Shown piece after piece: positions 1 to 64,000 of a stretch of 64,000 nucleotides of DNA. The stretch spans positions 806,001 through 870,000 of the forward strand of contig NZ_CP129672.1 in the NCBI RefSeq assembly GCF_030505195.1. Reading direction: 5' to 3'. The notes beneath the pieces were generated by a model. The model did no database searches. It had not been told where the DNA came from and worked only from the letters and a program-made list of their open reading frames with translations. This DNA is from Comamonas testosteroni (lineage in GTDB: Bacteria > Pseudomonadota > Gammaproteobacteria > Burkholderiales > Burkholderiaceae_C). The stretch's first letter is position 1, and each line of letters begins with the position of its first letter. Made by a program: the position numbers and the translations under genes.

Positions 1-12
1 CAGTGCAGCCAT
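1..12 (-). CDS. Start of next prophage gene (probably tail), cut by window edge
   Basis: Only the first four codons (M-A-A-L) are inside the window. An AAAGGAG ribosome binding site at 19-25 sits six bases ahead of the ATG at 10-12, so this is a convincing start. It follows the tail-completion gene in the same direction, the position where lambda-like phages place the major tail protein. The product itself cannot be read. Confidence 0.6.
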
Positions 13-47
13 GGCTAGCTCCTTTGAAAGATTGAACGGCGCCGGCC

Positions 48-461
48 TCAGGCGTCCAGCGACTCGAAAACAGAGACGGTGGTGAACTCCACCGCGTAGC
101 CGACCAGGCCGGCGTCCACAAACTCAGCCTCACGCACGCCAGCGGCGCGCAGCTCGGACCAGGCCCGACCGCCAGGTGACACCGGGCGCCAGCCATGCAG
201 GCAGCCCACCACATCCTCCATGGCGGCATCGAGCTCAGAAGCGGCACCTTCACTGCGCTTGGCAACCAGCACGCAAGACCAGCGCGGCTCCAGCTGGGCG
301 GCCTCACGCGACACATCACCCAGACCGGCACCGGACATACGCACCTCGATGGCCGGCACCTTGGTGCGGTCGCACAGTTCAGAAGCACCGCGCACCTGCC
401 AAGAGGCCAACGCGCTGCGCCCTGCCAGGCGCGTCTTGATGACTTGTTCAAGCAACAACAT
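48..461 (-). CDS. Phage tail-completion / minor tail protein (Gp37-like)
   Basis: 137 aa starting at MLLLEQVIKTRL; an upstream extension is open but has implausible Arg-rich composition, so I use the internal ATG at 459-461. A small alpha/beta protein with no signal peptide. Composition, length and position (after the head-tail joining protein, before the presumed tail tube) fit the Gp37-like tail-completion proteins of siphoviruses. No catalytic motif is visible; the family call rests on size, order and partial resemblance. Confidence 0.5.
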   Translation of the reverse strand: MLLLEQVIKTRLAGRSALASWQVRGASELCDRTKVPAIEVRMSGAGLGDVSREAAQLEPRWSCVLVAKRSEGAASELDAAMEDVVGCLHGWRPVSPGGRAWSELRAAGVREAEFVDAGLVGYAVEFTTVSVFESLDA

Positions 462-466
462 GGCGA

Positions 467-787
467 TCAGTTCAGAAAGACGATGGGAAAAGTGGCCCAG
501 CCGCTGGCGTCTGCAACCACTGGGCCTGTGACTTCGCAGGGCTGCCCCGACAGAACCAGGGCCGTGCTGCCCTCGGTAATGCCTGGGGCGTTGGCAACGC
601 ACAGAGAAACGCTCCTGCTAACGCCGGTAACGGCATCACCCATGAAGCCTTCGAGCTGCGAGCGATCAAAGATCACGCCGAACGGCTGACCGCCCTGCCA
701 GGTGGCAGTGGCATTGGCCAGACGGCGCAGCACTGACGCATTGAGCCGAGACTCAACCGCTGCGAATGGGGCAAGAGATGCAGCCAT
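467..787 (-). CDS. Head-tail joining protein (lambda FII / Gifsy-2 type)
   Basis: 106 aa from ATG 785-787; a TTG at 794-796 overlapping the stop of the previous gene would add three residues. Contains the stretch GVIFDRSQLEGFMGD and a beta-rich C-terminus, as in small head-tail joining proteins annotated as ATP-binding sugar transporter-like prophage proteins (Gifsy-2 family, structural relatives of lambda FII). It would cap the portal/connector for tail attachment. It lies directly downstream of the decoration protein gene. Confidence 0.5.
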   Translation of the reverse strand: MAASLAPFAAVESRLNASVLRRLANATATWQGGQPFGVIFDRSQLEGFMGDAVTGVSRSVSLCVANAPGITEGSTALVLSGQPCEVTGPVVADASGWATFPIVFLN

Positions 788-792
788 GTGCC

Positions 793-1158
793 TCAAGCCT
801 GCACAGTGCCGGGCACGCCGGTGAACTTGATATGCACCACTTCGGCGTTAGCTGCGGCCGCACCGAAGGCCACTGCACATGCACCGGAGATGTCGCCGGC
901 TGCGGCTGCAGCCCCGGAGAAAGCACCCTCGGCCGGTTTGAACACAGGCACCGCGCCCTGTGCAATGGCCGCACCTGCCAATTTAGGGACGGCAAAGACG
1001 CCATCGATCTGGACGGAGCCGGTTTGACCCGGCGCGATGTTGCGCAGGGCAACACCCAGAATGACGCCGATCAGCACGACTTGCCCGCTGACCACCGCAT
1101 CAGCGGTGGTGTTCACATAGTCCAGCACCTTGCCGGGCTGAATGAAGTTGTTTGCCAT
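793..1158 (-). CDS. DUF2190 capsid decoration/cement protein
   Basis: 121 aa, Ala/Gly/Val-rich beta protein beginning MANNFIQPGKVLDY. The opening 'ADAVVSGQVVLIG' and later 'NIAPGQTGSVQIDGVFAVPK' match the DUF2190 (RecA/RadA-like recombinase, misnamed) pattern of small trimeric capsid-stabilising proteins, the counterpart of lambda gpD. A GGAG ribosome binding site precedes the ATG. It follows the capsid gene at 28 bases, as expected for a cement protein made in the same transcript. Confidence 0.7.
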   Translation of the reverse strand: MANNFIQPGKVLDYVNTTADAVVSGQVVLIGVILGVALRNIAPGQTGSVQIDGVFAVPKLAGAAIAQGAVPVFKPAEGAFSGAAAAAGDISGACAVAFGAAAANAEVVHIKFTGVPGTVQA

Positions 1159-1186
1159 TTCAATACTCCTTTATCAGCCGCAGGGC

Positions 1187-3334
1187 TTACTGGCCGGCGT
1201 TGGTGGCGATGCAGCGGTGGTCGTGACCGGCCACGCCGTAATCGAGGCGAACCTTGAAGCGCGCACCGTCGGTATCGAATGCGTCCTGCTGCTCGATGAA
1301 AGGCGTATCCACGCCATCGAGGAAGGCGACCTCCAGGGCTGCACCTTCATTGACATCGGTGAAGGCGTAATGGCGAGTGCCCTCCAGGCGGGGGCTGCCA
1401 ACGATGTCGCGGAACATGCCCAGGCCCACGTTGGGCGTCAAGGGGTTCACATCGGTGCTGATCTCGTACTCGGACTTGTTGATCAGCTTGGCGCGGCCCT
1501 CCAGACCCACGGGGCCCAGCCACACGGCGGGGCGCAGATCCAGGAAGTCGTTGCCGCTCACGTCCTTGTGCTTGGCCATGAGGATGCGGAAGGCTTCAAA
1601 GGCAGCACTGGAAGGTGCCGCAGCTTCCGCCACCACGTTGCCGTGCGATGCATGCAGCAAAGGCTTGCCGTCCAGCATCGTCGGGCCCAGGCCGTTGTTT
1701 TCACCCAGCAGCGCATAGACATCAGCCTCGACCGTGCGGGCGGCACTGCGCCCCATGGCGGCAGCCTGGTCAGTGAACGCGCCCAGGTCATCGTTGATGA
1801 TCATTTCGCGCGACAGATTGATGATGAAGCCCTTGGTTGCGGCTGCAATGCTGGACTTTTCACCATCGGGGATGTGCACATTCTTGTACTCGCCGTTTTC
1901 GCCCTTGGGCTGCAGGTTGCCCAGCGAGCCGACACGGAAACGATGGTGCTCACGGAAGTCCGACACCTGACCGCGTTTGCAGAAACGCTGCCAGGTCAGC
2001 GCCTGCACGGCGTATGCCGACAGCAGCACGCGGTGAATGGCATCGGTGAGCAGAATGGGGAAATCGCTGGTGGACTGAGTGAAGGCTGCAGCGACGAGCT
2101 CGCGCTTGTCCTTGCCCTTGGCACTGACGCCAGCGGATTCCAGGGAGGCTCGGGCCATTTCCACCAGGCTCATGCCACGGTATGGATTGCCGCCGTGGGC
2201 AGAAACCTGCTCCTTGGTGGCGTAGCCGGCACGAACCAGCAACGCGGATACAGCAGCATCGCGGCGCTTATCGCCCTCATCTTCCACAGTGGTGACGTTC
2301 ACGCCAGCCACAGGCGTTGCCTGAGAGCCCAGGTGAGCCAGCAGGCGAGCACCAGCGGCAGCGGCAGAAACGGAATGATCATCTTCGCACTGGCGCTGCA
2401 GATCCTGCACACCTTCACGACCAGCCCAGGCAGCAAACGATGCACGAATGGACTGACGACGGGTCTGATCAGCAGCCAGCACAGCAGCTTGCGCAGCGGC
2501 GTCGGGCACGGGCGTGGAAGCGGCAGCGACGGGAGCAGCTGCAGCTGGTGCGGCGCTTCCGCCACCAGCTGCCGGCGCGCCAGATGCGCCAATGGCGTTC
2601 ATCAGCACATGGGTGCGGTTCTTTTTCATGTTGTCCTCATCAGGAGCGGATTGCGCGGCAGGCGCCGCAGAAGTACCCCCTGCCCGCTGCAAAGCAGCTG
2701 GCAGGGAGCGGTAACGGGAAAGGGGCAAGTCACGGGCAGCGCTGGCCGCGACGGGTGACGCATCGGTGATGGAGTCAATGAAGCCGTCTGCCAAGGCCTC
2801 GGCAGCGGTAAAGAAATGGTCCTTGCCGTCGGACAGCAAGGCCATGACGGCATCGTGATTGCCGGTCTTGCGGGCATAGCTGGTCGCCATGGCAGCTGCC
2901 CAGGTGTCCAACTGGTCGGCCATGTCACGCAGCTCGACCGCATTGCCAGCTGCATAAGTCCAGGGCGCATGCACCATGAGCATGGCGTTTTCAGCCATGC
3001 ACACCTTGTCGCCGCCCATGGCGATCAGGCTGGCAATGCTGAAAGCCATGCCATCCACTTCAGTGGTGATGGTGGCCGGGTGGCGCTTCATGGCGTTGTA
3101 GATGGCAAAGCCGTCTGGAACGCTGCCGCCCAGGCTGTTGATGCGCACGGTGATGGCCTGCACATCCAGGGCCTGCAACTCCGCCACAAAGTCGCGGGCG
3201 TTGGTGGTCTCTTCCCACCAGCTCTCACCGATATCGCCGTAGATCAGGATCTCGGCGGCAGACTGCACACCCGCAGCCGCTGCAGCCTGCGCTGTCTTGC
3301 GGCGGATGGCGAACCACTTTTGCGATGTACTCAT
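1187..3334 (-). CDS. Prohead protease (ClpP type) fused to Mu gpT-type major capsid protein
   Basis: 715 aa. Residues about 25-200 are a ClpP/S14-fold serine protease: 'NSLGGSVPDG', the nucleophile region 'AFSIASLIAMGG' and the histidine in 'MLMVHAPW'. Residues about 230-330 are a low-complexity Ala/Pro-rich linker that could serve as scaffold. Residues about 430-715 look like the Mu gpT-type capsid shell protein ('REMIINDDLGAFTDQAAAMGR'). In lambda the protease/scaffold and shell are separate genes; here one polypeptide would assemble and then be self-cut. The start lies only four bases from a strong hairpin (3338-3385). Unbroken reading frame, so the fusion is not a sequencing split. Confidence 0.85.
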   Translation of the reverse strand: MSTSQKWFAIRRKTAQAAAAAGVQSAAEILIYGDIGESWWEETTNARDFVAELQALDVQAITVRINSLGGSVPDGFAIYNAMKRHPATITTEVDGMAFSIASLIAMGGDKVCMAENAMLMVHAPWTYAAGNAVELRDMADQLDTWAAAMATSYARKTGNHDAVMALLSDGKDHFFTAAEALADGFIDSITDASPVAASAARDLPLSRYRSLPAALQRAGGTSAAPAAQSAPDEDNMKKNRTHVLMNAIGASGAPAAGGGSAAPAAAAPVAAASTPVPDAAAQAAVLAADQTRRQSIRASFAAWAGREGVQDLQRQCEDDHSVSAAAAGARLLAHLGSQATPVAGVNVTTVEDEGDKRRDAAVSALLVRAGYATKEQVSAHGGNPYRGMSLVEMARASLESAGVSAKGKDKRELVAAAFTQSTSDFPILLTDAIHRVLLSAYAVQALTWQRFCKRGQVSDFREHHRFRVGSLGNLQPKGENGEYKNVHIPDGEKSSIAAATKGFIINLSREMIINDDLGAFTDQAAAMGRSAARTVEADVYALLGENNGLGPTMLDGKPLLHASHGNVVAEAAAPSSAAFEAFRILMAKHKDVSGNDFLDLRPAVWLGPVGLEGRAKLINKSEYEISTDVNPLTPNVGLGMFRDIVGSPRLEGTRHYAFTDVNEGAALEVAFLDGVDTPFIEQQDAFDTDGARFKVRLDYGVAGHDHRCIATNAGQ

Positions 3335-3337
3335 GAA

Positions 3338-3385
3338 AAACTGCCTGCATTCGTTGTCGCCTCAAGGGCGGAATGCAGGCAGTTT
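3338..3385 (-). promoter_or_regulatory. Perfect 15-bp hairpin directly upstream of the capsid start
   Basis: Arms AAACTGCCTGCATTC (3338-3352) and GAATGCAGGCAGTTT (3371-3385) are perfectly complementary with an 18-nt loop. Read on the minus strand, the stem is followed by TTTTT and then CATG, so it has the look of an intrinsic terminator and also hides the only candidate ribosome binding sequence (GCAGGCAG) of the protease-capsid gene. It may stop read-through from the AT-rich insert or control capsid translation. Confidence 0.65.
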
Positions 3386-3397
3386 CTGGGTTTCGCT

Positions 3398-3429
3398 GTC
3401 TCATTTCATGCCGTGAAATGAGACTTTCT
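3398..3429. promoter_or_regulatory. Dyad element, copy 1 (GTCTCATT-N11-AATGAGAC)
   Basis: Arms 3398-3405 and 3417-3424 with an 11-nt spacer containing CATGCCG, followed by TTTCT. It is 29/32 identical to the element at 7232-7263. It lies about 65 bases upstream of the protease-capsid start, between that gene and the AT-rich insert. Could be an operator for the Mor-type activator encoded at 7263-7643, or a hairpin terminator reading rightwards. Function is inference; the duplication is seen directly. Confidence 0.6.
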
Positions 3430-3543
3430 TTAAGTAAATATCAACGGATCATCTTCTTATATAAAAACTAGAGGCGTCACATGAGAAAGTATCAACATAG
3501 TCAATTATTTATTTCTCTATACTACCTATAGCTACGATCCTGA

Positions 3544-4569
3544 CTAAGCCTTATGTTTACGAGGTAATCCAATTTTAAATGAGTTAGTTTGATATTCAAT
3601 ACCCATGTGTTTGTGAATACTGCTAGCCACATGGGAATAATCAACATAACCATTATTAATACGAAGAACTTCACGAATTAAAAATGTACCAATTCCACTC
3701 CCTTTTTTAGCGGTATTTGTAGACAGCTTCCCAGAGAATCCTTCTTCAAAAATTCGAGGTATTTCGTAATCATAAATTCGCAAACTAGTCATTGCAAAAT
3801 TAATACTTACGTAGTTCTCATCCTCCGAAATTGTTATTTCAATTGTGGAATTTGGTTTTGTATACTTAGCTGCATTATCTAACACATGATAAAGTGCAAC
3901 ATGAATTGACTCATAGTCAAAAAAACCTGTCGCAGTACTTTCAGTAATTTTCACTATCACGCTCTTATCCGTGAAATCCTGAAAAAACAAATACAAGATA
4001 TTCATCAATACCTTATGTATTTGATGATATTTTTTCTGAAGCGTGGGGTCAGGGTTAAATAATTTCTTGAACACCGAGAATTCGGTCTTCATTGATGCAC
4101 TAGCTTTGGCAATAGCTAATAAGGACAAAGCAGCTTCATAGCTGCTGTTTGTTATTATTCCTTGCACAATTTTAGTGTGCCCGCTTGTGCGATCGCTCAG
4201 AAGCTGCTGAGGTACTAACGAATATATCTCTTGAATAATATGAGCATTCAATGATGTCAAATTATGAATCAATCTGCCCGTATTCTTAAAGCTTGACTCT
4301 TGCTGCTTTTCAATTGATCTCATCACAAATTCAATCGAATTATGAATTGCTTTGTGAGATGTCTTAAACTTCTGAGAACTCTTCAAATAATCAGACCTAC
4401 TTGATGAAGCAAAGCTTACTCCATTTTTTGATTTAATTACTCCGAACCTTACCCTACCATCCCTTAATAAAGTAGATTCGTTCTTAATCTCATTTATTAA
4501 TGGCTTCTCGTTATCTAAAAGATTGCAGTAAATAATATCATTATTATTGTTAACTAATCTGTAGCGCAT
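3544..4569 (-). CDS. Soluble histidine-kinase-like ATPase in AT-rich prophage insert
   Basis: 341 aa without membrane segments. C-terminal half is a GHKL/HATPase_c domain: N-box 'HVLDNAAKYT' (228-237), F-box-like 'RIFEEGFSG' (272-280) and G2 box 'GSGIGTFLIREVL' (290-302). The usual DxGxG of the G1 box is replaced by 'FAMTSLRIYD', so nucleotide binding may be altered. A candidate phospho-accepting His is in 'LIHNLTSLNAH' (H102), within a helical dimerisation-like region (about 75-125). Residues 1-70 match nothing I recognise. Starts one base after the stop of the receiver gene, so the two are co-translated. Base composition is far more AT-rich than every neighbour, which points to recent transfer. 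Confidence 0.8.
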   Translation of the reverse strand: MRYRLVNNNNDIIYCNLLDNEKPLINEIKNESTLLRDGRVRFGVIKSKNGVSFASSSRSDYLKSSQKFKTSHKAIHNSIEFVMRSIEKQQESSFKNTGRLIHNLTSLNAHIIQEIYSLVPQQLLSDRTSGHTKIVQGIITNSSYEAALSLLAIAKASASMKTEFSVFKKLFNPDPTLQKKYHQIHKVLMNILYLFFQDFTDKSVIVKITESTATGFFDYESIHVALYHVLDNAAKYTKPNSTIEITISEDENYVSINFAMTSLRIYDYEIPRIFEEGFSGKLSTNTAKKGSGIGTFLIREVLRINNGYVDYSHVASSIHKHMGIEYQTNSFKIGLPRKHKA

Positions 4570-4570
4570 A

Positions 4571-5218
4571 TTATTTCCCTAAGAGCAATTCCTCAACCGT
4601 TTTTTCAAACTCGTAGGGATCAGCATTCTTTGAAAGAAAAGAATCTGCCTTTCTTAAAGCATCATGAAATCTATTACCATCCTCTATTACTGAGTAAATA
4701 ACAATCTTTTTCTCTGGGTATTTGTCTTTAAGCGCCAACGCCAAGCCAAGACCTTCATCTTTAAATCCTAATGCTGCACCGACACCTTGAATATCAATAA
4801 AAATAATGTCAGCTTCTAAGATTTCTCTATCAATGAGACTCTTAGCATCCTTCACGTGTTTTGTAAAAATCCACCCACTGTTGTAGAGTATCTTAACAAC
4901 TTTGAATTTTGTATCATCATCAATAAATAAAATTCGTTTATGCTGCTTGATTGAGTCTAAGCTCTTCACCACCTCATCAGTTTTTGAAGGGCTTCCATTA
5001 TCCATGTTATGTACGTTCACAGTATTATTAATACTCACCGGTGCAGGATGATTTTCATCATTATTTGATAACTTAATCCCAAATAATGTCTTAACCATAT
5101 TACCAAATATTTTCCACAAAGCTGTCAAAACCAATATTCCAATCCCGCTAAATACCCATTCTCTATTTTCAATTACGGTATCCACTGTATGCCTCACAAG
5201 TTGGTTTGTGTAGCACAT
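4571..5218 (-). CDS. Membrane-anchored receiver-domain protein in AT-rich prophage insert
   Basis: 215 aa from ATG 5216-5218 (a TTG three codons earlier is possible). Residues about 20-45 form one membrane helix ('GIGILVLTALW'), followed by a charged linker and, from about residue 93, a CheY-like receiver: 'ILFIDDD' acidic pocket (D100, D101), phospho-acceptor D142 in 'IIFIDIQG', switch Ser176 in 'IVIYSV' and Lys197 in 'SFLSKNAD'. All key receiver residues are present; there is no DNA-binding output domain. Partner of the kinase-like gene that follows. A membrane-bound receiver with a soluble kinase reverses the usual layout, suggesting the membrane is the effector site. Possible defence or superinfection-exclusion role; no known family name assigned. 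Confidence 0.8.
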   Translation of the reverse strand: MCYTNQLVRHTVDTVIENREWVFSGIGILVLTALWKIFGNMVKTLFGIKLSNNDENHPAPVSINNTVNVHNMDNGSPSKTDEVVKSLDSIKQHKRILFIDDDTKFKVVKILYNSGWIFTKHVKDAKSLIDREILEADIIFIDIQGVGAALGFKDEGLGLALALKDKYPEKKIVIYSVIEDGNRFHDALRKADSFLSKNADPYEFEKTVEELLLGK

Positions 5219-5415
5219 TGTAACCAATGAATTTCAGAATCAATTTCTATCCGCGCTTGTGACTGACACCATACGCTTGCAAAAAATTCATACTTATGCC
5301 AGCCATGCTTTCGCGCTTTATCAAAAGTCTTACTACTTCGGCAATCTCCGCAAGTAGCCGTTGATATACCCCGGCTAAGCTTCCTTCGATAAGCAACATT
5401 GGCAACGACAGAGTC
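5194..5415 (-). pseudogene. Open frame without a start codon ahead of the insert operon
   Basis: 73 sense codons between TAG (5416-5418) and TGA (5194-5196) with no ATG, GTG or TTG near its beginning. The product would hold 'TATCGDCRSSKTFDKARKHG' and then 'FFASVWCQSQ', Cys-pair and Gly-Trp features typical of small phage zinc-binding proteins. It overlaps the first codons of the receiver gene in another frame. Probably the tail of a gene broken when the insert entered, or a gene using a rare start. Low certainty. Confidence 0.3.
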
Positions 5416-5441
5416 CTAGAAAGGCGCGAAATTAGTCATTC

Positions 5442-6959
5442 TTACTCTGACAAACCATGCCCTCGAACTCTGCGCTGATTGCCTCCAGCAGGATCAGATG
5501 ACATCTTCAGTCCTCTTTCTGCTGCCTCCTGCCGATATTGCTGAATCTGATCAAGCACCTCACGCGGATTGCCACCACGGCGACGAATGACTTCCACCTC
5601 GCTTGCAAATCCGGCTTGCACCAGCCTCTCCCAGGCATTGGCTTCCTTGAGGGGGTCGATCCAGGGCATGGACTGCCCGATCAAAAGGCAATCATCTTCT
5701 GAGCCTGGCTCAACATCATCAGGCATGGGCAAAGCGCCACTCAGATGGGCAACGCGCACAAACATCTCCCAGACAGGCAGACTGAACTGACCTGCAAAGT
5801 CATCGGCCAGCACGGCATAGTGCACCCACTGCTCCACCAACTCTTGGCGCAGCGAACTGTAGGTGCCGCCATAGTCTCGGCTGATGCTGCTGTAACTGGC
5901 GCCTACGCCTGCCGCATAGGCCTTGAGCTGGCCCGAGCGCCAGGCCACCAGATTGGGGTTGGGTCGATTGGTATCGATGAGGCCCACCTCTTCGCCCACC
6001 ATCAGGTCATCGAAGATCATGCCCGGCTGCAGGCGCAAGTCACGCGGCAGCGGGTTGCCCTTGTCGTCTTTCTCACGGGTATCTGCACCTGGGTCAAAGC
6101 CCTCGACACCAGGCAAGCGCTTGACGTAGGCCGCCATGCTGGCCGCAATCTTGGCGGCGATGCGCTCGCTTTCCTCATAGTCTTTCAGATCCTCCACGCG
6201 GTTGAGCACGCTCGCCAGCTCGCTGATGCCACGCCACTGATGCAGTCGGTCCATGGTGGAGACATGCAGCATGTTGCCCGCAGGAATGGTTTTGAGATCT
6301 GCTGGCGTGATCCAGGCGCCTGACTCGCGCGGGTCACGCTTGAAGACGTGATAGGCCATGGGTCGCCCCCAGTCATTTACCTGAATGCCTTGGCGAATTT
6401 TGCGGCTGAGATCGGTGAAGTCAAGCGGCACAAAGTCAGGCTCAAGAATCTCCAGGCTGAAAGGCACCTTGCTGCCATGCACCAAGCCCGGCGCATTGCC
6501 GACTACCTGCTGCGCAAACACTTCCCCATCGCGCAGCCAGGTGTAGGCAGCCATGCGCTGGGCCTGCGACCAATGCATGCGCCCAGTCACCTCGGGCGCT
6601 TTGCTCCACTTGCGGTGCAACTGGCGCAGCTGATCGGCATATTCTTTGTGGATGGTTCCATCGCGGCGGCGCGGCTGGGGCTCGATGCCGATGCCGTTGG
6701 GGCCCACCACGTTGTTCACCAAGGTGCGTAGCACACCACGGGTGATATCGTGATTGCGCTCCAGATAGCGCGCGTGGTTGCGCAATGCAGAAGCGCTGCG
6801 GCCCACCAGCAGATTGGGCGACGGGTTGGTGTTGCGGTTCTTGCGCAGCCTGCTGGGCTGTGCGGCCTCGTAATGAGAAAGCACCTTCCTGGCTTGGGCG
6901 CGGCGCAAGGCCGCCTCGGGTGCCACGTAGCTCACGAGACTATCAATGATGTTGGCCAT
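5442..6959 (-). CDS. Phage portal protein, lambda gpB family
   Basis: 505 aa. The N-terminal 'LRNHARYLERNHDITRGVLR' and 'NNVVGPNGIGIEPQP' blocks, followed by 'WLRDGEVFAQQV', are characteristic of the lambda-family portal. Twelve copies would form the DNA entry vertex on which terminase docks. Good ribosome binding site AAGGAG 8 bases ahead of ATG. It follows gpW by 11 bases. In lambda-like phages the protease gene comes next; here the AT-rich insert intervenes. Confidence 0.93.
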   Translation of the reverse strand: MANIIDSLVSYVAPEAALRRAQARKVLSHYEAAQPSRLRKNRNTNPSPNLLVGRSASALRNHARYLERNHDITRGVLRTLVNNVVGPNGIGIEPQPRRRDGTIHKEYADQLRQLHRKWSKAPEVTGRMHWSQAQRMAAYTWLRDGEVFAQQVVGNAPGLVHGSKVPFSLEILEPDFVPLDFTDLSRKIRQGIQVNDWGRPMAYHVFKRDPRESGAWITPADLKTIPAGNMLHVSTMDRLHQWRGISELASVLNRVEDLKDYEESERIAAKIAASMAAYVKRLPGVEGFDPGADTREKDDKGNPLPRDLRLQPGMIFDDLMVGEEVGLIDTNRPNPNLVAWRSGQLKAYAAGVGASYSSISRDYGGTYSSLRQELVEQWVHYAVLADDFAGQFSLPVWEMFVRVAHLSGALPMPDDVEPGSEDDCLLIGQSMPWIDPLKEANAWERLVQAGFASEVEVIRRRGGNPREVLDQIQQYRQEAAERGLKMSSDPAGGNQRRVRGHGLSE

Positions 6960-6970
6960 ATGTGAGCTCC

Positions 6971-7192
6971 TTAATCGCGGTCAAAACTGGCCAGGCCGTA
7001 ACCACGGCCGCCAAATGTGGCCGCGCCCTGGCGCGACTTCTGCGCAAGCAGCCGCGCGATATGAGAGCGCGCCTTGAGCAGCGCATCGGTGGTCTGATAT
7101 GTGACGTTGCGCCCCTGATAGGAAACGCTGAGCTCGCCGCTGGCAATCGCCAGGTCGATCTGATCCAGATGCTCTTGGGTAATGATGGTCAT
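6971..7192 (-). CDS. gpW-like head-tail connector
   Basis: 73 aa from MTIITQEHLD; an upstream ATG would add eight residues of less likely sequence. 'GELSVSYQGRNVTYQTTDAL' followed by 'ARSHIARL' reproduces the lambda gpW pattern (basic, helix-hairpin-helix with a Tyr/Arg-rich centre), and length is the same as gpW (about 68-80 aa). gpW joins the filled head to FII. Sits between terminase/Mor and portal as in lambda (A-W-B order). Confidence 0.8.
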   Translation of the reverse strand: MTIITQEHLDQIDLAIASGELSVSYQGRNVTYQTTDALLKARSHIARLLAQKSRQGAATFGGRGYGLASFDRD

Positions 7193-7231
7193 GTGTTGCC
7201 TGCCTTTGTGCAGCACGCTACGAGGTTTGCC

Positions 7232-7263
7232 GTCTCATTGCATGCCGACAAATGAGACTTTCT
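7232..7263. promoter_or_regulatory. Dyad element, copy 2 (GTCTCATT-N11-AATGAGAC)
   Basis: Arms 7232-7239 and 7251-7258, spacer 11 nt with CATGCCG, then TTTCT up to the stop codon of the Mor-type gene. Differs from the copy at 3398-3429 at three of 32 positions. It lies 40 bases upstream of gpW. Both copies are followed, on the minus strand, by a GC-AAACC-like string and a GCAGGCA sequence just ahead of a start codon, so a larger leader seems duplicated. Confidence 0.6.
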
Positions 7264-7643
7264 CAAGGCGCCTTGGCGCTGGCCACACCGATGCGCGCAG
7301 ATCCAGCCTTGGCAGAAATGACCCGGTAGAGCGTGGCACGCTGGATGCCGTGGCGCCGCATGACCTCCAGATGGTTGGTGCCGTCAAACTCCTCACAGAT
7401 AGCCTTGTTGCGCTCGGCCTTGCTGGGCGAGGGAATGTAGATGGACGCCCCACGCCCGCCCATACGCATGCCGCCGTAGCGCTTGCGCAGGCCATGCACA
7501 AAGGCCTGGGCCACCTTCAAGGCCTCGACCTCACTGATGCCCAGCTCTTGCCGCGCGATCTCCACCATATCGCACTCGAGTTGCAACACGGAATCGGCCA
7601 CTTGTGCGGCGTCTGCTTGGCTCTTGTTAGTATTCACTGTCAT
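7263..7643 (-). CDS. Mor/C-family transcription activator
   Basis: 126 aa from ATG 7641-7643, which overlaps the terminase stop (ATGA) and has GGAG upstream. The C-terminal 60 residues fit the Mor family: 'GGRGASIYIPS', then an HTH-like 'NHLEVMRRHGIQRATLYRVI'. In phage Mu, Mor and C bind dyad sites and switch on middle and late genes. Placed between terminase and gpW, this protein could drive the head operon through the dyads at 7232-7263 and 3398-3429. No nuclease or other domain. Confidence 0.8.
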   Translation of the reverse strand: MTVNTNKSQADAAQVADSVLQLECDMVEIARQELGISEVEALKVAQAFVHGLRKRYGGMRMGGRGASIYIPSPSKAERNKAICEEFDGTNHLEVMRRHGIQRATLYRVISAKAGSARIGVASAKAP

Positions 7644-9712
7644 AGTCTGCTGCTCCATTCTTCGCTGGCAAAAGAGGATCGGGGGCGGCGCTGGGCCGCT
7701 GGCTTTGGTGGGATGGACGGAGTGACAGCGCGAGGTGCAGGCTCTTCCAAAACTGGAGCTGCATCGCTGGCATCTGTTTCAGGCGGGCTGAATAGGTCGC
7801 GCGGCGGTTGCACAGCCTGCTCAAGCAACTGCCACTTGGCGTCAGACCATTTGTGCAGCCCTTGGGCCATGGCGGCATGCAGCGCATAGTTGCGGCAGTC
7901 CAAGATCTCATTCCGCTGCCGGCGCTTCATCCAGCGAAACACATCCTTGCCGTTGATCCGCTGCAGCACACGGTGCTCAGCAGTCAGCTGCTCAAACCAT
8001 TCGCGTGGCAGCTCTTCGCTAAAGTGCAGATAGCCAGGTCCGGGTTCCTTGATGGCAAGTTGGCCTAGCAGCAGATCCTTGGCGTTATCAACGCCCAGAG
8101 TCCACAGCTTGACCCCGCGCGCAATCTTGCGGCCACGATAGTTGACCTCCTGCAGCGTGACGGGCCCCACCAGAGCGATGCCAGGCCGGCCCTTGATAGC
8201 GCGCAAATTGGGAATGACGTTCTGCGTCTTGGTCACCCAGTTGTAGACCGCCTGCGTCTGGTCGCTGCTGTCCACATTGGTGGCCGTGATGCCCATGCTG
8301 CTGCCGTTCCACAGCTGCTTGTAACGGCTTTGCAGATAGGCGGTGACCGGCTCCCAATCGCTTTCATTGGCAGGGTTGCCCTCGATGATGTGGTGATCCA
8401 CCACCCAGCTCTCCAGCCCTCGCCCCCAGGCCCAGACGCTGATATCCCACCAGGTGTGCTGCACGTCCACGCTGGCCGTGAGCATCAAGCCACCCACGGG
8501 CACAGTCTTCAACTTGTAGGGCTCGGCGCGGGCCTGCAGCGCATGTTCATCAGCGGCTTCGCCCTTGAGCTCCCAGGCCTGGCCCAGAGTTTCGTTGGTG
8601 AAGCTGGTCATGGGGCCGGCATCACCCTCTTTCAATGCACGGTCGGCCTTCTCGAATTCGTCTGCAATGGTGGACCAGGGGCGCTGCGGGCTATAGGCAG
8701 CCCAGATATGCACGCCCACCGTGCGCGGTGGCCGGCAGGGTTCGCCGCTGGCATCGCGCCAAATGCGATCAGCGCCAAAGCGCTTGCCTGAGCGACGGCA
8801 CACCCAGGCGCCGACCAGGGGCCAACCGCCCGGCATGTAGTCGGCCTGGGTGATGGAGTCGCGGCAATGTGGGCAGACATGGCGCACGGTCTCGGGCTTG
8901 CCGCGTTCCCACTTGAAGCCGTGCAGCACCGAAGGCCCACCCCAGGTCAGCGTGTGCTCTACGCCGCAGCGGGGGCACTCGATGAGGTAATCAACTTCAT
9001 CTTCTGAATCCTCGCAGGCGCGTGAGACGTGGCACAGCCCCATGATGCCCGGCGTGCTGCCGCCCACGAACTTGGGATATGGAGCCCCCTCCAACCGCCC
9101 TTTGGCCAAGCTGCCGGGAGAGCCCGCCGTCTTGTCCTTGCTGGCACCAATGGTCTGGTCAAAGGCCGTCCACTCATCAAGGATTGCCACCGCGACCGTG
9201 ATACGGCGGTATGCCCGCGCAGCCTTGCCGCCCAGCAGGTGCAGCACGCTGTCACGGAATGGCTTGTATTTGATGGTCTCTTCGATGCGCCCACCTCGCT
9301 TGCGCGCAGCGAGAACAGACGGCACACCGTTCACAGGGTCGAGCAGCGGCTCGATTTCCGACTTGACGAAGCTGTCGCGGTCATCATCTGTCGGCTGCCA
9401 CAGCGCTTGCTTGCGCCGGCGGTGGGCGATGTTGTAGCAAATAAAGGCCGTGATCATCTTGCTATAGCCCACCCGTTTGGACTTCTTGACCGCCAGTTCC
9501 TCGATGCGGTCATCGCTCATGAAATCCAGAATGCCGATCTGAAAGGGCCAGGCCACCCAACCACCCTTTTGGTGGCTGGACTCACCAGCCAACAGGAAAT
9601 TCTCAGCGGCCCATTCCGACAGGGTTTGCGGAGCCTCAGCCCGCATGCTGGACATTCCCAGCGCCGCGGCTGCCTTGATGGCCTCCATGGCTTCAATGGT
9701 GACAACGCTCAT
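7640..9712 (-). CDS. Terminase large subunit, lambda GpA family
   Basis: 690 aa, usual length for GpA (about 640-700). N-terminal 'LSEWAAENFLL' and 'QIGILDFMSDDRIEELAVKK' mark the GpA ATPase; 'KSKRVGYSK' is the adenine/Walker-like region; 'AVAILDEWTAFD' carries the Walker B/catalytic acids; 'CPRCG' and 'CPHC' form the conserved zinc site; the nuclease domain follows ('SVDVQHTWWDISVWAWGRG'). C-terminal about 45 residues are Pro-rich and may bind portal. Cuts and packages DNA with the Nu1-type small subunit encoded just upstream (four-base overlap). Confidence 0.95.
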   Translation of the reverse strand: MSVVTIEAMEAIKAAAALGMSSMRAEAPQTLSEWAAENFLLAGESSHQKGGWVAWPFQIGILDFMSDDRIEELAVKKSKRVGYSKMITAFICYNIAHRRRKQALWQPTDDDRDSFVKSEIEPLLDPVNGVPSVLAARKRGGRIEETIKYKPFRDSVLHLLGGKAARAYRRITVAVAILDEWTAFDQTIGASKDKTAGSPGSLAKGRLEGAPYPKFVGGSTPGIMGLCHVSRACEDSEDEVDYLIECPRCGVEHTLTWGGPSVLHGFKWERGKPETVRHVCPHCRDSITQADYMPGGWPLVGAWVCRRSGKRFGADRIWRDASGEPCRPPRTVGVHIWAAYSPQRPWSTIADEFEKADRALKEGDAGPMTSFTNETLGQAWELKGEAADEHALQARAEPYKLKTVPVGGLMLTASVDVQHTWWDISVWAWGRGLESWVVDHHIIEGNPANESDWEPVTAYLQSRYKQLWNGSSMGITATNVDSSDQTQAVYNWVTKTQNVIPNLRAIKGRPGIALVGPVTLQEVNYRGRKIARGVKLWTLGVDNAKDLLLGQLAIKEPGPGYLHFSEELPREWFEQLTAEHRVLQRINGKDVFRWMKRRQRNEILDCRNYALHAAMAQGLHKWSDAKWQLLEQAVQPPRDLFSPPETDASDAAPVLEEPAPRAVTPSIPPKPAAQRRPRSSFASEEWSSRL

Positions 9713-10251
9713 TCACCGCCCTCCTCTTCTGCTTGGCCTGCGTCTTCTTCAAAGCCCAAGGCCATTCCTTCGATTTGCTCTGATATCTGTTTTGTCGTGA
9801 CTCGGATCCACTCATTGCGGGCACCAGCCAGCACACGCAGCACGACAACCAGGGCTTCATAGGGCAGGTCTGGGCAGGCCTTGCGCATCTGCCCCTCGAC
9901 CTGATCCATGTGGTCGACCACCGCAGAACTGGCCAGGCCCAGCACGTCAGCCAGCAGGCCGATGGGAGCAAACTGCCCGCGTGCCACTTTGTTCTTGAGG
10001 TCTTGAGCCTCACGTTGTGACCGGGTCAGCAAGGCACGCTCATAGGCCAAATCCGTTCCATCGCTGCCGGCCCGACCCGCCGAGACATCGCGCAGACGTT
10101 CGCAGTAGCTCAGCAGCCACTCGTGGGCCGTGTCGCCGCGCGTGATCACCTTCTCGCTCACCAGCTGGCTCACACGGGCCTCGCTGACGCCGATAATTTC
10201 TGCAAATTCCGCTTGCGAAATAGGAGCATCCAAGTAAGGCAGGATCTTCAC
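9709..10251 (-). CDS. Terminase small subunit, lambda Nu1 family
   Basis: 180 aa, GTG start. The N-terminal 'ISQAEFAEIIGVSEARVSQL' is the winged helix-turn-helix that recognises the packaging (cos) site; the middle 'ERALLTRSQREAQDLKNKVARG' helical region and acidic C-terminus match Nu1. Stop overlaps the start of the large subunit (ATGA), ensuring balanced synthesis. Confidence 0.9.
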   Translation of the reverse strand: MKILPYLDAPISQAEFAEIIGVSEARVSQLVSEKVITRGDTAHEWLLSYCERLRDVSAGRAGSDGTDLAYERALLTRSQREAQDLKNKVARGQFAPIGLLADVLGLASSAVVDHMDQVEGQMRKACPDLPYEALVVVLRVLAGARNEWIRVTTKQISEQIEGMALGFEEDAGQAEEEGGE

Positions 10252-10363
10252 TTAACCCCCCTAGAAGCACTGCGCAACAGTCTAAACATGCGGCTCGAAT
10301 TACCCGCTTCGGAGGAGGCCAGGGAGGACCCATGGCCTGCCCATTTTTTGAGCACCACCGCCC
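10252..10363. other. Gap between terminase and replication genes, possible cos region
   Basis: 112 bases with no gene. In lambda-like phages the packaging site lies next to the small terminase gene, so this is the natural place to look for cos. The purine-rich run around 10309-10330 is the only visible feature; no cos sequence can be recognised. Confidence 0.2.
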
Positions 10364-11197
10364 TCATGCCGCCAGCCCTCCGATGTCGCGGCGACCGCTG
10401 TCCCAGGAGAACTTGAGGACAGCCCCGCCGTCCTCGCGCAGGCGATCAACCACCCGCTCGCCCAGGTACTTGCTACTGAGATCCTCGACCGTGTGGTTGG
10501 TCAACAGCAGCGAAGGCTTGCGCTGCTCATAGCGTTCATTGAGAACGTCGAACATCACATTGCGCTCAAACTCCGTACCCTGCTGCACACCGACCTCATC
10601 CACGATCAGCAGATCCGGGAACACCATCTGCGCCACCACATCGCTCTCGGTCACGCCTGAGTTGCGGGCCCAGCTGTCCTTGACCATGCGCACGATGCGG
10701 CCTGCAGAGACAAACAGCACACTGGCCTTGTGCTCGCGCATCACCTGTAGACCGATGCCCACGGCCAGGTGCGTCTTGCCCGTGCCGAAGTTGCCCATGA
10801 AGATCGCGCTGCGTCCTGTCTTGCGAACCCTGGCGAAGTCATCGGCGTACGCTTGGGCGAAGTCCAACGCCATTTGCTGACCCTCATGGCTCACCTCGTA
10901 CGACCCCAACGTTCGATCACGAAAACGCTCAGGGATGCCGGCGCGGCCCATCCTGGCCTCCCACTCTTGCACCCGCACCGCGCGGCGCTGCTGCTCATCA
11001 CGCAGCCTCTCAGCCTCACGCTCTGCCGCCGCGCATGCTGGGCAACCCAGCCAGATGTCGCCCAGATGGCACAGCGACTGGAAGGGGCCATGCCTATCGC
11101 ATTCGGCCTGCTTCACCAGCGGAGGACGATGCACACCCGACTGGATGGCAGCAGACAGCGAGCGGCTGCCCGATTGGCGATTCATTTCATTCATCAC
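10364..11197 (-). CDS. DnaC/IstB-like helicase loader ATPase
   Basis: 277 aa. N-terminal zinc-ribbon-like part with 'CDRHG' and 'CPAC' (about 33-55), then a AAA+ core: Walker A 'GNFGTGKTHLA', Walker B 'LLIVDEVG', sensor 1 'LLTNH'. Same arrangement as DnaC and phage P-type loaders that place host DnaB at the phage origin. Start overlaps the stop of the DUF1376 gene, so the two form a replication pair. Confidence 0.85.
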   Translation of the reverse strand: MMNEMNRQSGSRSLSAAIQSGVHRPPLVKQAECDRHGPFQSLCHLGDIWLGCPACAAAEREAERLRDEQQRRAVRVQEWEARMGRAGIPERFRDRTLGSYEVSHEGQQMALDFAQAYADDFARVRKTGRSAIFMGNFGTGKTHLAVGIGLQVMREHKASVLFVSAGRIVRMVKDSWARNSGVTESDVVAQMVFPDLLIVDEVGVQQGTEFERNVMFDVLNERYEQRKPSLLLTNHTVEDLSSKYLGERVVDRLREDGGAVLKFSWDSGRRDIGGLAA

Positions 11198-12003
11198 AGC
11201 GCATGCACTCCTATGCCTTGGTGGAGGGTTTTGATGGGTGGCTCACTTCGGCCAGGACGGGGCTTGATCGGGGCCGAGGCAGTCGCCAGCACCCGGTCTA
11301 CGTAGGACGGCAGGTAGGAGATCGGCTCGCGCGCCTCGGCTCGGGCACGGGCCACGGCAGAGCGCATCTGCCCCACCGTCACGCGGCTGGTGCACCAGCT
11401 GTTGGCCAACGGCCAGAACTTCTTGCGGTCATGGATGCTGGTGTGGTCAACCTGCACGCCAAACTCTTCAAACACAGTTGCCCATTCGGCTTCACGAGCA
11501 GGCACAACGGCATCCGTGCGCGCCTTTTCTTCATCATCGATATGGTTCTGGTTCTGGTTGGTTGTACGTCCGTTCAACGACCGTTCAACGTCCGTTGCAC
11601 CGGGTTCACCGTCACCACCGTGGCCCGGTTGACCAGTCACAGCACCACCAGCCAGTGGCGGCGCGGGCTTCTTTCCGCCCCTGCGTTTGGCCGCAGACGC
11701 TTTGCCAGCAAGCGATTGCTGCTCCTGTTTTTTCAGGTATGCAGCCAACTCGATATCACAGCGCTCGTTGTGCCAGCCGTCATCCTGCAGCGTGAAGAAC
11801 TCATCCAGCAGCCCTTGCAGCGCCTTGCGCAGCTCATCAGACGTTGCCAGCACACGGCGCGCCAGCTTGTCAAAGTCCGGGTTCAACGGCTGCTCGGTGT
11901 CGTAATACAAATCCAGCAGTTCCCGGTACAACGCCCGTTCAACGAACGTTAAATGCCGGGTGGCATTGTTGAAGTCACCAATATGGTGCGGGTAGTGATT
12001 CAT
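11194..12003 (-). CDS. DUF1376 phage replication protein
   Basis: 269 aa from MNHYPHHIGDFNNATRHL. The N-terminal 'FVERALYRELLDLYYDTEQP' block is diagnostic of DUF1376 (YdaU-type), a winged-helix domain found in phage replication initiators that occupy the lambda O position. The middle is a basic Lys/Gly/Asn-rich linker; the C-terminal about 80 residues are helical. Likely recognises the origin and hands over to the DnaC-like protein. Confidence 0.8.
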   Translation of the reverse strand: MNHYPHHIGDFNNATRHLTFVERALYRELLDLYYDTEQPLNPDFDKLARRVLATSDELRKALQGLLDEFFTLQDDGWHNERCDIELAAYLKKQEQQSLAGKASAAKRRGGKKPAPPLAGGAVTGQPGHGGDGEPGATDVERSLNGRTTNQNQNHIDDEEKARTDAVVPAREAEWATVFEEFGVQVDHTSIHDRKKFWPLANSWCTSRVTVGQMRSAVARARAEAREPISYLPSYVDRVLATASAPIKPRPGRSEPPIKTLHQGIGVHAL

Positions 12004-12023
12004 TGCCCTAGGCCCAACTGATA

Positions 12024-12428
12024 TCAGGCGATGGCTTGTTGCTTCGCCTTGCACTTCACAGGCACAACGTCACGCTGACGCGGAGACACGCTGCAGCGGC
12101 GTGCAGCTCCCTCCTCAAGCCGCCCGGCGGCCAGCAAGGCATTGACGGTGCTCGCCACACTGCACAGCTCCAGCCACACGCCGGTTTGCTGGTTGTAGTA
12201 GTCGCGCAGCTCACGGCGGCTCATGTCACGCACGCCCTGCTGGTGGGCATGGCGCAGCGTCTCATAGAGCTTTTCGCTCAAACGGCGGCGGGTCTCGTTG
12301 CCCAGCTCGGCAAAAGCCTCTGCGCTGGTATCTTTGCTGGTCATAACGGGTTTGGATTGCTGCATGGTTGCACCTCCTGATATCTGCGTTTGCGGCTGCA
12401 TGGCCGCGTTGAAATTGGTTGCGGTCAT
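12024..12428 (-). CDS. Small phage early protein of unknown function (winged-helix-like)
   Basis: 134 aa, start overlapping the previous stop (ATGA). 'LRDYYNQQTGVWLELCSVAS' followed by 'TVNALLAAGRLEE' resembles a short winged-helix domain, then a basic tail 'RRCSVSPRQRDVVPVKCK'. Position just before the replication genes suggests a DNA-binding accessory. Not recognised as a named family. Confidence 0.6.
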   Translation of the reverse strand: MTATNFNAAMQPQTQISGGATMQQSKPVMTSKDTSAEAFAELGNETRRRLSEKLYETLRHAHQQGVRDMSRRELRDYYNQQTGVWLELCSVASTVNALLAAGRLEEGAARRCSVSPRQRDVVPVKCKAKQQAIA

Positions 12429-13258
12429 ACGCCTGCGGCCTCACGCAAGCGGTAACGGATACGGCGCTCCAGATAGGCCTCGGCGTCTGCGCGCTTGGCT
12501 ACCTTGTCCATGTCAAAACGGGGCTGGTAGCCACGGCCAGGGCGCACAAACATCAGCACAGGGCGCACATCGGCACCGCCCGTGCCGCTGGCAGCCCAGA
12601 TGCCGGGGGCCAGGTGAGCTGTGCGTTCGTCTTGCTCACCCTTCTGGGTGATGCGTGGCCCGCCGCGTGTCTTGCCGTAGGTCACGAAGTAGCGCCTGCC
12701 GGCCTGCTTTTTGGTGCCGCGATGCACGCGCTGATAGCCCTTCTCGCTCATGTTGGCCTTGTAGCCCTGCTCGCCAAATGCATGGAAATAGCTGATCAGC
12801 TGAACCAGAAACGGGCCGCGCAAGTTGCCCTTGCCGTCATCGCTGCCGGGATAAGGCCCACCCCTGTCATCGCTGGGAATGGCCGTTTGGTAGCCGTTGG
12901 GCAAGATGCCTGCGCGCCTTAGCGCGGATTCGCTGCGCTTGTCACGACGACGACCGCCCCAGGTCTGGGCATCAAGGATCTTTTGCGGGTCGATCCCCTT
13001 GCCGCCCATATAGGTAGGCTCGATGGTCACGCTCAGCTTCGCGGCCGTAGCCATGCGCACAAACGGGCTGCGCAAGATGTAATCCGTGGGACGGTCAAAC
13101 ACAGCGCGCATCTCATCCTGCATGGCGCGGCGCACTTGAAAGCCGGTATCGTTCAGCGCCTTGGCATAGGCCTTGGCAGCCTGCGGGCCGGTCAAGCCGC
13201 GAATCTGGCGCAGCACTTCTGCCTGGTTCATCATTCGGGCACTCAGCTGGATATACAT
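12425..13258 (-). CDS. Conserved phage protein, unknown function
   Basis: 277 aa. ATG begins one base after the cII-like stop (TGA-T-ATG), indicating coupling; a later ATG pair at codons 9-10 is also possible. Contains 'QAAKAYAKALNDTGFQVRRA' and many Arg/Gly/Tyr motifs, with a look of tail or capsid accessory proteins (minor-tail-Z-like N-terminus), yet it sits in the early replication operon. I do not recognise a family with certainty. Confidence 0.55.
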   Translation of the reverse strand: MYIQLSARMMNQAEVLRQIRGLTGPQAAKAYAKALNDTGFQVRRAMQDEMRAVFDRPTDYILRSPFVRMATAAKLSVTIEPTYMGGKGIDPQKILDAQTWGGRRRDKRSESALRRAGILPNGYQTAIPSDDRGGPYPGSDDGKGNLRGPFLVQLISYFHAFGEQGYKANMSEKGYQRVHRGTKKQAGRRYFVTYGKTRGGPRITQKGEQDERTAHLAPGIWAASGTGGADVRPVLMFVRPGRGYQPRFDMDKVAKRADAEAYLERRIRYRLREAAGV

Positions 13259-13259
13259 A

Positions 13260-13802
13260 TCAGCCGTCCCATCCGTCCGTCGATGGCTGCTGCGGCACGC
13301 GCTGGGCCACCGCTGCCACCAAGTAGCCTGTCAGCACCATCACATCGCTGGCGAAGGCCTGCACGCGGCGAAACTTATTGCGATTGACCGGGCCATCACC
13401 CAGCAAGGCATCGGCCACCGAAGCCGTGAAGTCGCCCAAGCCATGCTGGTAGCGCATGAACGCCTCGACCGGATTGCCGCCAGACTGATCAGGCGCCTCG
13501 GGCACGCAGCTATGACGCATGGCGGAAGCCATTGCCTGCAACACAAACGGCAGGCCTGATGCCTGCTGAATCGCCAAAGCCTCATCCATCGTCAGCTTGT
13601 GGCGCGTGTTATTGGGGTTCAGCTTGTGCTGCAGCGTGTTGGCAGAGACATTCATAGCCTCGGCCAGTGCAGGCACGCCACCAGGGAAGCGATCGGCCAC
13701 CAGACGCGCGGCATCTTGCAGGCACATTCCGCGCCCAGTGTCGGATTCGCCATGCAGAACGCCATAGCCGGAATCCGCGCCAACTGTGACAGTAGAGCCC
13801 AT
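13260..13802 (-). CDS. CII-type phage regulator (CP76 family)
   Basis: 180 aa from MGSTVTVGAD, with GAGGAGGA ribosome binding site. 'VPALAEAMNVSANTLQHKLN' followed by 'TMDEALAIQQASG' is the HTH of the phage CII/CP76 regulator family; the C-terminal half is helical and probably oligomerises. Third in the cro-led operon, the classical cII position, so it is expected to influence the lysis-lysogeny choice. Confidence 0.75.
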   Translation of the reverse strand: MGSTVTVGADSGYGVLHGESDTGRGMCLQDAARLVADRFPGGVPALAEAMNVSANTLQHKLNPNNTRHKLTMDEALAIQQASGLPFVLQAMASAMRHSCVPEAPDQSGGNPVEAFMRYQHGLGDFTASVADALLGDGPVNRNKFRRVQAFASDVMVLTGYLVAAVAQRVPQQPSTDGWDG

Positions 13803-13829
13803 AGCAGTCCTCCTCAAACAAAGGCAGCC

Positions 13830-14252
13830 ATGAGCACACAACCCACAGCCACACCAGCCAAAGAAAAATCCAGCTCCGCGCCATTGGCTACCATGGCGAA
13901 AACCGCCCCGATATCAGAGCTGATCAAGACGAAAAAAATGGACACGCAACCTGACAAGCCAGCCACGCCAGATGAACGCATCGACGCCATCGAGGCCATG
14001 CTGGGCCACTTGATATTTCTGCTGGAGGTTGAGCCGAACTTCACTGCTGAGGCCCTTGTGAAGTGGATTGCGACCTGCCGCCAGGCTGAGCGCGACAAGG
14101 GCATTGCAGACCCTCGCCAGCAGCTGGTGTTTGCGCAGCTGTGCGAAAGGCTCGGTCTTGTGGAGGGCGATCCTCAGCAATCAGATCCAGCAGCAAAGCA
14201 AGCCGCTCGCTCTGCGCTGCAGAGAGCACAACGCCGGCCTGCTGCAGACTGA
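13830..14252 (+). CDS. Hypothetical protein on the opposite strand of the cro-cII operon
   Basis: 140 aa. The first 36 residues are Ser/Thr/Lys-rich; ATG 13938 (MDTQPDK) is an alternative start. The middle 'TPDERIDAIEAMLGHLIFLL' followed by 'ALVKWIATCRQAERDKG' has natural protein composition. Its last 70 codons overlap, convergently, the minus-strand gene at 14041-14391. No ribosome binding site worth the name. Either a true antisense gene or a fortunate open frame. Confidence 0.45.
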   Translation: MSTQPTATPAKEKSSSAPLATMAKTAPISELIKTKKMDTQPDKPATPDERIDAIEAMLGHLIFLLEVEPNFTAEALVKWIATCRQAERDKGIADPRQQLVFAQLCERLGLVEGDPQQSDPAAKQAARSALQRAQRRPAAD

Positions 14253-14391
14253 GTAGCCAGTTGCGATCGGCATGCAGCATCAAGATTGCCGTGTAGACGC
14301 AACGAGCGGGCAAGCCAAAATGAGCCGCAACGCGGTAAGCATTGCGCCCATCCCAGGCCGCTGCGATTTGTTCAGCTAGTGCGTCAGCCAT
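14041..14391 (-). CDS. Small early phage protein, coupled to cro
   Basis: 116 aa from ATG 14389-14391, which overlaps the cro stop in ATGGCTGA, good evidence of coupling. 'WDGRNAYRVAAHFGLPARCV' looks like a helix-turn-helix. The last about 45 residues are Gln/Pro/Gly-rich and lie antisense to the plus-strand gene ending at 14252. Probably a DNA-binding early regulator; family not recognised. Confidence 0.55.
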   Translation of the reverse strand: MADALAEQIAAAWDGRNAYRVAAHFGLPARCVYTAILMLHADRNWLLSLQQAGVVLSAAQSERLALLLDLIAEDRPPQDRAFRTAAQTPAAGEGLQCPCRAQPGGRSQSTSQGPQQ

Positions 14392-14659
14392 GGCTGGCAC
14401 TCGAAGCGGTGGCTGCACTGCCTGGCCAGTAAACGGACCAGTCTGACGGCCGAAGCTCATACAGAGGCATGCCAGTTAGTCCACTGACCTGTACGCAATA
14501 ACGAGTTGGAACGCCAGCGACACGCCAACTTTGAACAGCTTGATATGACGGTGCAGACACCTTCTTAGCGGCCTCCACCGGGCCACCAAGCAGAGAAATC
14601 GCTTTAGCCGCAGCCTCACGTGCCGCACCCTTAACATCGTCTTGAGCTTGCTTGGACAT
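14384..14659 (-). CDS. Cro/YdaS-type repressor
   Basis: 91 aa. 'AISLLGGPVEAAKKVS' followed by 'YQAVQSWRVAGVPTRYCVQV' is the HTH layout of YdaS/Cro-type proteins (helix 2 'AAKKV', recognition helix 'YQAVQSW'). Divergent from the CI repressor across a 74-base control region holding a perfect palindrome, so it is the lytic-side repressor. Confidence 0.85.
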   Translation of the reverse strand: MSKQAQDDVKGAAREAAAKAISLLGGPVEAAKKVSAPSYQAVQSWRVAGVPTRYCVQVSGLTGMPLYELRPSDWSVYWPGSAATASSASHG

Positions 14660-14678
14660 ATTTCACCTATACAAGAAT

Positions 14679-14694
14679 AACTAGCATACTAGTT
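14679..14694. promoter_or_regulatory. Operator palindrome between cro and cI
   Basis: AACTAG-CATA-CTAGTT, a perfect 6-4-6 inverted repeat in the middle of the cro/cI divergent region. The right part GCATACTAGTT recurs at 15506-15516 behind cI. Expected binding site for CI and/or Cro. Confidence 0.65.
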
Positions 14695-14733
14695 GATCTT
14701 GCATGGACTTGCAAGCCGACACAAGGAACACTT

Positions 14734-15474
14734 GTGCGTATGTCTATTCACCAGATCATCAAAAAAGAGCGAGAGGCGCGCGGCTGGTCCATGCAGCAAC
14801 TGGCTGAGGAAATCGCCAAAGCAGAAGGCCTTTCCAAGCCGCTGGCATGGCAGACAATCCAGCAGTGGGAAAAGCAGGATGGATCAGGCACCGCACCAAA
14901 GAGAACGCGCTTGGAGGTGCTTGCGCGAATCTTTGACATCAGCGTCGCTCAACTGATTGGCGAGGATGATGCAGCGCCGACTAGTCGCGCCCCAGCGCCT
15001 TTCGTAGACCGCTCGGGCATTCAGATGTATCACGCGCCTGATGCTGTGATCGTGCCCATTCTTGCCAACAGCGGAAGCATGGGCCCAGGCAACGAACTGC
15101 TTGAGGGAGATGTCATCGTTGGCGACATGGCACTCTCCCCTCACTGGGTTAATCAGTACATCAAGCCACAGAACCCAATGGAGTTGCGATTCATTCATGC
15201 CAACGGGGACAGCATGCATCCAACTTTCACCGACGGCGATGTACTTCTGGTTGATACAGGCTCTGGCGCGCGCGACCCTTCATCAAGGGAAGGCGTCTAC
15301 GTTCTCCAGGTCGACGGAAGAAACTTTATTAAGCGAGTCACCCCCCTGCTGAGCGGCAAACTTCAAGTCTCTAGCGATAACCAGAGCTCCAAAGCTGTAG
15401 AGATCTTGAACGGTGATCACGAAGTGACGGTTGTCGGCCGTGTGGTTTGGGCCTGGAACGGGAAACGCTTGTAG
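14734..15474 (+). CDS. CI-type phage repressor (XRE HTH + S24 self-cleaving domain)
   Basis: 246 aa, GTG 14734 (ATG 14740 two codons later is possible). N-terminal XRE HTH 'RGWSMQQLAEEIAKAEG' with recognition helix 'AWQTIQQWEKQ'; C-terminal LexA/S24 fold with Ser in 'HANGDSMHPTF' and Lys in 'GRNFIKRVTP'. Both catalytic residues are there, so RecA-stimulated self-cleavage and SOS induction are expected. The Ala-Gly type cleavage site is not obvious in the linker (80-110). Confidence 0.93.
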   Translation: MRMSIHQIIKKEREARGWSMQQLAEEIAKAEGLSKPLAWQTIQQWEKQDGSGTAPKRTRLEVLARIFDISVAQLIGEDDAAPTSRAPAPFVDRSGIQMYHAPDAVIVPILANSGSMGPGNELLEGDVIVGDMALSPHWVNQYIKPQNPMELRFIHANGDSMHPTFTDGDVLLVDTGSGARDPSSREGVYVLQVDGRNFIKRVTPLLSGKLQVSSDNQSSKAVEILNGDHEVTVVGRVVWAWNGKRL

Positions 15475-15493
15475 AAGCAACAAGTATTCTTTG

Positions 15494-15523
15494 CTAGTTT
15501 TACTTGCATACTAGTTTTACTTG
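15494..15523. repeat. Tandem operator-like repeats behind cI
   Basis: CTAGTTTTACTTG occurs twice (15494-15506 and 15511-15523), and the junction contains GCATACTAGTT as in the cro/cI palindrome. Starts 20 bases after the cI stop. May be a third operator bound by CI that controls the rightward genes. Confidence 0.55.
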
Positions 15524-15569
15524 TGGCACATTCAGCCCATCGCAGCAATGTGATGGGCACCACGGTATC

Positions 15570-15591
15570 GACCGGGTTACGCCCGGTCTTT
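15570..15591 (+). terminator. Terminator after cI
   Basis: GACCGGG-TTACG-CCCGGTC followed by TTT; a 7-bp perfect GC-rich stem. The T run is short, so strength is uncertain. Confidence 0.5.
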
Positions 15592-15890
15592 CAAAACTTC
15601 ACGCCCAGACAGTTCGCACCACCAATGCAGTGCGCACCGGGCAAATAGCATCAGCGGGCATGGCCGCTGCTCTGCGCGGCATCCCTGCCGTAACCAGCCG
15701 TCAAAGTACGTAAACGGTCAAAAGGGTGAGGCGAAGGCGGCCAAGAGCAAGAACGGTCATGCCGGTTGGAATCCCGGCAACGCCCTCCCCGTGCGCTACG
15801 GGGCAAACCAGAGCACCTTGCAGCAGGGTGCTGCGGTTTGACCTAATTCCCTCATGTGCTAAAACCTCCCAATCAAATGAGGGAGAAGAC
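15592..15890 (+). other. Gap between cI and the secreted-protein gene
   Basis: About 300 bases with several overlapping open frames (one at 15504-15713, one running into the next gene) but no start with a good ribosome binding site and no recognisable product. An AT-poor stretch that may carry the promoter for the secreted-protein gene; none is clear. Confidence 0.3.
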
Positions 15891-16457
15891 ATGAAGACAC
15901 GCCAGCAAACACTGGCTGCATTTGCGCTGCTCTTTGCAGCCAGCACGCCAGCCTGGGCCATTTACAAATGCGACGACGGGACAGGCAAACAGATCTTTCA
16001 AGACAGACCTTGCACCACTGGCAAGAGCTCAACCGTTGAAGTGCGGCCCGCATCTGGGCATGCGCCAAAGCCAAGCCCTGCAGCGACCGCTGCACCAATG
16101 GCGGGCCAGAGCACAGCACCCGCCGCCAAGCCAATGACCGAAGCTGACCGCATCAACGCGCAGACTGACCGCATGCGCAAGAGCGGTCGACTGAAAGACA
16201 TCAATGAGCTCTATCTCGGCGGAGCCTACGACAACATCCAGCGCGTGCAGAACAACTGCCGCAAGGATCTTGATGCTCTGGCACAGCGAAAGGGATCTGC
16301 CATGAACAACCTGGCAGGCGCTACCTGGGAGCAATCGATCAGCGCAGAAATGCAGGCAGTGGCAACACGCTGCCAGGGCGAGCAACTAGCCGCTCAGAAC
16401 GAGCTAGAGCGCTTGCGCAGCGAAAAAGCCCAGCTTGAAAAAGACCTGAGCAAATAG
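15891..16457 (+). CDS. Secreted DUF4124-like protein with coiled coil (prophage moron)
   Basis: 188 aa from MKTRQQTLAAFALL, GGGAGAAG ribosome binding site. Signal peptide ends near 'TPAWA'. Residues 21-45 'YKCDDGTGKQIFQDRPC' match the DUF4124 N-terminal pattern (Cys-bounded beta unit); then a Pro/Ala linker and a long helical C-terminus (about 115-188) rich in Glu/Arg/Gln. Located between CI and the early genes, with its own terminator (16476-16509), so it is likely expressed in the lysogen and alters the periplasm, for instance to exclude other phages. Confidence 0.7.
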   Translation: MKTRQQTLAAFALLFAASTPAWAIYKCDDGTGKQIFQDRPCTTGKSSTVEVRPASGHAPKPSPAATAAPMAGQSTAPAAKPMTEADRINAQTDRMRKSGRLKDINELYLGGAYDNIQRVQNNCRKDLDALAQRKGSAMNNLAGATWEQSISAEMQAVATRCQGEQLAAQNELERLRSEKAQLEKDLSK

Positions 16458-16475
16458 CCAGATCCACCCAACACA

Positions 16476-16509
16476 AGCCCGCACGGCACGCGCCCTGCGG
16501 GCTTTTTTT
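16476..16509 (+). terminator. Terminator of the secreted-protein gene
   Basis: AGCCCGCA (16476-16483) pairs with TGCGGGCT (16496-16503), followed by seven T. Strong intrinsic terminator. Confidence 0.85.
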
Positions 16510-16862
16510 CGTCCATAGATCAGCATTGGGAGTATCAAAAATGTGAGCACTTAGCCAGCATGCGGCATGCATGCGCCTATCCCACGCAGGGCATCAGCGG
16601 AGCCATCTGGTGTGACAACTCAAGCAGGTCTGCCGCCGCAGAAATGGGTCTGAGGCGTCAGCTATCAGGAACTTCAGCGCAGGGATCGCACTCTACGTTG
16701 ATGGCGACAGTGGTCACACCAGATGGTTTCAGTTTTCGCCGGGCCTGGGAGCTCTCCTCCCCCTCCGTATCACTTCCCCAGGCAGGCCCATCAGGGCACC
16801 GGCACTTTTCACCAGCCCGCCAGCAACCGCTGTGCGGGCTTTTCTTTGTCCAAGGAACAACC
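16510..16862 (+). other. Non-coding gap with long inverted repeat
   Basis: About 350 bases without a supported gene. CCATCTGGTGTGAC (16603-16616) and GTCACACCAGATGG (16713-16726) are a perfect 14-bp inverted repeat 96 bases apart, extendable by ACT after one mismatch. A start-less open frame runs from about 16618. A hairpin terminator AGCCCGC..GCGGGCT (16814-16840) with T-rich tail closes the gap. Could encode a structured small RNA or be a protein-looped site. Confidence 0.45.
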
Positions 16863-17267
16863 ATGACCGCTAGCGACATCGCCTACCCCGCGCTCACCCA
16901 CACCGAGCACGACCCTCTCCGAGTTTTGGCCTATTTCTTCATCCTGGCCGACGGTCACAGCCATGGCGCCGCACGGGCAGCAGCCGGGATGCTGCTGAGC
17001 TTCTACAACGGCTACCGCTTCCAGTTTGATCTGACCGATCTGCGCGTACTGGACGAAAGGCACCTGCAGATGGCCTTGGTGCTCATGAAGTTCGACGCGC
17101 TCATAAGGCGAGAGGTGCACGAACACCTCAACCTAATGTATGGCCGCACCGACTTTGGCATGCGCTTTGAGCACATCGCTCACAAGTGGCGCATGAAGGG
17201 CAAATGCAAACGCGACCACCTCAACCCTATCGAGCGTATCGCCCTGGCAGACCCTTTTAAGGACTGA
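16863..17267 (+). CDS. Small phage protein, DUF7673-like
   Basis: 134 aa from MTASDIAYPAL, AAGGAAC ribosome binding site. 'GMLLSFYNGYRFQFDLTDLR' reminds me of DUF7673 phage/proteobacterial proteins (from memory, unverified). Helical, no signal peptide, basic end. First of the hairpin-separated early gene series; function unknown. Confidence 0.6.
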   Translation: MTASDIAYPALTHTEHDPLRVLAYFFILADGHSHGAARAAAGMLLSFYNGYRFQFDLTDLRVLDERHLQMALVLMKFDALIRREVHEHLNLMYGRTDFGMRFEHIAHKWRMKGKCKRDHLNPIERIALADPFKD

Positions 17268-17285
17268 CCACCACATCCATCACCA

Positions 17286-17312
17286 AGCCCGCCACTGAGC
17301 GGGCTTTTCTTT
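17286..17312 (+). terminator. Recurring hairpin, copy A
   Basis: AGCCCGC-CACTGA-GCGGGCT followed by TTTCTTTT. The same hairpin with the identical CACTGA loop recurs at 18369 and 19380, each time just upstream of a new gene. Confidence 0.75.
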
Positions 17313-17332
17313 TGCCCTCAACCGGAGAACCC

Positions 17333-17572
17333 ATGCAAGCAACACGCACCACCTGGCCCAGCATGCGATGCACCAACCCGGCATTCGAGTACCGCGATGC
17401 CTTGCGCACCAACATTGCCGAGACCTTCGCCAAGGCCCGCGAGCGCATCGCAGCCGAGCAGGCAGCCCAGACTAAGAAGCAGCGCCGCCGCACCCAGCAC
17501 GGCCCGGCACTGATGACCTTCAAGCGCGTGCGCGCCGGCACCACCAACCACCTGAATCTGCAGCTTTTCTAG
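17333..17572 (+). CDS. Small basic phage protein
   Basis: 79 aa from MQATRTTWPSMR; CGGAGAA ribosome binding site. Central helix 'NIAETFAKARERIAAEQA', then a Lys/Arg cluster 'KKQRRRTQHG'; basic, likely nucleic-acid binding. First of five tightly packed small genes ending at 18352. Unknown function. Confidence 0.6.
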   Translation: MQATRTTWPSMRCTNPAFEYRDALRTNIAETFAKARERIAAEQAAQTKKQRRRTQHGPALMTFKRVRAGTTNHLNLQLF

Positions 17573-17583
17573 GAGCCGCCGCC

Positions 17584-17718
17584 ATGCGCGTTTTTGTCCT
17601 GACATGTGGCTGCGTCTCCATCCAGCACATTGCCCGCAGCGCCGCCGAAGCGTTTGACCACGGCTTTGTCGAGCTGGGCCACCTGGGTTTGGGGATCTCC
17701 TGCCGATGCATCCGATAG
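17584..17718 (+). CDS. 44-aa phage microprotein with Cys pairs
   Basis: MRVFVLTCGC... ending in '..GISCRCIR'. GGAGCCGCC precedes the ATG. Two Cys pairs (CGC near the start, CRC near the end) could bind metal. Its stop region overlaps the start of the next gene. Short, so coding status is moderate. Confidence 0.45.
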   Translation: MRVFVLTCGCVSIQHIARSAAEAFDHGFVELGHLGLGISCRCIR

Positions 17719-17936
17719 ACACCGTGCTGCACGAGCTGCAGCACCGCGACCAACAGCGCAGCCGCCTGCTGCGCCGCATGCAGAGCCAGGCGGCAACCGC
17801 CGCCACGCCTGCCGCCTCTCTCAATACCTATTTTCAAACCGAGCTGCAGCAAGCGCTGCGCGCCATGAAGCATGCAAAGGAGCAACGCTATGCCCACCCG
17901 TTCAATCGTGATCTTCGGCCCCAAAGGCTGCGGTAA
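17706..17936 (+). CDS. Small helical phage protein
   Basis: 76 aa from MHPIDTVLHELQHRD, start nested in the end of the 44-aa gene (ATGCATCCGATAG). Gln/Arg-rich, predicted mostly helical; overlaps the following P-loop gene by 47 bases. Probably real given the head-to-tail overlaps, but no family recognised. Confidence 0.5.
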   Translation: MHPIDTVLHELQHRDQQRSRLLRRMQSQAATAATPAASLNTYFQTELQQALRAMKHAKEQRYAHPFNRDLRPQRLR

Positions 17937-18147
17937 GGCCCGCCAGGCAGCACGCCTGCAGCAGCATTTCGGCCTCAGCAAGGTCTATGACGCCGACTGC
18001 GAAGGCCTGACCAGCGCCCGCCAGCTGCCGCGCCATGACACCCTGATCCTGGCCAACGCCCAGCCGCAGCACTGCCCCGTGCGCAGCATGAGCTTTGAGC
18101 AGGCTGTGCGCCAGATGGCCCAGGCACCCACACACGCCCATGGCTGA
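17890..18147 (+). CDS. Small P-loop phage protein
   Basis: 85 aa from MPTRSIVIFGPKGCGKARQA; 'GPKGCGK' is a Walker A motif at residues 10-16. No Walker B partner domain beyond 'DTLILANAQ'. A minimal nucleotide-binding fold, short compared with any ATPase. Its end overlaps the next start in ATGGCTGA. Confidence 0.6.
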   Translation: MPTRSIVIFGPKGCGKARQAARLQQHFGLSKVYDADCEGLTSARQLPRHDTLILANAQPQHCPVRSMSFEQAVRQMAQAPTHAHG

Positions 18148-18352
18148 GGCTTTCAAGACCACCTGGGCCGGTGGCGAGGTGCTTATCCCCAAAGCCCAGG
18201 TAGAGGCCGAAGCCCGTGAGGCTTATCATGCAGGCCGCACGCCCAACGAGGCCTGCCCCTACCCCTTCCACACCGACGCCGGACTGCAGTGGCTGGCGAC
18301 CTTCAATCTCTGCATACCACTGCCAGACGGCAGCCTGCCATGCGGCCACTGA
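18140..18352 (+). CDS. Small phage protein with paired Cys
   Basis: 70 aa from MAEAFKTTWAGG, coupled to the P-loop gene by an 8-base overlap. 'AYHAGRTPNEACPYPF' and '..NLCIPLPDGSLPCGH' give three Cys and a His near the C-terminus. Followed by hairpin copy B. Unknown function, but this type (Ala-rich, 'AGRTPNECPYP') is common in phage early regions. Confidence 0.55.
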   Translation: MAEAFKTTWAGGEVLIPKAQVEAEAREAYHAGRTPNEACPYPFHTDAGLQWLATFNLCIPLPDGSLPCGH

Positions 18353-18368
18353 CCGCGCCACCCATCAC

Positions 18369-18390
18369 AGCCCGCCACTGAGCGGGCTTT
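18369..18390 (+). terminator. Recurring hairpin, copy B
   Basis: AGCCCGC-CACTGA-GCGGGCT then TTG. Followed by CATTTCTGGAGCCC, the same leader sequence that follows copy C at 19380, so hairpin and ribosome binding leader are duplicated together. Confidence 0.7.
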
Positions 18391-18412
18391 GTCATTTCTG
18401 GAGCCCAGGCCC

Positions 18413-19369
18413 ATGGTCATCAAACACGTAATCTCTGTTTCAGGCGGCAAGGACAGCACTGCTTTGTTGGCTCTTGCACTAGAACGCTGTCCCGCCGAGA
18501 ACGTTGTGCCGATCTTTTGTGACACCGGTAACGAGCATCAGGCCGTCTATGACTATCTGATTTATCTTGAGCAGGCACTGGGCGTCAGCATCACGCGCCT
18601 GAAAGCAGACTTCACTGAGCGCTTTGCTGTCCGGCGCATGTTCATCGCCCGCGATCAACGTACTCGCCGCGACAAGTCCGGCCGAAAGGTCCGCTGGAGT
18701 AACAAAGCAAAGCGCCGCGCCCTTGCAGTACTGCACCCCTCTGGCAATCCGTTCCTTGACCTTTGCATGCTAAAGGGTCGATTTCCGAGCCGAAAAGCCC
18801 AGTTTTGCACCGAGGAGCTGAAGCGAAACATGGCTGTGGAGTTCCAGCTAGGTCTACTGGACCAAGGGCACCGGGTAATCAGCTGGCAGGGAGTGCGCCG
18901 CGACGAATCCGCAGCTCGCCGCAATGCCAAGATGGCCGAGCGCATCGGTCCTGGCCTGCGGGCATTTCGTCCGCTGGTGGAGTGGACTGCGGCACAAGTC
19001 TTTGAATTCACTGGAGTCCGCTGCATCCACCCCAACCCGCTTTACCTGCAGGGTGCAGACCGCGTGGGGTGTATGCCCTGTATCAACTGCAGCAAGTCTG
19101 AGCTGCGCCAGATTTCCCAGCGCTGGCCTGAGCACCCAAAGCGTATAAGCGAATGGGAGCACATGGTCGGTCAGTGCAGCAAACGTGGTTACAGCACCTT
19201 CTTTACCGACAGCAACAAGGCGAAGGACCGCCGCAAGGTATTTGCAGACCTGAATGTCTGGACCCGCATCGAGTGGGCACAGACAACCCGAGGAGGCAAG
19301 CAGTTCGATCTGCTAGCCCAGCTCAATGAGCCCCACGCCTGTGCATCGTCATATGGCCTGTGCGAATGA
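18413..19369 (+). CDS. PAPS-reductase-family (PP-loop) phage protein
   Basis: 318 aa from MVIKHVISVSGGKDSTALL. PP-loop 'SGGKDSTA' (about 9-16) binds ATP and activates a substrate as adenylate; 'FCTEELKR' and the Cys-rich 'GCMPCINCSKSEL' late in the protein may hold an iron-sulfur cluster, as in PAPS reductases and the DndC/TtcA-like families. Phage members are usually not in sulfate assimilation; roles in DNA or tRNA thio-modification or in countering host defence have been considered. Sits right before the C5 methyltransferase. Confidence 0.75.
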   Translation: MVIKHVISVSGGKDSTALLALALERCPAENVVPIFCDTGNEHQAVYDYLIYLEQALGVSITRLKADFTERFAVRRMFIARDQRTRRDKSGRKVRWSNKAKRRALAVLHPSGNPFLDLCMLKGRFPSRKAQFCTEELKRNMAVEFQLGLLDQGHRVISWQGVRRDESAARRNAKMAERIGPGLRAFRPLVEWTAAQVFEFTGVRCIHPNPLYLQGADRVGCMPCINCSKSELRQISQRWPEHPKRISEWEHMVGQCSKRGYSTFFTDSNKAKDRRKVFADLNVWTRIEWAQTTRGGKQFDLLAQLNEPHACASSYGLCE

Positions 19370-19379
19370 CCTAACCCAT

Positions 19380-19401
19380 GCCCGCCACTGAGCGGGCTTT
19401 T
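19380..19401 (+). terminator. Recurring hairpin, copy C
   Basis: GCCCGC-CACTGA-GCGGGC then TTTT, followed by CATTTCTGGAGCCC and the methyltransferase ATG. Matches copy B over hairpin and leader. Confidence 0.7.
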
Positions 19402-19417
19402 CCATTTCTGGAGCCCT

Positions 19418-21214
19418 ATGCTTACCCCTCAATTTGTGCTGGCACTGTCTGCCAAGCTGGTGATTGACCTGTTTGCCGGTGGCGGTGGTGCCAGCACAGG
19501 CATTGAGCAGGCCATCGGCCGCCCGGTTGATGATGCAATCAACCACGACGCCGATGCCATCGGCATGCATACGATCAATCACCCGCAGACGCGCCACCAT
19601 CGCGCAGACATTCGTGAAGTCTGCCCGCGCACTGTCACGGGCGGCCGGCCAGTAGGCCTGCTTCACGCCTCACCAGACTGCACACACCACAGCCAGGCGC
19701 TGGGCGGGCAACCCCGATCCACGGAAATTCGCTCTCTGGCCTGGATCGTGATTCGCTGGGCTGGTGTCACCAGGCCCGATGTAATCACGCTGGAGAATGT
19801 CGAGCAAATGCTGCACTGGTCGCGTCTGATCGCCAAGCGCGACCCAGCAACGGGCCGAGTCATCACGCTGGACAAGATTACGGACGTCAACGGCAAAACG
19901 ACTTACCGTGTGGCAGATCCGGGCGAGCGTGTGCCGCGTCGCAACCAGTTTCTCGTTCCCGACAAGAATCAGTTGGGAAAAACCTGGGATCGTTTTGTGC
20001 AGAGTCTCCGAGACCTTGGCTACAAGGTGGAATGGCGCGTGATATGCAATGCAGACCTGGGCAGCCACAGCACACGCACGCGCCTGTACATGATCGCCCG
20101 CTGCGATGGGCTGCCCATCATCTGGCCCGAGAAAACCCACGCAAAAAAGCCCGTGGGCAAACTCAAACCGCACATGCCGGCTGCCGACTGCATCGACTGG
20201 AGCATTCCCGGTGCCAGCATTTTCGGCCGCAAGAAGGATCTGGCCGAGGCCACGATGCGCCGCATTGCCCATGGCATGCAGAAGTATGTGATCGGCAGCA
20301 AGGATCCATTCATCGCCCCTGCTGCAGCAAACGCCGCCTTCATCACCAAATTCAACACCGGCTCTGTCGGCGTGGATCTGCGTGAGCCCGTGCCCACCGT
20401 GACGGCGGGCGGAAATCCAGTGCGGCCCGGTACCGGCACCACAATTGGACTGGTTGCCGCTTCCATGGTTCAGGTTGGGTATGGGGAGCGCAAGGGCCAA
20501 GAGCCGCGCACCATGGATATGGAATCAGCTATCGGCACCATGGTTGCAGGCAGCATCAAGCATGCGGTGGCGTCTGCATATCTTGTGCAGGCGGGTCACG
20601 GCGAAGGCTCAGGCGCCACAAAGCGCCGCAGCCACGGCACGAACGACATCACCGGGTCCGTGGGCACAGTGACGGCCAGCGGCGGCGGGCAGAGCCTTGC
20701 CACGGCCTTCATGGTGCAGGCCAACGGCGGATTCAACACCACGCCGGCTAGGGATCTGCGAGAGGGCATGTCCACGGTCACGACCAGCGGTAGCCAACAG
20801 CAGCTGATTACCGCCAAGCTGGAGCAGCAGAGCCTGAGTCCAGAGCATGAAGCTGGCGCCCTGCGCTGTGCTGCATTCCTCATGCGGTACCACGGCAGCG
20901 GCGGGCAGTGGTCTGATCTACGCGAGCCAGCAACGACCATCACCACGCGCGACCGCCTTGCACTGGTGACCGTATGGCTCAAGGGCGAGCCCTGGGTAAT
21001 CGTAGACATCACGCTGCGCATGCTGGTGCCGCGCGAGCTCTACAACGCTCAGGACTTCCCGCCCAACTACATCATTGACCGCACGGCCGCAGGCAAGCTC
21101 CTGACGAAAACGGCTCAGGTGCGAATGGCCGGCAACAGCGTCAGCCCCCTACCCATGCGGCTGATCGTGGCCGCGAACTACAGCGAGGCAGGCCAGCTCC
21201 GAAAAGTCGCCTGA
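19418..21214 (+). CDS. DNA cytosine-5 methyltransferase with repeated C-terminal units
   Basis: 598 aa, longer than most C5 methylases. Motif I 'DLFAGGGGAS' (17-26), catalytic Cys88 in 'ASPDCTHHS' (motif IV; PDC in place of the usual PPC), motif VI 'ENVE' (126-129), motif VIII 'RTRLYMIA' (220-227), motif X 'AGNSVSPLP' near the end. Between VIII and X, a unit of the form DLREP-x-TVTxGG recurs about five times (near 319, 366, 409, 446, 499) where simple enzymes have one; it may bear target recognition. No restriction endonuclease gene is next to it, so it probably protects phage DNA. Confidence 0.92.
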   Translation: MLTPQFVLALSAKLVIDLFAGGGGASTGIEQAIGRPVDDAINHDADAIGMHTINHPQTRHHRADIREVCPRTVTGGRPVGLLHASPDCTHHSQALGGQPRSTEIRSLAWIVIRWAGVTRPDVITLENVEQMLHWSRLIAKRDPATGRVITLDKITDVNGKTTYRVADPGERVPRRNQFLVPDKNQLGKTWDRFVQSLRDLGYKVEWRVICNADLGSHSTRTRLYMIARCDGLPIIWPEKTHAKKPVGKLKPHMPAADCIDWSIPGASIFGRKKDLAEATMRRIAHGMQKYVIGSKDPFIAPAAANAAFITKFNTGSVGVDLREPVPTVTAGGNPVRPGTGTTIGLVAASMVQVGYGERKGQEPRTMDMESAIGTMVAGSIKHAVASAYLVQAGHGEGSGATKRRSHGTNDITGSVGTVTASGGGQSLATAFMVQANGGFNTTPARDLREGMSTVTTSGSQQQLITAKLEQQSLSPEHEAGALRCAAFLMRYHGSGGQWSDLREPATTITTRDRLALVTVWLKGEPWVIVDITLRMLVPRELYNAQDFPPNYIIDRTAAGKLLTKTAQVRMAGNSVSPLPMRLIVAANYSEAGQLRKVA

Positions 21215-21225
21215 CGATCACCACC

Positions 21226-21250
21226 CGGCCCGCCACTGATCGGGGTTCAT
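21226..21250 (+). terminator. Degenerate recurring hairpin, copy D
   Basis: CCCGGCCCGCCACTGATCGGGG: same CACTGA-type loop and CCCG/CGGG arms, with changes that weaken the stem. Lies behind the methyltransferase. Confidence 0.45.
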
Positions 21251-21286
21251 TTTTGGTGTGACCCCGGCAAGCACTTAGTACGCCCT

Positions 21287-21318
21287 TTGCAGCCTTAAAA
21301 CACTGTATATATAATCAG
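21287..21318 (+). promoter_or_regulatory. Promoter with LexA-like box
   Basis: TTGCAG (21287-21292), 17-base spacer, TATAAT (21310-21315). CTGTATATATAATCAG (21303-21318) differs from the LexA consensus CTGT-N8-ACAG in one base and covers the -10, so SOS control of the next gene is possible. Confidence 0.6.
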
Positions 21319-21340
21319 TATCGATTGAAAGGAATCAACC

Positions 21341-21883
21341 GTGAGCGAAGCACAGCACACTACAGCACTGGCGAACCTGCGCCATCTGTATAAAAACCTG
21401 GCTACTGGTGGAGTTCAAGATGCAGAGGCAGCTAAGCGCATTGCAGAGGGTCTGCTTGCACCTGCAATTTCCGCTCTAGAAAGTGGACAAACACCTAAGC
21501 GCTCGCCACTCACACTTGAGCAGATCAGCAAGGCTCTGGGAGGTGATGTGCAAGAAGGGTCGTTTCCTCTCGCATGCACTCGATTGATTGAGAGAGCACA
21601 CGGAATTATTGAATCGGGCGCGGACGCCAGCACTGAAGGGTCTGCAACGGAGAGCAAACCTAATCTGAAAGGATTGGGCATTCCTCCCGCTGAACTTCAT
21701 GACCTGGTTACCGCACTCCGCCTGGGTGACGCAACTGCATTGAAAGCAGCGGAAATAATTGAAAAGCTCAGCCAAATCAAGACACCGAGCCTTCGCCGCA
21801 TCCCAGTGCTCGGCGAGATCGAGGACGAGGCGGTATTTATCAAGCCACTTGAAACCCCACCTGGCACAAAGTGGGTCGAGTAG
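21341..21883 (+). CDS. Hypothetical phage protein, possibly SOS-controlled
   Basis: 180 aa, GTG start with AAGGAAT upstream. Mostly helical, two similar helical halves; Ser/Glu-rich middle (95-110) and a C-terminal 'GEIEDEAVFIKPLETPPG'. Slightly lower GC than its neighbours. It has its own promoter and a strong terminator (21909-21931), so it is an independent unit. Function unknown. Confidence 0.65.
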   Translation: MSEAQHTTALANLRHLYKNLATGGVQDAEAAKRIAEGLLAPAISALESGQTPKRSPLTLEQISKALGGDVQEGSFPLACTRLIERAHGIIESGADASTEGSATESKPNLKGLGIPPAELHDLVTALRLGDATALKAAEIIEKLSQIKTPSLRRIPVLGEIEDEAVFIKPLETPPGTKWVE

Positions 21884-21908
21884 CTACTCACCCTCACCAA
21901 TTACCCCA

Positions 21909-21931
21909 AGCCCCGCCTAGTGCGGGGCTTT
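21909..21931 (+). terminator. Terminator before DUF4224/int
   Basis: AGCCCCGC-CTAGT-GCGGGGCT followed by TTTT; strong hairpin. Confidence 0.8.
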
Positions 21932-21946
21932 TTCATGGAGACGCAC

Positions 21947-22228
21947 ATGAACAATCCATGGCCATACCTCACCGATGCGGAGATCAATGAGATCTGTTCT
22001 CCACTGAAAAATGGAGCTGCACAGATCCGCTTCCTGGAGCGCCTTGGCATGGTGGTGAAGCCAAAGCCCAGCGGTCGCCCTCTTGTCGCGCGCACGGAGT
22101 TCGACAGAGTCATGACCGGCAGCACTGCCGTGACCACAGGTCAAAGCACGAGCGCAGTCTCATCCACACCTAACGTAATCGGGCTGCAATCCTTCTTCAA
22201 ACAGAGAAAACATGGGACGAGCACGTAA
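21947..22228 (+). CDS. DUF4224 protein (excisionase-position)
   Basis: 93 aa from MNNPWPYLTDAEIN, GGAG ribosome binding site. 'YLTDAEINEICSPLKNGAAQ' followed by 'FLERLGMVVKPKPSGRPLV' is the DUF4224 pattern: a short HTH-like domain found directly upstream of phage integrases, likely a recombination directionality or regulatory factor. Overlaps the integrase by 17 bases. Confidence 0.75.
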   Translation: MNNPWPYLTDAEINEICSPLKNGAAQIRFLERLGMVVKPKPSGRPLVARTEFDRVMTGSTAVTTGQSTSAVSSTPNVIGLQSFFKQRKHGTST

Positions 22229-23300
22229 AGATGGAGATCCTATGGGTCTCGCGGGCACTCGCCTTTCCTTCAAACACAACGCCTTCTACTACCGCCACAG
22301 GGACGGCCGGTGGGAGCGCATGGGCACCGATGTCCGTACCGCGAAGGAGCGAGCTGCCGTCTACAACAGCCCAGCTGACAACTATGGCACCACCGCGTAC
22401 TGGCTGGATCAATTCTTGGTGGACTGCCAACAACGGGTGTCCATAAAAGACCTCGCGCCGCGGACTCTCTCCGACTACACAAAAGACTCCGAGCCGCTCA
22501 AAGTGTTCTTTGGAGCTATGCTCCCTGAGCACATTGAGCCCCACCACGTCCAAGCCTATTTGGACGCAGGCTCTGCGGCTGAGCGTGGAGTGCGCGCCAA
22601 TCGGGAAAAGGCATGTCTGAGCTCGTGCCTGTCCTGGCTGATTCGCACAAACAAATGCCCCGGCCTCAAGATCAACCCGTGTATGCAAAAAAGCGGCACG
22701 CGCGAAAACTCGGAGAAAAAGCGCGACCGGTATGTCACCCATCAGGAATATCAGGAGGTCTATGCCTTGGCCTGGCCCCAGGTGCGCGTGCTGATGGAGC
22801 TGACCTACCGCACGCTACAGCGCCCGGAAAGCGACATCATCTACTGGACGCCAAAAGTCCTCGCACGCGACCCACACACGGGAAATCGCATCATCACCTT
22901 CGAGCAGGGAAAGACAGGCACAAGGCTGAAGATTGCGATGACCGAGGGTTTGGAAAAGCTTATCAACCGTGCCGTGGGCACAAATCCACAGATGGACCAA
23001 CCTCTGGTGCACACCCGAGCGGGCACTGGGTACACCTACGGTGGCATCAATTCCATGCTCGGCAAAGCCATAAGGACCGCAAACGAGATCAGGGCATCCA
23101 AGAATATCCCGCCCATGGCCTCATTCGGCTTCCGGGACCTAAAGGGCAAAGGTGCCACTGATATGTGGCTGGCTGGGACACCTATCGAGCAGATTCAGTT
23201 GCTCTGCGGCCACTCAGACAAGGCAACAACGGAGCGCTACATCAAGGCTCGATGGCGGGCGACTGCTCAGCCCAACGAGACAGCCGTAATGACTGTATGA
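22212..23300 (+). CDS. Tyrosine-recombinase integrase
   Basis: 362 aa. N-terminal Arg/Lys-rich arm-binding part ('MGRARKDG'), core-binding domain 70-160, catalytic domain with Arg in 'LTYRTLQRPESDI', second Arg in 'FGFRDLKGKGATD', 'LLCGHSDKATTERYI' with the His and the nucleophile Tyr. The residue usually His in HxxR is Phe/Gly here, as in related phage enzymes. Start could also be ATG 22242, which has GGAG. Points at the tRNA-Lys 3' end, the expected att site. Confidence 0.93.
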   Translation: MGRARKDGDPMGLAGTRLSFKHNAFYYRHRDGRWERMGTDVRTAKERAAVYNSPADNYGTTAYWLDQFLVDCQQRVSIKDLAPRTLSDYTKDSEPLKVFFGAMLPEHIEPHHVQAYLDAGSAAERGVRANREKACLSSCLSWLIRTNKCPGLKINPCMQKSGTRENSEKKRDRYVTHQEYQEVYALAWPQVRVLMELTYRTLQRPESDIIYWTPKVLARDPHTGNRIITFEQGKTGTRLKIAMTEGLEKLINRAVGTNPQMDQPLVHTRAGTGYTYGGINSMLGKAIRTANEIRASKNIPPMASFGFRDLKGKGATDMWLAGTPIEQIQLLCGHSDKATTERYIKARWRATAQPNETAVMTV

Positions 23301-23353
23301 CCACTGTATGAGATCACTGGATATGAGACGCGTCACATATACGGTCACATAAA

Positions 23354-23396
23354 GCATAAAAGCCGCTACAACTTTAATAGCTGTAGCGGCTTATGC
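23354..23396. terminator. Bidirectional terminator between int and tRNA-Lys
   Basis: AAGCCGCTACA (23360-23370) and TGTAGCGGCTT (23382-23392) form an 11-bp perfect stem; flanking GCATAA/TTATGC lengthen it. It would end both the integrase transcript and the tRNA transcript. Confidence 0.8.
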
Positions 23397-23400
23397 ATTC

Positions 23401-23476
23401 TGGTGGGTCCTGCGAGATTCGAACTCGCGACCAACGGATTAAAAGTCCGCTGCTCTACCGACTGAGCTAAAGACCC
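23401..23476 (-). tRNA. tRNA-Lys (anticodon TTT), prophage attachment site
   Basis: 76 nt on the minus strand: 5' GGGTCTT acceptor arm, D-arm GCTC..GAGC, anticodon loop CTTTTAA (TTT), T-arm GCGAG-TTCGAAT-CTCGC, 3' AGGACCC-A and encoded CCA. The 3' end faces the integrase, so the attR core should lie in its 3' half; the tRNA is intact because the phage restores it. The second att copy is outside the window. Confidence 0.95.
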
Positions 23477-23581
23477 TGCCACACATCAAAAGCAGTAGTT
23501 GCCTAATCAGTGGAATGACGTTATTGTAATCTATTTTCCCCGGCTCTTTGCCTAATTCTTGAATTAGTTGGATTAGCTAGG

Positions 23582-24406
23582 TTAGCTGGGTTTGCGAGCC
23601 AATTGATCAAGTACCCAGCCTGCTGCGCACTGACCAAAGGTCGCGGTGACAGCCACGACCGAGCCATAGCCGTGGCAGTTGAGACTGCCATCACCGCCTT
23701 CGATCGAGCAAGACGCATCAGGTGGTGCGACGGCCTCGCGGCTGAACACACAAGTCACCCCCATGCGCTTGCCATCCTTGGGAGCGCCATGCTGCTTGCG
23801 CAATCGGTAGCGCAGCTGCGATAGAAGCGGATCATGGGTCGTCGCACTCAGGTCTGCGATGTCCACCAAGTGGGCCATGCGCTTGCCGCCTGCAGCACCA
23901 ACAGAGATAAAGCACTGCTTGGTTTTGCGCGCATGTGCCGCCATTTCGGCCTTGGCCTTGATCTGATCGCAAGCATCAATCACCGCATCCGCATCGGCCG
24001 GCAAGAGTTGCTGCCAGTTGTCCGGATCGACAAATTCATCGATGCAATTGACCGCGCAGGCCGGATTGATCTCGGCGATGCGGTCACGCATGGCATCGAT
24101 CTTGGCCTGACCGACAGTGCTGGTCAGCGCGTGGATCTGGCGATTGATATTGGACTCGGCCACATGGTCCATATCGATCAGCGTCAAGCGGCTCACGCCG
24201 CTGCGCGCCAGCGCCTCGGCCGTCCATGAACCGACTCCGCCCACACCGACCACCACTACATGGGCCGCGCGAATCTGCGCTGCCCCCTGCACGCCGTACA
24301 GGCGCTCCAAACCGCCAAAGCGGCGCTGCACATCTGCTTCTTCCATAGAAAAAACAGCGCCGGATTGGGGCGCTGTTTCCGCTTGAGGCTGAGAATATTC
24401 GGCCAT
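23582..24406 (-). CDS. tcdA: tRNA threonylcarbamoyladenosine dehydratase
   Basis: 274 aa, E1/MoeB-like fold: ATP-binding 'VVVVGVGGVGSWTAEALARSG', 'LIDMDHVAESNINRQ', and 'CFISVGAAGGK'. TcdA cyclises t6A37 of tRNAs to ct6A. Cys near 'SCSIEGGDGSLNCHGYGS' matches the CsdL/TcdA C-terminus. Last gene of a tolB-pal-cpoB-tcdA row, one-base overlap with cpoB. Confidence 0.92.
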   Translation of the reverse strand: MAEYSQPQAETAPQSGAVFSMEEADVQRRFGGLERLYGVQGAAQIRAAHVVVVGVGGVGSWTAEALARSGVSRLTLIDMDHVAESNINRQIHALTSTVGQAKIDAMRDRIAEINPACAVNCIDEFVDPDNWQQLLPADADAVIDACDQIKAKAEMAAHARKTKQCFISVGAAGGKRMAHLVDIADLSATTHDPLLSQLRYRLRKQHGAPKDGKRMGVTCVFSREAVAPPDASCSIEGGDGSLNCHGYGSVVAVTATFGQCAAGWVLDQLARKPS

Positions 24407-25167
24407 TATTTAAGTGTCGCCAGCTTGGACTTGGCAATCCCTGCGGCTTCCGAGTTCGGATAGGCCTGCAGCAGCTCTTCCAGGGTCTTGCGAGCTGCCT
24501 TGGTGTCCTTGAGTTCCACCAGACAGTTGGCGATGGACAGGGCCGCTTCGGGTGCACGAGCATGCATGGGCGCATTGGTCATGACCGAACGGAAATTGGC
24601 GATGGCATTCTTGTAGTCGCGCGTGGCGTACTGCGAGTTGCCCAGCCAAAAGCGTACCGACGGCGTATAGCCGCTCTTGGGCCATTGGCGCAGGAAAGCG
24701 GCGAAGGCCTGACCGGCCTCGGGGAACTTGCCCGAACGGAACATGCCCAGAGCCTGCTCGAATTCCTGCTGCTCATTGCGATCGGCAGTGAACTCCACGC
24801 CGTCCACAGTCACGCTGACGGGCTCGAACTGGCGCAGACGCTCGTCAAAGCCCTTTGCCAGATCTTTCTGGCCACGCTGCAACTCTGCGACGTCGCGTGT
24901 CAGTTGCTCGTTCTGACCTCGCAGCTTGGCCTGGTCCGACTTGAGCGACTCGATCTGCGACTGCAAGTCCAGCAGGCTGCGGCGGGTTTGCTCCTGCGAT
25001 TGCTGCAGGCTGTCAACGCGCTGGCGCAGTTCGATGATGGCGCGGCGCGCCTCGTCATCACCAAACAGGGCTGCATGAGCGCTGATGGCGGAGCCGGCCA
25101 GCAGGCCGGCCGCTACCAGGCGAGGCAGCGTTGCGTGACGGAGAGTCAACAAGGCCTGCTTCATCAT
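24406..25167 (-). CDS. cpoB: Tol-Pal division coordinator CpoB (YbgF)
   Basis: 253 aa. Signal peptide, then a coiled coil (about 40-110, 'ELRQRVDSLQQSQEQTRRSL'), then TPR repeats ('EFEQALGMFRSGKFPEAGQA'). CpoB links Tol-Pal outer-membrane constriction with septal peptidoglycan synthesis. Stop and start overlap pal directly. Confidence 0.92.
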   Translation of the reverse strand: MMKQALLTLRHATLPRLVAAGLLAGSAISAHAALFGDDEARRAIIELRQRVDSLQQSQEQTRRSLLDLQSQIESLKSDQAKLRGQNEQLTRDVAELQRGQKDLAKGFDERLRQFEPVSVTVDGVEFTADRNEQQEFEQALGMFRSGKFPEAGQAFAAFLRQWPKSGYTPSVRFWLGNSQYATRDYKNAIANFRSVMTNAPMHARAPEAALSIANCLVELKDTKAARKTLEELLQAYPNSEAAGIAKSKLATLK

Positions 25168-25694
25168 TAACGGTAGTTGATTTCAACGCGACGGTTTTGG
25201 GCGTAAGCGTCTTCGCCATGACCTTCAGCAGCGGGCTTTTCCTTGCCGTAGCTCACCGCTTCAACCTGCGCGTCGTTCACGCCCAGCAGGCCCAGAGAGC
25301 GGCGCACGGCTTCAGCGCGCTTTTGACCCAGGGCCAGGTTGTATTCACGGCCGCCGCGCTCGTCGGTATGGCCTTCCAGCTGCACCTTGGCCGCGGGGTT
25401 GGCCTTGATGAACTTGGCATGGGCTTCGATCTGGGGCTGTGCATCAGCCTTGACAGAGTAGCTGTCAAAGTCGAAGTAGACGATGCGGCTGACGCCCTGA
25501 GGGCCGGCCTTGGACGCTGCGGAACCTGTCAGGTCCACGCCCGACACGCCACTTTGGCCCTGGCCGCTGGTGCCTGCACCCTGGCTGGACAGCGAACCGT
25601 CAACGGGCTTGTCGTCCAGCTTGACGCCAGAGCTGCAACCAGCGACCAGCGCGGTCACAGCCAAAGCCAGGGAAAGACGTTTGATAGTCAACAT
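25167..25694 (-). CDS. pal: Peptidoglycan-associated lipoprotein Pal
   Basis: 175 aa from MLTIKRLSLALAV. Lipobox 'LVAGC' with lipid-bearing Cys near residue 19, a Ser/Gly-rich tether, then the OmpA-like domain with 'YFDFDSYSVK', 'LEGHTDERGGREYNLALGQ', 'VSYGKEKP'. Anchors the outer membrane to peptidoglycan and binds TolB. Confidence 0.95.
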   Translation of the reverse strand: MLTIKRLSLALAVTALVAGCSSGVKLDDKPVDGSLSSQGAGTSGQGQSGVSGVDLTGSAASKAGPQGVSRIVYFDFDSYSVKADAQPQIEAHAKFIKANPAAKVQLEGHTDERGGREYNLALGQKRAEAVRRSLGLLGVNDAQVEAVSYGKEKPAAEGHGEDAYAQNRRVEINYR

Positions 25695-25761
25695 GAGATT
25701 TCTCCGAACAGTCCACAATGGACTTCATCACTAGAAAGAAAGAGGGAAAGCAAACTTCAGA

Positions 25762-27081
25762 TCACTGTTTTTGGAACGGGCCCCAGTCGGGCTCACGTAT
25801 GTCTCCACTTGCACCTGCCAGACGTGCCTTGATCTTGCCGTCCAGCGTGGTGGTCATGAGCGCTTCACGGCCTCCCTGAATGGTGGCGTAAACAATCAGA
25901 CGGCTATTGGGCGCAAAACTCGGGCTTTCGTCTGCCGTGGTGTCCGTGACGGAGTTCACTGTGCCTGTCGCCAGATCCATGACCTGGAGCTTGAAGCCAC
26001 CGCCCACGCGGGAGACATAGGCTAGCCATTTGCCGTCGGGGCTGATGGCCGGCGAGATGTTGTAGTTGCCGGTGAAGGTCACTCGCTCGGCACTGCCGCC
26101 CGAGGACGAGACCTTGTAGACCTGAGGTGCTCCGCCGCGATCGCTGACGAAGTAAATGGTGCGACCGTCACTGGAGAAGCAGGGCTCGGTATCGATGCCG
26201 CTGCTTTGCATGAGACGGCGGGGCTCACCGCCCTGGGCGCTGAGCAGATACAGCTGCGAGCCACCGTCGCGGCTCAGCGTCACGGCCAGACGGCTGCCAT
26301 CGGGCGACCAGGCGGGAGCGCTGTTGGAGCCGCGGAAGTTGGCCAGCAGACGACGATGGCCGCTGGCAACATCGTGCACGTAGACCACGGGCTTGCGTGA
26401 CTCGAAGGACACATAGGCCAGTTGCGTGCCGTTGGGCGCCCAGGCTGGGGAAATGATGGGCTCGGGGCTGGACAGCGCAGATTGGGCATTCTCGCCGTCC
26501 GCATCGGCAATCCACAGGCGGTAATGAGCACCGGCCTTGGTCACATAGGCAATGCGGGTGGAGAAAATGCCTTTCTCGCCCGTGAGCTTTTCATAGATGT
26601 AGTCGGCAATGCGGTGGGCCACGAGGCGCAGATCGCCGGTGGTGACTGCGAAGCCCTGACCACCCAGGTCCTGGCCCTTGACCACATCCCAAAGACGGAA
26701 GCGCACATCCCAGCGGCCATCGGCCAGACGCGTGATGCTGCCGGTCGCCAGCGAATCGGCACCCTTTTGGCGCCACAGGGCCACATCGGGACGGGAGGTT
26801 TCGTCAAGCGCCATGCCTGAGGCATCCACGCCGCGGAACTGTCCGCTGCGCTCCAGGTCGGCCTGGATGATGGCGGAAATCTTCTGCGGGGCCGAGCCTT
26901 CCCCCTTGAACTGGGCAATTGCGATCGGCAACTGTGTCAGGCCCACGCCTGTTACCTCAACCCTGAACTGGGCCAGTGCCGGAAGGGCCGGCGTGGCGGC
27001 TAACGTTGCCAGCATGGCTCTGCGGGAAGCGCGCGGCCCTGCCGCCCAGGTTGTCAGGGATGGAAGTCGGTCAATAGTCAT
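25762..27081 (-). CDS. tolB: Tol-Pal translocation protein TolB
   Basis: 439 aa. Exported: 'SRRAMLATLAATPALPALAQ' is Tat-like in look. N-terminal alpha/beta domain (about 38-165), then a six-blade beta-propeller with repeats such as 'SPAWAPNGTQLAYVS', 'APAWSPDGSRLAVT', 'SPAISPDGKWLAYVS'. Signals between TolA and Pal. tolQRA are not upstream; the neighbour is divergent msbA. Confidence 0.94.
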   Translation of the reverse strand: MTIDRLPSLTTWAAGPRASRRAMLATLAATPALPALAQFRVEVTGVGLTQLPIAIAQFKGEGSAPQKISAIIQADLERSGQFRGVDASGMALDETSRPDVALWRQKGADSLATGSITRLADGRWDVRFRLWDVVKGQDLGGQGFAVTTGDLRLVAHRIADYIYEKLTGEKGIFSTRIAYVTKAGAHYRLWIADADGENAQSALSSPEPIISPAWAPNGTQLAYVSFESRKPVVYVHDVASGHRRLLANFRGSNSAPAWSPDGSRLAVTLSRDGGSQLYLLSAQGGEPRRLMQSSGIDTEPCFSSDGRTIYFVSDRGGAPQVYKVSSSGGSAERVTFTGNYNISPAISPDGKWLAYVSRVGGGFKLQVMDLATGTVNSVTDTTADESPSFAPNSRLIVYATIQGGREALMTTTLDGKIKARLAGASGDIREPDWGPFQKQ

Positions 27082-27381
27082 TGGCAGCCATCAAAATTTC
27101 CGGAATTGCCCGGTACAAACACAAGCGCGAATGTTACACACACTGACGGATTCCTGATGTAAGAACGTGCTCAGTAGGGTGATCAAACGCAAGTGTCCCA
27201 AAACTTTCAGATCGGGAGCATGCCAGAGTCTGCGTGAGTGCAGAGGCAATCCCCTCGCCGATTCTGCCGCAGGCTGGCGCTTTATATTCAAACAGGCATA
27301 GTTGGTTACAACTTCATCCCGAATTTCATCTATTGAGATCACTGTCGACTCCAAAAGCACAAGCCCTAAAATCACGCGCTT
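27082..27381. promoter_or_regulatory. tolB-msbA divergent intergenic region
   Basis: 300 bases without a gene, holding the promoters of the leftward tol genes and of msbA. A -10-like TAAAAT lies near 27366 ahead of msbA, with only a weak -35. Nothing else is evident. Confidence 0.4.
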
Positions 27382-29250
27382 ATGCAAGCCACACCGCCCC
27401 CATCGCCGAGCGAGACCTCCAAGGCCGTCACGGCCCCAGCTCCCGCTCAAGCAGCACCCGTCCATCCATCCGAGCTGCCGCTGATGCAGCGCCTCAAGCG
27501 CCTGACGCCTTATTTCTCGGGCCAGCGCTGGGCCTGGGGTCTGGCCATCCTGGCCACGCTGGTGGGGGCAGCAACCGAGCCCGCCATGCCGGCACTGCTC
27601 AAGCCTTTGCTCGACAGTGGTTTTACGACAGGGTCGCTGCCGCTGTGGACGGTGCCGGTGTTTCTGATCGGCCTGTTCGTCGTTCGCGGCCTGGCCCAGT
27701 TCACGGGACAGTACGCGCTGGCACGCATCACCAATGACGGCATGCTGGGTCTGCGCCAGAAGCTCTTCGAGCGCCTGCTGGCCGCAGACATGAGCCTGTT
27801 TTCCAGGCAATCGGCCTCCGCGCTGTCCAACACCATCGTCTACGAGGTGCAGACCGGCGCCCAGCAGTTGGTGCAGGCCATGATGAGCATCTCTCGCGAC
27901 GGCTTCACGCTGATCGCCCTGCTCGGCTACCTGATCTATCTGAACTGGCAGCTCACGCTGATCGTGGCCTTCATGGTGCCGGGTGTGGCCTGGGTCATGA
28001 AGACGCTGTCGCGCCGTCTGTACCGCATCACCAAGTCCAGCCAGACGGCCACCGACGAGCTGGCCTATGTGGTGGAGGAGAACGTGCTGGCCCACCGCAT
28101 GGTGCGCCTGCATGGCGCCCAGGCTTCGCAGCAGTCGCGCTTTGGCGAGCTGAGCCGTCAGCTGCGCGGCCTGAACACCAAGGCCACCATCGCCTCGGCC
28201 GCCATGACGCCGCTGACCCAGGTGCTGGCGGCAATTGCGCTGTCGGTGATTCTGTGCATCGCCCTGTGGCAAAGCCGCGAAGGCGGCGCCGCCATCGGCT
28301 CGGCCAGCGTGCAGGATGTGACCGTGGGCGGCTTTGCCGCCTTCATCTCGGCCATGCTGATGCTGATTGCGCCCATCCGCCGCATGGCCGATGTGGCCAA
28401 CCCCATCACGCGCGGCGTGGCCGCACTGGAGCGTGGCCTGGCCCTGCTCGAAGGCTCCACCGACGAGCAAGGCGGCAGCTTCAAGCCCACCGCCAAGGTC
28501 AGCGGCGCACTGCAGCTGAGCGATGTGAGCGTGCAGTTCGGCCCAGACAAGGCTCCGGCCCTCTCGCACCTGAGCCTGAATGTCAAGGCCGGCGAGGTCG
28601 TTGCCCTGGTCGGCCCGTCCGGTGCCGGCAAGACCACGCTGGTCAATCTGCTGCCCCGCTTTTTCTCGCCCACCAGCGGCCAGATCATGCTGGAAGGCGT
28701 GCCCGTGGCCGACTGGGACCTGAACACGCTGCGCCAGCAGTTCGCCATGGTCAGCCAGGACGTGGTCATGCTCAACGACAGCGTCGCGGCCAATGTGGCG
28801 CTGGGCAAGGATATTGACGAGGCCCTCGTCTGGTCCGCGCTGGAGGCCGCCAATCTGGGCGACTTTGTGCGCAATCTGCCTCAGGGCCTGCACACCCTGG
28901 TGGGCCACAATGCCAGCCAGCTCTCGGGCGGTCAGCGCCAGCGCCTGGCCATTGCCCGCGCGCTCTACAAGGACGCACCGATCCTCATTCTGGACGAAGC
29001 CACCTCGGCGCTGGACAACGAGTCCGAGCGCCTGGTCCAGCAGGCCCTGAACCGGCTGATGCAGGGCCGCACCACGCTGGTCATCGCCCACCGCCTGTCC
29101 ACCATCGAGCATGCGGACCGCGTGGTCGTCATGGAGCGCGGCCAGATCGCCGAGCAAGGCTCGCATGCGCAGCTGATGGAGCTCGGCGGCCTCTATGCCC
29201 GCCTGCACAACCAGGTGCGCAGCTCGACCCCCGGAGAGCCTCAAATTTAA
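27382..29250 (+). CDS. msbA: Lipid A / lipid flippase ABC transporter MsbA
   Basis: 622 aa half-transporter. Six membrane helices (about 55-330) and an ATPase domain: Walker A 'GPSGAGKTTLV', signature 'LSGGQRQRLAIARAL', Walker B 'ILILDEATSALD', H-loop 'IAHRLST'. Flips lipid A core to the periplasmic face. N-terminal 35 residues are an extra Pro/Ala-rich tail. A 717-codon antisense frame here is a shadow. Confidence 0.9.
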   Translation: MQATPPPSPSETSKAVTAPAPAQAAPVHPSELPLMQRLKRLTPYFSGQRWAWGLAILATLVGAATEPAMPALLKPLLDSGFTTGSLPLWTVPVFLIGLFVVRGLAQFTGQYALARITNDGMLGLRQKLFERLLAADMSLFSRQSASALSNTIVYEVQTGAQQLVQAMMSISRDGFTLIALLGYLIYLNWQLTLIVAFMVPGVAWVMKTLSRRLYRITKSSQTATDELAYVVEENVLAHRMVRLHGAQASQQSRFGELSRQLRGLNTKATIASAAMTPLTQVLAAIALSVILCIALWQSREGGAAIGSASVQDVTVGGFAAFISAMLMLIAPIRRMADVANPITRGVAALERGLALLEGSTDEQGGSFKPTAKVSGALQLSDVSVQFGPDKAPALSHLSLNVKAGEVVALVGPSGAGKTTLVNLLPRFFSPTSGQIMLEGVPVADWDLNTLRQQFAMVSQDVVMLNDSVAANVALGKDIDEALVWSALEAANLGDFVRNLPQGLHTLVGHNASQLSGGQRQRLAIARALYKDAPILILDEATSALDNESERLVQQALNRLMQGRTTLVIAHRLSTIEHADRVVVMERGQIAEQGSHAQLMELGGLYARLHNQVRSSTPGEPQI

Positions 29251-29271
29251 TAGCTGCTACCGCATGTAAAC

Positions 29272-29309
29272 AAAGGACTTCAGAGTCAAATGACCATGAA
29301 GTCCTTTTT
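29272..29309 (+). terminator. Terminator after msbA
   Basis: AAAGGACTTCA (29272-29282) and TGAAGTCCTTT (29297-29307) with more T behind; good intrinsic terminator, usable from both sides. Confidence 0.8.
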
Positions 29310-29310
29310 C

Positions 29311-29340
29311 ATTAAGCGCTAGCAGCTATCAAAATAGAAT
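29311..29340. repeat. Dispersed intergenic repeat, copy 1
   Basis: TAAGCGCTAGCAGCTATCAA and following AAATAGAA. Matches 24 of 30 positions at 38271-38300. Both copies sit just downstream of a leftward gene end. Similar 'AGCAGCTATCAAAA' strings are, as I recall, frequent between genes in Comamonadaceae. Confidence 0.5.
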
Positions 29341-29363
29341 TAGCCGTTGCTGAACCCCATTCG

Positions 29364-30092
29364 CTACCAGCTCCCGCGCGGGGGCTGGGTACGGCGCTCG
29401 TGCTGCAGCGCCTTGCCCAGCAAATCGACCATGTACTGCCGGTCCACGAGCCTGGCGAAGTCCGCTGCCGTCATATTGCGCTGGTTGCGCAGCGTGATGT
29501 CCGCGCCCTCCTGCAGCAGCAGTCTGACCACGGCTTCACTGCTGTACTGGGCGGCCAGCATCAGCGGCGTGCTGCCGTTGGGCGAAGCGGCATCGATATA
29601 GGCGCTTTCTTCGAGCAGCAGCTTGATGATGTCCAGCGTCTGCGGCGTATCGGCCGAGGCCGCATAGTGCAGCGGGGCCCAGCCCTCGCGATTGACGTCG
29701 GCGCCGCGCTTGATCAGCTCGCGCACAATATCGAGGTGCCCCTTGATGCAGGCCATCATCAGCGGCGTCTCGTTCTGGCGCGAGGCCAGATTGACATCGA
29801 TGCGAGGCGCCTTGAGCAGCACATCGAAGACCTGGAGCGAGTCCTGATGCAGGGCCGCCACCAGCCCCGGGCGCCCGCGCGAATCCAGGGTGTTGGCATT
29901 GAAGCCGCGAAAGATCAGATTCACCATGACACGGGCGTTGTCGCTGACCAGCGCCCGCGAATAGTCCTCGTAGTCATTGGCCAGGGCCAGCCCTGGCAGG
30001 CCCGCCACCCCGACGACAGCAGCACCGGCCCAGCGCAGACTCTGGCGGCGGCTCAATGACGATGCAATCGATGGGGCAGCAAAAAGGCTCAT
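29364..30092 (-). CDS. Exported ankyrin-repeat protein
   Basis: 242 aa. N-terminal 'SRRQSLRWAGAAVVGVAGLP' is a twin-Arg-type signal ending near 'ALA'. Then about five ankyrin repeats (60-225), e.g. 'NETPLMMACIKGHLDIVREL', 'GWAPLHYAASADTPQTLDII', 'GSTPLMLAAQYSSEAVVRLL'. Periplasmic protein-binding scaffold of unknown partner; four-base overlap with tatD start, so co-translated. Confidence 0.85.
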   Translation of the reverse strand: MSLFAAPSIASSLSRRQSLRWAGAAVVGVAGLPGLALANDYEDYSRALVSDNARVMVNLIFRGFNANTLDSRGRPGLVAALHQDSLQVFDVLLKAPRIDVNLASRQNETPLMMACIKGHLDIVRELIKRGADVNREGWAPLHYAASADTPQTLDIIKLLLEESAYIDAASPNGSTPLMLAAQYSSEAVVRLLLQEGADITLRNQRNMTAADFARLVDRQYMVDLLGKALQHERRTQPPRGSW

Positions 30093-30919
30093 GCACTCGC
30101 TCCAGAGTTCGCTGACAAGGTCACGCCCTTGAACAGGCGGTCAAAGTTGGCACTGGTGGCGGCAGCCACCTCCTCGATGGAGATGCCGCGCACCTGGGCA
30201 ATCTGCTTGGCCACAAAGGGCACGTAGGAAGGATTATTGGTCTTGCCGCGATAGGGCACGGGGGCGAGATAGGGACTGTCGGTTTCTATCAACAGCCTGT
30301 CCAGTGGCACGAACGCCGCCACGTCCCGCAGGTGCTGGGCATTCTTGAAGGTCACAATGCCTGACAAAGAGATGTAGTAACCCATGTCCAGACCGGCACG
30401 GGCCACTTCGGCGGTTTCGGTGAAACAGTGAAAGACACCTCCGGCCTGGGTGCCGGAATCCGCCTCGCCGCACTCGCGCAAAATGCCCAGGGTGTCGTCG
30501 GAGCTGCTGCGGGTGTGGATGACCAGCGGCTTTTGCGTGATCTGCGCAGCCCTGATATGCGTGCGAAAACGCTCGCGCTGCCATTCCAGATCGGCAATCG
30601 TGCGACCGCCCTTGCGATCTTCCATGCCGTAGTAATCGAGCCCGGTCTCGCCGATCGCCACCACACGCGGCAGTGCCGCGCGCTCCACCAGGTCCTGCAC
30701 GCTGGGCTCGGTCATGTCTTCGGTGTCGGGGTGCACGCCCACGGTGGCCCAGAAATTGTCGTAGTCCAGCGCCAGCTGGTGCACTTCGGGAAACTCTTCC
30801 ATCGTCGTGCTGATGCACAGCGCGCGCGTGACCTTGGCAGCAGCCATGGCTTCGCGGATCTGCGCGATGTTGGCACTCAGTTCGGGAAAATTCAGGTGAC
30901 AGTGGGAATCGGTAAACAT
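30089..30919 (-). CDS. tatD: TatD-family metal-dependent deoxyribonuclease
   Basis: 276 aa. Metal ligands: 'FTDSHCHLNF', Glu in 'AIGETGLDYYG', 'PLVIHTRSS', 'GVFHCFTETAE', Asp in 'LIETDSPYLAP'. A TIM-barrel hydrolase acting on DNA 3' ends or in D-Tyr-tRNA type repair, depending on the member. Family member assignment (TatD versus YcfH) is not certain; the place beside pilZ-holB-tmk suggests the YcfH type. Confidence 0.88.
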   Translation of the reverse strand: MFTDSHCHLNFPELSANIAQIREAMAAAKVTRALCISTTMEEFPEVHQLALDYDNFWATVGVHPDTEDMTEPSVQDLVERAALPRVVAIGETGLDYYGMEDRKGGRTIADLEWQRERFRTHIRAAQITQKPLVIHTRSSSDDTLGILRECGEADSGTQAGGVFHCFTETAEVARAGLDMGYYISLSGIVTFKNAQHLRDVAAFVPLDRLLIETDSPYLAPVPYRGKTNNPSYVPFVAKQIAQVRGISIEEVAAATSANFDRLFKGVTLSANSGASA

Positions 30920-31032
30920 AGAAATTGGACCGCCCCTGAGCGGCTGCGCCGGCTTCCCCAGGGAACGACGCCATCGCGGCGAGACAGCTATTGCTCGGCG
31001 TCTCTGATGTGGGAGCGCGCCAGTATTAATAA

Positions 31033-31389
31033 TCAGATTGTCTGGGTCGGCTTCTCGGAGCTCAGGGCCGTGCCCAGAATCTGCTCGATCTTGGCCCTGA
31101 GCTCGGCGGACTTGGCATCCTTGGGAAACTGGATACCCACGCCCTGGGTTCGATTGCCGGAAGCACGCTCGGGTGTCACCCAGGCCACACGGCCCGCGAC
31201 CGGGTAGCGCTGCGGATCATCGGGCAGGGTCAGCAGCACGTAGACATCATCGCCCAAGCGATAGTCACGCTGCGTGGGCACAAAAATCCCCCCTTCGGTG
31301 AACAACGGAATATAGGCGGCATACAGCGCCGCCTTCTCCTTGATCGCCAACTGCATCACGCTGGGACGAGGGGTGGTAATTGCGTTCAT
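31033..31389 (-). CDS. pilZ: PilZ-domain protein (type IV pilus assembly)
   Basis: 118 aa from MNAITTPRPSVMQLAI. PilZ fold: 'FVPTQRDYRLGDDVYVLLTL' and 'VAGRVAWVTPERASGNRTQG' then 'GVGIQFP'. It lacks the RxxxR c-di-GMP motif at the N-terminus, as in genuine PilZ, which acts with FimX/PilB in pilus assembly. The holB-pilZ neighbourhood is the usual one. Confidence 0.88.
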   Translation of the reverse strand: MNAITTPRPSVMQLAIKEKAALYAAYIPLFTEGGIFVPTQRDYRLGDDVYVLLTLPDDPQRYPVAGRVAWVTPERASGNRTQGVGIQFPKDAKSAELRAKIEQILGTALSSEKPTQTI

Positions 31390-31479
31390 AGTGGGTAGCA
31401 GAATTCTTGTGATGGCCGGGCGGCGCAAATCGCAAGGTTAACACCCGAGAAAATTTTGACCAAGCCCATGCCGCATGAC

Positions 31480-32505
31480 CTAGCGAGCGGCTCTGGCGGC
31501 TTTGCCCGAGATCAGCACCGCCCGTGCCCTGGAGGCCAGGGCTTCCGTCATCAGCCCGGCATTGAAGGGGTGATCGGCCGTGCGCGCCGCCTGCACCAGC
31601 TCGCGCGACCATTCGGCCAGCAGCGCCATGGGCAGCGGCTTGCCCGGCAGATCGGCAGGCGAGAAATACCGGGGCTCGCCGCCGCCGGCCAGAGTCATCA
31701 GGTCGTGGCAGATTTTCTGCAGCGCCTGCACGGCATCCACCGGCGCAAAAGCCGCCAGAGCAGCCACATCCCCCTTGGCCAGCTGCCTTGGCAACTGCGC
31801 CCAGGCGGCGGCCTTGCCCGCGTCCGCCGCCATGCGCAGCGCATCGCCGGGTCGACCGCCGGTAGCCTGCAGGGCCGCGGCGGCATCGGGCTCGTTCAGT
31901 CCTTGCGCCTGCAGCCACTGCGCGGCCTCGGCTGCGGCAGGCCAGGTCATGGTGTGCGTCAGGCAGCGGCTGCGAATGGTGGGCAGCAACTGGTGGGCGG
32001 CCTCGCTGGCCAGCACGAAGCGGGTGTCTCCGGGCGGCTCCTCCAGCGTCTTGAGCAAGGCATTGGCAGTAATCGCATTCATTTGCTCGGCCGGGTAGAC
32101 CAGCACGGCCTTGCCACGGCCGCGCGCGCTGGTGCGCTGGCAGAACTCCACGGCATCGCGCATGGCATCTACGCGGATTTCCTTGCTGGGCTTGCGCTTT
32201 TTGTCGTCAATGTCGGCCTGGGCTTTTTCCGGCAGCGGCCAGCCCAGCGCCATCATCTGCACCTCGGGCATGAGCACGCACAGATCGGCATGGGCACGCA
32301 CCTCGATGGCATGGCAGCTGGCGCAGTGGCCGCAAGCGCCTTGCGCAGACGGCTGCTCGCAAAGCCAGGCGCGCACCAGCGACAAGCCCAGTGCGTACTG
32401 ACCCAGACCCGAAGGTCCTTGCAGCAGCCAGGCATGACCGCGCTGGGCCAGCAAGCGGCCACGCTGCGCAGCGATCCAGGGTGCTTCGAGATCAGAGGCG
32501 CTCAT
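31480..32505 (-). CDS. holB: DNA polymerase III subunit delta'
   Basis: 341 aa from [17 protein letters not shown]+ clamp-loader fold: '[20 protein letters not shown]' (degenerate Walker A, as usual for delta'), zinc module '[11 protein letters not shown]', '[19 protein letters not shown]' and sensor 'RSRCLTHT'. Part of the clamp loader that opens the beta clamp. Start overlaps tmk by four bases. Confidence 0.93.
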
Positions 32506-33191
32506 GACTTGCTGCCCACCATGATGGCCAGCCAGCCCTTGCGCACCACGGCCTGGGTGATCTGCTGCCACACGGCGTGGCGGCTGGCATGGGCATCGAT
32601 GCGCACAAAGCGCTGAGGTGCCGTCCGGGCGCGCTCGGCATAGCCTTGGGCCACACGGGCAAAGAACTCGCCGGGCTGGGCTTCGAAACGGTCGGGAACA
32701 CGGGCCGTGGTCAGGCGCTCGGCCGCCACTTCGGCGGGCAGGTCAAACCATAGCGTCATGTCGGGCTCGCGCATGAAATCCGGGGCCTGCCCTGCCTGCA
32801 GCGCAGTACCGGTCTGCGCCATGCGCTCCAGAACCGATAGTTGCTCCCAGCTGAAGCCGCGGCCAGCGCCCTGGTAGGCAAAAGTGGCGTCGGTAAAGCG
32901 GTCGCTGATGACCACCTCGCCACGCGCCAGCGCCGGCTCTATGACCTGCACCAGATGGTCGCGCCGGGCCGCAAAGGCGATCAGCGCCTCGGTCAGCGGA
33001 TCCATGGCGTCATGCAGCATCAGGGCCCGCAGCTTTTCGGCCAGCGGCGTGCCACCAGGCTCGCGCGTGAGCGTGACCACCCGGCCCTGGTCGCGAAAAG
33101 CCTGGGCCAGGGCCTCGATATGCGAGGACTTGCCCGCGCCGTCGATGCCTTCAAAACTGATGAACAGACCCTTGGATAAAGCTGTACTCAC
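32502..33191 (-). CDS. tmk: Thymidylate kinase
   Basis: 229 aa from GTG 33189-33191, chosen because GAGGAAAT stands ahead of it and upstream codons add an unlikely extension. P-loop '[12 protein letters not shown]', DRY-like '[20 protein letters not shown]', LID region '[14 protein letters not shown]'. Makes dTDP from dTMP. Confidence 0.93.
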
Positions 33192-33280
33192 TGATATTTC
33201 CTCTAGTGCAGCGCATGGCGGCACCAGTTGTTTGATTCGACACAGGGCACAGGCCAGGGCCTGCCGCCCTCAAAGATTGC

Positions 33281-34273
33281 TTACTGACCGCGCTGGTAGC
33301 GGTTGACGGCCCTATTGTGCTCGTCCAGCGAGGCGCTGAAATGGCTGGTGCCGTCACCTCTGGCGACAAAGTACAGCGCCTTGGTCTGATCGGGCTGCAC
33401 GGCCGCCATCAACGCTGCCTTGCCCGGCATGGCAATCGGCGTGACGGGCAAGCCTGCACGGGTATAGGTGTTCCAGGGTGTGTCTTCCAGCAGATCGCGC
33501 TTGCGCAGATTGCCATCAAAGCTGGCCCCCACGCCATAGATGACCGAAGGATCGGTCTGCAGGCGCATGCCTATGCGCAGGCGGTTGGAGAAAACGCCGG
33601 CAATCTGCGCGCGGTCTGCAGCGCGGCCGGTTTCCTTTTCCACGATGCTGGCCAGGATCAGGGCTTCGTCGGCAGATTTGAGCGGGGTATTGGCTGCCCG
33701 CATGGCCCAGGCATCGGCCAGACGGCGATCCATGGCGTGCAGCGCACGGCGCAGCACGGCCATGTCCGAGCTGCCCTTGGCATAGGTATAGGTATCGGGG
33801 AAGAAACGCCCCTCGGGCGGCACGCCCACCCGACCCAGGGCCGTCATCACGGCTTCGTCGCTGAGCCCTGCGCTGTCTTGCTTGAGGAACTCCTCACGCG
33901 CCAGCGCCGCGCGCACCTGGCGCCAGTTCCAGCCTTCGACAAGAGTCAGCGCACGCAGGCTTTCCTCGCCCCGCGCCAGCTTTTGCAGCAGCACATAGGG
34001 CGTGAGCCCCGTGCTCAGTTCGTAGTTGCCGGCCTTGATGGCGCGATCCTTGCCCGAGAGGCGAAACCACGCATAGAGCAGGCGCGCATCGGTTTGCACC
34101 CCGGCCTTGACCACGTTCTGCGCCACGCCACGCGGCGTGGTGCCGGGCTCTATCTCCAGCTCCAGACTGGATTCGGACAGTTGCAGCGGCTGGTTCAGCC
34201 ACCACCAGGCGCCTCCTGCCGCCAGGGCAGTCAGCAACAGCAAAAATATCAGTGCTCGAATAAGGGCACGCAC
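33281..34273 (-). CDS. mltG: Endolytic murein transglycosylase MltG
   Basis: 330 aa. N-terminal membrane helix 'LIFLLLLTALAAGGAWWWL', LysM-like domain, then the YceG catalytic domain with 'LILASIVEKETG' (catalytic Glu) and 'LQTDPSVIYG'. Cleaves nascent glycan strands and sets their length. Upstream of tmk as in many proteobacteria. Confidence 0.93.
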   Translation of the reverse strand: MRALIRALIFLLLLTALAAGGAWWWLNQPLQLSESSLELEIEPGTTPRGVAQNVVKAGVQTDARLLYAWFRLSGKDRAIKAGNYELSTGLTPYVLLQKLARGEESLRALTLVEGWNWRQVRAALAREEFLKQDSAGLSDEAVMTALGRVGVPPEGRFFPDTYTYAKGSSDMAVLRRALHAMDRRLADAWAMRAANTPLKSADEALILASIVEKETGRAADRAQIAGVFSNRLRIGMRLQTDPSVIYGVGASFDGNLRKRDLLEDTPWNTYTRAGLPVTPIAMPGKAALMAAVQPDQTKALYFVARGDGTSHFSASLDEHNRAVNRYQRGQ

Positions 34274-34317
34274 AAGCTAGATCCATCAGTACACAGAGCG
34301 ACGATCATAATTCAGCC

Positions 34318-35274
34318 ATGACCCAGCCCAAGACGCTGCCCCTGAACGGCATTACCCCCATTTCCCACCTTGGTGTCATCCGCGCCGTTGGCGCCGACGC
34401 AGCCAGCTTTCTCCACGGCCAATTGAGCAACGATTTCGCGCTGCTCAAGTTCGATCAGGCCCGCCTCGCGGCTTTTTGCACGGCCAAGGGCCGCATGCTG
34501 GCCAGCTTCATCGGCTTCAGGCGCAGCGCTGATGAGATTGTGCTGATCTGTGACCGCAGCCTGCTGGCGCCCACGCTCAAGCGCCTGTCTATGTTTGTGC
34601 TGCGCGCCCAGTGCAAGCTCAGCGATGCGACGGCTGACTTCGCCCTCTACGGACTGACGGGCCAGGCGGCCGAGCAACTTGTCGGCAAGAATGCGGCGGC
34701 CTGGACGCTCAAGCAGCAAGGCGATGCCCATGTGCTGGCGCTCTACCCCGGCGCAGGCAACCAGCGTGCGCTGTGGATGGGCCCTGCAGGCCAGGCCCCC
34801 GAAGGACAGTTGCTGAGCGAAGACCTCTGGCAATGGTCAGAAGTCCAAAGCGGCGTGGCCACGCTGTCGGCACCGGTAGTGGATGCCTTCGTGCCCCAGA
34901 TGCTGAACTACGAATCCCTGGGCGGCGTCAACTTCAAAAAGGGCTGCTACCCCGGCCAGGAAGTGGTGGCCCGCAGCCAGTTCCGCGGCACGCTCAAGCG
35001 CCGCGCCTATCTGGTGCATGCCGAGCAGGCTCTGAGCGTCGGCCAGGAAGTCTTCAGCGCCGAAGACCTCGAGCAGGCAACCGGCTCCGTGGTGCAGGCT
35101 GCAGCAGCTCCACAAGGCGGCTGGGATGCCATCGTCTCGATGCAGATTGCCTCCGCCTCGCGCGACGATCTGTTTGCCCACGCGGCGCTGGCCGAAGGCC
35201 AGAGCGCCGATGCGGGCAAGGGCATTGCGCTGCAGGTCCTGCCCCTGCCCTACGAGCTGCTGGCGGATATCTGA
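34318..35274 (+). CDS. ygfZ: Folate-binding Fe-S repair protein YgfZ
   Basis: 318 aa. GcvT-like fold, N-term 'GVIRAVGADAASFLHGQLSN', signature 'KGCYPGQEVVARSQFRG' with the conserved Cys. Uses tetrahydrofolate to help assemble or repair iron-sulfur enzymes. Divergent from mltG with 44 bases between. Confidence 0.92.
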   Translation: MTQPKTLPLNGITPISHLGVIRAVGADAASFLHGQLSNDFALLKFDQARLAAFCTAKGRMLASFIGFRRSADEIVLICDRSLLAPTLKRLSMFVLRAQCKLSDATADFALYGLTGQAAEQLVGKNAAAWTLKQQGDAHVLALYPGAGNQRALWMGPAGQAPEGQLLSEDLWQWSEVQSGVATLSAPVVDAFVPQMLNYESLGGVNFKKGCYPGQEVVARSQFRGTLKRRAYLVHAEQALSVGQEVFSAEDLEQATGSVVQAAAAPQGGWDAIVSMQIASASRDDLFAHAALAEGQSADAGKGIALQVLPLPYELLADI

Positions 35275-35323
35275 ACCTCTCTGGCCCGGCATTGCCTGCC
35301 CGGCCACCGCTACACTTCGGCGC

Positions 35324-36808
35324 ATGAGCAACTCGCCCCCGGACTACCGCCACCGCTGGCTGCTGGCCCTGGCCTGGGGGCTGTTGTGCGCCCTGATCCT
35401 GGCCCTGCAGTGGTGGCAGGCTCATGTCCGGCAGCAGCAGGAGCAGTTGCAGCTGACCCAGACCGTGCAACGCCAGATGCTGGAGAAAGTCGCTCAGCAC
35501 AAGGCCCACCTTACCGCCCTGACTGCCGTGGCACCGCTGGATGCAGCCAAGGAGTCATCAGCTCTGCAGCATATTGCGCAATCGGTGCAGACCATTTACC
35601 CGCGCGTGCAGGAAATTCAGCTGGTCACCGCGGCCACACCCGCCACAGGCAGCTGCCGGGACCCGGCCGTGGCTCAGACTGCCGCGCCTCTGGCGCCGCG
35701 AGCCAGCGCCAGCCTGCCTGACTCCCTGCATCCGGGCCATTATCTTTTCCTCAAAAAGATAGCAGACCCCGAAGGCTGGCTCTGCGTTCGCATTGATGCT
35801 TCCCACTTGCTGGACGACAAAGTCCTGCCCGACGACAGCGGGCTGCGCATCCGCCTTCATGGCCGCACCTTGCTGGAGCCGGCAGCTCAGCTGCAGCAAA
35901 GCCACAGATTTGGCGAATTCACTCTCGCCGGCTATGACCAGCCTCTGCAGGTGCAGTTGCTCAGCCGTCCCCGCAGCCTGGTGAGCTGGAGCATGGTGCT
36001 GATCAGCGCCCTGATCAGCGCCGCGCTGGTCGGTGCGGTTCAACTGGTCTGGCAAAGCCGCCAGCAGGCCAGGCGCCACCAGCGGCGCGCCCAGTTGCTG
36101 GCCAATGAAGCACAGCTGGCCCATGCCTCGCGCGTCAACGGCATGGGTGAGATGGCCTCGGGCATCGCGCATGAGCTGGCCCAGCCCGTCACCGCCCTGC
36201 TCAGCCAGAGCCAGGCCGCGCTGCGCGCCCACGAGCTGGGCAAGACCGAGTTGCTGGCGGCTGCCCTGCAGGCCAATGTGCGCGAGGCCAGGCGCGCAGG
36301 CGCCATTCTGGATCGCATGCGCAGCTATGTGAGCAACGCCCCCAGCCAGCCGCAGAGACTGGATCTGGCCCAGGTCGTCGATCAGGCCCTGCTTCTGCTG
36401 GAGGGCCCGGCACGCCAGGCCAAGGTGGCGCTGCACTGGCAGGCGCCACTGCAGCCTTGCAGCGCCTGGGCCGACCCCGTGGCGCTGGAGCAGGTGCTGC
36501 ACAACCTGGTGCGCAATGCGCTCGATGCGCTTGGCCAGACGCAGGACGCGCAAGCAGCCATCAGCATCACGCTGGAGCAAAGCGGTGGCGAGGCCCTGCT
36601 CGTAGTGCAGGACAACGGCCCGGGCATGACTGCTGCCACGGCACAGCGCATCTTCGAGCCGTTTTTCACCACCAAGTCCGATGGCATGGGGCTGGGCCTG
36701 CCGCTTTGCGCCACCTTGATGGAGCGCATGGGCGGGCGTCTGGAGTATGTGCCCGGCCCGCATGGCGCCCGCTTTGTCATGCATCTGCCGCTGGATGGAA
36801 CCGATTAG
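35324..36808 (+). CDS. Membrane sensor histidine kinase
   Basis: 494 aa from MSNSPPDYRHR. Two membrane helices (about 14-30 and 218-240) bracket a periplasmic sensor of about 190 residues; HisKA with 'ASGIAHELAQPVTALL' (phospho-His), N-box 'HNLVRNALDALG', G1 'VQDNGPGM', F-box 'IFEPFFTTK', G2 'GMGLGLPLC'. Pairs with the FixJ-type regulator seven bases downstream. Kinase type resembles DctB/FixL relatives. Ligand unknown; the secreted HbpS-like protein two genes on may be part of the sensor. Confidence 0.88.
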   Translation: MSNSPPDYRHRWLLALAWGLLCALILALQWWQAHVRQQQEQLQLTQTVQRQMLEKVAQHKAHLTALTAVAPLDAAKESSALQHIAQSVQTIYPRVQEIQLVTAATPATGSCRDPAVAQTAAPLAPRASASLPDSLHPGHYLFLKKIADPEGWLCVRIDASHLLDDKVLPDDSGLRIRLHGRTLLEPAAQLQQSHRFGEFTLAGYDQPLQVQLLSRPRSLVSWSMVLISALISAALVGAVQLVWQSRQQARRHQRRAQLLANEAQLAHASRVNGMGEMASGIAHELAQPVTALLSQSQAALRAHELGKTELLAAALQANVREARRAGAILDRMRSYVSNAPSQPQRLDLAQVVDQALLLLEGPARQAKVALHWQAPLQPCSAWADPVALEQVLHNLVRNALDALGQTQDAQAAISITLEQSGGEALLVVQDNGPGMTAATAQRIFEPFFTTKSDGMGLGLPLCATLMERMGGRLEYVPGPHGARFVMHLPLDGTD

Positions 36809-36815
36809 CCTGCAC

Positions 36816-37397
36816 ATGATTTATCTGATCGATGATGACCCGTCGGTGCGCAACGCTCTGCATCTGCTGCTGCAGACCTATGAGCTGCCCGTGACCTGCT
36901 TTGAATCTCCCGCCGACTGCCTGGCCCATCTGGATCGCGGCCGGCCCGGCATCCTGATCACCGACCTGCGCATGCCCATGATGTCCGGCCTGCAGCTGCA
37001 CGAGCAGCTCATGGCCCAGGGCGTGGACTGGCCCACGATCGTGATTACCGGCCACGGCGATCTGCATGCCTGCCGCCGCGCCTTCAAGGCGGGGGTCACC
37101 GATTTCCTGACCAAACCCATCGAAGAGCAGACCCTGCTGCAAGCCATCGAGTCGGCACAGACCCGGCTGGACCAGCAGGCTGAGCGCAACGAGGCCCGGC
37201 AAAGCTTGCGCGGCCTGACCGAGCGCGAGCGCGAGGTGCTGGAGCTGATCACCAAGGGACTGGGCAGCAAGGAAATCGCAGCTGCGCTCGATATATCGGT
37301 GCGTACCGTGGACACACACCGTGCCAAGCTGGCCGAAAAGCTGGGCACGGGATCGGTCGCCGAGCAGACGCGACTGCTGCTGACTGCGGCCTGCTGA
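36816..37397 (+). CDS. FixJ/NarL-type response regulator
   Basis: 193 aa from MIYLIDDDPSVRN. Receiver: 'YLIDDDP' acid pocket, phospho-Asp in 'ILITDLRMP', Thr in 'IVITGHGD', Lys in 'FLTKPIEE'; LuxR-type HTH 'LTEREREVLELITKGLGSKE' followed by 'IAAALDISVRTVDTHRAKL'. All active residues are there. Expected to activate the following gene. Confidence 0.92.
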   Translation: MIYLIDDDPSVRNALHLLLQTYELPVTCFESPADCLAHLDRGRPGILITDLRMPMMSGLQLHEQLMAQGVDWPTIVITGHGDLHACRRAFKAGVTDFLTKPIEEQTLLQAIESAQTRLDQQAERNEARQSLRGLTEREREVLELITKGLGSKEIAAALDISVRTVDTHRAKLAEKLGTGSVAEQTRLLLTAAC

Positions 37398-37515
37398 ACA
37401 GCCCGACTCGGTAGGATTACCGATGGCCATCCGTTGCCTTGCGAATGGGCACCGAGGACGTCCGTTCTTACAGTTCTGTCATCGCTTGTTCACCCCGTCT
37501 TCAAGGAGCTTTGAC

Positions 37516-38022
37516 ATGAACCAACGCCTGCGCAACATCGCCCTGTGCACCCTGACCCTGACTGCCGCCATGGCCGGCACCAGCACCGCCTCTGCTGCGA
37601 CCACCTCCACCCGCAGCATCGCCAGCGCCACTGCCTTGCAGTTGGCCCAGCAGACCGTGGCAGCCTGCAGCGCCGAGGGCTATAACGTCAGCGCCTCGGT
37701 GCTGGACCGCTCGGGCGTGCTGCTGGCCATGGTGCGTGCCGACGGCGCCGGCCCTCATACCGTCGAAGCCTCGCGTGCCAAGGCCTTCACCTCGGCATCG
37801 TCGCGCAACCCCACCAGTGGCATCGCCAAGGCCATTCAGTCCAATCCCGATGCAGCCGGCATGGCGAATATCCCCGGCTTCCTGGTGCTGGGCGGCGGCG
37901 TGCCGCTGAAGATCGGCAATGAAACCATTGGTGCCATTGGCGTGGCCGGTGCGCCGGGCGGCCATCTGGACGAAGCCTGCGCCCAGAAGGCCATCACCGC
38001 ACTGAAGGATCAGTTGCAGTAA
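37516..38022 (+). CDS. Secreted HbpS/GlcG-family (heme-binding-like) protein
   Basis: 168 aa from MNQRLRNIALCTL; AAGGAGC ribosome binding site. Signal peptide ends near 'TASAA'. GlcG/HbpS fold: 'QTVAACSAEGYNVSASVLDR', 'AMVRADGAGPHTVEASRAKA', 'FLVLGGGVPLKIGNETIGAI', 'GVAGAPGGHLDEACAQKA'. In Streptomyces, HbpS binds heme and interacts with the SenS/SenR kinase-regulator pair; here the gene follows such a pair. Confidence 0.85.
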   Translation: MNQRLRNIALCTLTLTAAMAGTSTASAATTSTRSIASATALQLAQQTVAACSAEGYNVSASVLDRSGVLLAMVRADGAGPHTVEASRAKAFTSASSRNPTSGIAKAIQSNPDAAGMANIPGFLVLGGGVPLKIGNETIGAIGVAGAPGGHLDEACAQKAITALKDQLQ

Positions 38023-38142
38023 TGCCTCCCGCACGCAGGTGAGAAAGGACAGGGCTCAGACCTGCGTGCGACAAGGGCCGCGAAGCAGGCCGCCGCAGAG
38101 CGCTCCCGCCAGCGGGTGGCGCCCACCTGCAGCCCCTGGGAC

Positions 38143-38223
38143 TCAGAAAACCCCGTAGCGATAAGCCACATAGGCGGCCGCCGCCACCCCGATCAGACTG
38201 AGGACGGTCATGATTCTTGCCAT
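38143..38223 (-). CDS. 26-aa small membrane protein
   Basis: MARIMTVLSLIG... ending 'AYRYGVF'. One membrane helix spans nearly the whole peptide, flanked by Arg. A near-perfect AAGGAG ribosome binding site lies 5-6 bases ahead of the ATG, which is the strongest argument that it is translated. No family recognised; short membrane peptides of this type often tune a larger membrane complex. Confidence 0.55.
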   Translation of the reverse strand: MARIMTVLSLIGVAAAAYVAYRYGVF

Positions 38224-38259
38224 GGACGCTCCTTAGAATAAAGCATCAAATCAGGCCTG

Positions 38260-38300
38260 AACGCTTATATATAAAGCGTTACAAGCTATCAAAACAGAAG
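38260..38300. repeat. Dispersed intergenic repeat, copy 2, with small hairpin
   Basis: AACGCTT (38260-38266) pairs with AAGCGTT (38274-38280); the stretch 38271-38300 matches 29311-29340 at 24/30 positions (AGCTATCAAAA core). Lies just behind the thioesterase-GNAT gene end. Confidence 0.45.
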
Positions 38301-38302
38301 TT

Positions 38303-39160
38303 TCAAAGCACCCGGCACATGGTGATGTGGGGAATGCCGGCCTCCTCATAAGGCTCGCCTACCGGCGTAAAACCTGCACGCAGATAAAAGGCTTCGGCAT
38401 GGCGCTGAGCGTGCAGCACGATTTCCTTGTCGCCGCGCTCGCGTGCAGCATCGATCAGGCTCTCCAGCACCATGCGCCCCCAGCGGCCGCCGCGCACGCT
38501 GCGATCCACGGCCATGCGGCCGATACGTGCCACGCCCGGTGCATCGCTGACCAGCCGGCCTGTGGCCACGGGCTGGTTCAGGCCATTGAACAGGACCACA
38601 TGGCGCGCCACAGGGTCGAACTCGTCTATTTCTATCTCGCGCGGCACACCCTGCTCGCGCACAAACACGGCCAGGCGCAGGCGCTCGGCGTCGCGCCCCA
38701 GATCGTTCCAGCTGCCCGAGCGCAGCGTGACGACCTCCTGCCCAGTTTCATAGGCCGTGAGCAGATCCCGCATGGCCTGGGGTACGGGCCTGGGGGTCTG
38801 CGTCTGGGCGTCGGCAAAGACATAGACCAGCTCCACGGTGTTGAGCAGCTCCATGCCTCGGAAGATGCCGGCCTCGAACTGCAGCGAGGTATTGCCCTGT
38901 TTGACACAACGGATGCCGACATCCAGCACATCGCCCAAGGTGGCCGAGCCGTGATAGATCGTGCTGGCCTTTTTCACAAACAACTCGCCGCCCAGTGATG
39001 CAAAACCTGCCTCATAAGGAATGGCCAGCTGGCGCCAGTAGTTGGTGATGGCCACATCGGCATACATCAGATAGTGGGCGTTGAAGACAATCTTCTGCGC
39101 GTCCACTTCGGCCCAGCGCACCTCGATACGGGTAAAGCTGCGAAAGTCCTGTCGATTCAT
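38303..39160 (-). CDS. Fusion of YbgC-type thioesterase and GNAT acetyltransferase
   Basis: 285 aa. Residues 1-135 hot-dog fold of 4HBT/YbgC type: 'VRWAEVDAQKIVFNAHYLMY' with the catalytic Asp. Residues 150-285 GNAT domain: 'RLRLAVFVREQGVPREIEID', acetyl-CoA loop 'RSVRGGRWGRMVLESL', 'ERGDKEIVLHAQRHAEAFY'. In most bacteria the two (YbgC-like and ElaA-like) are separate. May hydrolyse an acyl-CoA and acetylate a partner; substrate unknown. Confidence 0.85.
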   Translation of the reverse strand: MNRQDFRSFTRIEVRWAEVDAQKIVFNAHYLMYADVAITNYWRQLAIPYEAGFASLGGELFVKKASTIYHGSATLGDVLDVGIRCVKQGNTSLQFEAGIFRGMELLNTVELVYVFADAQTQTPRPVPQAMRDLLTAYETGQEVVTLRSGSWNDLGRDAERLRLAVFVREQGVPREIEIDEFDPVARHVVLFNGLNQPVATGRLVSDAPGVARIGRMAVDRSVRGGRWGRMVLESLIDAARERGDKEIVLHAQRHAEAFYLRAGFTPVGEPYEEAGIPHITMCRVL

Positions 39161-39181
39161 GGTTCTTACTCTGGTTGCAAT

Positions 39182-40162
39182 TCAATTCAATCCAAACGCA
39201 CCGCGCAAGGCCTGCGCCATATCCCGGTGCGCCTGACGCGCCTCGGCAATCACGCGGCCCATCTTGACGAACTCATGGGTCACGCCCTTGTAGATTTCCA
39301 GATCCACAGGCACACCCGCCATGCGCAGCTTGTCAGCATATTCCACGCCCTCGTCCACCAGGGGATCGCACTCGGCCAGACCGATCCAGGCGGGTGCGAC
39401 ATGGTCGACATCGGGCGCCAGCAAGGGCGCGAAGCGCCAATCCTCGCGGTCTTGGGGGTTGGCAATATATTGCGCGAAAAACCAGGTGATGGACGGCTCT
39501 TCCAGCACCAGTCCATGGGCAAAGCGGCGATGGGAGTCGGTATCCTGATGCGCCGTGGTGCCTGGATAGATCAGCAGTTGCAAGGCCAGCTGAAGCCCGG
39601 CATCGCGTGCCTGGATCGCACAGGCTGCCGCCAGCGTACCGCCTGCGCTGTCGCCGCCGATGGCCATGCAGCTGCCGTCCGCTCCCAGGCTTGCCGCATG
39701 GGCCGCCAGCCACTGCAGCGCATCCCAGGCATCGTTATGTGCAACGGGAAACTGGAACTGCGGCGCCAGGCGATAGTCCAGCGACACAACCATGCAACCC
39801 GCCAGATGCGCGAGCTGACGGCAAAGCGGATCATGCGTGGCCACGCTGCCCACGGTAAAGCCGCCGCCATGCAGATACAGCAGCACAGGCAGGCCCGCTG
39901 CGGGAGCTTCATCCCGGGCCACCGGTGCATAAAGGCGGGCAGGCAGATTCGCTCCGTCGCGTGCGGGAATCTGCAGGTCCTCCACACGGGGCAAGGCCTG
40001 CCTGGGTATCTCCAGCACGCCGGCACCGGCCTCATAGGCGGCCTTGGCAGCTTCAGCTCCCAGCTGGTACATGGGCTTACGCGCGGCCCGCTCCATGCGG
40101 CGCAGCACATCGCGCATGGAAAGTGTCAGGCTGACTGGCAAAGCCGCAGAGGAATCGGACAT
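39182..40162 (-). CDS. Alpha/beta-hydrolase esterase (HSL family)
   Basis: 326 aa from MSDSSAALPVSL. Oxyanion 'YLHGGGFTVGS', nucleophile 'GGDSAGGTLAAA', Asp in 'AECDPLVDEG', His in 'GVTHEFVKMG'. Hormone-sensitive-lipase family carboxylesterase for short acyl esters. No signal peptide, so cytoplasmic. Confidence 0.9.
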   Translation of the reverse strand: MSDSSAALPVSLTLSMRDVLRRMERAARKPMYQLGAEAAKAAYEAGAGVLEIPRQALPRVEDLQIPARDGANLPARLYAPVARDEAPAAGLPVLLYLHGGGFTVGSVATHDPLCRQLAHLAGCMVVSLDYRLAPQFQFPVAHNDAWDALQWLAAHAASLGADGSCMAIGGDSAGGTLAAACAIQARDAGLQLALQLLIYPGTTAHQDTDSHRRFAHGLVLEEPSITWFFAQYIANPQDREDWRFAPLLAPDVDHVAPAWIGLAECDPLVDEGVEYADKLRMAGVPVDLEIYKGVTHEFVKMGRVIAEARQAHRDMAQALRGAFGLN

Positions 40163-40880
40163 GATCACGGTGAATAAAAAACACAGGCTGGCATTGTGCG
40201 TTGCAACTTCGGAGTCTGCATGCAAGTGGAGGCAATTGTTCGGAATCGATACCGTCGCAGACGCATTCCCGTGAGCCGGCCCATGCCGGTGCTTGCTCCC
40301 AGCCCTGCCCGGGGCAGTCGGGGCAGCATGCATGGGTGCGGCAAGGAGCGTCAGGGCGGACTCATGGCATCGGCAAGGCCCGCCAGCATCTCATCGCGGC
40401 TGCTGGCAGCTCGCGGCAGCCGCTCACCGCTTGGCGAGTGGGCTTCGGCAGCTGTTCAAGGTGCCAAGGGTTGCGCCCAGAAGCCCGAGCCGGTATGCCC
40501 GGGTGACGATATAGCCACCGATCACTCCCTCTGTTCACGCAGATCGGGATCGGCCCAGGACTTGCAGCCCAGAGGCGCATTGGCTGAGAAGACGCATATA
40601 GGTGTCCTGTGCCTGATCCGAAGCATCCTTCACACAATGCACTGGCCGCTTCAGCCAGTTCACCAGCCATCCGTGGTGATCGCAGTAGAGCGTGTGTAGA
40701 AGAGAAGAAGAAGAAGAACTAGCTTGCACACCAGCTATGGCTCAGGGGAAGAACGCCCCCCCGGCGATGAGTCGCCCAACGCGCCAGGAAGGGCCTTCAG
40801 ACATCCGCCAGGCAGGCAATGGCCAATGATGGGCAGAACTTCAGATGCCGTTTTTAAGGCCACGCAAGCCCAATCACAGA
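40163..40880. other. Long intergenic region, no supported gene
   Basis: About 700 bases. Open frames here lack ribosome binding sites and natural composition. Contains a purine tract of repeated GAA (about 40699-40719). It may hold remains of lost genes; nothing is recognisable. Confidence 0.4.
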
Positions 40881-40915
40881 AATAAATACAAATCATTCTT
40901 AATTGCATCTATAAT
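40881..40915 (+). promoter_or_regulatory. Fur-like site and -10 for the iron locus
   Basis: AAATCATTCTTAATTGCAT (40890-40908) resembles Fur boxes (NATWAT repeats, AATCATTCT core) and overlaps TATAAT (40910-40915). The genes downstream are all iron-uptake types, consistent with iron repression. Confidence 0.6.
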
Positions 40916-41117
40916 CGACTTTACATTTCTTCGCACGCCCGCATGATTTCTTGACACAAGCCAGCCAGCGAATCTGCCACATCGTTTGCTTGTCTGTCAT
41001 GCTGAGCTTTCCGTCTACCTGCTTTTCCTCGCCAAGGGTGATTCACCCGCGCTTTGTCGTTGCAGCTCCTGTCTGCGGCCATCTTTGCCGCCCGGCGCCA
41101 GCACATCAGGAGGCGGT

Positions 41118-41426
41118 ATGAAAGCCACATCGCCCCTCATTCACTACCGCCTTGCGGTTGCCTCGCGCAGTGTGGCTGCCGTGCTTGGAGGCTATGCGCT
41201 GGCCGCAGTCAGTACTGCTGCCCTGAGTCTGCTGCTGAACTCCTTGATGAGTCGCGTGGAGGCAGCAATGACAGCCACCTTGCTGTCCTGGGTCATTTAC
41301 GCCATAGCTATTGCCTGGACCTTCTATGCACGCACGGCTTGGCTTGCCTGGGCCGGTGTACTCCTTCCTGCCCTAGCCCTAAGCGCAGTGCTGTATGGGC
41401 CATTGTGGTTGGGAGTGGAAGCATGA
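41118..41426 (+). CDS. DUF3649 membrane protein of iron uptake locus
   Basis: 102 aa from MKATSPLIHYRLAVASR; AGGAGGCGG ribosome binding site. Three membrane helices ('VLGGYALAAVSTAALSLLL', 'ATLLSWVIYAIAIAWTF', 'AWAGVLLPALALSAVLYG'). DUF3649 proteins accompany PepSY membrane proteins and siderophore receptors. ATGA overlap with the next gene. Confidence 0.8.
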   Translation: MKATSPLIHYRLAVASRSVAAVLGGYALAAVSTAALSLLLNSLMSRVEAAMTATLLSWVIYAIAIAWTFYARTAWLAWAGVLLPALALSAVLYGPLWLGVEA

Positions 41427-43135
41427 CCCCACCTCAAACCAAGACAAGCGCCAAAACCACGCGCCAGCCCGAACAAGAGGGTTTCCGCCAGGCCATGTCC
41501 TGGCTGCATACATGGTCAGGGCTGATTCTGGGCTGGCTTCTGTTTGCGATCTTCGTCACCGGCACGCTGAGCTTCTTCAAGAACGAATTCAATATGTGGA
41601 TGCGGCCTGAACTTCATGGCCTGCCACCACCCGACAGTGATGTGGCGCAACGCGCTCAGGCTGCGCTGCACAGGCACGCCCCAGGCGTCAGCAACTACAT
41701 CATGCGTCTGCCCGACGAACGTACGCCGGCCGTCAATGTGCTGTGGCGCGACAAGCCCAACAGCCGCTTCGAGACTTTGCTGCTGCACCCGCAAACCGGC
41801 GCAACACTGCAAGCCCGCGAGACCGCCAGCGGAGAATTTTTCTACCGCTTTCATTTCGAGCTTCGCACCGCTCACAAGGGCCGCTGGACGATTCAGGGCC
41901 GCTGGGTGGTGGGCGTGGCGACGCTGATGATGTTCATTGCCTTGCTGACCGGCGTGGTCACACACCGCCGCATCTTCAAGGACTTCTTCACCTTTCGCCC
42001 GCGCAAGGGAGGACAGCGCGCCTGGCTGGACGCACACAACGTCTCGGGGGTACTGGTGTTGCCGTTCTATCTGATGATTACGTTCAGCGGTCTGATGATT
42101 TTCCACGCCATGTACATGCCGGCCGGCATCGCTGCCGTCTACCCTGGCGCGAAAGGAACGGACACTCAAAGCTATTTTTCCGAATTGCAGGGCGACGCTC
42201 CCGGCGCGCGAAGCGCCAGGCGTGGCAGCAACGCACAGGCGGAACCCCTGCCTATGGTGGATCTGGCCCCCATGCTGAGCCAGGCCGCTCAGCTGTGGCG
42301 GGGCGGCCGTGTCGGCAGCATCACCGTGCGCAGCGACAGCCAGGGTCCTTTGGTGGAAATCACCCGCCACGACGGCGACAGGCTGCAGTACGGACCAGCG
42401 CGGCTGCGCTTCGATGGCCGCACCGGTCAGCTGCAAACCCAGGTCGATCCACAAAGCCCGGCCATCAAGACCTATGGCGTGCTCTATGGCCTGCATCTGG
42501 CTCGCTTCGCCGATATCGGGATGCGCTGGGTGCTGTTTGGCTTTGGCGTCATGGGCTCGCTGATGATTGCCTCGGGCCTGATACTGTGGTCGGTCAAGCG
42601 CCGCGCCCAGGCGCTGCGCAAGACACCTGCCGCCCCCCTGCCCTTTGGTGAACGGCTGGTGGCAAGTTTCAATATCGGCCTCATGGGCGGCCTGCCGCTG
42701 GCGATCGCGGCCTATCTGCTGGCCAACCGGCTGCTGCCATTGGAGATGCCGGGCCGCCCCGATGCCGAACTGTCCTGCTTCTTCGGCACCTGGGCGCTGG
42801 CCTTGCTGCTGGGTCTGATACGGCCCATGCGCCAAGGCTGGGCGCTGGTGCTGGGTATGGCCGCCGCCGCATACCTGCTATTGCCTTGGGTCAATGCCTT
42901 GACCACTTCCACTCATCTGGGCATCAGCCTGCCCGCCATGGACTGGAGCTGGGCCGGCATGGACCTGAGTTTTGCAGCCATGGGGCTGATGCTTGCCGCT
43001 CTCACCCGGCACCTGCTGCGAGGCAGGCCTCAGCCTGCAGCCAGACATGCAGGCCCCGCCAAGGGCGCGGCAGCTCCCGGACGCAAGCCCAGCGCCCAGT
43101 TGATCTCGGGCGACAACGCGGCACAGGAGGCCTAG
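41423..43135 (+). CDS. PepSY-type iron-regulated membrane protein
   Basis: 570 aa. First helix 'WLHTWSGLILGWLLFAIFVT' is the typical start; PepSY-like domain 'FFYRFHFELRTAHKG'; helices at about 170, 205, 370, 410, 445, 475 and 500. His in 'RFHFELR', 'DAHNVSGVL' may bind heme or iron. Such proteins (PiuB-like) are thought to reduce or move ferric-siderophore iron at the inner membrane. Central gene of the operon. Confidence 0.85.
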   Translation: MTPPQTKTSAKTTRQPEQEGFRQAMSWLHTWSGLILGWLLFAIFVTGTLSFFKNEFNMWMRPELHGLPPPDSDVAQRAQAALHRHAPGVSNYIMRLPDERTPAVNVLWRDKPNSRFETLLLHPQTGATLQARETASGEFFYRFHFELRTAHKGRWTIQGRWVVGVATLMMFIALLTGVVTHRRIFKDFFTFRPRKGGQRAWLDAHNVSGVLVLPFYLMITFSGLMIFHAMYMPAGIAAVYPGAKGTDTQSYFSELQGDAPGARSARRGSNAQAEPLPMVDLAPMLSQAAQLWRGGRVGSITVRSDSQGPLVEITRHDGDRLQYGPARLRFDGRTGQLQTQVDPQSPAIKTYGVLYGLHLARFADIGMRWVLFGFGVMGSLMIASGLILWSVKRRAQALRKTPAAPLPFGERLVASFNIGLMGGLPLAIAAYLLANRLLPLEMPGRPDAELSCFFGTWALALLLGLIRPMRQGWALVLGMAAAAYLLLPWVNALTTSTHLGISLPAMDWSWAGMDLSFAAMGLMLAALTRHLLRGRPQPAARHAGPAKGAAAPGRKPSAQLISGDNAAQEA

Positions 43136-43138
43136 GAG

Positions 43139-43498
43139 ATGCTGCTCGACTTTCTGTTGTGCTTTGCCGCCTGGACGGCTCTTGCCCTGGCCATGGAGCG
43201 ACATCACGAAGACGCTTGGCCGGATATCGATAGTGAAGCTCCCGCCACCGTACTTCGCCGCCAGCGCCTGTTCCAAGCCGGCTGGATCCTGCTGGTGTTG
43301 TCACTGGGCATTGCTCTGGGCTTTGCGGGCGCAACCACCACAGCCATGTCGGCCACGGTGTGGACGGCCGCTCTTTGCCTGGCGGCTCTGGCCGCCACCA
43401 GCATGGCGACCTGGCAAGCACAGCGCCTGCCCTTGCTTGGCTTGATGGCACTGGCACTGGGAGTACTGGTTTTTACCTTCGACCGCCTCGGTCCTTGA
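43139..43498 (+). CDS. DUF3325 membrane protein
   Basis: 119 aa. Four membrane helices in a short protein; begins 'LLDFLLCFAAWTALALAMER'. Starts three bases behind the PepSY gene, the usual DUF3649-PepSY-DUF3325 order in iron loci. Confidence 0.8.
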   Translation: MLLDFLLCFAAWTALALAMERHHEDAWPDIDSEAPATVLRRQRLFQAGWILLVLSLGIALGFAGATTTAMSATVWTAALCLAALAATSMATWQAQRLPLLGLMALALGVLVFTFDRLGP

Positions 43499-43836
43499 CG
43501 GACTGCACTCACAGCCCGCAGAGGCCACGAATCAGAGAGCCGCTGAGCGTCAATGAATGAACCCAGGCGCCTATTGATGCAACAGAAATCCCGATCATGA
43601 CCGGGCAAGGACATGGCATGTGCATCGCGGTGCAGCAGCCGCCTCGGCGCTTGCATGACTGGCCGTGGCCCATCGATTGAACAAGAGGTGCGAGGAAAGA
43701 GCACAGGGCCATACAAGAAATCAACAGGCTCTCTTTTCGTGGAATCCAGACCGGCACTTGAGTCTGGATATCGGGCAGACGACCTTCACTCGTGCAGAGC
43801 AATGCATTCACCTATCCCGCATCCAAGGAGATTTTC
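43499..43836 (+). other. Gap between DUF3325 and DUF4198 genes
   Basis: About 340 bases with no supported gene. ATCCAGAC (43744-43751) and GTCTGGAT (43762-43769) form an 8-bp stem with a 10-nt loop, about 70 bases ahead of the DUF4198 start; without a T run, so more likely a 5' leader structure than a terminator. Confidence 0.4.
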
Positions 43837-44553
43837 ATGCGCCATTTTTATCACCCCATAGCTCTCGCCACTCTGCTGCTCGCCAGCCTGTGCACAGCCC
43901 ACGCTCATCAAGTCTGGCTGGAAAACGATGGCGACCAGGCCCAGTTGTTTTTTGGCGAGTTCAATGACAACCTGCGCGAGACCTCGCCTGGGGCGCTGGA
44001 CAAATTTCTGGCCACGCCCACGCTGGCCCAGCAAACAGCCCGCGGCACGCAACAACTAAGCGGCCAGCGAAACGCCACGGGCTTCAGCTACAACGCGGCA
44101 AGCCAGGCTCAAACCCTATTTGCCAGCACCGTCTATCCCTTGATTGACCGCAGCAAGCGCAATGAGCCAGCCTTGCTGTGGGTCCCTGCGGCCCGCTGGG
44201 TAGCAACGCCAACACAGGCCGTGGCCGTCAATGCCCAGGCCCTGGATTTGGTGCCCACGGGCCAGCCGGGTCAATTCATGGTGAGCTTCAACGGTCTGGC
44301 ACTGCCCAAGGCCAAGGTGCAAATCGTCGCCCCCTCGGGCTGGTCGCGCGAGGCGCAAAGCGACGAGCAAGGCCGGGTCAACTTTGCCCTGCCCTGGAAG
44401 GGCCTGTACGTGGCCGAGGTGCATCACAACGACAAGCAAGGCGGCGAAGCGCAGGGCAAGCGCTATGGCGAGGCCAGCTATGTGACCACGCTGAGCTTCA
44501 GCCTCAAGGACGGCATGCCATCGCCCGCCCTGCCCGCCGCCCCCAAGCCCTGA
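43837..44553 (+). CDS. Periplasmic DUF4198 protein
   Basis: 238 aa from MRHFYHPIALATLLL; AAGGAGATT ribosome binding site. Signal peptide ends at 'AHAH', followed by 'QVWLENDGDQAQLFFGEF', characteristic of DUF4198 (NikM-like) proteins that bind metal via an exposed N-terminal His. C-terminal Ig-like part. Pairs with the receptor downstream. Confidence 0.8.
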   Translation: MRHFYHPIALATLLLASLCTAHAHQVWLENDGDQAQLFFGEFNDNLRETSPGALDKFLATPTLAQQTARGTQQLSGQRNATGFSYNAASQAQTLFASTVYPLIDRSKRNEPALLWVPAARWVATPTQAVAVNAQALDLVPTGQPGQFMVSFNGLALPKAKVQIVAPSGWSREAQSDEQGRVNFALPWKGLYVAEVHHNDKQGGEAQGKRYGEASYVTTLSFSLKDGMPSPALPAAPKP

Positions 44554-44631
44554 TGCGCAGCAGCGCATCGAACCCCGCCAACACAAAGGCCCCGACGCTT
44601 TTTGCAGGGCCAGCCATTTGACAAACGCATC

Positions 44632-46818
44632 ATGAACTCCTCTTATCCCGGTCTGACCGACCGACGTTCGCTGGCCTGGCTCAGCGCCCTGGCCTGCCTG
44701 AGCCTGGGCACTCAGGCACAGACCTCGCTTCCCGCACCCAGCGCTGACGGCAATGCCGAAGTCATGCTGGCCCCCGTTACCGTGCAAGACAGCCTGGCCA
44801 GTGAAACCGCCACCGGTCCGGTCAGCGGCTTTGTCGCCCGGCGTGCGATCTCGGCCACCAAGACAGATACACCCCTGATCGAAACGCCGCAATCCATCAG
44901 CGTAGTCACGCGCGACCAATTCGAAGCACAGGGCGTGACCACCCTGCGCGAAACCACGCGCTACACGGCGGGCATCAATTCCAGCTATTTCGACAACCGC
45001 GTGGACTCTTTCAAGGCCCGTGGCGGTGATGTCAGTCAGTACCAGGACGGGCTGCTGCGCACTTACGGCACCTACAACAACATCAAGGTCGAGCCCTATA
45101 CGCTGGAGCGTGTGGAATTCCTGCGCGGCCCCTCCTCCGTGCTGTATGGCCAGGGCAGCGTGGGCGGTGTGCTCAACCTGACCAGCAAACGCCCCCAGGC
45201 CGAGCGCATGCGTGAGGTGCAGATACAGCTGGGCAGCCACGGCCGCAAGCAGATTGCCAGCGACATGACGGGAGCCATGGACGACGAGGGAAAGTGGCTC
45301 TATCGCCTGGTGGCCGTGGGCCGCGACAGCAACACCCAGGTCGATCACGTCAAGGACGACCGCGTGGTGATTGCGCCTTCTCTGACCTATCGTCCCAGCA
45401 CCGATACTTCGCTGACGCTGCAAGCCCTGTACCAAAAGGACAAGAGCGGCTCCATCACCCAGTTCTTTCCCTGGCAGGGAACGCGCCTGCCCAGCCCCTA
45501 CGGACAGATTCCGACCCGCACCTTTATCAGCGAACCGGGTTGGGACAAGTACGACTCCGAAAACAAGTCATTTGGCTATCTGTTCAGCCATCGTCTGAGC
45601 CCTCAATGGACACTGCGTCAGAATCTGCGCCGCACCATCAGCGAAGTCGACTACCGTACGCTCTACACCAGTTTTGCAGCCAACGCTGCCACGGGCCGTC
45701 CAGCGCGCCCGGTGTTTGACGCCAACGGCCGCACCGTACCGCGCGATGCCGTGTGGCAGATCAATGGCGGACGCATGCTGCTGATCGACACACAGCTCGA
45801 AGGCCTGCTGCAAACCGGTGAGGTTCAGCACCAATTGCTGGCCGGCATGGACTGGCAGCGCAACACCAGCAACCAATCCAACTGGCGCGGACCAGGCACA
45901 GCGCTGGATGTCTACAACCCCGTGTATGGCACGTTCATGCCGCCCTCGGCCTCCCAACTGGTACGTGCGCCCAACGTGGCACAGCGCCAGCTCGGTGTCT
46001 ATCTGCAGGACCAGTTGCGTTGGGGCCCCTGGACCGCGACAGTGGGCTTGCGTCACGACAAGGCCAAAACCGAGACCGAAGGTCGCCCGGCAGCGGCCGC
46101 CGACGACTCTGCCACCACCAAACGCCTGGGCGTGACGTACCAGGCCAGCGGCGGCTGGGCTCCGTATGTCAGCTACACCGAATCCTTCCAGCCTCTGGGC
46201 GGCGTGGACTTCTACGGCACGCCGTTCAAACCCCAGCGCGGCAAGCAGTTGGAAGCCGGCGTGAAATGGATTCCTGAGGGCAAAGGCATCTCTGGCTATG
46301 CTGCGGTATACGGCCTGCGTGAACAGAATCGCAAGACCAATGATCCGGCCAACCCTCTCAACAGCCTGCAACTGGGCGAGGTCAAAACCCAGGGCTTTGA
46401 AGCCGAGCTGATCGCCAGCCTGGCCAGAAACTGGGACTGGACGCTGGCCTATGCCTATACCGACGCAAAAATCAGCCGCAGCAACGCTGGCGACCAGGGG
46501 CAGCGCGTGGCCTCGGTATCGCGCCATATGGCCTCCAGCTGGCTGATGCATCGATTTGCCGCTCAGGGCCGCGGAGGCTGGAGTCTCGGTGCCGGTCTGC
46601 GCTATGTCGGACCACAGTGGAGCGGTACTTCTGCCATCAGCACGCCCTCTTCCCTGCTGGCAGACGCGATGGTGGCGTATGACGCTGGCGACTGGCGCCT
46701 GGCTCTGCACGCCAACAATATCGGCGACAAGGTGGTGATCACCCAATGCCTGTCGCGCGGCGACTGCTTCTACGGCGAACGCCGCAACTTTCTGCTGACG
46801 GCCACCTATCGCTATTGA
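44632..46818 (+). CDS. TonB-dependent siderophore receptor
   Basis: 728 aa from MNSSYPGLTDRR. Signal peptide to 'GTQAQ'; plug domain 'ETPQSISVVTRDQFEAQGV', 'VEFLRGPSSVLYGQGSVGGV'; 22-strand barrel ending in 'FLLTATYRY' with the aromatic terminal residue. Belongs to the FhuA/FoxA group of ferric-hydroxamate-type receptors. Substrate is not deducible. Part of the Fur-type locus. Confidence 0.93.
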   Translation: MNSSYPGLTDRRSLAWLSALACLSLGTQAQTSLPAPSADGNAEVMLAPVTVQDSLASETATGPVSGFVARRAISATKTDTPLIETPQSISVVTRDQFEAQGVTTLRETTRYTAGINSSYFDNRVDSFKARGGDVSQYQDGLLRTYGTYNNIKVEPYTLERVEFLRGPSSVLYGQGSVGGVLNLTSKRPQAERMREVQIQLGSHGRKQIASDMTGAMDDEGKWLYRLVAVGRDSNTQVDHVKDDRVVIAPSLTYRPSTDTSLTLQALYQKDKSGSITQFFPWQGTRLPSPYGQIPTRTFISEPGWDKYDSENKSFGYLFSHRLSPQWTLRQNLRRTISEVDYRTLYTSFAANAATGRPARPVFDANGRTVPRDAVWQINGGRMLLIDTQLEGLLQTGEVQHQLLAGMDWQRNTSNQSNWRGPGTALDVYNPVYGTFMPPSASQLVRAPNVAQRQLGVYLQDQLRWGPWTATVGLRHDKAKTETEGRPAAAADDSATTKRLGVTYQASGGWAPYVSYTESFQPLGGVDFYGTPFKPQRGKQLEAGVKWIPEGKGISGYAAVYGLREQNRKTNDPANPLNSLQLGEVKTQGFEAELIASLARNWDWTLAYAYTDAKISRSNAGDQGQRVASVSRHMASSWLMHRFAAQGRGGWSLGAGLRYVGPQWSGTSAISTPSSLLADAMVAYDAGDWRLALHANNIGDKVVITQCLSRGDCFYGERRNFLLTATYRY

Positions 46819-46964
46819 GCGGACAGGCAATGCGAGCAACGTCCAGCCGCCACTATGAAATCCGAGGCGAAGGCGTCAAGAGCACCTGCTCTTTGGTTTG
46901 CGAGGGCAGCTGGCGAGGCAGGTTGCGCTTGATTGAGGTGCCGCACGCAAGCGGCTGGAGGATC

Positions 46965-47936
46965 TCATTTCAGCGCAGCAAATTCGTTTCTGAGCGCCTT
47001 GGTGTTGCGCTGATAGGCGCGCGGCGGCAGACCGCACCAGCGCTTGAAGGCGCGGGCAAAAACGCGCTCTGACTCGTAGCCGCAATCCTCGGCGATCTGG
47101 GCCAGCGGCAAACCCGATTCCAGTTGCTGGGCGGCATGTGCCATGCGCTGCTGCTGCAGATAGGCCATGGGCGATTCTCCAACCAGCGTCTTGAATTTTT
47201 CGGCAAAGAGCGAGCGCGACATGGCCGCCTCCCTGGCCAGGGCCTGCAAGGTCCAGCCATGGCTGGGGCGGCCGTGGATGGCGGCCATGGCCCTGGCAAT
47301 CTGCACATCGGCCAGGCCGCGCACCCAGCCTTGACCGTGCTGCTGCTGTGCGGCGAAATGGTTGCTGAGCAGGTGGATCAGGACCAACTCACCCAGGCGC
47401 GCGGCTGCCAAGCGCCAGCCGGCGCGTCGCGCCAGCGAGTCCTCTATCAGAGTCTGCAGCATGCTGCCCAGCATGGCCGGTGGTGCGGCCTGCGCCGCAG
47501 GGATGTGCAGCAGCGGCGGCAGCAGAGTCAATATGGTGTGCCGGCAGTAGGCCGATATCCAGAGCAGCACCGAATCGATGCGGGTCTGGGCCCCGCCTCC
47601 GCCATGCTCGAACGTCAGAGGATTCTCGTCCTTTGGCCCCTGGGCAAAGCGCTCGATCATGCGTGCGAACGGAACCGGAGCCAGCGCGAGGTCCGACGCA
47701 ATTACGTGCGGACTGCCCAGCGGCAGCACCACCAGATCGCCAGGCAAGACCTGCAGCGGTGACTGGCCCTGTACTTGCAGCCAATACGGCTGCCCCTGGG
47801 CGACGCGGATCATGGTCCCCGGCACTCCCTCGGACGCGAGCGCCCAAGGCTCACCCAATGAAAAGCTGGCCGTCACCGCGCGCTCGGCTCGGCAGATGGC
47901 CAGCACGTCGCTTAAATGGTCGCTGCTTTGTTTCAT
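46965..47936 (-). CDS. AraC-family regulator (cupin_6 type)
   Basis: 323 aa. N-terminal cupin ('VLPGDLVVLPLGSPHVIA'), C-terminal double HTH: 'WTLQALAREAAMSRSLFAEK', 'PLAQIAEDCGYESERVFARA' followed by 'FKRWCGLPPRAYQ'. Divergent from the monooxygenase gene with 143 bases between, so likely its regulator. Confidence 0.9.
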   Translation of the reverse strand: MKQSSDHLSDVLAICRAERAVTASFSLGEPWALASEGVPGTMIRVAQGQPYWLQVQGQSPLQVLPGDLVVLPLGSPHVIASDLALAPVPFARMIERFAQGPKDENPLTFEHGGGGAQTRIDSVLLWISAYCRHTILTLLPPLLHIPAAQAAPPAMLGSMLQTLIEDSLARRAGWRLAAARLGELVLIHLLSNHFAAQQQHGQGWVRGLADVQIARAMAAIHGRPSHGWTLQALAREAAMSRSLFAEKFKTLVGESPMAYLQQQRMAHAAQQLESGLPLAQIAEDCGYESERVFARAFKRWCGLPPRAYQRNTKALRNEFAALK

Positions 47937-48079
47937 GGAGGATTCCGGACGATTTGTGTCATTTTATGGATGGTTTGCGCTTCACGTGACAGGCGGCCTT
48001 GTCGACACTGGCAGGCACCGTAAGCGGGCTGCCAGTGCAGCACGGAACGCGCAAACCATACCCATATCAAGGAGCAAAC

Positions 48080-49231
48080 ATGTCCAAGACACGATTGAAA
48101 ATAGGCATTGTGGGCGGCGGCATTGGTGGCCTGGCCGCCGCCAACGCGCTGCACTGCAACGGACACGAGGTGACGGTGTTCGAGCAGAGCCGGCAATACC
48201 TGCGCGTAGGCGCCGACATCAATCTGACGCCCAATGCAGTACGCGCGCTAGACGGACTGGGCGACGGCATTGCGGCTGCCGTGCGGGCTTCGGCTGCCCG
48301 CCCAACGCACCGTATCAGCCGCACCTGGGACAACGGCGAGGAAACATCACGCCTGACCATGGGCGATGAGGCCGAGCGTCAATACGGTGCGCCCCAACTC
48401 ACTATCCATCGCGCAGACCTGCTGGCTGCGCTGGCCGACGCCTTTCCCCATGAGCAGGTGAAGTTCGCCAAACGCGTCAACCGGATTGTGCAAGCCGATG
48501 CCGGTGTTGCCGTGGAATTTTCCGACGGTGCGCGAGTCGATGGACTGGATGCGCTGATAGGCTCGGACGGAATTCATTCGGTGGTGCGCACATCACTGTT
48601 TGGCGCAGAGAGCCCGCGCTTTACCGGTGTGGTGGCGTTTCGCACCGTGGTTCCCACCGAGCGCGTGCACCATGTTCCCGATATCGGTGCCTTCACCAAA
48701 TGGTGGGGACCGACTCCGGACAGCCAGATCGTGACCTTTCCGCTCAATCAGGGCCGCGACACCTTTATCTTCGCTACCACGGCGCAGGAGTCCTGGCATG
48801 AGGAATCCTGGACCACCGAGGGCAGCGTAGCCGAACTGCGCAGCTTTTATGCTGGCTTTCATCCACATGCCCGAGCCTTGCTGGATGCGTGTGACAGCGT
48901 GCTCAAGACGGCTTTATATGAGCGCGACCCGCTGCCGCACTGGTCGCAGGGGCGAGTGTCGCTGCTCGGAGATGCCAGCCATCCCATGATGCCGTTCATG
49001 GCCCAGGGTGCCGGCATGGCGATCGAGGACGCCGTAGTGCTGGCCCGCAATCTTGATGCAGTGCAGGATGCCGAAGACGTTGCGCAAGCCTTGCAGAACT
49101 ACGAGGCCATGCGCAAGCAGCGCACCAGTCAGATCCAGATCGGCTCGCGGGGCAATAACTGGCTGCGTGCCGGAGGCAATGCCGACTGGGTCTATGGCTA
49201 TGACGCGTGGCAAGTTGCTTTGACGGCCTAA
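48080..49231 (+). CDS. FAD-dependent aromatic monooxygenase, 6-hydroxynicotinate 3-monooxygenase-like
   Basis: 383 aa from MSKTRLKIGIVGG; AAGGAGCA ribosome binding site. Rossmann 'GIVGGGIGGLAAANALHCNG', 'DALIGSDGIHSVVR' and FAD loop 'VSLLGDASHPMMPFMAQGA'. 'YGAPQLTIHRADLL', 'KWWGP' and C-terminal 'DWVYGYD' are as in NicC of Pseudomonas putida, as I recall it; salicylate hydroxylase is the second option. Would hydroxylate and decarboxylate a (hydroxy)pyridine or benzene carboxylic acid. Confidence 0.82.
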   Translation: MSKTRLKIGIVGGGIGGLAAANALHCNGHEVTVFEQSRQYLRVGADINLTPNAVRALDGLGDGIAAAVRASAARPTHRISRTWDNGEETSRLTMGDEAERQYGAPQLTIHRADLLAALADAFPHEQVKFAKRVNRIVQADAGVAVEFSDGARVDGLDALIGSDGIHSVVRTSLFGAESPRFTGVVAFRTVVPTERVHHVPDIGAFTKWWGPTPDSQIVTFPLNQGRDTFIFATTAQESWHEESWTTEGSVAELRSFYAGFHPHARALLDACDSVLKTALYERDPLPHWSQGRVSLLGDASHPMMPFMAQGAGMAIEDAVVLARNLDAVQDAEDVAQALQNYEAMRKQRTSQIQIGSRGNNWLRAGGNADWVYGYDAWQVALTA

Positions 49232-49731
49232 CCTGCTGCCTGTTCCATCTGAGCGCCATCACACCCCGGCAGTGTTGCCCTGCGCTGCGCCACTGGGGCC
49301 GATGGTTCTGCCATGAACGGGCATCGTGGCGCTGTCGACATCTGACGCAAAGCATGGTGCATGGCTGGCAGGAGCCCATGCGTTGCTTGGCCCATTGCAT
49401 GGGGCCTGCCTCCATCCATGAGCAAGAAGGCAGGAGTCTGCGAGAGTGCATCCTGCCATGGCGGATCCGGATCTCGCCAAGCGCTTCAGACTTGCGAGAC
49501 CTATCCGAGGACGGTGACGAGCGACCTCGGAAGCCTGGCGAGAGTGTGCGCCTTTGACACCCGGCCACGGCTTTGGAGGTTGCCGGCTCCAGCCCTCATT
49601 CTCAAAATGGCGCATCAACCGGCGAAGCACATGTAATGTGCGGATGACCCCGCCTGCAGCACGCGGAAATTCGTGCGTCTATATGTGTTGCAACAGCATC
49701 CAGGCGGCTATCCAACGCAGGGCCTCAGGAA
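49232..49731. other. 500-base gap, no supported gene
   Basis: Between the monooxygenase and the MarR gene. Open frames have poor composition and no ribosome binding site; no clear hairpin terminator or IS end is seen. Confidence 0.4.
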
Positions 49732-50271
49732 CTACTCCAGACCTGCTTCATCCTCGCCGCACAAAGCGCCTGCTCTCTCGCAATGTGCACGCAAGCGCAT
49801 CAGCGCGTTGTACATGGCATTGCGCTCATCTTCAGGCAATGCCCGAATGGCAGCAGCCTGGCTGGCACGCGCCAAGGGCATGACCTGCGCATGCAGGGCC
49901 TCGCCCTGTTCGGTGACCTGACAAAAAATCTTTTTGCGCGGCGTATTGCCTTCACCCTGCAGATCCACCAGGCCTTTGGCCTGCAGCCGCTTGAGAGCGC
50001 GGCTCACCAAGGCTTTGTCCGAGGTGGACTGAATGACCAGATCCGAGAAGGCCAGCCGTCCGGCGTGGGCAATCAAGGCCAGCAAGCGCCACTCCGAGAC
50101 CGTCAGATCGTGTTTCTCGGCGTAGGGAACGGTAATGGTGCGCCGCAGAGCATTGCCCACCTGGCTCATCAATGTGGTGATGAAGTCGTCCACCGTCAGC
50201 CCATCACCTTGCGCGTTCAAGTGCGACCAGGGCGTTTCACTCATTTTCTTGTTCATGCGCCATTGTTCCAT
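49732..50271 (-). CDS. MarR-family regulator
   Basis: 179 aa (ATG at codons 1, 6 or 10; no clear ribosome binding site decides). Winged helix: 'LTVSEWRLLALIAHAGRLAF', recognition 'STSDKALVSRALKRLQAKGL', wing 'TPRKKIFCQVTEQGEAL'. Divergent from the Bug receptor and catabolic operon; probably represses them until an aromatic acid binds. Confidence 0.9.
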   Translation of the reverse strand: MEQWRMNKKMSETPWSHLNAQGDGLTVDDFITTLMSQVGNALRRTITVPYAEKHDLTVSEWRLLALIAHAGRLAFSDLVIQSTSDKALVSRALKRLQAKGLVDLQGEGNTPRKKIFCQVTEQGEALHAQVMPLARASQAAAIRALPEDERNAMYNALMRLRAHCERAGALCGEDEAGLE

Positions 50272-50292
50272 CTAGATTAACAAAATCCAATG

Positions 50293-50381
50293 TCAATAGT
50301 GAAAACAGCAATTTGATCAATCAACTATAGGCGTATAACTCCATTCATTGTTTCTTTTGCGATCTATTGATTCACTATTGA
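50293..50381. promoter_or_regulatory. Inverted repeat in MarR-Bug control region
   Basis: TCAATAGTGAA (50293-50303) and TTCACTATTGA (50371-50381), perfect 11-bp arms 67 bases apart, one near each divergent start. Likely MarR operator halves. Confidence 0.6.
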
Positions 50382-50434
50382 AACATCAGAGGTTGCGTAT
50401 GAGATTTATACCCACGGCCCAAGGAGAGGCGACC

Positions 50435-51418
50435 ATGTCAGTTGATCGACGCCAGTTTTGCTTTACTGCTCTTGCCTGCGGCACGCTGCTTGCGCAGCCG
50501 GTGCTTGCCGAAGAAAGTTATCCCAGCAAGCCCATCACGGTGATCGTGTCCTACCCGCCAGGCGGGGATACCGATGCCATCGCCCGCCTCTTTGCCGACA
50601 AGCTCAGTCACAGACTCAAGCAGACCGTGCTGATTGACAACCGCCCAGGTGCTGGGGGTGCGATAGGCAACGGCATGGTGGGGCGTGCACGCTCCGATGG
50701 CTACACATTGCTGTTCACTCCCAACCCCTTCACCACCGCCCCCCTGGTCATGAAGCTATCGGGCGCTGCTGCCTACGACGTACTCAACGGCTACGAAGCC
50801 ATCATCAACACCGCCACCCAGCCCCTGGTGCTGGTCACGAGCCCCAAGCTGGGCGTCAAAAACCTGCCCGAGCTGATTGCCAGAGCCAAGAGTGGGGCCA
50901 CCGTCTCCTATGCCAGTCCGGGCGCCGGCTCGCCCATGCACATCGCTGGCGAATGGCTGAACAAGGCCGCTGGCGTCAAGCTGTCCCATGTTCCATACCG
51001 CGGTGTCGGCCCCTCGGTGACCGATGTCGTGGCGGGCCATGTCGATACTGCCTGGGTCACTTTCGGCCCTGTGCGCCAGTATCTGGACTCCGGCAAGCTG
51101 GTGGCGCTGGCCATCGGCGATACCAGGCGCTCATCGCTTGCACCTACCGTGCCGACATTGACCGAGCTGGGCTACAAGGATGTGGTGGTCAGCGCCTGGA
51201 ACGGCTTCTTCGCGCCGAAAAAGACTCCCGCAGCGGTGATCAATCTGCTCAACGAGCACCTCAATGCCATTTTGCGAGAGCCCGAAGTCGTGGAAAAGCT
51301 CGCCGTCTTCGGAGCCCTGCCAGCCGGCGGCTCTCCCAAGGTGCTCAGCGATCTCAATCAGCGCGAGTACATGGTGATGGGCAAGGCCATCAAGGAACTC
51401 GGCATCGTGGCCGAGTGA
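50435..51418 (+). CDS. Bug/TctC-family periplasmic solute receptor
   Basis: 327 aa from MSVDRRQFCFTALACG. Signal peptide ending near 'PVLA'. Family motifs 'YPSKPITVIVSYPPGGDTDA', 'IDNRPGAGGAIGNGMVGRA', 'SYASPGAGSPMHIAGEW'. Binds a small carboxylate; no TctA/TctB membrane genes follow, as is common for Bug proteins. Placed before the molybdenum hydroxylase operon, it probably captures the same substrate. Confidence 0.92.
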   Translation: MSVDRRQFCFTALACGTLLAQPVLAEESYPSKPITVIVSYPPGGDTDAIARLFADKLSHRLKQTVLIDNRPGAGGAIGNGMVGRARSDGYTLLFTPNPFTTAPLVMKLSGAAAYDVLNGYEAIINTATQPLVLVTSPKLGVKNLPELIARAKSGATVSYASPGAGSPMHIAGEWLNKAAGVKLSHVPYRGVGPSVTDVVAGHVDTAWVTFGPVRQYLDSGKLVALAIGDTRRSSLAPTVPTLTELGYKDVVVSAWNGFFAPKKTPAAVINLLNEHLNAILREPEVVEKLAVFGALPAGGSPKVLSDLNQREYMVMGKAIKELGIVAE

Positions 51419-51533
51419 AACCGATGAATCGCGCAGGCACAGGCCTGGGCGATTCGAACTGACCTCTACATGACTGACGTGGCACAAGCCCGTGGTCCGC
51501 AGTGACCCGGGTCTTCTGCCGCGAGGTACGGAT

Positions 51534-53840
51534 ATGACATCTGCTCTTTCATCTCGATCCACGCTGGGCATGGACACTCCACAGGTGACGGCCAAGGCAA
51601 AGGTGCTTGGCCGGGCCATCTACGCAGGAGATCTCAAGCTCGCCGGCATGCTGCATGGCAAGGTTCTGCGCAGCCCTTACCCGCATGCGCGCATCACTCG
51701 CATAGACACCACCGAGGCGCGCGCGCTGCCTGGCGTCAAGGCGGTTCTGACCGGCGAGGATGCTCCCGCCAATCTTTGGGGGGCGCATCACAAGGAACGC
51801 GCCGTCCTGGCCAAAGGCGTGGTGCGTTATTGCGGCGAAGAGGTAGCCGCAGTGGCCGCTGTTTCCGATGAGATCGCTCGCGACGCGCTGGATCTAATCC
51901 GGGTGGAGTACGAAGAACTACCCGCCATTCTGACGCCCGAGGAAGCCATGGATGAGGAAGCCTTCGGCATCCATCCAGGGCGCAACAATGTGGGCCACCA
52001 TATCCAGTTTGAGCGCGGGGATGTGGATGCAGGCTTTGCCGCCGCAGATCTGATCCACGAAGCCACTTACACCACGCACTCTCAATACCCCGGCTATATG
52101 GAGCCCATGGCCACGGTGGCCTCGCTGGACCCCGATGGCCGGCTTGTGCTCTACACCTCAACCCAGGCAGTGAATCTGGTGCGCATGCAGGTGGCCATGA
52201 CCCTCGGTCTGCCCATTTCCCGCGTGCGCGTGGTGCAGGCGGCGACCGGTGGCGGCTTCGGCGGCAAGATCGTAGAGGACGACAACCAGTTGCTTGCCGG
52301 CCTGCTGGCCTTGCATACCCAGCGTCCGGTGCGACTGGTCAACAACCGGCTGGAGGACTTCCAGTCCGCATGCACCAGCGTGCCTGAGCGCATCACCCTC
52401 AAGCTAGGCATGCTCAAGGACGGCAGCATTGTCGCCAAGCAGGTTCGCATCATTGCCGAATGCGGTGCATATGCAGGCCTTGCCGGTGATGTGATGCACG
52501 TCAGTGCCATGCGCAGCGACAACATGCACCGCAATCCGAATGTGCGTTCGGAAGCGACGCTGTACTACACCAACAATCCGCCACGCGGTGCTTTCAGGGG
52601 CTTTGGCGGAACCCAGATGCAGTTTGCGCTCAACAGCCATATCCACACGATGGCGGAGAAACTGGGCCTGGACCCGGTGCAGGTTCACAAGATCAACGCG
52701 CTCAAGGCCGGTGATGTCTCGATTCACGGCTGGCATATCGGCAGCACCGGGCTTCGGGAATGCATAGATATGGCAACCGAGGCTATAGGTTGGACCCACA
52801 AACGCCAATGCGCCAAGGCCAGCGGCGTCAAGCGCCGCGGCGTGGGCATGGCAGCGGCCATGCATGTGAGCGGCAACCGAACCATCGGCAACTGGGATGG
52901 CTCGACATTGGTCATCAAGATCAATGAGGACGGTCGCGTCTTCCTCATCAGCGGTGAATGCGACATGGGCCAGGGGGCAAGCACCATGCTCAGCCAGATC
53001 GTGGCCCATGAACTGGACTTGCCTCTGGCCGATATTCATGTGCTTGTGCCCGACACCGATGTCGCGCCGGTGGCCGTAGGTACTCTGGCTTCACGCGTCA
53101 CCATGTCGGGAGGCAATGCGGCCATCATCGCCGCGCGCAAGGCGCGGCAAGAGTTGCTGAGCCTGGCTGCCGAGCGCCTGAATGCCCCCTCAGACGCACT
53201 GACGCTGGAAGGCGGTGCTGTTTGTGTAAGTGCCGAGCCTGAACGCCGCGTCACCCTGGCCGATCTGGCGCGCCAGCATATCTGGCGCCACGGAGGAGGA
53301 GGCATTCAGGTCACCGGAACCTGGGACCCAAAGACCGTCATGCATGACGACAAGCTCTACGGCAATATTGCCGCTGCTTACTCCTACGCCGCCCAGGCCG
53401 TTGAAGTGGAGGTGGACATTGAAACCGGCCAGGTCAGCGTAATCGACAGTTACGTCGCCGACGACTGCGGCAAGGCACTCAACCCCCTTGCGATTCACGG
53501 TCAGACCAATGGTGCCACCGCTCAGGCCATCGGCTGGACGCTGTATGAGCAGTTGCACTACGAGAACGGGCGCTTGGCGAACGGCAATTTCGCGGACTAC
53601 AACATGCCCACCGCCGATGCTGTGCCAATGTTGCGTGGCGGCCTCGTGGAATCCAACGACCCCAATGGTCCCTATGGCGCCAAGGGTGCCAGCGAAACCG
53701 CCATCCTGCCCGGCGCACCAGCCATTGCCAACGCTGTCTATGACGCCATTGGCGTGCGCATCACAGATCTGCCAATCACCCCGGAAAAAGTGCTGGCTGC
53801 ATTGCGCGACAAGCAGCAACAAGGAGCAAGCCATGCGTGA
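51534..53840 (+). CDS. Molybdenum hydroxylase, large (Moco) subunit
   Basis: 768 aa, xanthine-dehydrogenase family. 'GKVLRSPYPHARI' start, Moco contacts 'TGGGFGGKIVEDD' and 'PRGAFRGFGGTQMQF', 'GECDMGQGASTMLSQIVAHE', catalytic Glu in 'GAKGASETAILPG'. Hydroxylates a ring carbon next to nitrogen or similar using water. Subunit order L-M-S in one operon with overlaps. Confidence 0.92.
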   Translation: MTSALSSRSTLGMDTPQVTAKAKVLGRAIYAGDLKLAGMLHGKVLRSPYPHARITRIDTTEARALPGVKAVLTGEDAPANLWGAHHKERAVLAKGVVRYCGEEVAAVAAVSDEIARDALDLIRVEYEELPAILTPEEAMDEEAFGIHPGRNNVGHHIQFERGDVDAGFAAADLIHEATYTTHSQYPGYMEPMATVASLDPDGRLVLYTSTQAVNLVRMQVAMTLGLPISRVRVVQAATGGGFGGKIVEDDNQLLAGLLALHTQRPVRLVNNRLEDFQSACTSVPERITLKLGMLKDGSIVAKQVRIIAECGAYAGLAGDVMHVSAMRSDNMHRNPNVRSEATLYYTNNPPRGAFRGFGGTQMQFALNSHIHTMAEKLGLDPVQVHKINALKAGDVSIHGWHIGSTGLRECIDMATEAIGWTHKRQCAKASGVKRRGVGMAAAMHVSGNRTIGNWDGSTLVIKINEDGRVFLISGECDMGQGASTMLSQIVAHELDLPLADIHVLVPDTDVAPVAVGTLASRVTMSGGNAAIIAARKARQELLSLAAERLNAPSDALTLEGGAVCVSAEPERRVTLADLARQHIWRHGGGGIQVTGTWDPKTVMHDDKLYGNIAAAYSYAAQAVEVEVDIETGQVSVIDSYVADDCGKALNPLAIHGQTNGATAQAIGWTLYEQLHYENGRLANGNFADYNMPTADAVPMLRGGLVESNDPNGPYGAKGASETAILPGAPAIANAVYDAIGVRITDLPITPEKVLAALRDKQQQGASHA

Positions 53841-54714
53841 ATTTGATTTTGCAGAGCCCCACTCCATCGAGGAAGCAAGCCAGCTGCTGGCTGAATACGG
53901 CGACGATGCACGCATCATTGCGGGCGGATCGGCGCTGATGCTGGCCATGCGCCAACGCATGCTCGCGCCCACGCACCTGATTTCAGTGGCGAAGCTGCCC
54001 AGACTGCATGGCATTGACTTTGATCAGCGCAAAGGTCTTCGTATCGGGGCCATGAGCCGCCATATCGACGTGGCTCGCTCCGAACTAGTGAAAAAGCATG
54101 CACCGGTGCTTGCCCGGATGGCCGGCCAGGTGGCCAATCCGCAGGTGCGCAATCAGGGCACGATAGGCGGCAATCTTTGCTATGCGGACCCGTCCACGGA
54201 CCCGCCCGGTTGTCTGATGGCCCTCGACGCCTCGGTCGTTCTGGGCAGCACACGCGGAGAACGCGTGCTGTCGATGGAAGAGTTCCTGGTCGACTACTAC
54301 GCAACGGCCATGGAGCCCGATGAGGTACTCCTTGAAATTCGTGTTCCGCTGCAGGCTCCTGGCACCCAGGGGATCTATACGCGTTTCCTGCGCACAGCCG
54401 CGGAACACCGCCCACTGGCCAGCGTGGCTCTGGTCGTCCAGATGGACGGGCAAATATGCCATCAGGCACGCCTGGCCGTAGGTGCATCCACCCCCATTCC
54501 CGCAAGGCTGAACCGCGCGGAGGACTGCTTACGAGGCAAGACCGTGAATGCGCAGCTCGCTGCAGAGGTCGCAAGCATCGTGGCTGAGGACATCCAGCCG
54601 ATCTCCGACCTGCGGGGCAGCAGCGAGTTCCGCCGAGAAATGGTGCGTACGGTAACCCGCCGCACGGTAGCCACGCTGTTTGGAATTGATATCAATGAAG
54701 GAGTTACCGCATGA
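53833..54714 (+). CDS. Molybdenum hydroxylase, FAD subunit
   Basis: 293 aa from MREFDFAEPHSIEEA. FAD sites 'ARIIAGGSALMLAM' and 'NQGTIGGNLCYADPSTDPP'. Length and absence of a four-Cys loop argue against the 4-hydroxybenzoyl-CoA reductase type. Overlaps its neighbours by 8 and 4 bases. Confidence 0.92.
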   Translation: MREFDFAEPHSIEEASQLLAEYGDDARIIAGGSALMLAMRQRMLAPTHLISVAKLPRLHGIDFDQRKGLRIGAMSRHIDVARSELVKKHAPVLARMAGQVANPQVRNQGTIGGNLCYADPSTDPPGCLMALDASVVLGSTRGERVLSMEEFLVDYYATAMEPDEVLLEIRVPLQAPGTQGIYTRFLRTAAEHRPLASVALVVQMDGQICHQARLAVGASTPIPARLNRAEDCLRGKTVNAQLAAEVASIVAEDIQPISDLRGSSEFRREMVRTVTRRTVATLFGIDINEGVTA

Positions 54715-55190
54715 GCACGCATCGCATCGAATGCCAGATCAACGGCGAATCGCATAGCGTTGAGGTTGCGTCGCGGCGGCTGTTATCGGACTTTTTGCGA
54801 GACGACCTGCATCTGACAGGCACCAAGCGAGGCTGCGAAACCGGTACTTGCGGCGCATGCTCGGTGCTGCTGGACGGCGAAGTCATCAAATCCTGTCTGA
54901 TGCTGGCAGTACAGGTTCATGGACGCAGCATCACCACCATCGAAGGGCTGGCCGCTGGGGACAAGCTGCATCCACTGCAGAAGAACTTCATGCAATGCGG
55001 CGGACTGCAGTGCGGCTACTGCACGCCGGGTTTCATCATGGCCTCTTGCGACCTGCTCAAGAACACTCCGCAGCCCAGTTGCGAAGAAGTGCGCCACGGC
55101 CTCAGCGGCAATCTCTGCCGCTGTACCGGCTACACCCAAATCGTGGAATCGGTGCTGCATGCAGCACAGGAGATGCATCATGGAAATTGA
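54711..55190 (+). CDS. Molybdenum hydroxylase, 2Fe-2S subunit
   Basis: 159 aa. Plant-type cluster Cys in 'GCETGTCGACSVLLDGEVIK', second cluster in 'CGYCTPGF' and 'NLCRCTGYTQI'. All eight Cys positions appear filled. Passes electrons from Moco to FAD. Confidence 0.94.
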   Translation: MSTHRIECQINGESHSVEVASRRLLSDFLRDDLHLTGTKRGCETGTCGACSVLLDGEVIKSCLMLAVQVHGRSITTIEGLAAGDKLHPLQKNFMQCGGLQCGYCTPGFIMASCDLLKNTPQPSCEEVRHGLSGNLCRCTGYTQIVESVLHAAQEMHHGN

Positions 55191-55983
55191 AAAAAACCTA
55201 ACCGTTTCGGCCCCTCCCCAGCAGGTCTGGGATCTGCTCCTCAATCCCCAGATCATGGCCGGCGCCGTGCCGGGGATGAAGTCCATTGATGTCATCAGTC
55301 CCACGGAATACGTGGCGGAGATGCACCAGAAGATTTCCTTCATCAGCGCCAGGTTCAAGCTCAAGACCAAGATCGTCGAGCAGAACGCTCCGGAATACAT
55401 GCGCGTGGAAGGCACCGGCGAGGATGCCTCGGTGGCCAGTTCGCTCAAGCAGACCAGCGAAGTGTTTCTGACGCCCGCTGCCAACGGAGGCACGGATTTG
55501 CGCATCAAGGTCCAGGTGGATGTGCTGGGCCGCCTGGGCGCCTTTGGCCTGTCGGTCATGAAGACCAAGGCCGATCGCCTCTGGGAAGAGTTTGGCAGCA
55601 ATCTGGCTGCTCGCATCGAAGCTGGTGGCTTGATTGTTGATGCCGCACCACCTTCATCCGCCGGCCCCTCGACAGCGCCCACCATGCCTTCATTGGCCAA
55701 GCCAGCTGTCGCAAGCCCCGAGATCAAGCCTGCCCCTGCGTCGAGAGTCTGTTCTAGCGCAGTGCCGCAGGGTCGGATGGAAGCCGCCATCACAGCCTCC
55801 ACGCAGGACACATACAGCGAAGCCGGCTGGTGGGCCCGTATCTTCGGAGGTGCCCGCAATGCACGCAGGGCCGGCCAGGTCATACGCGTAGAAGTGCGTC
55901 AGATGGACAAGACGATCTGTGTCGAGTGGCCTTCAACAGCTGCGTCTGAATGCCGGGAATGGCTCCAGTCTCTGCACAAGTAA
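55180..55983 (+). CDS. CoxG-like SRPBCC protein
   Basis: 267 aa from MEIEKNLTVSAPPQQVWD. CO-dehydrogenase subunit G fold (1-150: 'MAGAVPGMKSIDVI', 'VEGTGEDASVASSLKQTSEV'), a Pro/Ala linker, and a further about 60-residue tail. CoxG recruits the hydroxylase to the membrane in carboxydotrophs; here likely a tethering or maturation partner of the hydroxylase. Confidence 0.88.
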   Translation: MEIEKNLTVSAPPQQVWDLLLNPQIMAGAVPGMKSIDVISPTEYVAEMHQKISFISARFKLKTKIVEQNAPEYMRVEGTGEDASVASSLKQTSEVFLTPAANGGTDLRIKVQVDVLGRLGAFGLSVMKTKADRLWEEFGSNLAARIEAGGLIVDAAPPSSAGPSTAPTMPSLAKPAVASPEIKPAPASRVCSSAVPQGRMEAAITASTQDTYSEAGWWARIFGGARNARRAGQVIRVEVRQMDKTICVEWPSTAASECREWLQSLHK

Positions 55984-56090
55984 GCACTGTTTTTGCACCG
56001 ACCAAGAAGGAGGCTCACGACTCAACAGCTCAATCACATCAAGCCACGCATGCAAAAAATACTGAACGAAATTAAAAATTGGAGACATTC

Positions 56091-57185
56091 ATGCTGAAGA
56101 AGCTAGCGAGCGCCATTGCGCTTCTGGGGGTGGGAGGGTTGGCACATGCACAATCGTCCGTACAGATTTACGGCATCATGGATACGGCCGTCGAAACCAT
56201 GAACAACGTGGGCGCAACCAAGTCCAACCTCACACGCATGCCCAATCTGACGGGCAGCGTTCCCTCCCGCCTGGGCTTTCGCGGCCGCGAGGATCTGGGA
56301 GGCGGATTGAGCGCATCCTTCACGCTGGAGATGGGTATCGGCCCCGACAGCGGAGCTCTCAACCAGGGCGGTCGCGGTTTCGGCCGCCAGTCCTTCGTAA
56401 GCCTCAATGGCCCCTGGGGATCGCTGGGGCTGGGCCGTCAGTACACCATGCTGTTCTGGTCCGTACTCGACGCTGACGTGATCGGTCCGAGCCTGCACAG
56501 CATGGCCAGTCTGGACAACTACTTTCCCAATGCACGTGCCGACAATGCGATCTCCTACAAAGGCACGTTTTCGGGCCTAGCCGTTGGCGCGACCTATAGC
56601 TTCGGCCGCGATGCCGTCAATGCGGGCCCCAGCCCCGGCGGTACCAACTGCGCAGGTGAAAGCAGCACCGACGCCAAGACCTGCCGTGAGTGGTCGGCCA
56701 TGCTCAAGTACGACACCACGACATGGGGGGCGGCGCTGGCGCATGACGAACTGCGCGGCGGCCCCGGTGCTTTCGCGGGGCTGACCAGCAGCGACAAGGT
56801 CGACAAGCGCACCATGCTCAACGGCTATGTGAAGCTCGGTGGCGCAAAGATTGGTGGTGGCTATATGCGTCGCAAGAATGACGGCTATATCGCATCGCCG
56901 CGCAACGACCTGTGGTTTGTGGGCGTGACCTACCCCCTTGGTCCATGGACCGTGGACGCACAGTACAACCAGCTCAAGTACAAGGACAACGCGGACAAGG
57001 GTCAGCTGCTGGTACTGCGCGGTACCTACAACCTGTCCAAGCGCACTGCTGCCTATGCATCGCTGGGTTATATGAAAAACAGCGGCAATGCTGCCTTTGG
57101 AGCAAGTAGCGCTCAAGCTGGTGGAACACCGCTGCCTGGCGTCAACCAGACTGGCTTTGGCATAGGCTTGCGCCATACGTTCTAA
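56091..57185 (+). CDS. Gram-negative porin
   Basis: 364 aa from MLKKLASAIALLGVGG; TTGGAGACA ribosome binding site. Signal peptide ends 'AHAQ'; 'SSVQIYGIMDTAVETM' start and terminal 'GFGIGLRHTF' with final Phe are typical of 16-strand trimeric porins of Comamonadaceae (Omp32-like). Downstream of the hydroxylase operon with 107 bases between; may serve entry of the substrate. Confidence 0.92.
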   Translation: MLKKLASAIALLGVGGLAHAQSSVQIYGIMDTAVETMNNVGATKSNLTRMPNLTGSVPSRLGFRGREDLGGGLSASFTLEMGIGPDSGALNQGGRGFGRQSFVSLNGPWGSLGLGRQYTMLFWSVLDADVIGPSLHSMASLDNYFPNARADNAISYKGTFSGLAVGATYSFGRDAVNAGPSPGGTNCAGESSTDAKTCREWSAMLKYDTTTWGAALAHDELRGGPGAFAGLTSSDKVDKRTMLNGYVKLGGAKIGGGYMRRKNDGYIASPRNDLWFVGVTYPLGPWTVDAQYNQLKYKDNADKGQLLVLRGTYNLSKRTAAYASLGYMKNSGNAAFGASSAQAGGTPLPGVNQTGFGIGLRHTF

Positions 57186-57464
57186 AACCGGTGCCGATAC
57201 TGCGGGTGAAGGTGGCCTGGTGACCTGCACCCGCTTTTCAAAAGAAGCAACAGTCCCCCATGCGGGGCTCGTTCACCAAGATAGACGGAACTTGCCTACC
57301 TGCCTAAAGGACAGTCCAGGTCGGCATGAGAAGAAGCTGACAACAATGTCACCTCGCTGTCCCGCTTCTGTTGGGGTCGGATTTCTAAGATCCACACATC
57401 TCCTCCTTACCTTTCTCAAGGCCAGGGAGATTGTGTTTCACCGACTTTCTTAGGAGCTACCACC

Positions 57465-57809
57465 ATGTCTCAACGTCCTCTGTCCATCGCGTCCGTATTG
57501 GCAAGCGCAGCAGCAGTAGCTGTACTGGCCATGCCGGGGATGGCTTCGGCAGCCTACGAACACCCAGCCAATAACGAGCAAGGTGTGACTATTCATCCGG
57601 AACATTTCGTGAGCCAGAAGACACGTGCTCAAGTCAGGGCCGAAACTGCAGAGGCGATGAAAAACGGCCACCTGTCGTATGGAGAAAGCAACTTCCCCAA
57701 CCTTGCACCCCCTGCAGGTCCCGGTAAAACACGCGAAGAAGTGATTAACGAATTCCTGCGCGAATCTCCAGCAGCGCGGGAAGCTCGTTTGCAGTCCACC
57801 GCTCGCTGA
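57465..57809 (+). CDS. Small secreted DUF4148-like protein
   Basis: 114 aa. Signal peptide ending 'GMASA', then 'KTRAQVRAETAEAMKNGHLS', the DUF4148 pattern frequent in Burkholderiales. Periplasmic, function unknown. AGGAGCTAC ribosome binding site. Confidence 0.8.
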   Translation: MSQRPLSIASVLASAAAVAVLAMPGMASAAYEHPANNEQGVTIHPEHFVSQKTRAQVRAETAEAMKNGHLSYGESNFPNLAPPAGPGKTREEVINEFLRESPAAREARLQSTAR

Positions 57810-58018
57810 GGCCCATAGAGGCCTTCTTGGGGCGCCGGTCTTCCTTGACCAGCATTGCGCAATGCGATGACCGGCTTGCGTGACCTGACCACCGGCAGCA
57901 ACTGCCCCATTACTGCCTGCCGAGTTGCGATGATCAATGCTTGAAATGCCGGCATCACCCAGTCCAAGTAAGCAATTGGTGCGTGATAAGCCTGAACCAC
58001 TGACGGCGCCCGAAACCT
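57810..58018. other. Non-coding stretch left of IS remnant
   Basis: About 200 bases after the DUF4148 gene with no gene; probably the scar of the IS insertion and later loss. Confidence 0.35.
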
Positions 58019-58144
58019 GATTGGAGCGACTTCGACGAGGTGCGGGAGTTCGCTACGCAGTGGATGCGGCGCTGCAACCATGAACGTCCAAAAATGGCAT
58101 GGGGCGGCATTACCCCAAAACAGCGGCTGGCCATGGCCGCATAG
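58019..58144 (+). pseudogene. IS3-family transposase C-terminal remnant
   Basis: 42 codons reading '..WMRRCNHERPKMAWGGITP' then 'KQRLAMAA' and stop: the conserved C-terminus of the IS3/IS407-type rve transposase (usual 'YNHERPNMALGGITPKQ'). No start, DDE core or left end remains. Shows past insertion beside the catabolic genes. Confidence 0.85.
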
Positions 58145-58189
58145 CTCGACTTCTCAGAACTGCGAAATTCGGGGGATTACCGTCTGCTA

Positions 58190-58807
58190 CTAGGGACGAT
58201 ACATGCGGAACTTCTGCTCATCGCCAATCGAGAAATAGTCTGCCGGGCCCCCCGCGCGCAGTATCACCCCGGAATTGGCCGTGTCGAACATACCGTCCTT
58301 GAGAAGCCGATGATCGATGTAGACCTTCACCACCTCCCCAAGCACGAGCCAAGACGGAATTGACTCGTGGCTAGCGGCACGCAACTGATGGATGTCGGTC
58401 AATCGGCATTCGAAGGTCACCGGGCTCTGAGCGACTCTGGGCACCCGTATCAACTCCGAATCCACGGCTTCCAGCCCTGCCAGCTCGAACTCATCCACCT
58501 CTGGACGGACGGCAGCACAAGTCTGGTTCATGGCATCGGCTAGCTCACGCGTGGCCAGATTCCACGCGAACTCGCCAGTCTCCTGGATATTACGCACCGT
58601 GTCTTTCCAGCCGATGCTGGAGAATCCGATGATGGGAGGGACGTAGTTGAAGGCGTTAAAGAAGCTGTAGGGTGCCAGATTGACATGCCCGCTCGCGCTC
58701 CTGCTCGAAATCCATCCGATCGGTCGCGGGCCGACGATGGCGTTGAAGGGATCATGCGGTAGTCCGTGCCCTTTGCGGGGCTCATAGGTGTGCGCGTCAG
58801 TTTTCAT
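58190..58807 (-). CDS. Flavin reductase-like (DIM6/NTAB) protein
   Basis: 205 aa from MKTDAHTYEPRKGHG. FMN-binding split barrel: 'GPRPIGWISSRSASGHVNLA', 'FNAFNYVPPIIGFSS', 'ETGEFAWNLATRELADAM'. Supplies reduced flavin to a monooxygenase or acts on a flavin-dependent reaction. Isolated gene next to the IS remnant. Confidence 0.85.
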   Translation of the reverse strand: MKTDAHTYEPRKGHGLPHDPFNAIVGPRPIGWISSRSASGHVNLAPYSFFNAFNYVPPIIGFSSIGWKDTVRNIQETGEFAWNLATRELADAMNQTCAAVRPEVDEFELAGLEAVDSELIRVPRVAQSPVTFECRLTDIHQLRAASHESIPSWLVLGEVVKVYIDHRLLKDGMFDTANSGVILRAGGPADYFSIGDEQKFRMYRP

Positions 58808-59576
58808 CGCTGGTTGTTCTAGCCTCTGGCCTGTCGGGAAGTGCCCAACTGCATTCATGGGCGATAGTGCAAGTCTAACGGCGCGCTGGAGGAGATCGGG
58901 CTGCTGGTGGCTCCGAGGTCTAACCCGTCGCTATAGCCGACTCGCACTGGTAAGGTGCTGGCGCCTCAGCACAAACGATGAGCGCCTGATTTTGCGTTTA
59001 AAAGCCGTCCCTTTGAATCGGGAGACCAGCCCCTACCCCGAGCAAGTAGCCGCTCCTGGGCGGCATATGATCAATTCTGGCCGAACGACTGGTCTTGGAT
59101 GCTGAGCAGCTACCTGCCCCCGTACCTGCAGAAGGAACGGTTTGAAAGGCGATGGCCACACGGTAAGCAAGTCTTGACCGCTGGCAACCAACCAAGCATG
59201 TATTCATGCAGCAACTACTGCTTTGCAGAGATTGTTGCTGCTCATGGCTGCATCGTGACCGATCGGTCACAGCTACATAGCGGTCATCTGAGATCCAAGG
59301 CTGGTGACTGCTCAACGACAGGTTCTAGGTGAGTAGCCGACAGTGACCGTCAGTGGATCCTAGTGACTCTGCTGGAAGTCCGCACTGCGGCTCATGAACA
59401 GGCGTTACCGACCCATTGTTGTCATCCGAGCTTTGTCGACGGATAGCTAGTGTGCAGCGATAGCTGCCGACGACCGCCACGTTAGCGACTTACGCTTACC
59501 GGCACAAAGCAGTCGTACTCGTTTGATTGTCAAAGCGCTCGTGATCTCAACTAATTGAAATCTATCCGTCGCCGGC
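58808..59576. other. Decayed intergenic stretch, no supported gene
   Basis: About 770 bases with many stops in all frames. Short open frames (e.g. 59099-59332) lack ribosome binding sites. Lower GC and repeated GACCG/CGGTC-type strings (59260-59460) suggest eroded mobile DNA; no IS end identified. Confidence 0.4.
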
Positions 59577-60356
59577 TCAGCGACGAATCACTGCCCGGTA
59601 AGTGAACTTGTCGGGTCGAAAATACATCTGCGCATATATCAACGGCTGGTTTTCGATGTCGTGCGGCACAAAGCTCACATACAAGAGCGGCGTATCAGGT
59701 GCCACGTTCAAAATTTTACCGCGCTCCACGCCAGCGGCCACAGCGCGGGCTTCGATGTGCGTGCTTTCCAGCCGATACCCCAAATTGGCTTCCAGCACAC
59801 TCATGGTGTCCGCTGTCTCCAAGTCGTGAGCCAGCAGTGCCTCTGCCATGGAGGGAGGTGCAAATAGCTTGCCGCAGACGATCGCCTCGCCGTCAACAAG
59901 GCGCACATGAGAAATGCAGGTCAGCGGTGCGCCTACCGCCAGCTTCAGACTATGTGCGACACGTATCGACGCTTTCACCGTGCGCACCGAAAGCGTTTTG
60001 CCCTGCGCGTGATAGCCCTTGGAGCGCATGTGCTCATAAAAGCCGGTGAGCATTCCAAGCTGCGGCGCATTCGAGGGACGGGTGACAAAACTCCCCTTGC
60101 CATTAAAGGTTTCCACCAAACCTTCCGCCTGAAGCGCTGATAACGCCTGCCGCACCGTGATTCGGCTAACACCAAACTGCGCTTGCAGCTTGGATTCGGA
60201 AGGAAGCTTTTGCCCTGGCGCGAGCTGCTTTTCCAAAATGCTTTGGCGCAGGCTTTGCTGCACCTGTGCAAACAGTGGCAGATCGGTTTGAATTTTTTTT
60301 TCTTGCTGCGCCGCTGATGCGCTGGCGACAGATTTTTCGGTCTTGGTTTTAGGCAT
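59577..60356 (-). CDS. GntR/HutC-family regulator
   Basis: 259 aa. After a Lys/Ser/Ala-rich tail (1-22), GntR winged helix 'GQKLPSESKLQAQFGVSRIT' and 'ALSALQAEGLVETFNGKGSF', then UTRA ligand domain (95-259). Divergent from the Bug-ACAD operon with two palindromic sites between; most likely its repressor, released by a pathway intermediate. Confidence 0.9.
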   Translation of the reverse strand: MPKTKTEKSVASASAAQQEKKIQTDLPLFAQVQQSLRQSILEKQLAPGQKLPSESKLQAQFGVSRITVRQALSALQAEGLVETFNGKGSFVTRPSNAPQLGMLTGFYEHMRSKGYHAQGKTLSVRTVKASIRVAHSLKLAVGAPLTCISHVRLVDGEAIVCGKLFAPPSMAEALLAHDLETADTMSVLEANLGYRLESTHIEARAVAAGVERGKILNVAPDTPLLYVSFVPHDIENQPLIYAQMYFRPDKFTYRAVIRR

Positions 60357-60425
60357 GTCTGACGTGCACTATATCCGTTAGATATTGGGTTGGCAGGCAG
60401 AACTTGATCACCCTTGCAACCATGC

Positions 60426-60476
60426 GCTGTCATAACAGGTATTGCTAGATCTTCGCACGCAACCTATTATGACAGG
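60426..60476. promoter_or_regulatory. Paired GntR operator sites
   Basis: GCTGTCATAACAGG (60426-60439) and CCTATTATGACAGG (60463-60476) are near-palindromes of the same consensus (CCTGTCATAACAGG), centres 37 bases apart. Located between the GntR gene and the Bug operon. Confidence 0.65.
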
Positions 60477-60479
60477 TAT

Positions 60480-60504
60480 GTGCAATGGAGTTTTTCCATT
60501 GCAC
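60480..60504 (+). promoter_or_regulatory. Perfect 10-bp hairpin in leader of Bug-ACAD operon
   Basis: GTGCAATGGA-GTTTT-TCCATTGCAC, 20 bases before the Bug start. Likely at or near the mRNA 5' end; may stabilise the message or be a third operator. Confidence 0.6.
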
Positions 60505-60523
60505 ATAAAAATGGAGACAAGAC

Positions 60524-61504
60524 ATGCAACGCAGAAAAATCATAAGCACGCTGCTAAGCGGCGCGGCTGCCTTGGGTGCCAGCACCTTTACGTGTAATGC
60601 GCTGGCCGCGCCGGATAGCGACTATCCCAAACGCCCTATCCACGTCATCGTGCCCTATGCTGCCGGTGGCGTGGTTGATGTGCAGACTCGGGCGCTCACT
60701 CAAACGCTGCAAGGCATCCTCAAACAACCTATCGTGGTGGAAGCCAAGCCCGGCGCGAGCGGCAGCATTGCCGCTGAAACGGTGGCACGTGCAGCGCCAG
60801 ACGGCTATACCTTGCTTGTGTCGGCCTCGTTTCTGATCAACACGCCGCTCATGGAAAGCAATCTGCGTTGGAAAATGCAGGATTTCACGCCAATTGGCCG
60901 CTTCTCGCTGTCTACCAGCTACTTCACCGTGCCGATGACATCGCCCGCCAAGACTGTGCGCGAATTCGTCGACATGGCAAAGAAGGCTTCACCGCCGCTG
61001 CAATACGCTGATGGTGGCATCGGCACGCCGCAGTCTATGTCCACGATGATGTTCCGCACGGCTGCGGGCATTCCGCTGGAGATGGTGATGTACAAGGGTG
61101 CGCCGCCCGCGATTCCTGATCTCATCAATAACCGCGTGTCGATGTCGATCCTTCCGTCTGCCGTGGCAATTCCGCAGATCAACGGCAAGAAGCTGCGTGT
61201 GCTGGCCAACATTAGTGACACGCGCTCCAATGAGTTGCCGGGCGTGCCAACGTTCGCAGAAGCCGGTTTTCCTGAAGCAACTGCTGTATCTTGGTACGGC
61301 TTACACGCGCCCACAGGCACGCCGCAAGTCATCATTCAAAAGCTCGAAGCCGCAATGCGCGAGGCCACTGCCACAGAAGAAGTGAAGAAGCGCCTCATTG
61401 CCGCCGCTGGCGAAGAAGCCTTCATGGGCACCAAAGAATTCACCACATTCATCGAAACAGATGTCCAGCGTTGGACAAAAATGATGAAGGCGATTCAGCG
61501 ATGA
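60524..61504 (+). CDS. Bug/TctC-family periplasmic solute receptor
   Basis: 326 aa; ATGGAGACAAG ribosome region. Signal peptide through 'CNALAA'. Motifs 'YPKRPIHVIVPYAAGGVVDV', 'VEAKPGASGSIAAETVARAA', 'YADGGIGTPQSM'. First gene of a catabolic operon, ATGA-overlap with the first acyl-CoA dehydrogenase; supplies the carboxylate substrate. Confidence 0.92.
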   Translation: MQRRKIISTLLSGAAALGASTFTCNALAAPDSDYPKRPIHVIVPYAAGGVVDVQTRALTQTLQGILKQPIVVEAKPGASGSIAAETVARAAPDGYTLLVSASFLINTPLMESNLRWKMQDFTPIGRFSLSTSYFTVPMTSPAKTVREFVDMAKKASPPLQYADGGIGTPQSMSTMMFRTAAGIPLEMVMYKGAPPAIPDLINNRVSMSILPSAVAIPQINGKKLRVLANISDTRSNELPGVPTFAEAGFPEATAVSWYGLHAPTGTPQVIIQKLEAAMREATATEEVKKRLIAAAGEEAFMGTKEFTTFIETDVQRWTKMMKAIQR

Positions 61505-62670
61505 GAACGCGCCCCGAACACGAGTTTCAAATCCTGATCGGCGAGCTGCGCGAATTCATCGCCAGCGAAGTCGTTCCGCAAGAGCATTTGCTTCAAGCTG
61601 GTGACGCCAAAGCCTTGCAAGAAACCACGCGCGTGTTGCAACGCAAGGCCGTTGCGCGCGGCTTTGGCGCAGCACGCACAGCGCGTGAGTATGGCGGCCT
61701 CGCGCTGAGCTGGGTGGAATGCTGTAGCTATCTGGAAGAAGCGGGCCGCAGCTTTTTGGGCCCTGCGGTTTTGCAATGCGCTCCGCCAACTCAGCCAGAC
61801 ATATACGCGCTGGAAAAGTTGGGCTCGCCCGAGCAGCAACAGCGCTATCTGGAGCCGCTGCGCACGGGCGATCTGCACTCCTGCTTTGCAATGACCGAAC
61901 CCGCGCCTGGCGTAGGCTCTGACCCGCGCATGCTCAGCGCCACAGCCAAGCGTCTGCCTGAAGGGGGCTGGGAAATCAATGCCCACAAATGGTTTATCAC
62001 CGGCGCCGTGCGGGCCGACGTAGCGATTGTTGTGGCACGCACCGAAGCCGGTGTCTCCTGGTTTCTGGTGGACACAGACACCCCGGGTTATCGCCTGGTG
62101 CGCGACGTGTCGACGATGGAGCCGTTTGATGCCGGTGGCCACGGCGAGATCACGCTCACCAATTGCCGCGTGCCTGCGAGCGCATTGATCGGCGAAGAAG
62201 GCCGTGGCCTCGAATACGCACAGCTACGCCTCGAAGGCGCACGCCTGTTTCACTGCATGCGTTTTATCGGCATGGCGTCTCGTGCGATGGATATCGCGCA
62301 AGAGTACGCATCACACCGAGAATCTTATGGTGCGAAGCTGGGCGAGCACCAGATGGTGCAGTCCATGATTGCCGATGCGCATATCGAGCTTTACGCCGCA
62401 CGCCTGATGACGCGCGATGTAGCGCGAATGCTGGATGCGGGCGAATCGATTCGCCATCACTCCTCGATGGCCAAGGTGTTCGTCTCCGAAGTGGTCTGCA
62501 AAGTGGCGGACTCAGCGGTGCAAATTTGCGGCGCACTTGGCATCTCCGAGGACACGCCGGTGTCAATGATTTATCGCCAGATGCGGCCTTTCCGTATTTA
62601 TGACGGCGCGTCCGAAGTCCACCGATCGGCGATTGCCAAACGTGCGCTGCGCCATCGCATTTGCGCCTGA
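61501..62670 (+). CDS. Acyl-CoA dehydrogenase 1
   Basis: 389 aa. ACAD fold: 'CFAMTEPAPGVGSDPRMLSA' (FAD/substrate loop), 'INAHKWFITGAVRADVAIVV', 'HRESYGAKLGEHQMVQSMIA', 'QICGALGISEDTP', and 'YDGASEVHRSAIAKRALRH'. Forms an alpha,beta double bond in a CoA ester. Catalytic Glu not confirmed by eye. Confidence 0.92.
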   Translation: MRTRPEHEFQILIGELREFIASEVVPQEHLLQAGDAKALQETTRVLQRKAVARGFGAARTAREYGGLALSWVECCSYLEEAGRSFLGPAVLQCAPPTQPDIYALEKLGSPEQQQRYLEPLRTGDLHSCFAMTEPAPGVGSDPRMLSATAKRLPEGGWEINAHKWFITGAVRADVAIVVARTEAGVSWFLVDTDTPGYRLVRDVSTMEPFDAGGHGEITLTNCRVPASALIGEEGRGLEYAQLRLEGARLFHCMRFIGMASRAMDIAQEYASHRESYGAKLGEHQMVQSMIADAHIELYAARLMTRDVARMLDAGESIRHHSSMAKVFVSEVVCKVADSAVQICGALGISEDTPVSMIYRQMRPFRIYDGASEVHRSAIAKRALRHRICA

Positions 62671-62713
62671 TGCAGGCTGATCCCGCTTGAATTTCACTCT
62701 AGGTTTTCCACCC

Positions 62714-63901
62714 ATGCAAGAGACCACCGAACTTGCGGCATTCCGCACAAAGATACGCCAATTTGTCGGCGAACGCCTTCCCCAGGACGTTCGCGAAACC
62801 ACGCAGCGCGGCCAGCAGCACACGCGTGAGCAAGTGGTGCGTTGGCACAAAATCCTTGCCACCGATGGCCTTCTCGTGCCGCATTGGTTCAAGCGCTGGG
62901 GCGGTCAGGAATGGAGCGTCGAACAGCAAATGGTGTTTGACGAAGAAATGGCGCAAGGCCACGCGCCGGAGCTCAACAGCGTGACATTCGACATGCTCGG
63001 CCCGGTGATCATGCACTACGGCAGTGAGGCGCAAAAAGAGCGATTTTTGCCCGCGATTGCCGCTGGCGATCAATGGTGGTGCCAGGGCTACTCGGAGCCC
63101 AACGCGGGCTCGGATCTCGCATCGCTCGCCACCCAGGCCAAGCGTGATGGCGATCACTACGTGGTCAACGGTTCGAAGATCTGGACTTCGTATGCACAGT
63201 ACTCCGACTGGATGTTCTGCCTCGTTCGCACAGCCCAAGGTGGCAAGCCGCAAGAGGGCATTTCCTTTTTGCTGATCGATATGAAATCGCCCGGCATCAC
63301 TGTGCGTCCCATCGTCGGCATTCACGGTTGGGTGGTCTTCAACGAAGTGTTCCTCGACAACGTGCACGTGCCCGTGGATCAAATCGTAGGCGAGGAAAAC
63401 GAGGGCTGGACGGTGGCCAAGTCGCTGCTGGAATTTGAGCGGCTGAAACTCGCGCGCATCGGTGAAAACAAGCGCCGCATGACACGTGCGCGTGAGATTG
63501 GGCTTACGCACATGCATCTGGGCAAACCCGTTGGCGAGCAGCACTGGTTTCGGGAACGCTTTGCCGATCTGCAATCGCGCTTGCTGGCGCTCGAAGCCAA
63601 CGCGGGCCGCTTCATCCAACGCCAGCAAGCGGGCGAGTTGCTTGGCGCGGAAGTCTCCATGCTCAAGATGCGTGGCAGCCGCTTGATTCAGCTGTGGGAA
63701 GAACTCATCGTCGACGGCCTCGGCGCCGATGCGTTTGCACTCAGCCCCGCCTGGCTTGCAGGCCAAAGCGATGCCCCGCAGATGGGGAGCATTGCGGGCA
63801 CCGCATCCTCTCGCCGATTTCTTGCGCGGGGCTACACCATCGCCGGTGGCTCCAGTGAAATTCAACACAATATTCTCGCCAAACAGGTACTCGGACTATG
63901 A
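62714..63901 (+). CDS. Acyl-CoA dehydrogenase 2
   Basis: 395 aa from MQETTELAAFRTKIRQF. 'WCQGYSEPNAGSDLASLATQ', 'VNGSKIWTSYAQYSDWMFCL', C-terminal 'YTIAGGSSEIQHNILAKQVL'. Resembles the large-chain partner of heterodimeric ACADs (FadE28/29- or PimC/D-like). Adjacent ACAD 1 and 3 support a heteromeric enzyme. Next gene overlaps by four bases. Confidence 0.92.
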   Translation: MQETTELAAFRTKIRQFVGERLPQDVRETTQRGQQHTREQVVRWHKILATDGLLVPHWFKRWGGQEWSVEQQMVFDEEMAQGHAPELNSVTFDMLGPVIMHYGSEAQKERFLPAIAAGDQWWCQGYSEPNAGSDLASLATQAKRDGDHYVVNGSKIWTSYAQYSDWMFCLVRTAQGGKPQEGISFLLIDMKSPGITVRPIVGIHGWVVFNEVFLDNVHVPVDQIVGEENEGWTVAKSLLEFERLKLARIGENKRRMTRAREIGLTHMHLGKPVGEQHWFRERFADLQSRLLALEANAGRFIQRQQAGELLGAEVSMLKMRGSRLIQLWEELIVDGLGADAFALSPAWLAGQSDAPQMGSIAGTASSRRFLARGYTIAGGSSEIQHNILAKQVLGL

Positions 63902-64000
63902 GCGACTCCCTGCAACAAGAGCAGCAAATGATTGCCGACAGTGTTCGGCGTTGGGCCACGCAAACAAGCTCGCCTGCACAACGCGAAGCCTCGGCCGCAC
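63898..64000 (+). CDS. Acyl-CoA dehydrogenase 3 (N-terminus, cut by window edge)
   Basis: 34 residues 'MSDSLQQEQQMIADSVRRWA..' as at the start of ACAD proteins (helical N-terminal domain with 'EQQMIADSVRRW'). ATGA overlap with ACAD 2. Call rests on this pattern and the operon context. Confidence 0.65.
   Translation, partial: MSDSLQQEQQMIADSVRRWATQTSSPAQREASAA

What the first reader, a model, noticed from the sequence alone, without database searches (positions are those of the whole stretch)
3430..5440. AT-rich two-gene insert: soluble kinase-like ATPase plus membrane-anchored receiver in the head operon
Portal and protease/capsid genes are normally adjacent in lambda-like phages; here about 2 kb of strikingly AT-rich DNA splits them. 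The receiver protein has all receiver residues (D100/D101, D142, S176, K197) and a membrane helix but no output domain; the kinase-like partner has N and G2 boxes but an altered G1 box and no membrane segment. This is the reverse of usual two-component design and fits a membrane-acting defence or exclusion switch carried by the prophage. Not a system I can name (not Detocs, which I recall as having a nucleosidase effector).
Basis: partly seen in the sequence, partly recalled or inferred. Interest (0 to 1): 0.85.

Follow-up and report, generated by a model that had tools for sequence, protein, structure and literature searches.

The report
Prophage-borne kinase-receiver pair, candidate phage defence
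A dormant virus in a bacterial chromosome carries, in a slot between its head genes where some sister viruses carry other extra genes, a two-gene signalling pair that is listed as a candidate anti-virus system of unknown mechanism; it probably passes a phosphate from a soluble sensor to a membrane-anchored switch.

Summary
Between portal and ClpP-capsid genes lie 2107 bp, mostly 35% GC (flanks 61-63%), coding a membrane-anchored receiver (A) and a soluble histidine-kinase-like protein (B). The pair has a catalogue name: both match PADLOC's phage-defence candidate PDC-M43 (E 1e-72 and 8e-117). In 18 of 18 loci of a genome scan B follows A, and A and B distances correlate (r 0.84; 0 of 2000 permutations as high). 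Presence is patchy (3 of 369 genomes of the class) and on prophages, plasmids and other mobile DNA. B's phospho-site His and A's receiver residues are invariant in the close homologues, but B's G1-box Asp is Met. New here: the slot is a cargo site. In 58 distinct relatives the portal-ClpP gap is under 300 bp in 48 and 608-4796 bp in 10; sister phages hold a GT4-conflict/NACHT protein or unknown genes there, a more distant one a PARIS-AriA-like ATPase, others non-defence genes. Cargo ends beside a conserved, covarying hairpin. Most likely defence cargo in which B phosphorylates A and A acts at the membrane. Phosphotransfer, membrane effect and defence are inferred; a branch of A without a membrane helix speaks against a universal pore.

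The parts
4571..5185 (-). Gene A (PDC-M43A): N-terminal membrane-type helix, disordered linker, receiver domain; alternative upstream starts reach 5227
   Evidence: (PDLC04646 1.1e-72)
3544..4569 (-). Gene B (PDC-M43B): N-terminal beta domain, DHp-like helices with H102, HATPase domain with Met in the G1 box
   Evidence: (PDLC04647 7.9e-117)
3335..5441 (.). AT-rich cargo interval between portal and ClpP-capsid; variable in relatives
3398..3424 (-). Hairpin at the downstream edge of the cargo; conserved phage element, not part of the pair
5442..6959 (-). Flank: portal protein (lambda family)
   Evidence: PF05136
1187..3334 (-). Flank: ClpP-type protease fused to capsid protein
   Evidence: PF00574, PF25209

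Best explanation
The pair is a PDC-M43 defence-type cassette carried as cargo in a variable slot of a lambda-like prophage. Most likely working: B, a cytosolic histidine-kinase-like protein with a small N-terminal beta domain, detects a sign of infection, autophosphorylates on H102 with a nucleotide bound in a pocket that lacks the usual G1 Asp, and passes the phosphate to D145 of A. A has no DNA-binding or enzymatic output, so its phosphorylated receiver most simply rearranges A in the membrane through the conserved N-terminal helix, which harms the infected cell or blocks the incoming phage. Shown: genes, folds by homology and model, unit, conservation, cargo slot. Inferred: trigger, phosphotransfer, membrane effect, defence.
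For: PADLOC candidate models match both proteins over nearly full length. B follows A in 18 of 18 genome loci and both occur in 3 of 3 plasmid records with A. A and B distances correlate, r 0.84, 0 of 2000 permutations. H102 is kept in 25 of 25 aligned B proteins, the acidic pair, D145 and K200 in 25 of 25 aligned A proteins. Helix motif [FM]SGxG in 117 of 121 rows. Patchy presence, 3 of 369 genomes. Cargo slot with conflict/defence-type genes in some relatives. More PADLOC families near the pair (165 in 69 proteins and 58 in 70) than in the control (13 in 127).
Against: No activity is shown by any search. The G1-box Asp is missing throughout the family. A of Bacteroidota lacks a membrane helix. 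No promoter above chance was found, so expression in the lysogen is open. No phage record of 50,697 carries A or B, so it is rare in phages. Nine of ten neighbours scanned singly had no PADLOC match, and family counts are inflated by redundant type I models. Several cargos of relatives are not defence-like.
Confidence: 0.5

Rival explanations
1. B is a pseudokinase or nucleotide sensor: it binds A and gates it by nucleotide or phage-protein binding, without phosphotransfer or as a phosphatase only.
For: G1-box Asp replaced by Met in 117 of 117 close homologues and in 22 of 22 family members with coverage, by Ser in two distant ones; Asn follows H102 where kinases have Glu/Asp, except in the two distant ones. 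DivL, named in the call's title as a tyrosine kinase, is among the structural matches; that it is a pseudokinase is recalled.
Against: H102, N232, K235, the G2-box glycines and the receiver's phospho-site residues remain invariant, as expected if phosphoryl chemistry is used. CusS, a histidine kinase, has Asn at the G1 position in the alignment, so Asp is not indispensable.
Confidence: 0.22
2. The pair is prophage cargo that benefits the host or excludes phages at entry in another way (envelope stress signalling, receptor or injection block) rather than a harm-the-cell defence.
For: Several cargos at the slot look secreted, lipoprotein-like or structural. A sits at the membrane in this branch.
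Against: Catalogued and found near defence genes more than in the control, which does not separate entry block from abortive infection.
Confidence: 0.18
3. The pair regulates the phage's own late genes or lysis.
For: It lies in the head operon in the same direction.
Against: The same unit sits on plasmids and in other bacterial contexts; most relatives of this phage lack it; no output domain.
Confidence: 0.06
4. It is an ordinary regulatory two-component system picked up by chance.
For: HATPase and receiver folds resemble those of sensor kinases and regulators.
Against: No membrane sensor kinase, no output domain, patchy presence, tight pairing. In the same 369 genomes the nine other matches of the B profile at 1e-15 cover only the HATPase part of other frames; only 5 candidates per genome were scored.
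Confidence: 0.04

Closest known systems
PDC-M43 (PADLOC-DB 2.0.0 phage defence candidate, genes A and B)
   Same: Both proteins match over nearly full length; gene order and adjacency as in its other members found here
   Different: Carried in a prophage head operon; no function is published in the library searched
Detocs (recalled: kinase, receiver and a receiver-nucleosidase effector)
   Same: Works alike in outline: kinase and receiver proteins used for defence
   Different: No enzymatic effector in A; no third gene kept beside the pair in the loci examined; no Detocs model among the PADLOC matches, and it was not checked whether the library holds one
Orthodox two-component systems
   Same: DHp/CA and receiver folds
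   Different: No membrane helix in the kinase, no output domain in the receiver, G1 Asp replaced
Defence hotspot of P2-like phages between gpA and portal gpQ (PMC9122126, passages seen)
   Same: Variable accessory genes at a fixed phage gene junction
   Different: Here the slot lies between portal and ClpP-capsid of a lambda-like phage, and cargo is of mixed kinds

Membership tests
PDC-M43 | Gene A matches the PDC-M43A models | tested here: met
   PDLC04646 1.1e-72, residues 16-215 on 2-198 of 203
PDC-M43 | Gene B matches the PDC-M43B models | tested here: met
   PDLC04647 7.9e-117, residues 2-338 on 4-344 of 347
PDC-M43 | A and B adjacent, same strand | tested here: met
   Window: one base apart; 18 of 18 genome loci
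PDC-M43 | Protects against phages | not testable with these tools
   A candidate by name; no test found in the held papers
Detocs | Effector with a nucleosidase/phosphorylase domain (recalled) | tested here: not met
   A has no such domain by Pfam or in the model. Neighbour lists showed only the 25 commonest families, so a distant third gene is not excluded
Orthodox two-component system | Membrane-bound sensor kinase | tested here: not met
   No membrane segment in the window's B or in 112 of 117 homologues
Orthodox two-component system | Response regulator with an output domain | tested here: not met
   No Pfam domain above cut-off in A; the model shows helix, linker and receiver only
Active histidine kinase | Complete ATP-binding boxes (N, G1, G2) and phospho-His | tested here: inconclusive
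   His, N and G2 boxes kept, G1 Asp replaced by Met; model confidence low at H102 and at 287-293

The most novel reading that the evidence does not exclude
PDC-M43 is a phosphorelay defence without transcription or a soluble effector enzyme: a cytosolic kinase with an altered nucleotide pocket phosphorylates a membrane-anchored receiver, and the receiver itself is the membrane effector. The prophage carries it in a so far undescribed kind of cargo slot between portal and protease, beside a conserved RNA hairpin, in which sister phages swap unrelated defence genes.
Probability: 0.28. Interest if true: 0.8.

Novelty: new member of a known kind. Interest (0 to 1): 0.5.

Why it matters
PDC-M43 is listed but, as far as the searches reach, uncharacterised. 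Its invariant residues, the family-wide G1 change and the branch without a membrane helix give direct mutational tests of whether a two-component switch can itself be a membrane effector. The portal-ClpP slot, filled in 10 of 58 distinct relatives, is a place to look for further accessory and defence genes in lambda-like prophages.

Tried and rejected
Set aside: housekeeping two-component system and phage self-regulator (see rivals). A profile of A found no solved structure at 1e-3 by sequence. A and B found nothing in 50,697 phage records. A near-identity search of the E. coli plasmid pair in the E. coli genome collection found nothing. Rfam over window 3000-8000 found nothing up to E 0.5. 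The sigma-70 scan was at chance level, 9 against 8.6 expected; by eye TTGATT, 15 bases, TACAAT lies just upstream of the GTG start, an unsupported lead. The N-terminal beta domain of B was not searched alone and the A-B complex was not modelled. Full-length B without A was sought only in 369 genomes with 5 candidates scored in each and in IMG/VR. H110, invariant in close homologues, was rejected as phospho-site because distant ones lack it. Hydrophobic moments of the ends of helix-less A proteins (0.04-0.50) settle nothing. Papers: searches listed no study of the pair; seen were one legend section and passages of PMC13092281, passages of PMC11514479 and of PMC9122126, otherwise listings only; the library lacks most subscription journals. 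Detocs facts are recalled.

Full report
What is there. The window holds part of a lambda-like prophage: head genes on the minus strand, an integrase-family match at window 22734-23249 (G000:C1:828734-829249; above the family's cut-off) and a tRNA-Lys at 23401-23476, the likely attachment target (inference). Between the portal gene (5442-6959) and a ClpP-capsid fusion (1187-3334) lie 2107 bp, GC 0.351 for 3425-5441 against 0.633 and 0.612 outside. They code two genes in the direction of the head operon, A then B, one base apart.

The unit. A scan of one genome per species found 18 loci with A, and B lies directly after A in 18 of 18; A of L024 and B of L021 are cut by contig ends. In plasmid records A has hits in 3 and B has hits in the same 3 (Shewanella baltica, E. 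coli, Kosakonia; in the last, B runs across the record's start). In IMG/VR two contigs hold the pair, one found from either gene and one from B only. Distances of A and B correlate over 22 loci (r 0.844; 0 of 2000 permutations reach it, largest 0.57) and over 12 close ones (r 0.812; 0 of 2000). A was found in 3 of 369 genomes of the class, the window's own among them; the other two are distant relatives, also with a B-like partner; the 14 control genomes gave none.

Name. PADLOC-DB lists the genes as PDC-M43A and PDC-M43B. No held paper contains the name PDC-M43. PMC11514479 uses PDC for 'phage defence candidate' (passages). A legend in PMC13092281 lists HATPase and REC among domains of predicted, not yet validated systems; whether that is this pair I cannot tell.

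Neighbours. Of 139 neighbour proteins from 21 loci, 69 matched 165 PADLOC families in all and 70 matched 58 at 1e-8, among those shown type I restriction-modification subunits, a type II methyltransferase, AbiLi, AriA, BnzB, HEC-05 and PDC-M36 (only the 25 commonest families are shown in each; the figures count families over each batch, not proteins hit). The control, 127 proteins from 18 stretches at preset places in 9 genomes, gave 13 families, some of them defence-like too. Redundant type I models inflate the first figures, and the control genomes are not those of the loci. Of ten neighbours scanned singly nine had no match at 1e-5 and one was a type I specificity subunit. I read this as modest support. 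Pfam shows integrases, transposases and conjugation proteins, and also housekeeping genes.

The slot. In 58 distinct relatives from IMG/VR (portal and ClpP each at least 50% identical) the portal-ClpP gap is under 300 bp in 48, 300-500 in none and 608-4796 bp in 10, or 9 if the near-twins L041 and L042 count once. Sister phages whose flanking DNA is 90-94% identical hold different things: L034 a 1206-aa protein on the opposite strand (GT4-conflict PF20706 9e-64; NACHT 1.4e-5, just under its cut-off; no PADLOC match), L033 four small frames, L112 a frame of about 230 aa at a contig end. More distant relatives hold an AriA-like ATPase (AriAB model 3.8e-46; L109, L065), a C92-type peptidase (L063), a protein with membrane segments by eye (L059), and long or small frames without defence matches (L096, L102, L042, L090). 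In the bacterial family the portal was found in 8 of 399 genomes at 1e-40, 3 candidates scored per genome; of seven stretches read, five show both portal and ClpP, 144-214 bases apart in four and 828 in one.

The boundary. Homology resumes at window 3424-3425 in 7 of 12 relatives compared (L033, L034, L035, L037, L038, L040, L112), at 3401 in L039, and only at 3258-3316 in four more distant ones. Position 3424 is the outer edge of a hairpin, 3398-3424. A model from six such hairpins finds it at window 3390-3434 and a second copy at 7224-7265, and on the + strand in 55 of 61 relatives searched, five of which supplied seeds. Pair counts show 127 double-changed cells against 46.3 in shuffles (0 of 500 as high) and 3-9 when the partners are slid; the number of pairs with a change on both sides (6) is not above shuffles (119 of 500). 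That alignment is fitted to the structure and includes reverse-strand matches of the palindrome; stems of different sequence were seen without such fitting, though that script looked for perfect stems. No Rfam match. The hairpin is also in phages without cargo, so it is a phage element beside the slot.

Mechanism. The conserved chemistry suggests that phosphoryl transfer from H102 to D145 is under selection. The missing G1 Asp leaves the nucleotide, or activity at all, open. With no other output, the membrane helix is the likeliest acting part in this branch. Against a universal pore: A of Bacteroidota (L025-L028) has no membrane helix but a short basic N-terminus and a hydrophobic C-terminal stretch. 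Expression in the lysogen is unproven.

Verdict. A well-formed member of an uncharacterised defence-candidate family in a variable prophage slot.

Noticed in passing
window 3390-3434 and 7224-7265 (-): A conserved hairpin with compensatory changes, present at two places of the head operon and on the + strand in 55 of 61 related phages searched; no Rfam match.
   Followed up: partly
window 3338-3385 (-): A second long hairpin with an AAACTGCCTGCATTC stem ends 4 bases before the ClpP start; kept in the close relatives, with other sequences in distant ones.
   Followed up: no
L034 5363-8983 (-): A sister phage carries a 1206-aa GT4-conflict/NACHT protein in the same slot on the opposite strand.
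   Followed up: partly
L109 7752-9362 (+): An AriA-like ATPase (PADLOC AriAB 3.8e-46) in the portal-ClpP slot of a more distant phage.
   Followed up: partly
L207, L209, L211, L213: The helix motif KEW-FSGxG at or near the start of frames without a receiver, two of them only 64-66 aa: a shared membrane module.
   Followed up: partly
window about 5197-5415 (-): A stop-free stretch of about 70 codons without a usual start upstream of gene A; perhaps a gene remnant.
   Followed up: no
window 22734-23476: Integrase-family match next to a tRNA-Lys gene, the likely right end of the prophage.
   Followed up: partly
L030 and L031: Distant receiver plus HATPase pairs without a membrane helix, with Glu or Asp after the phospho-His and Ser at the G1 position: perhaps a sister family.
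   Followed up: partly
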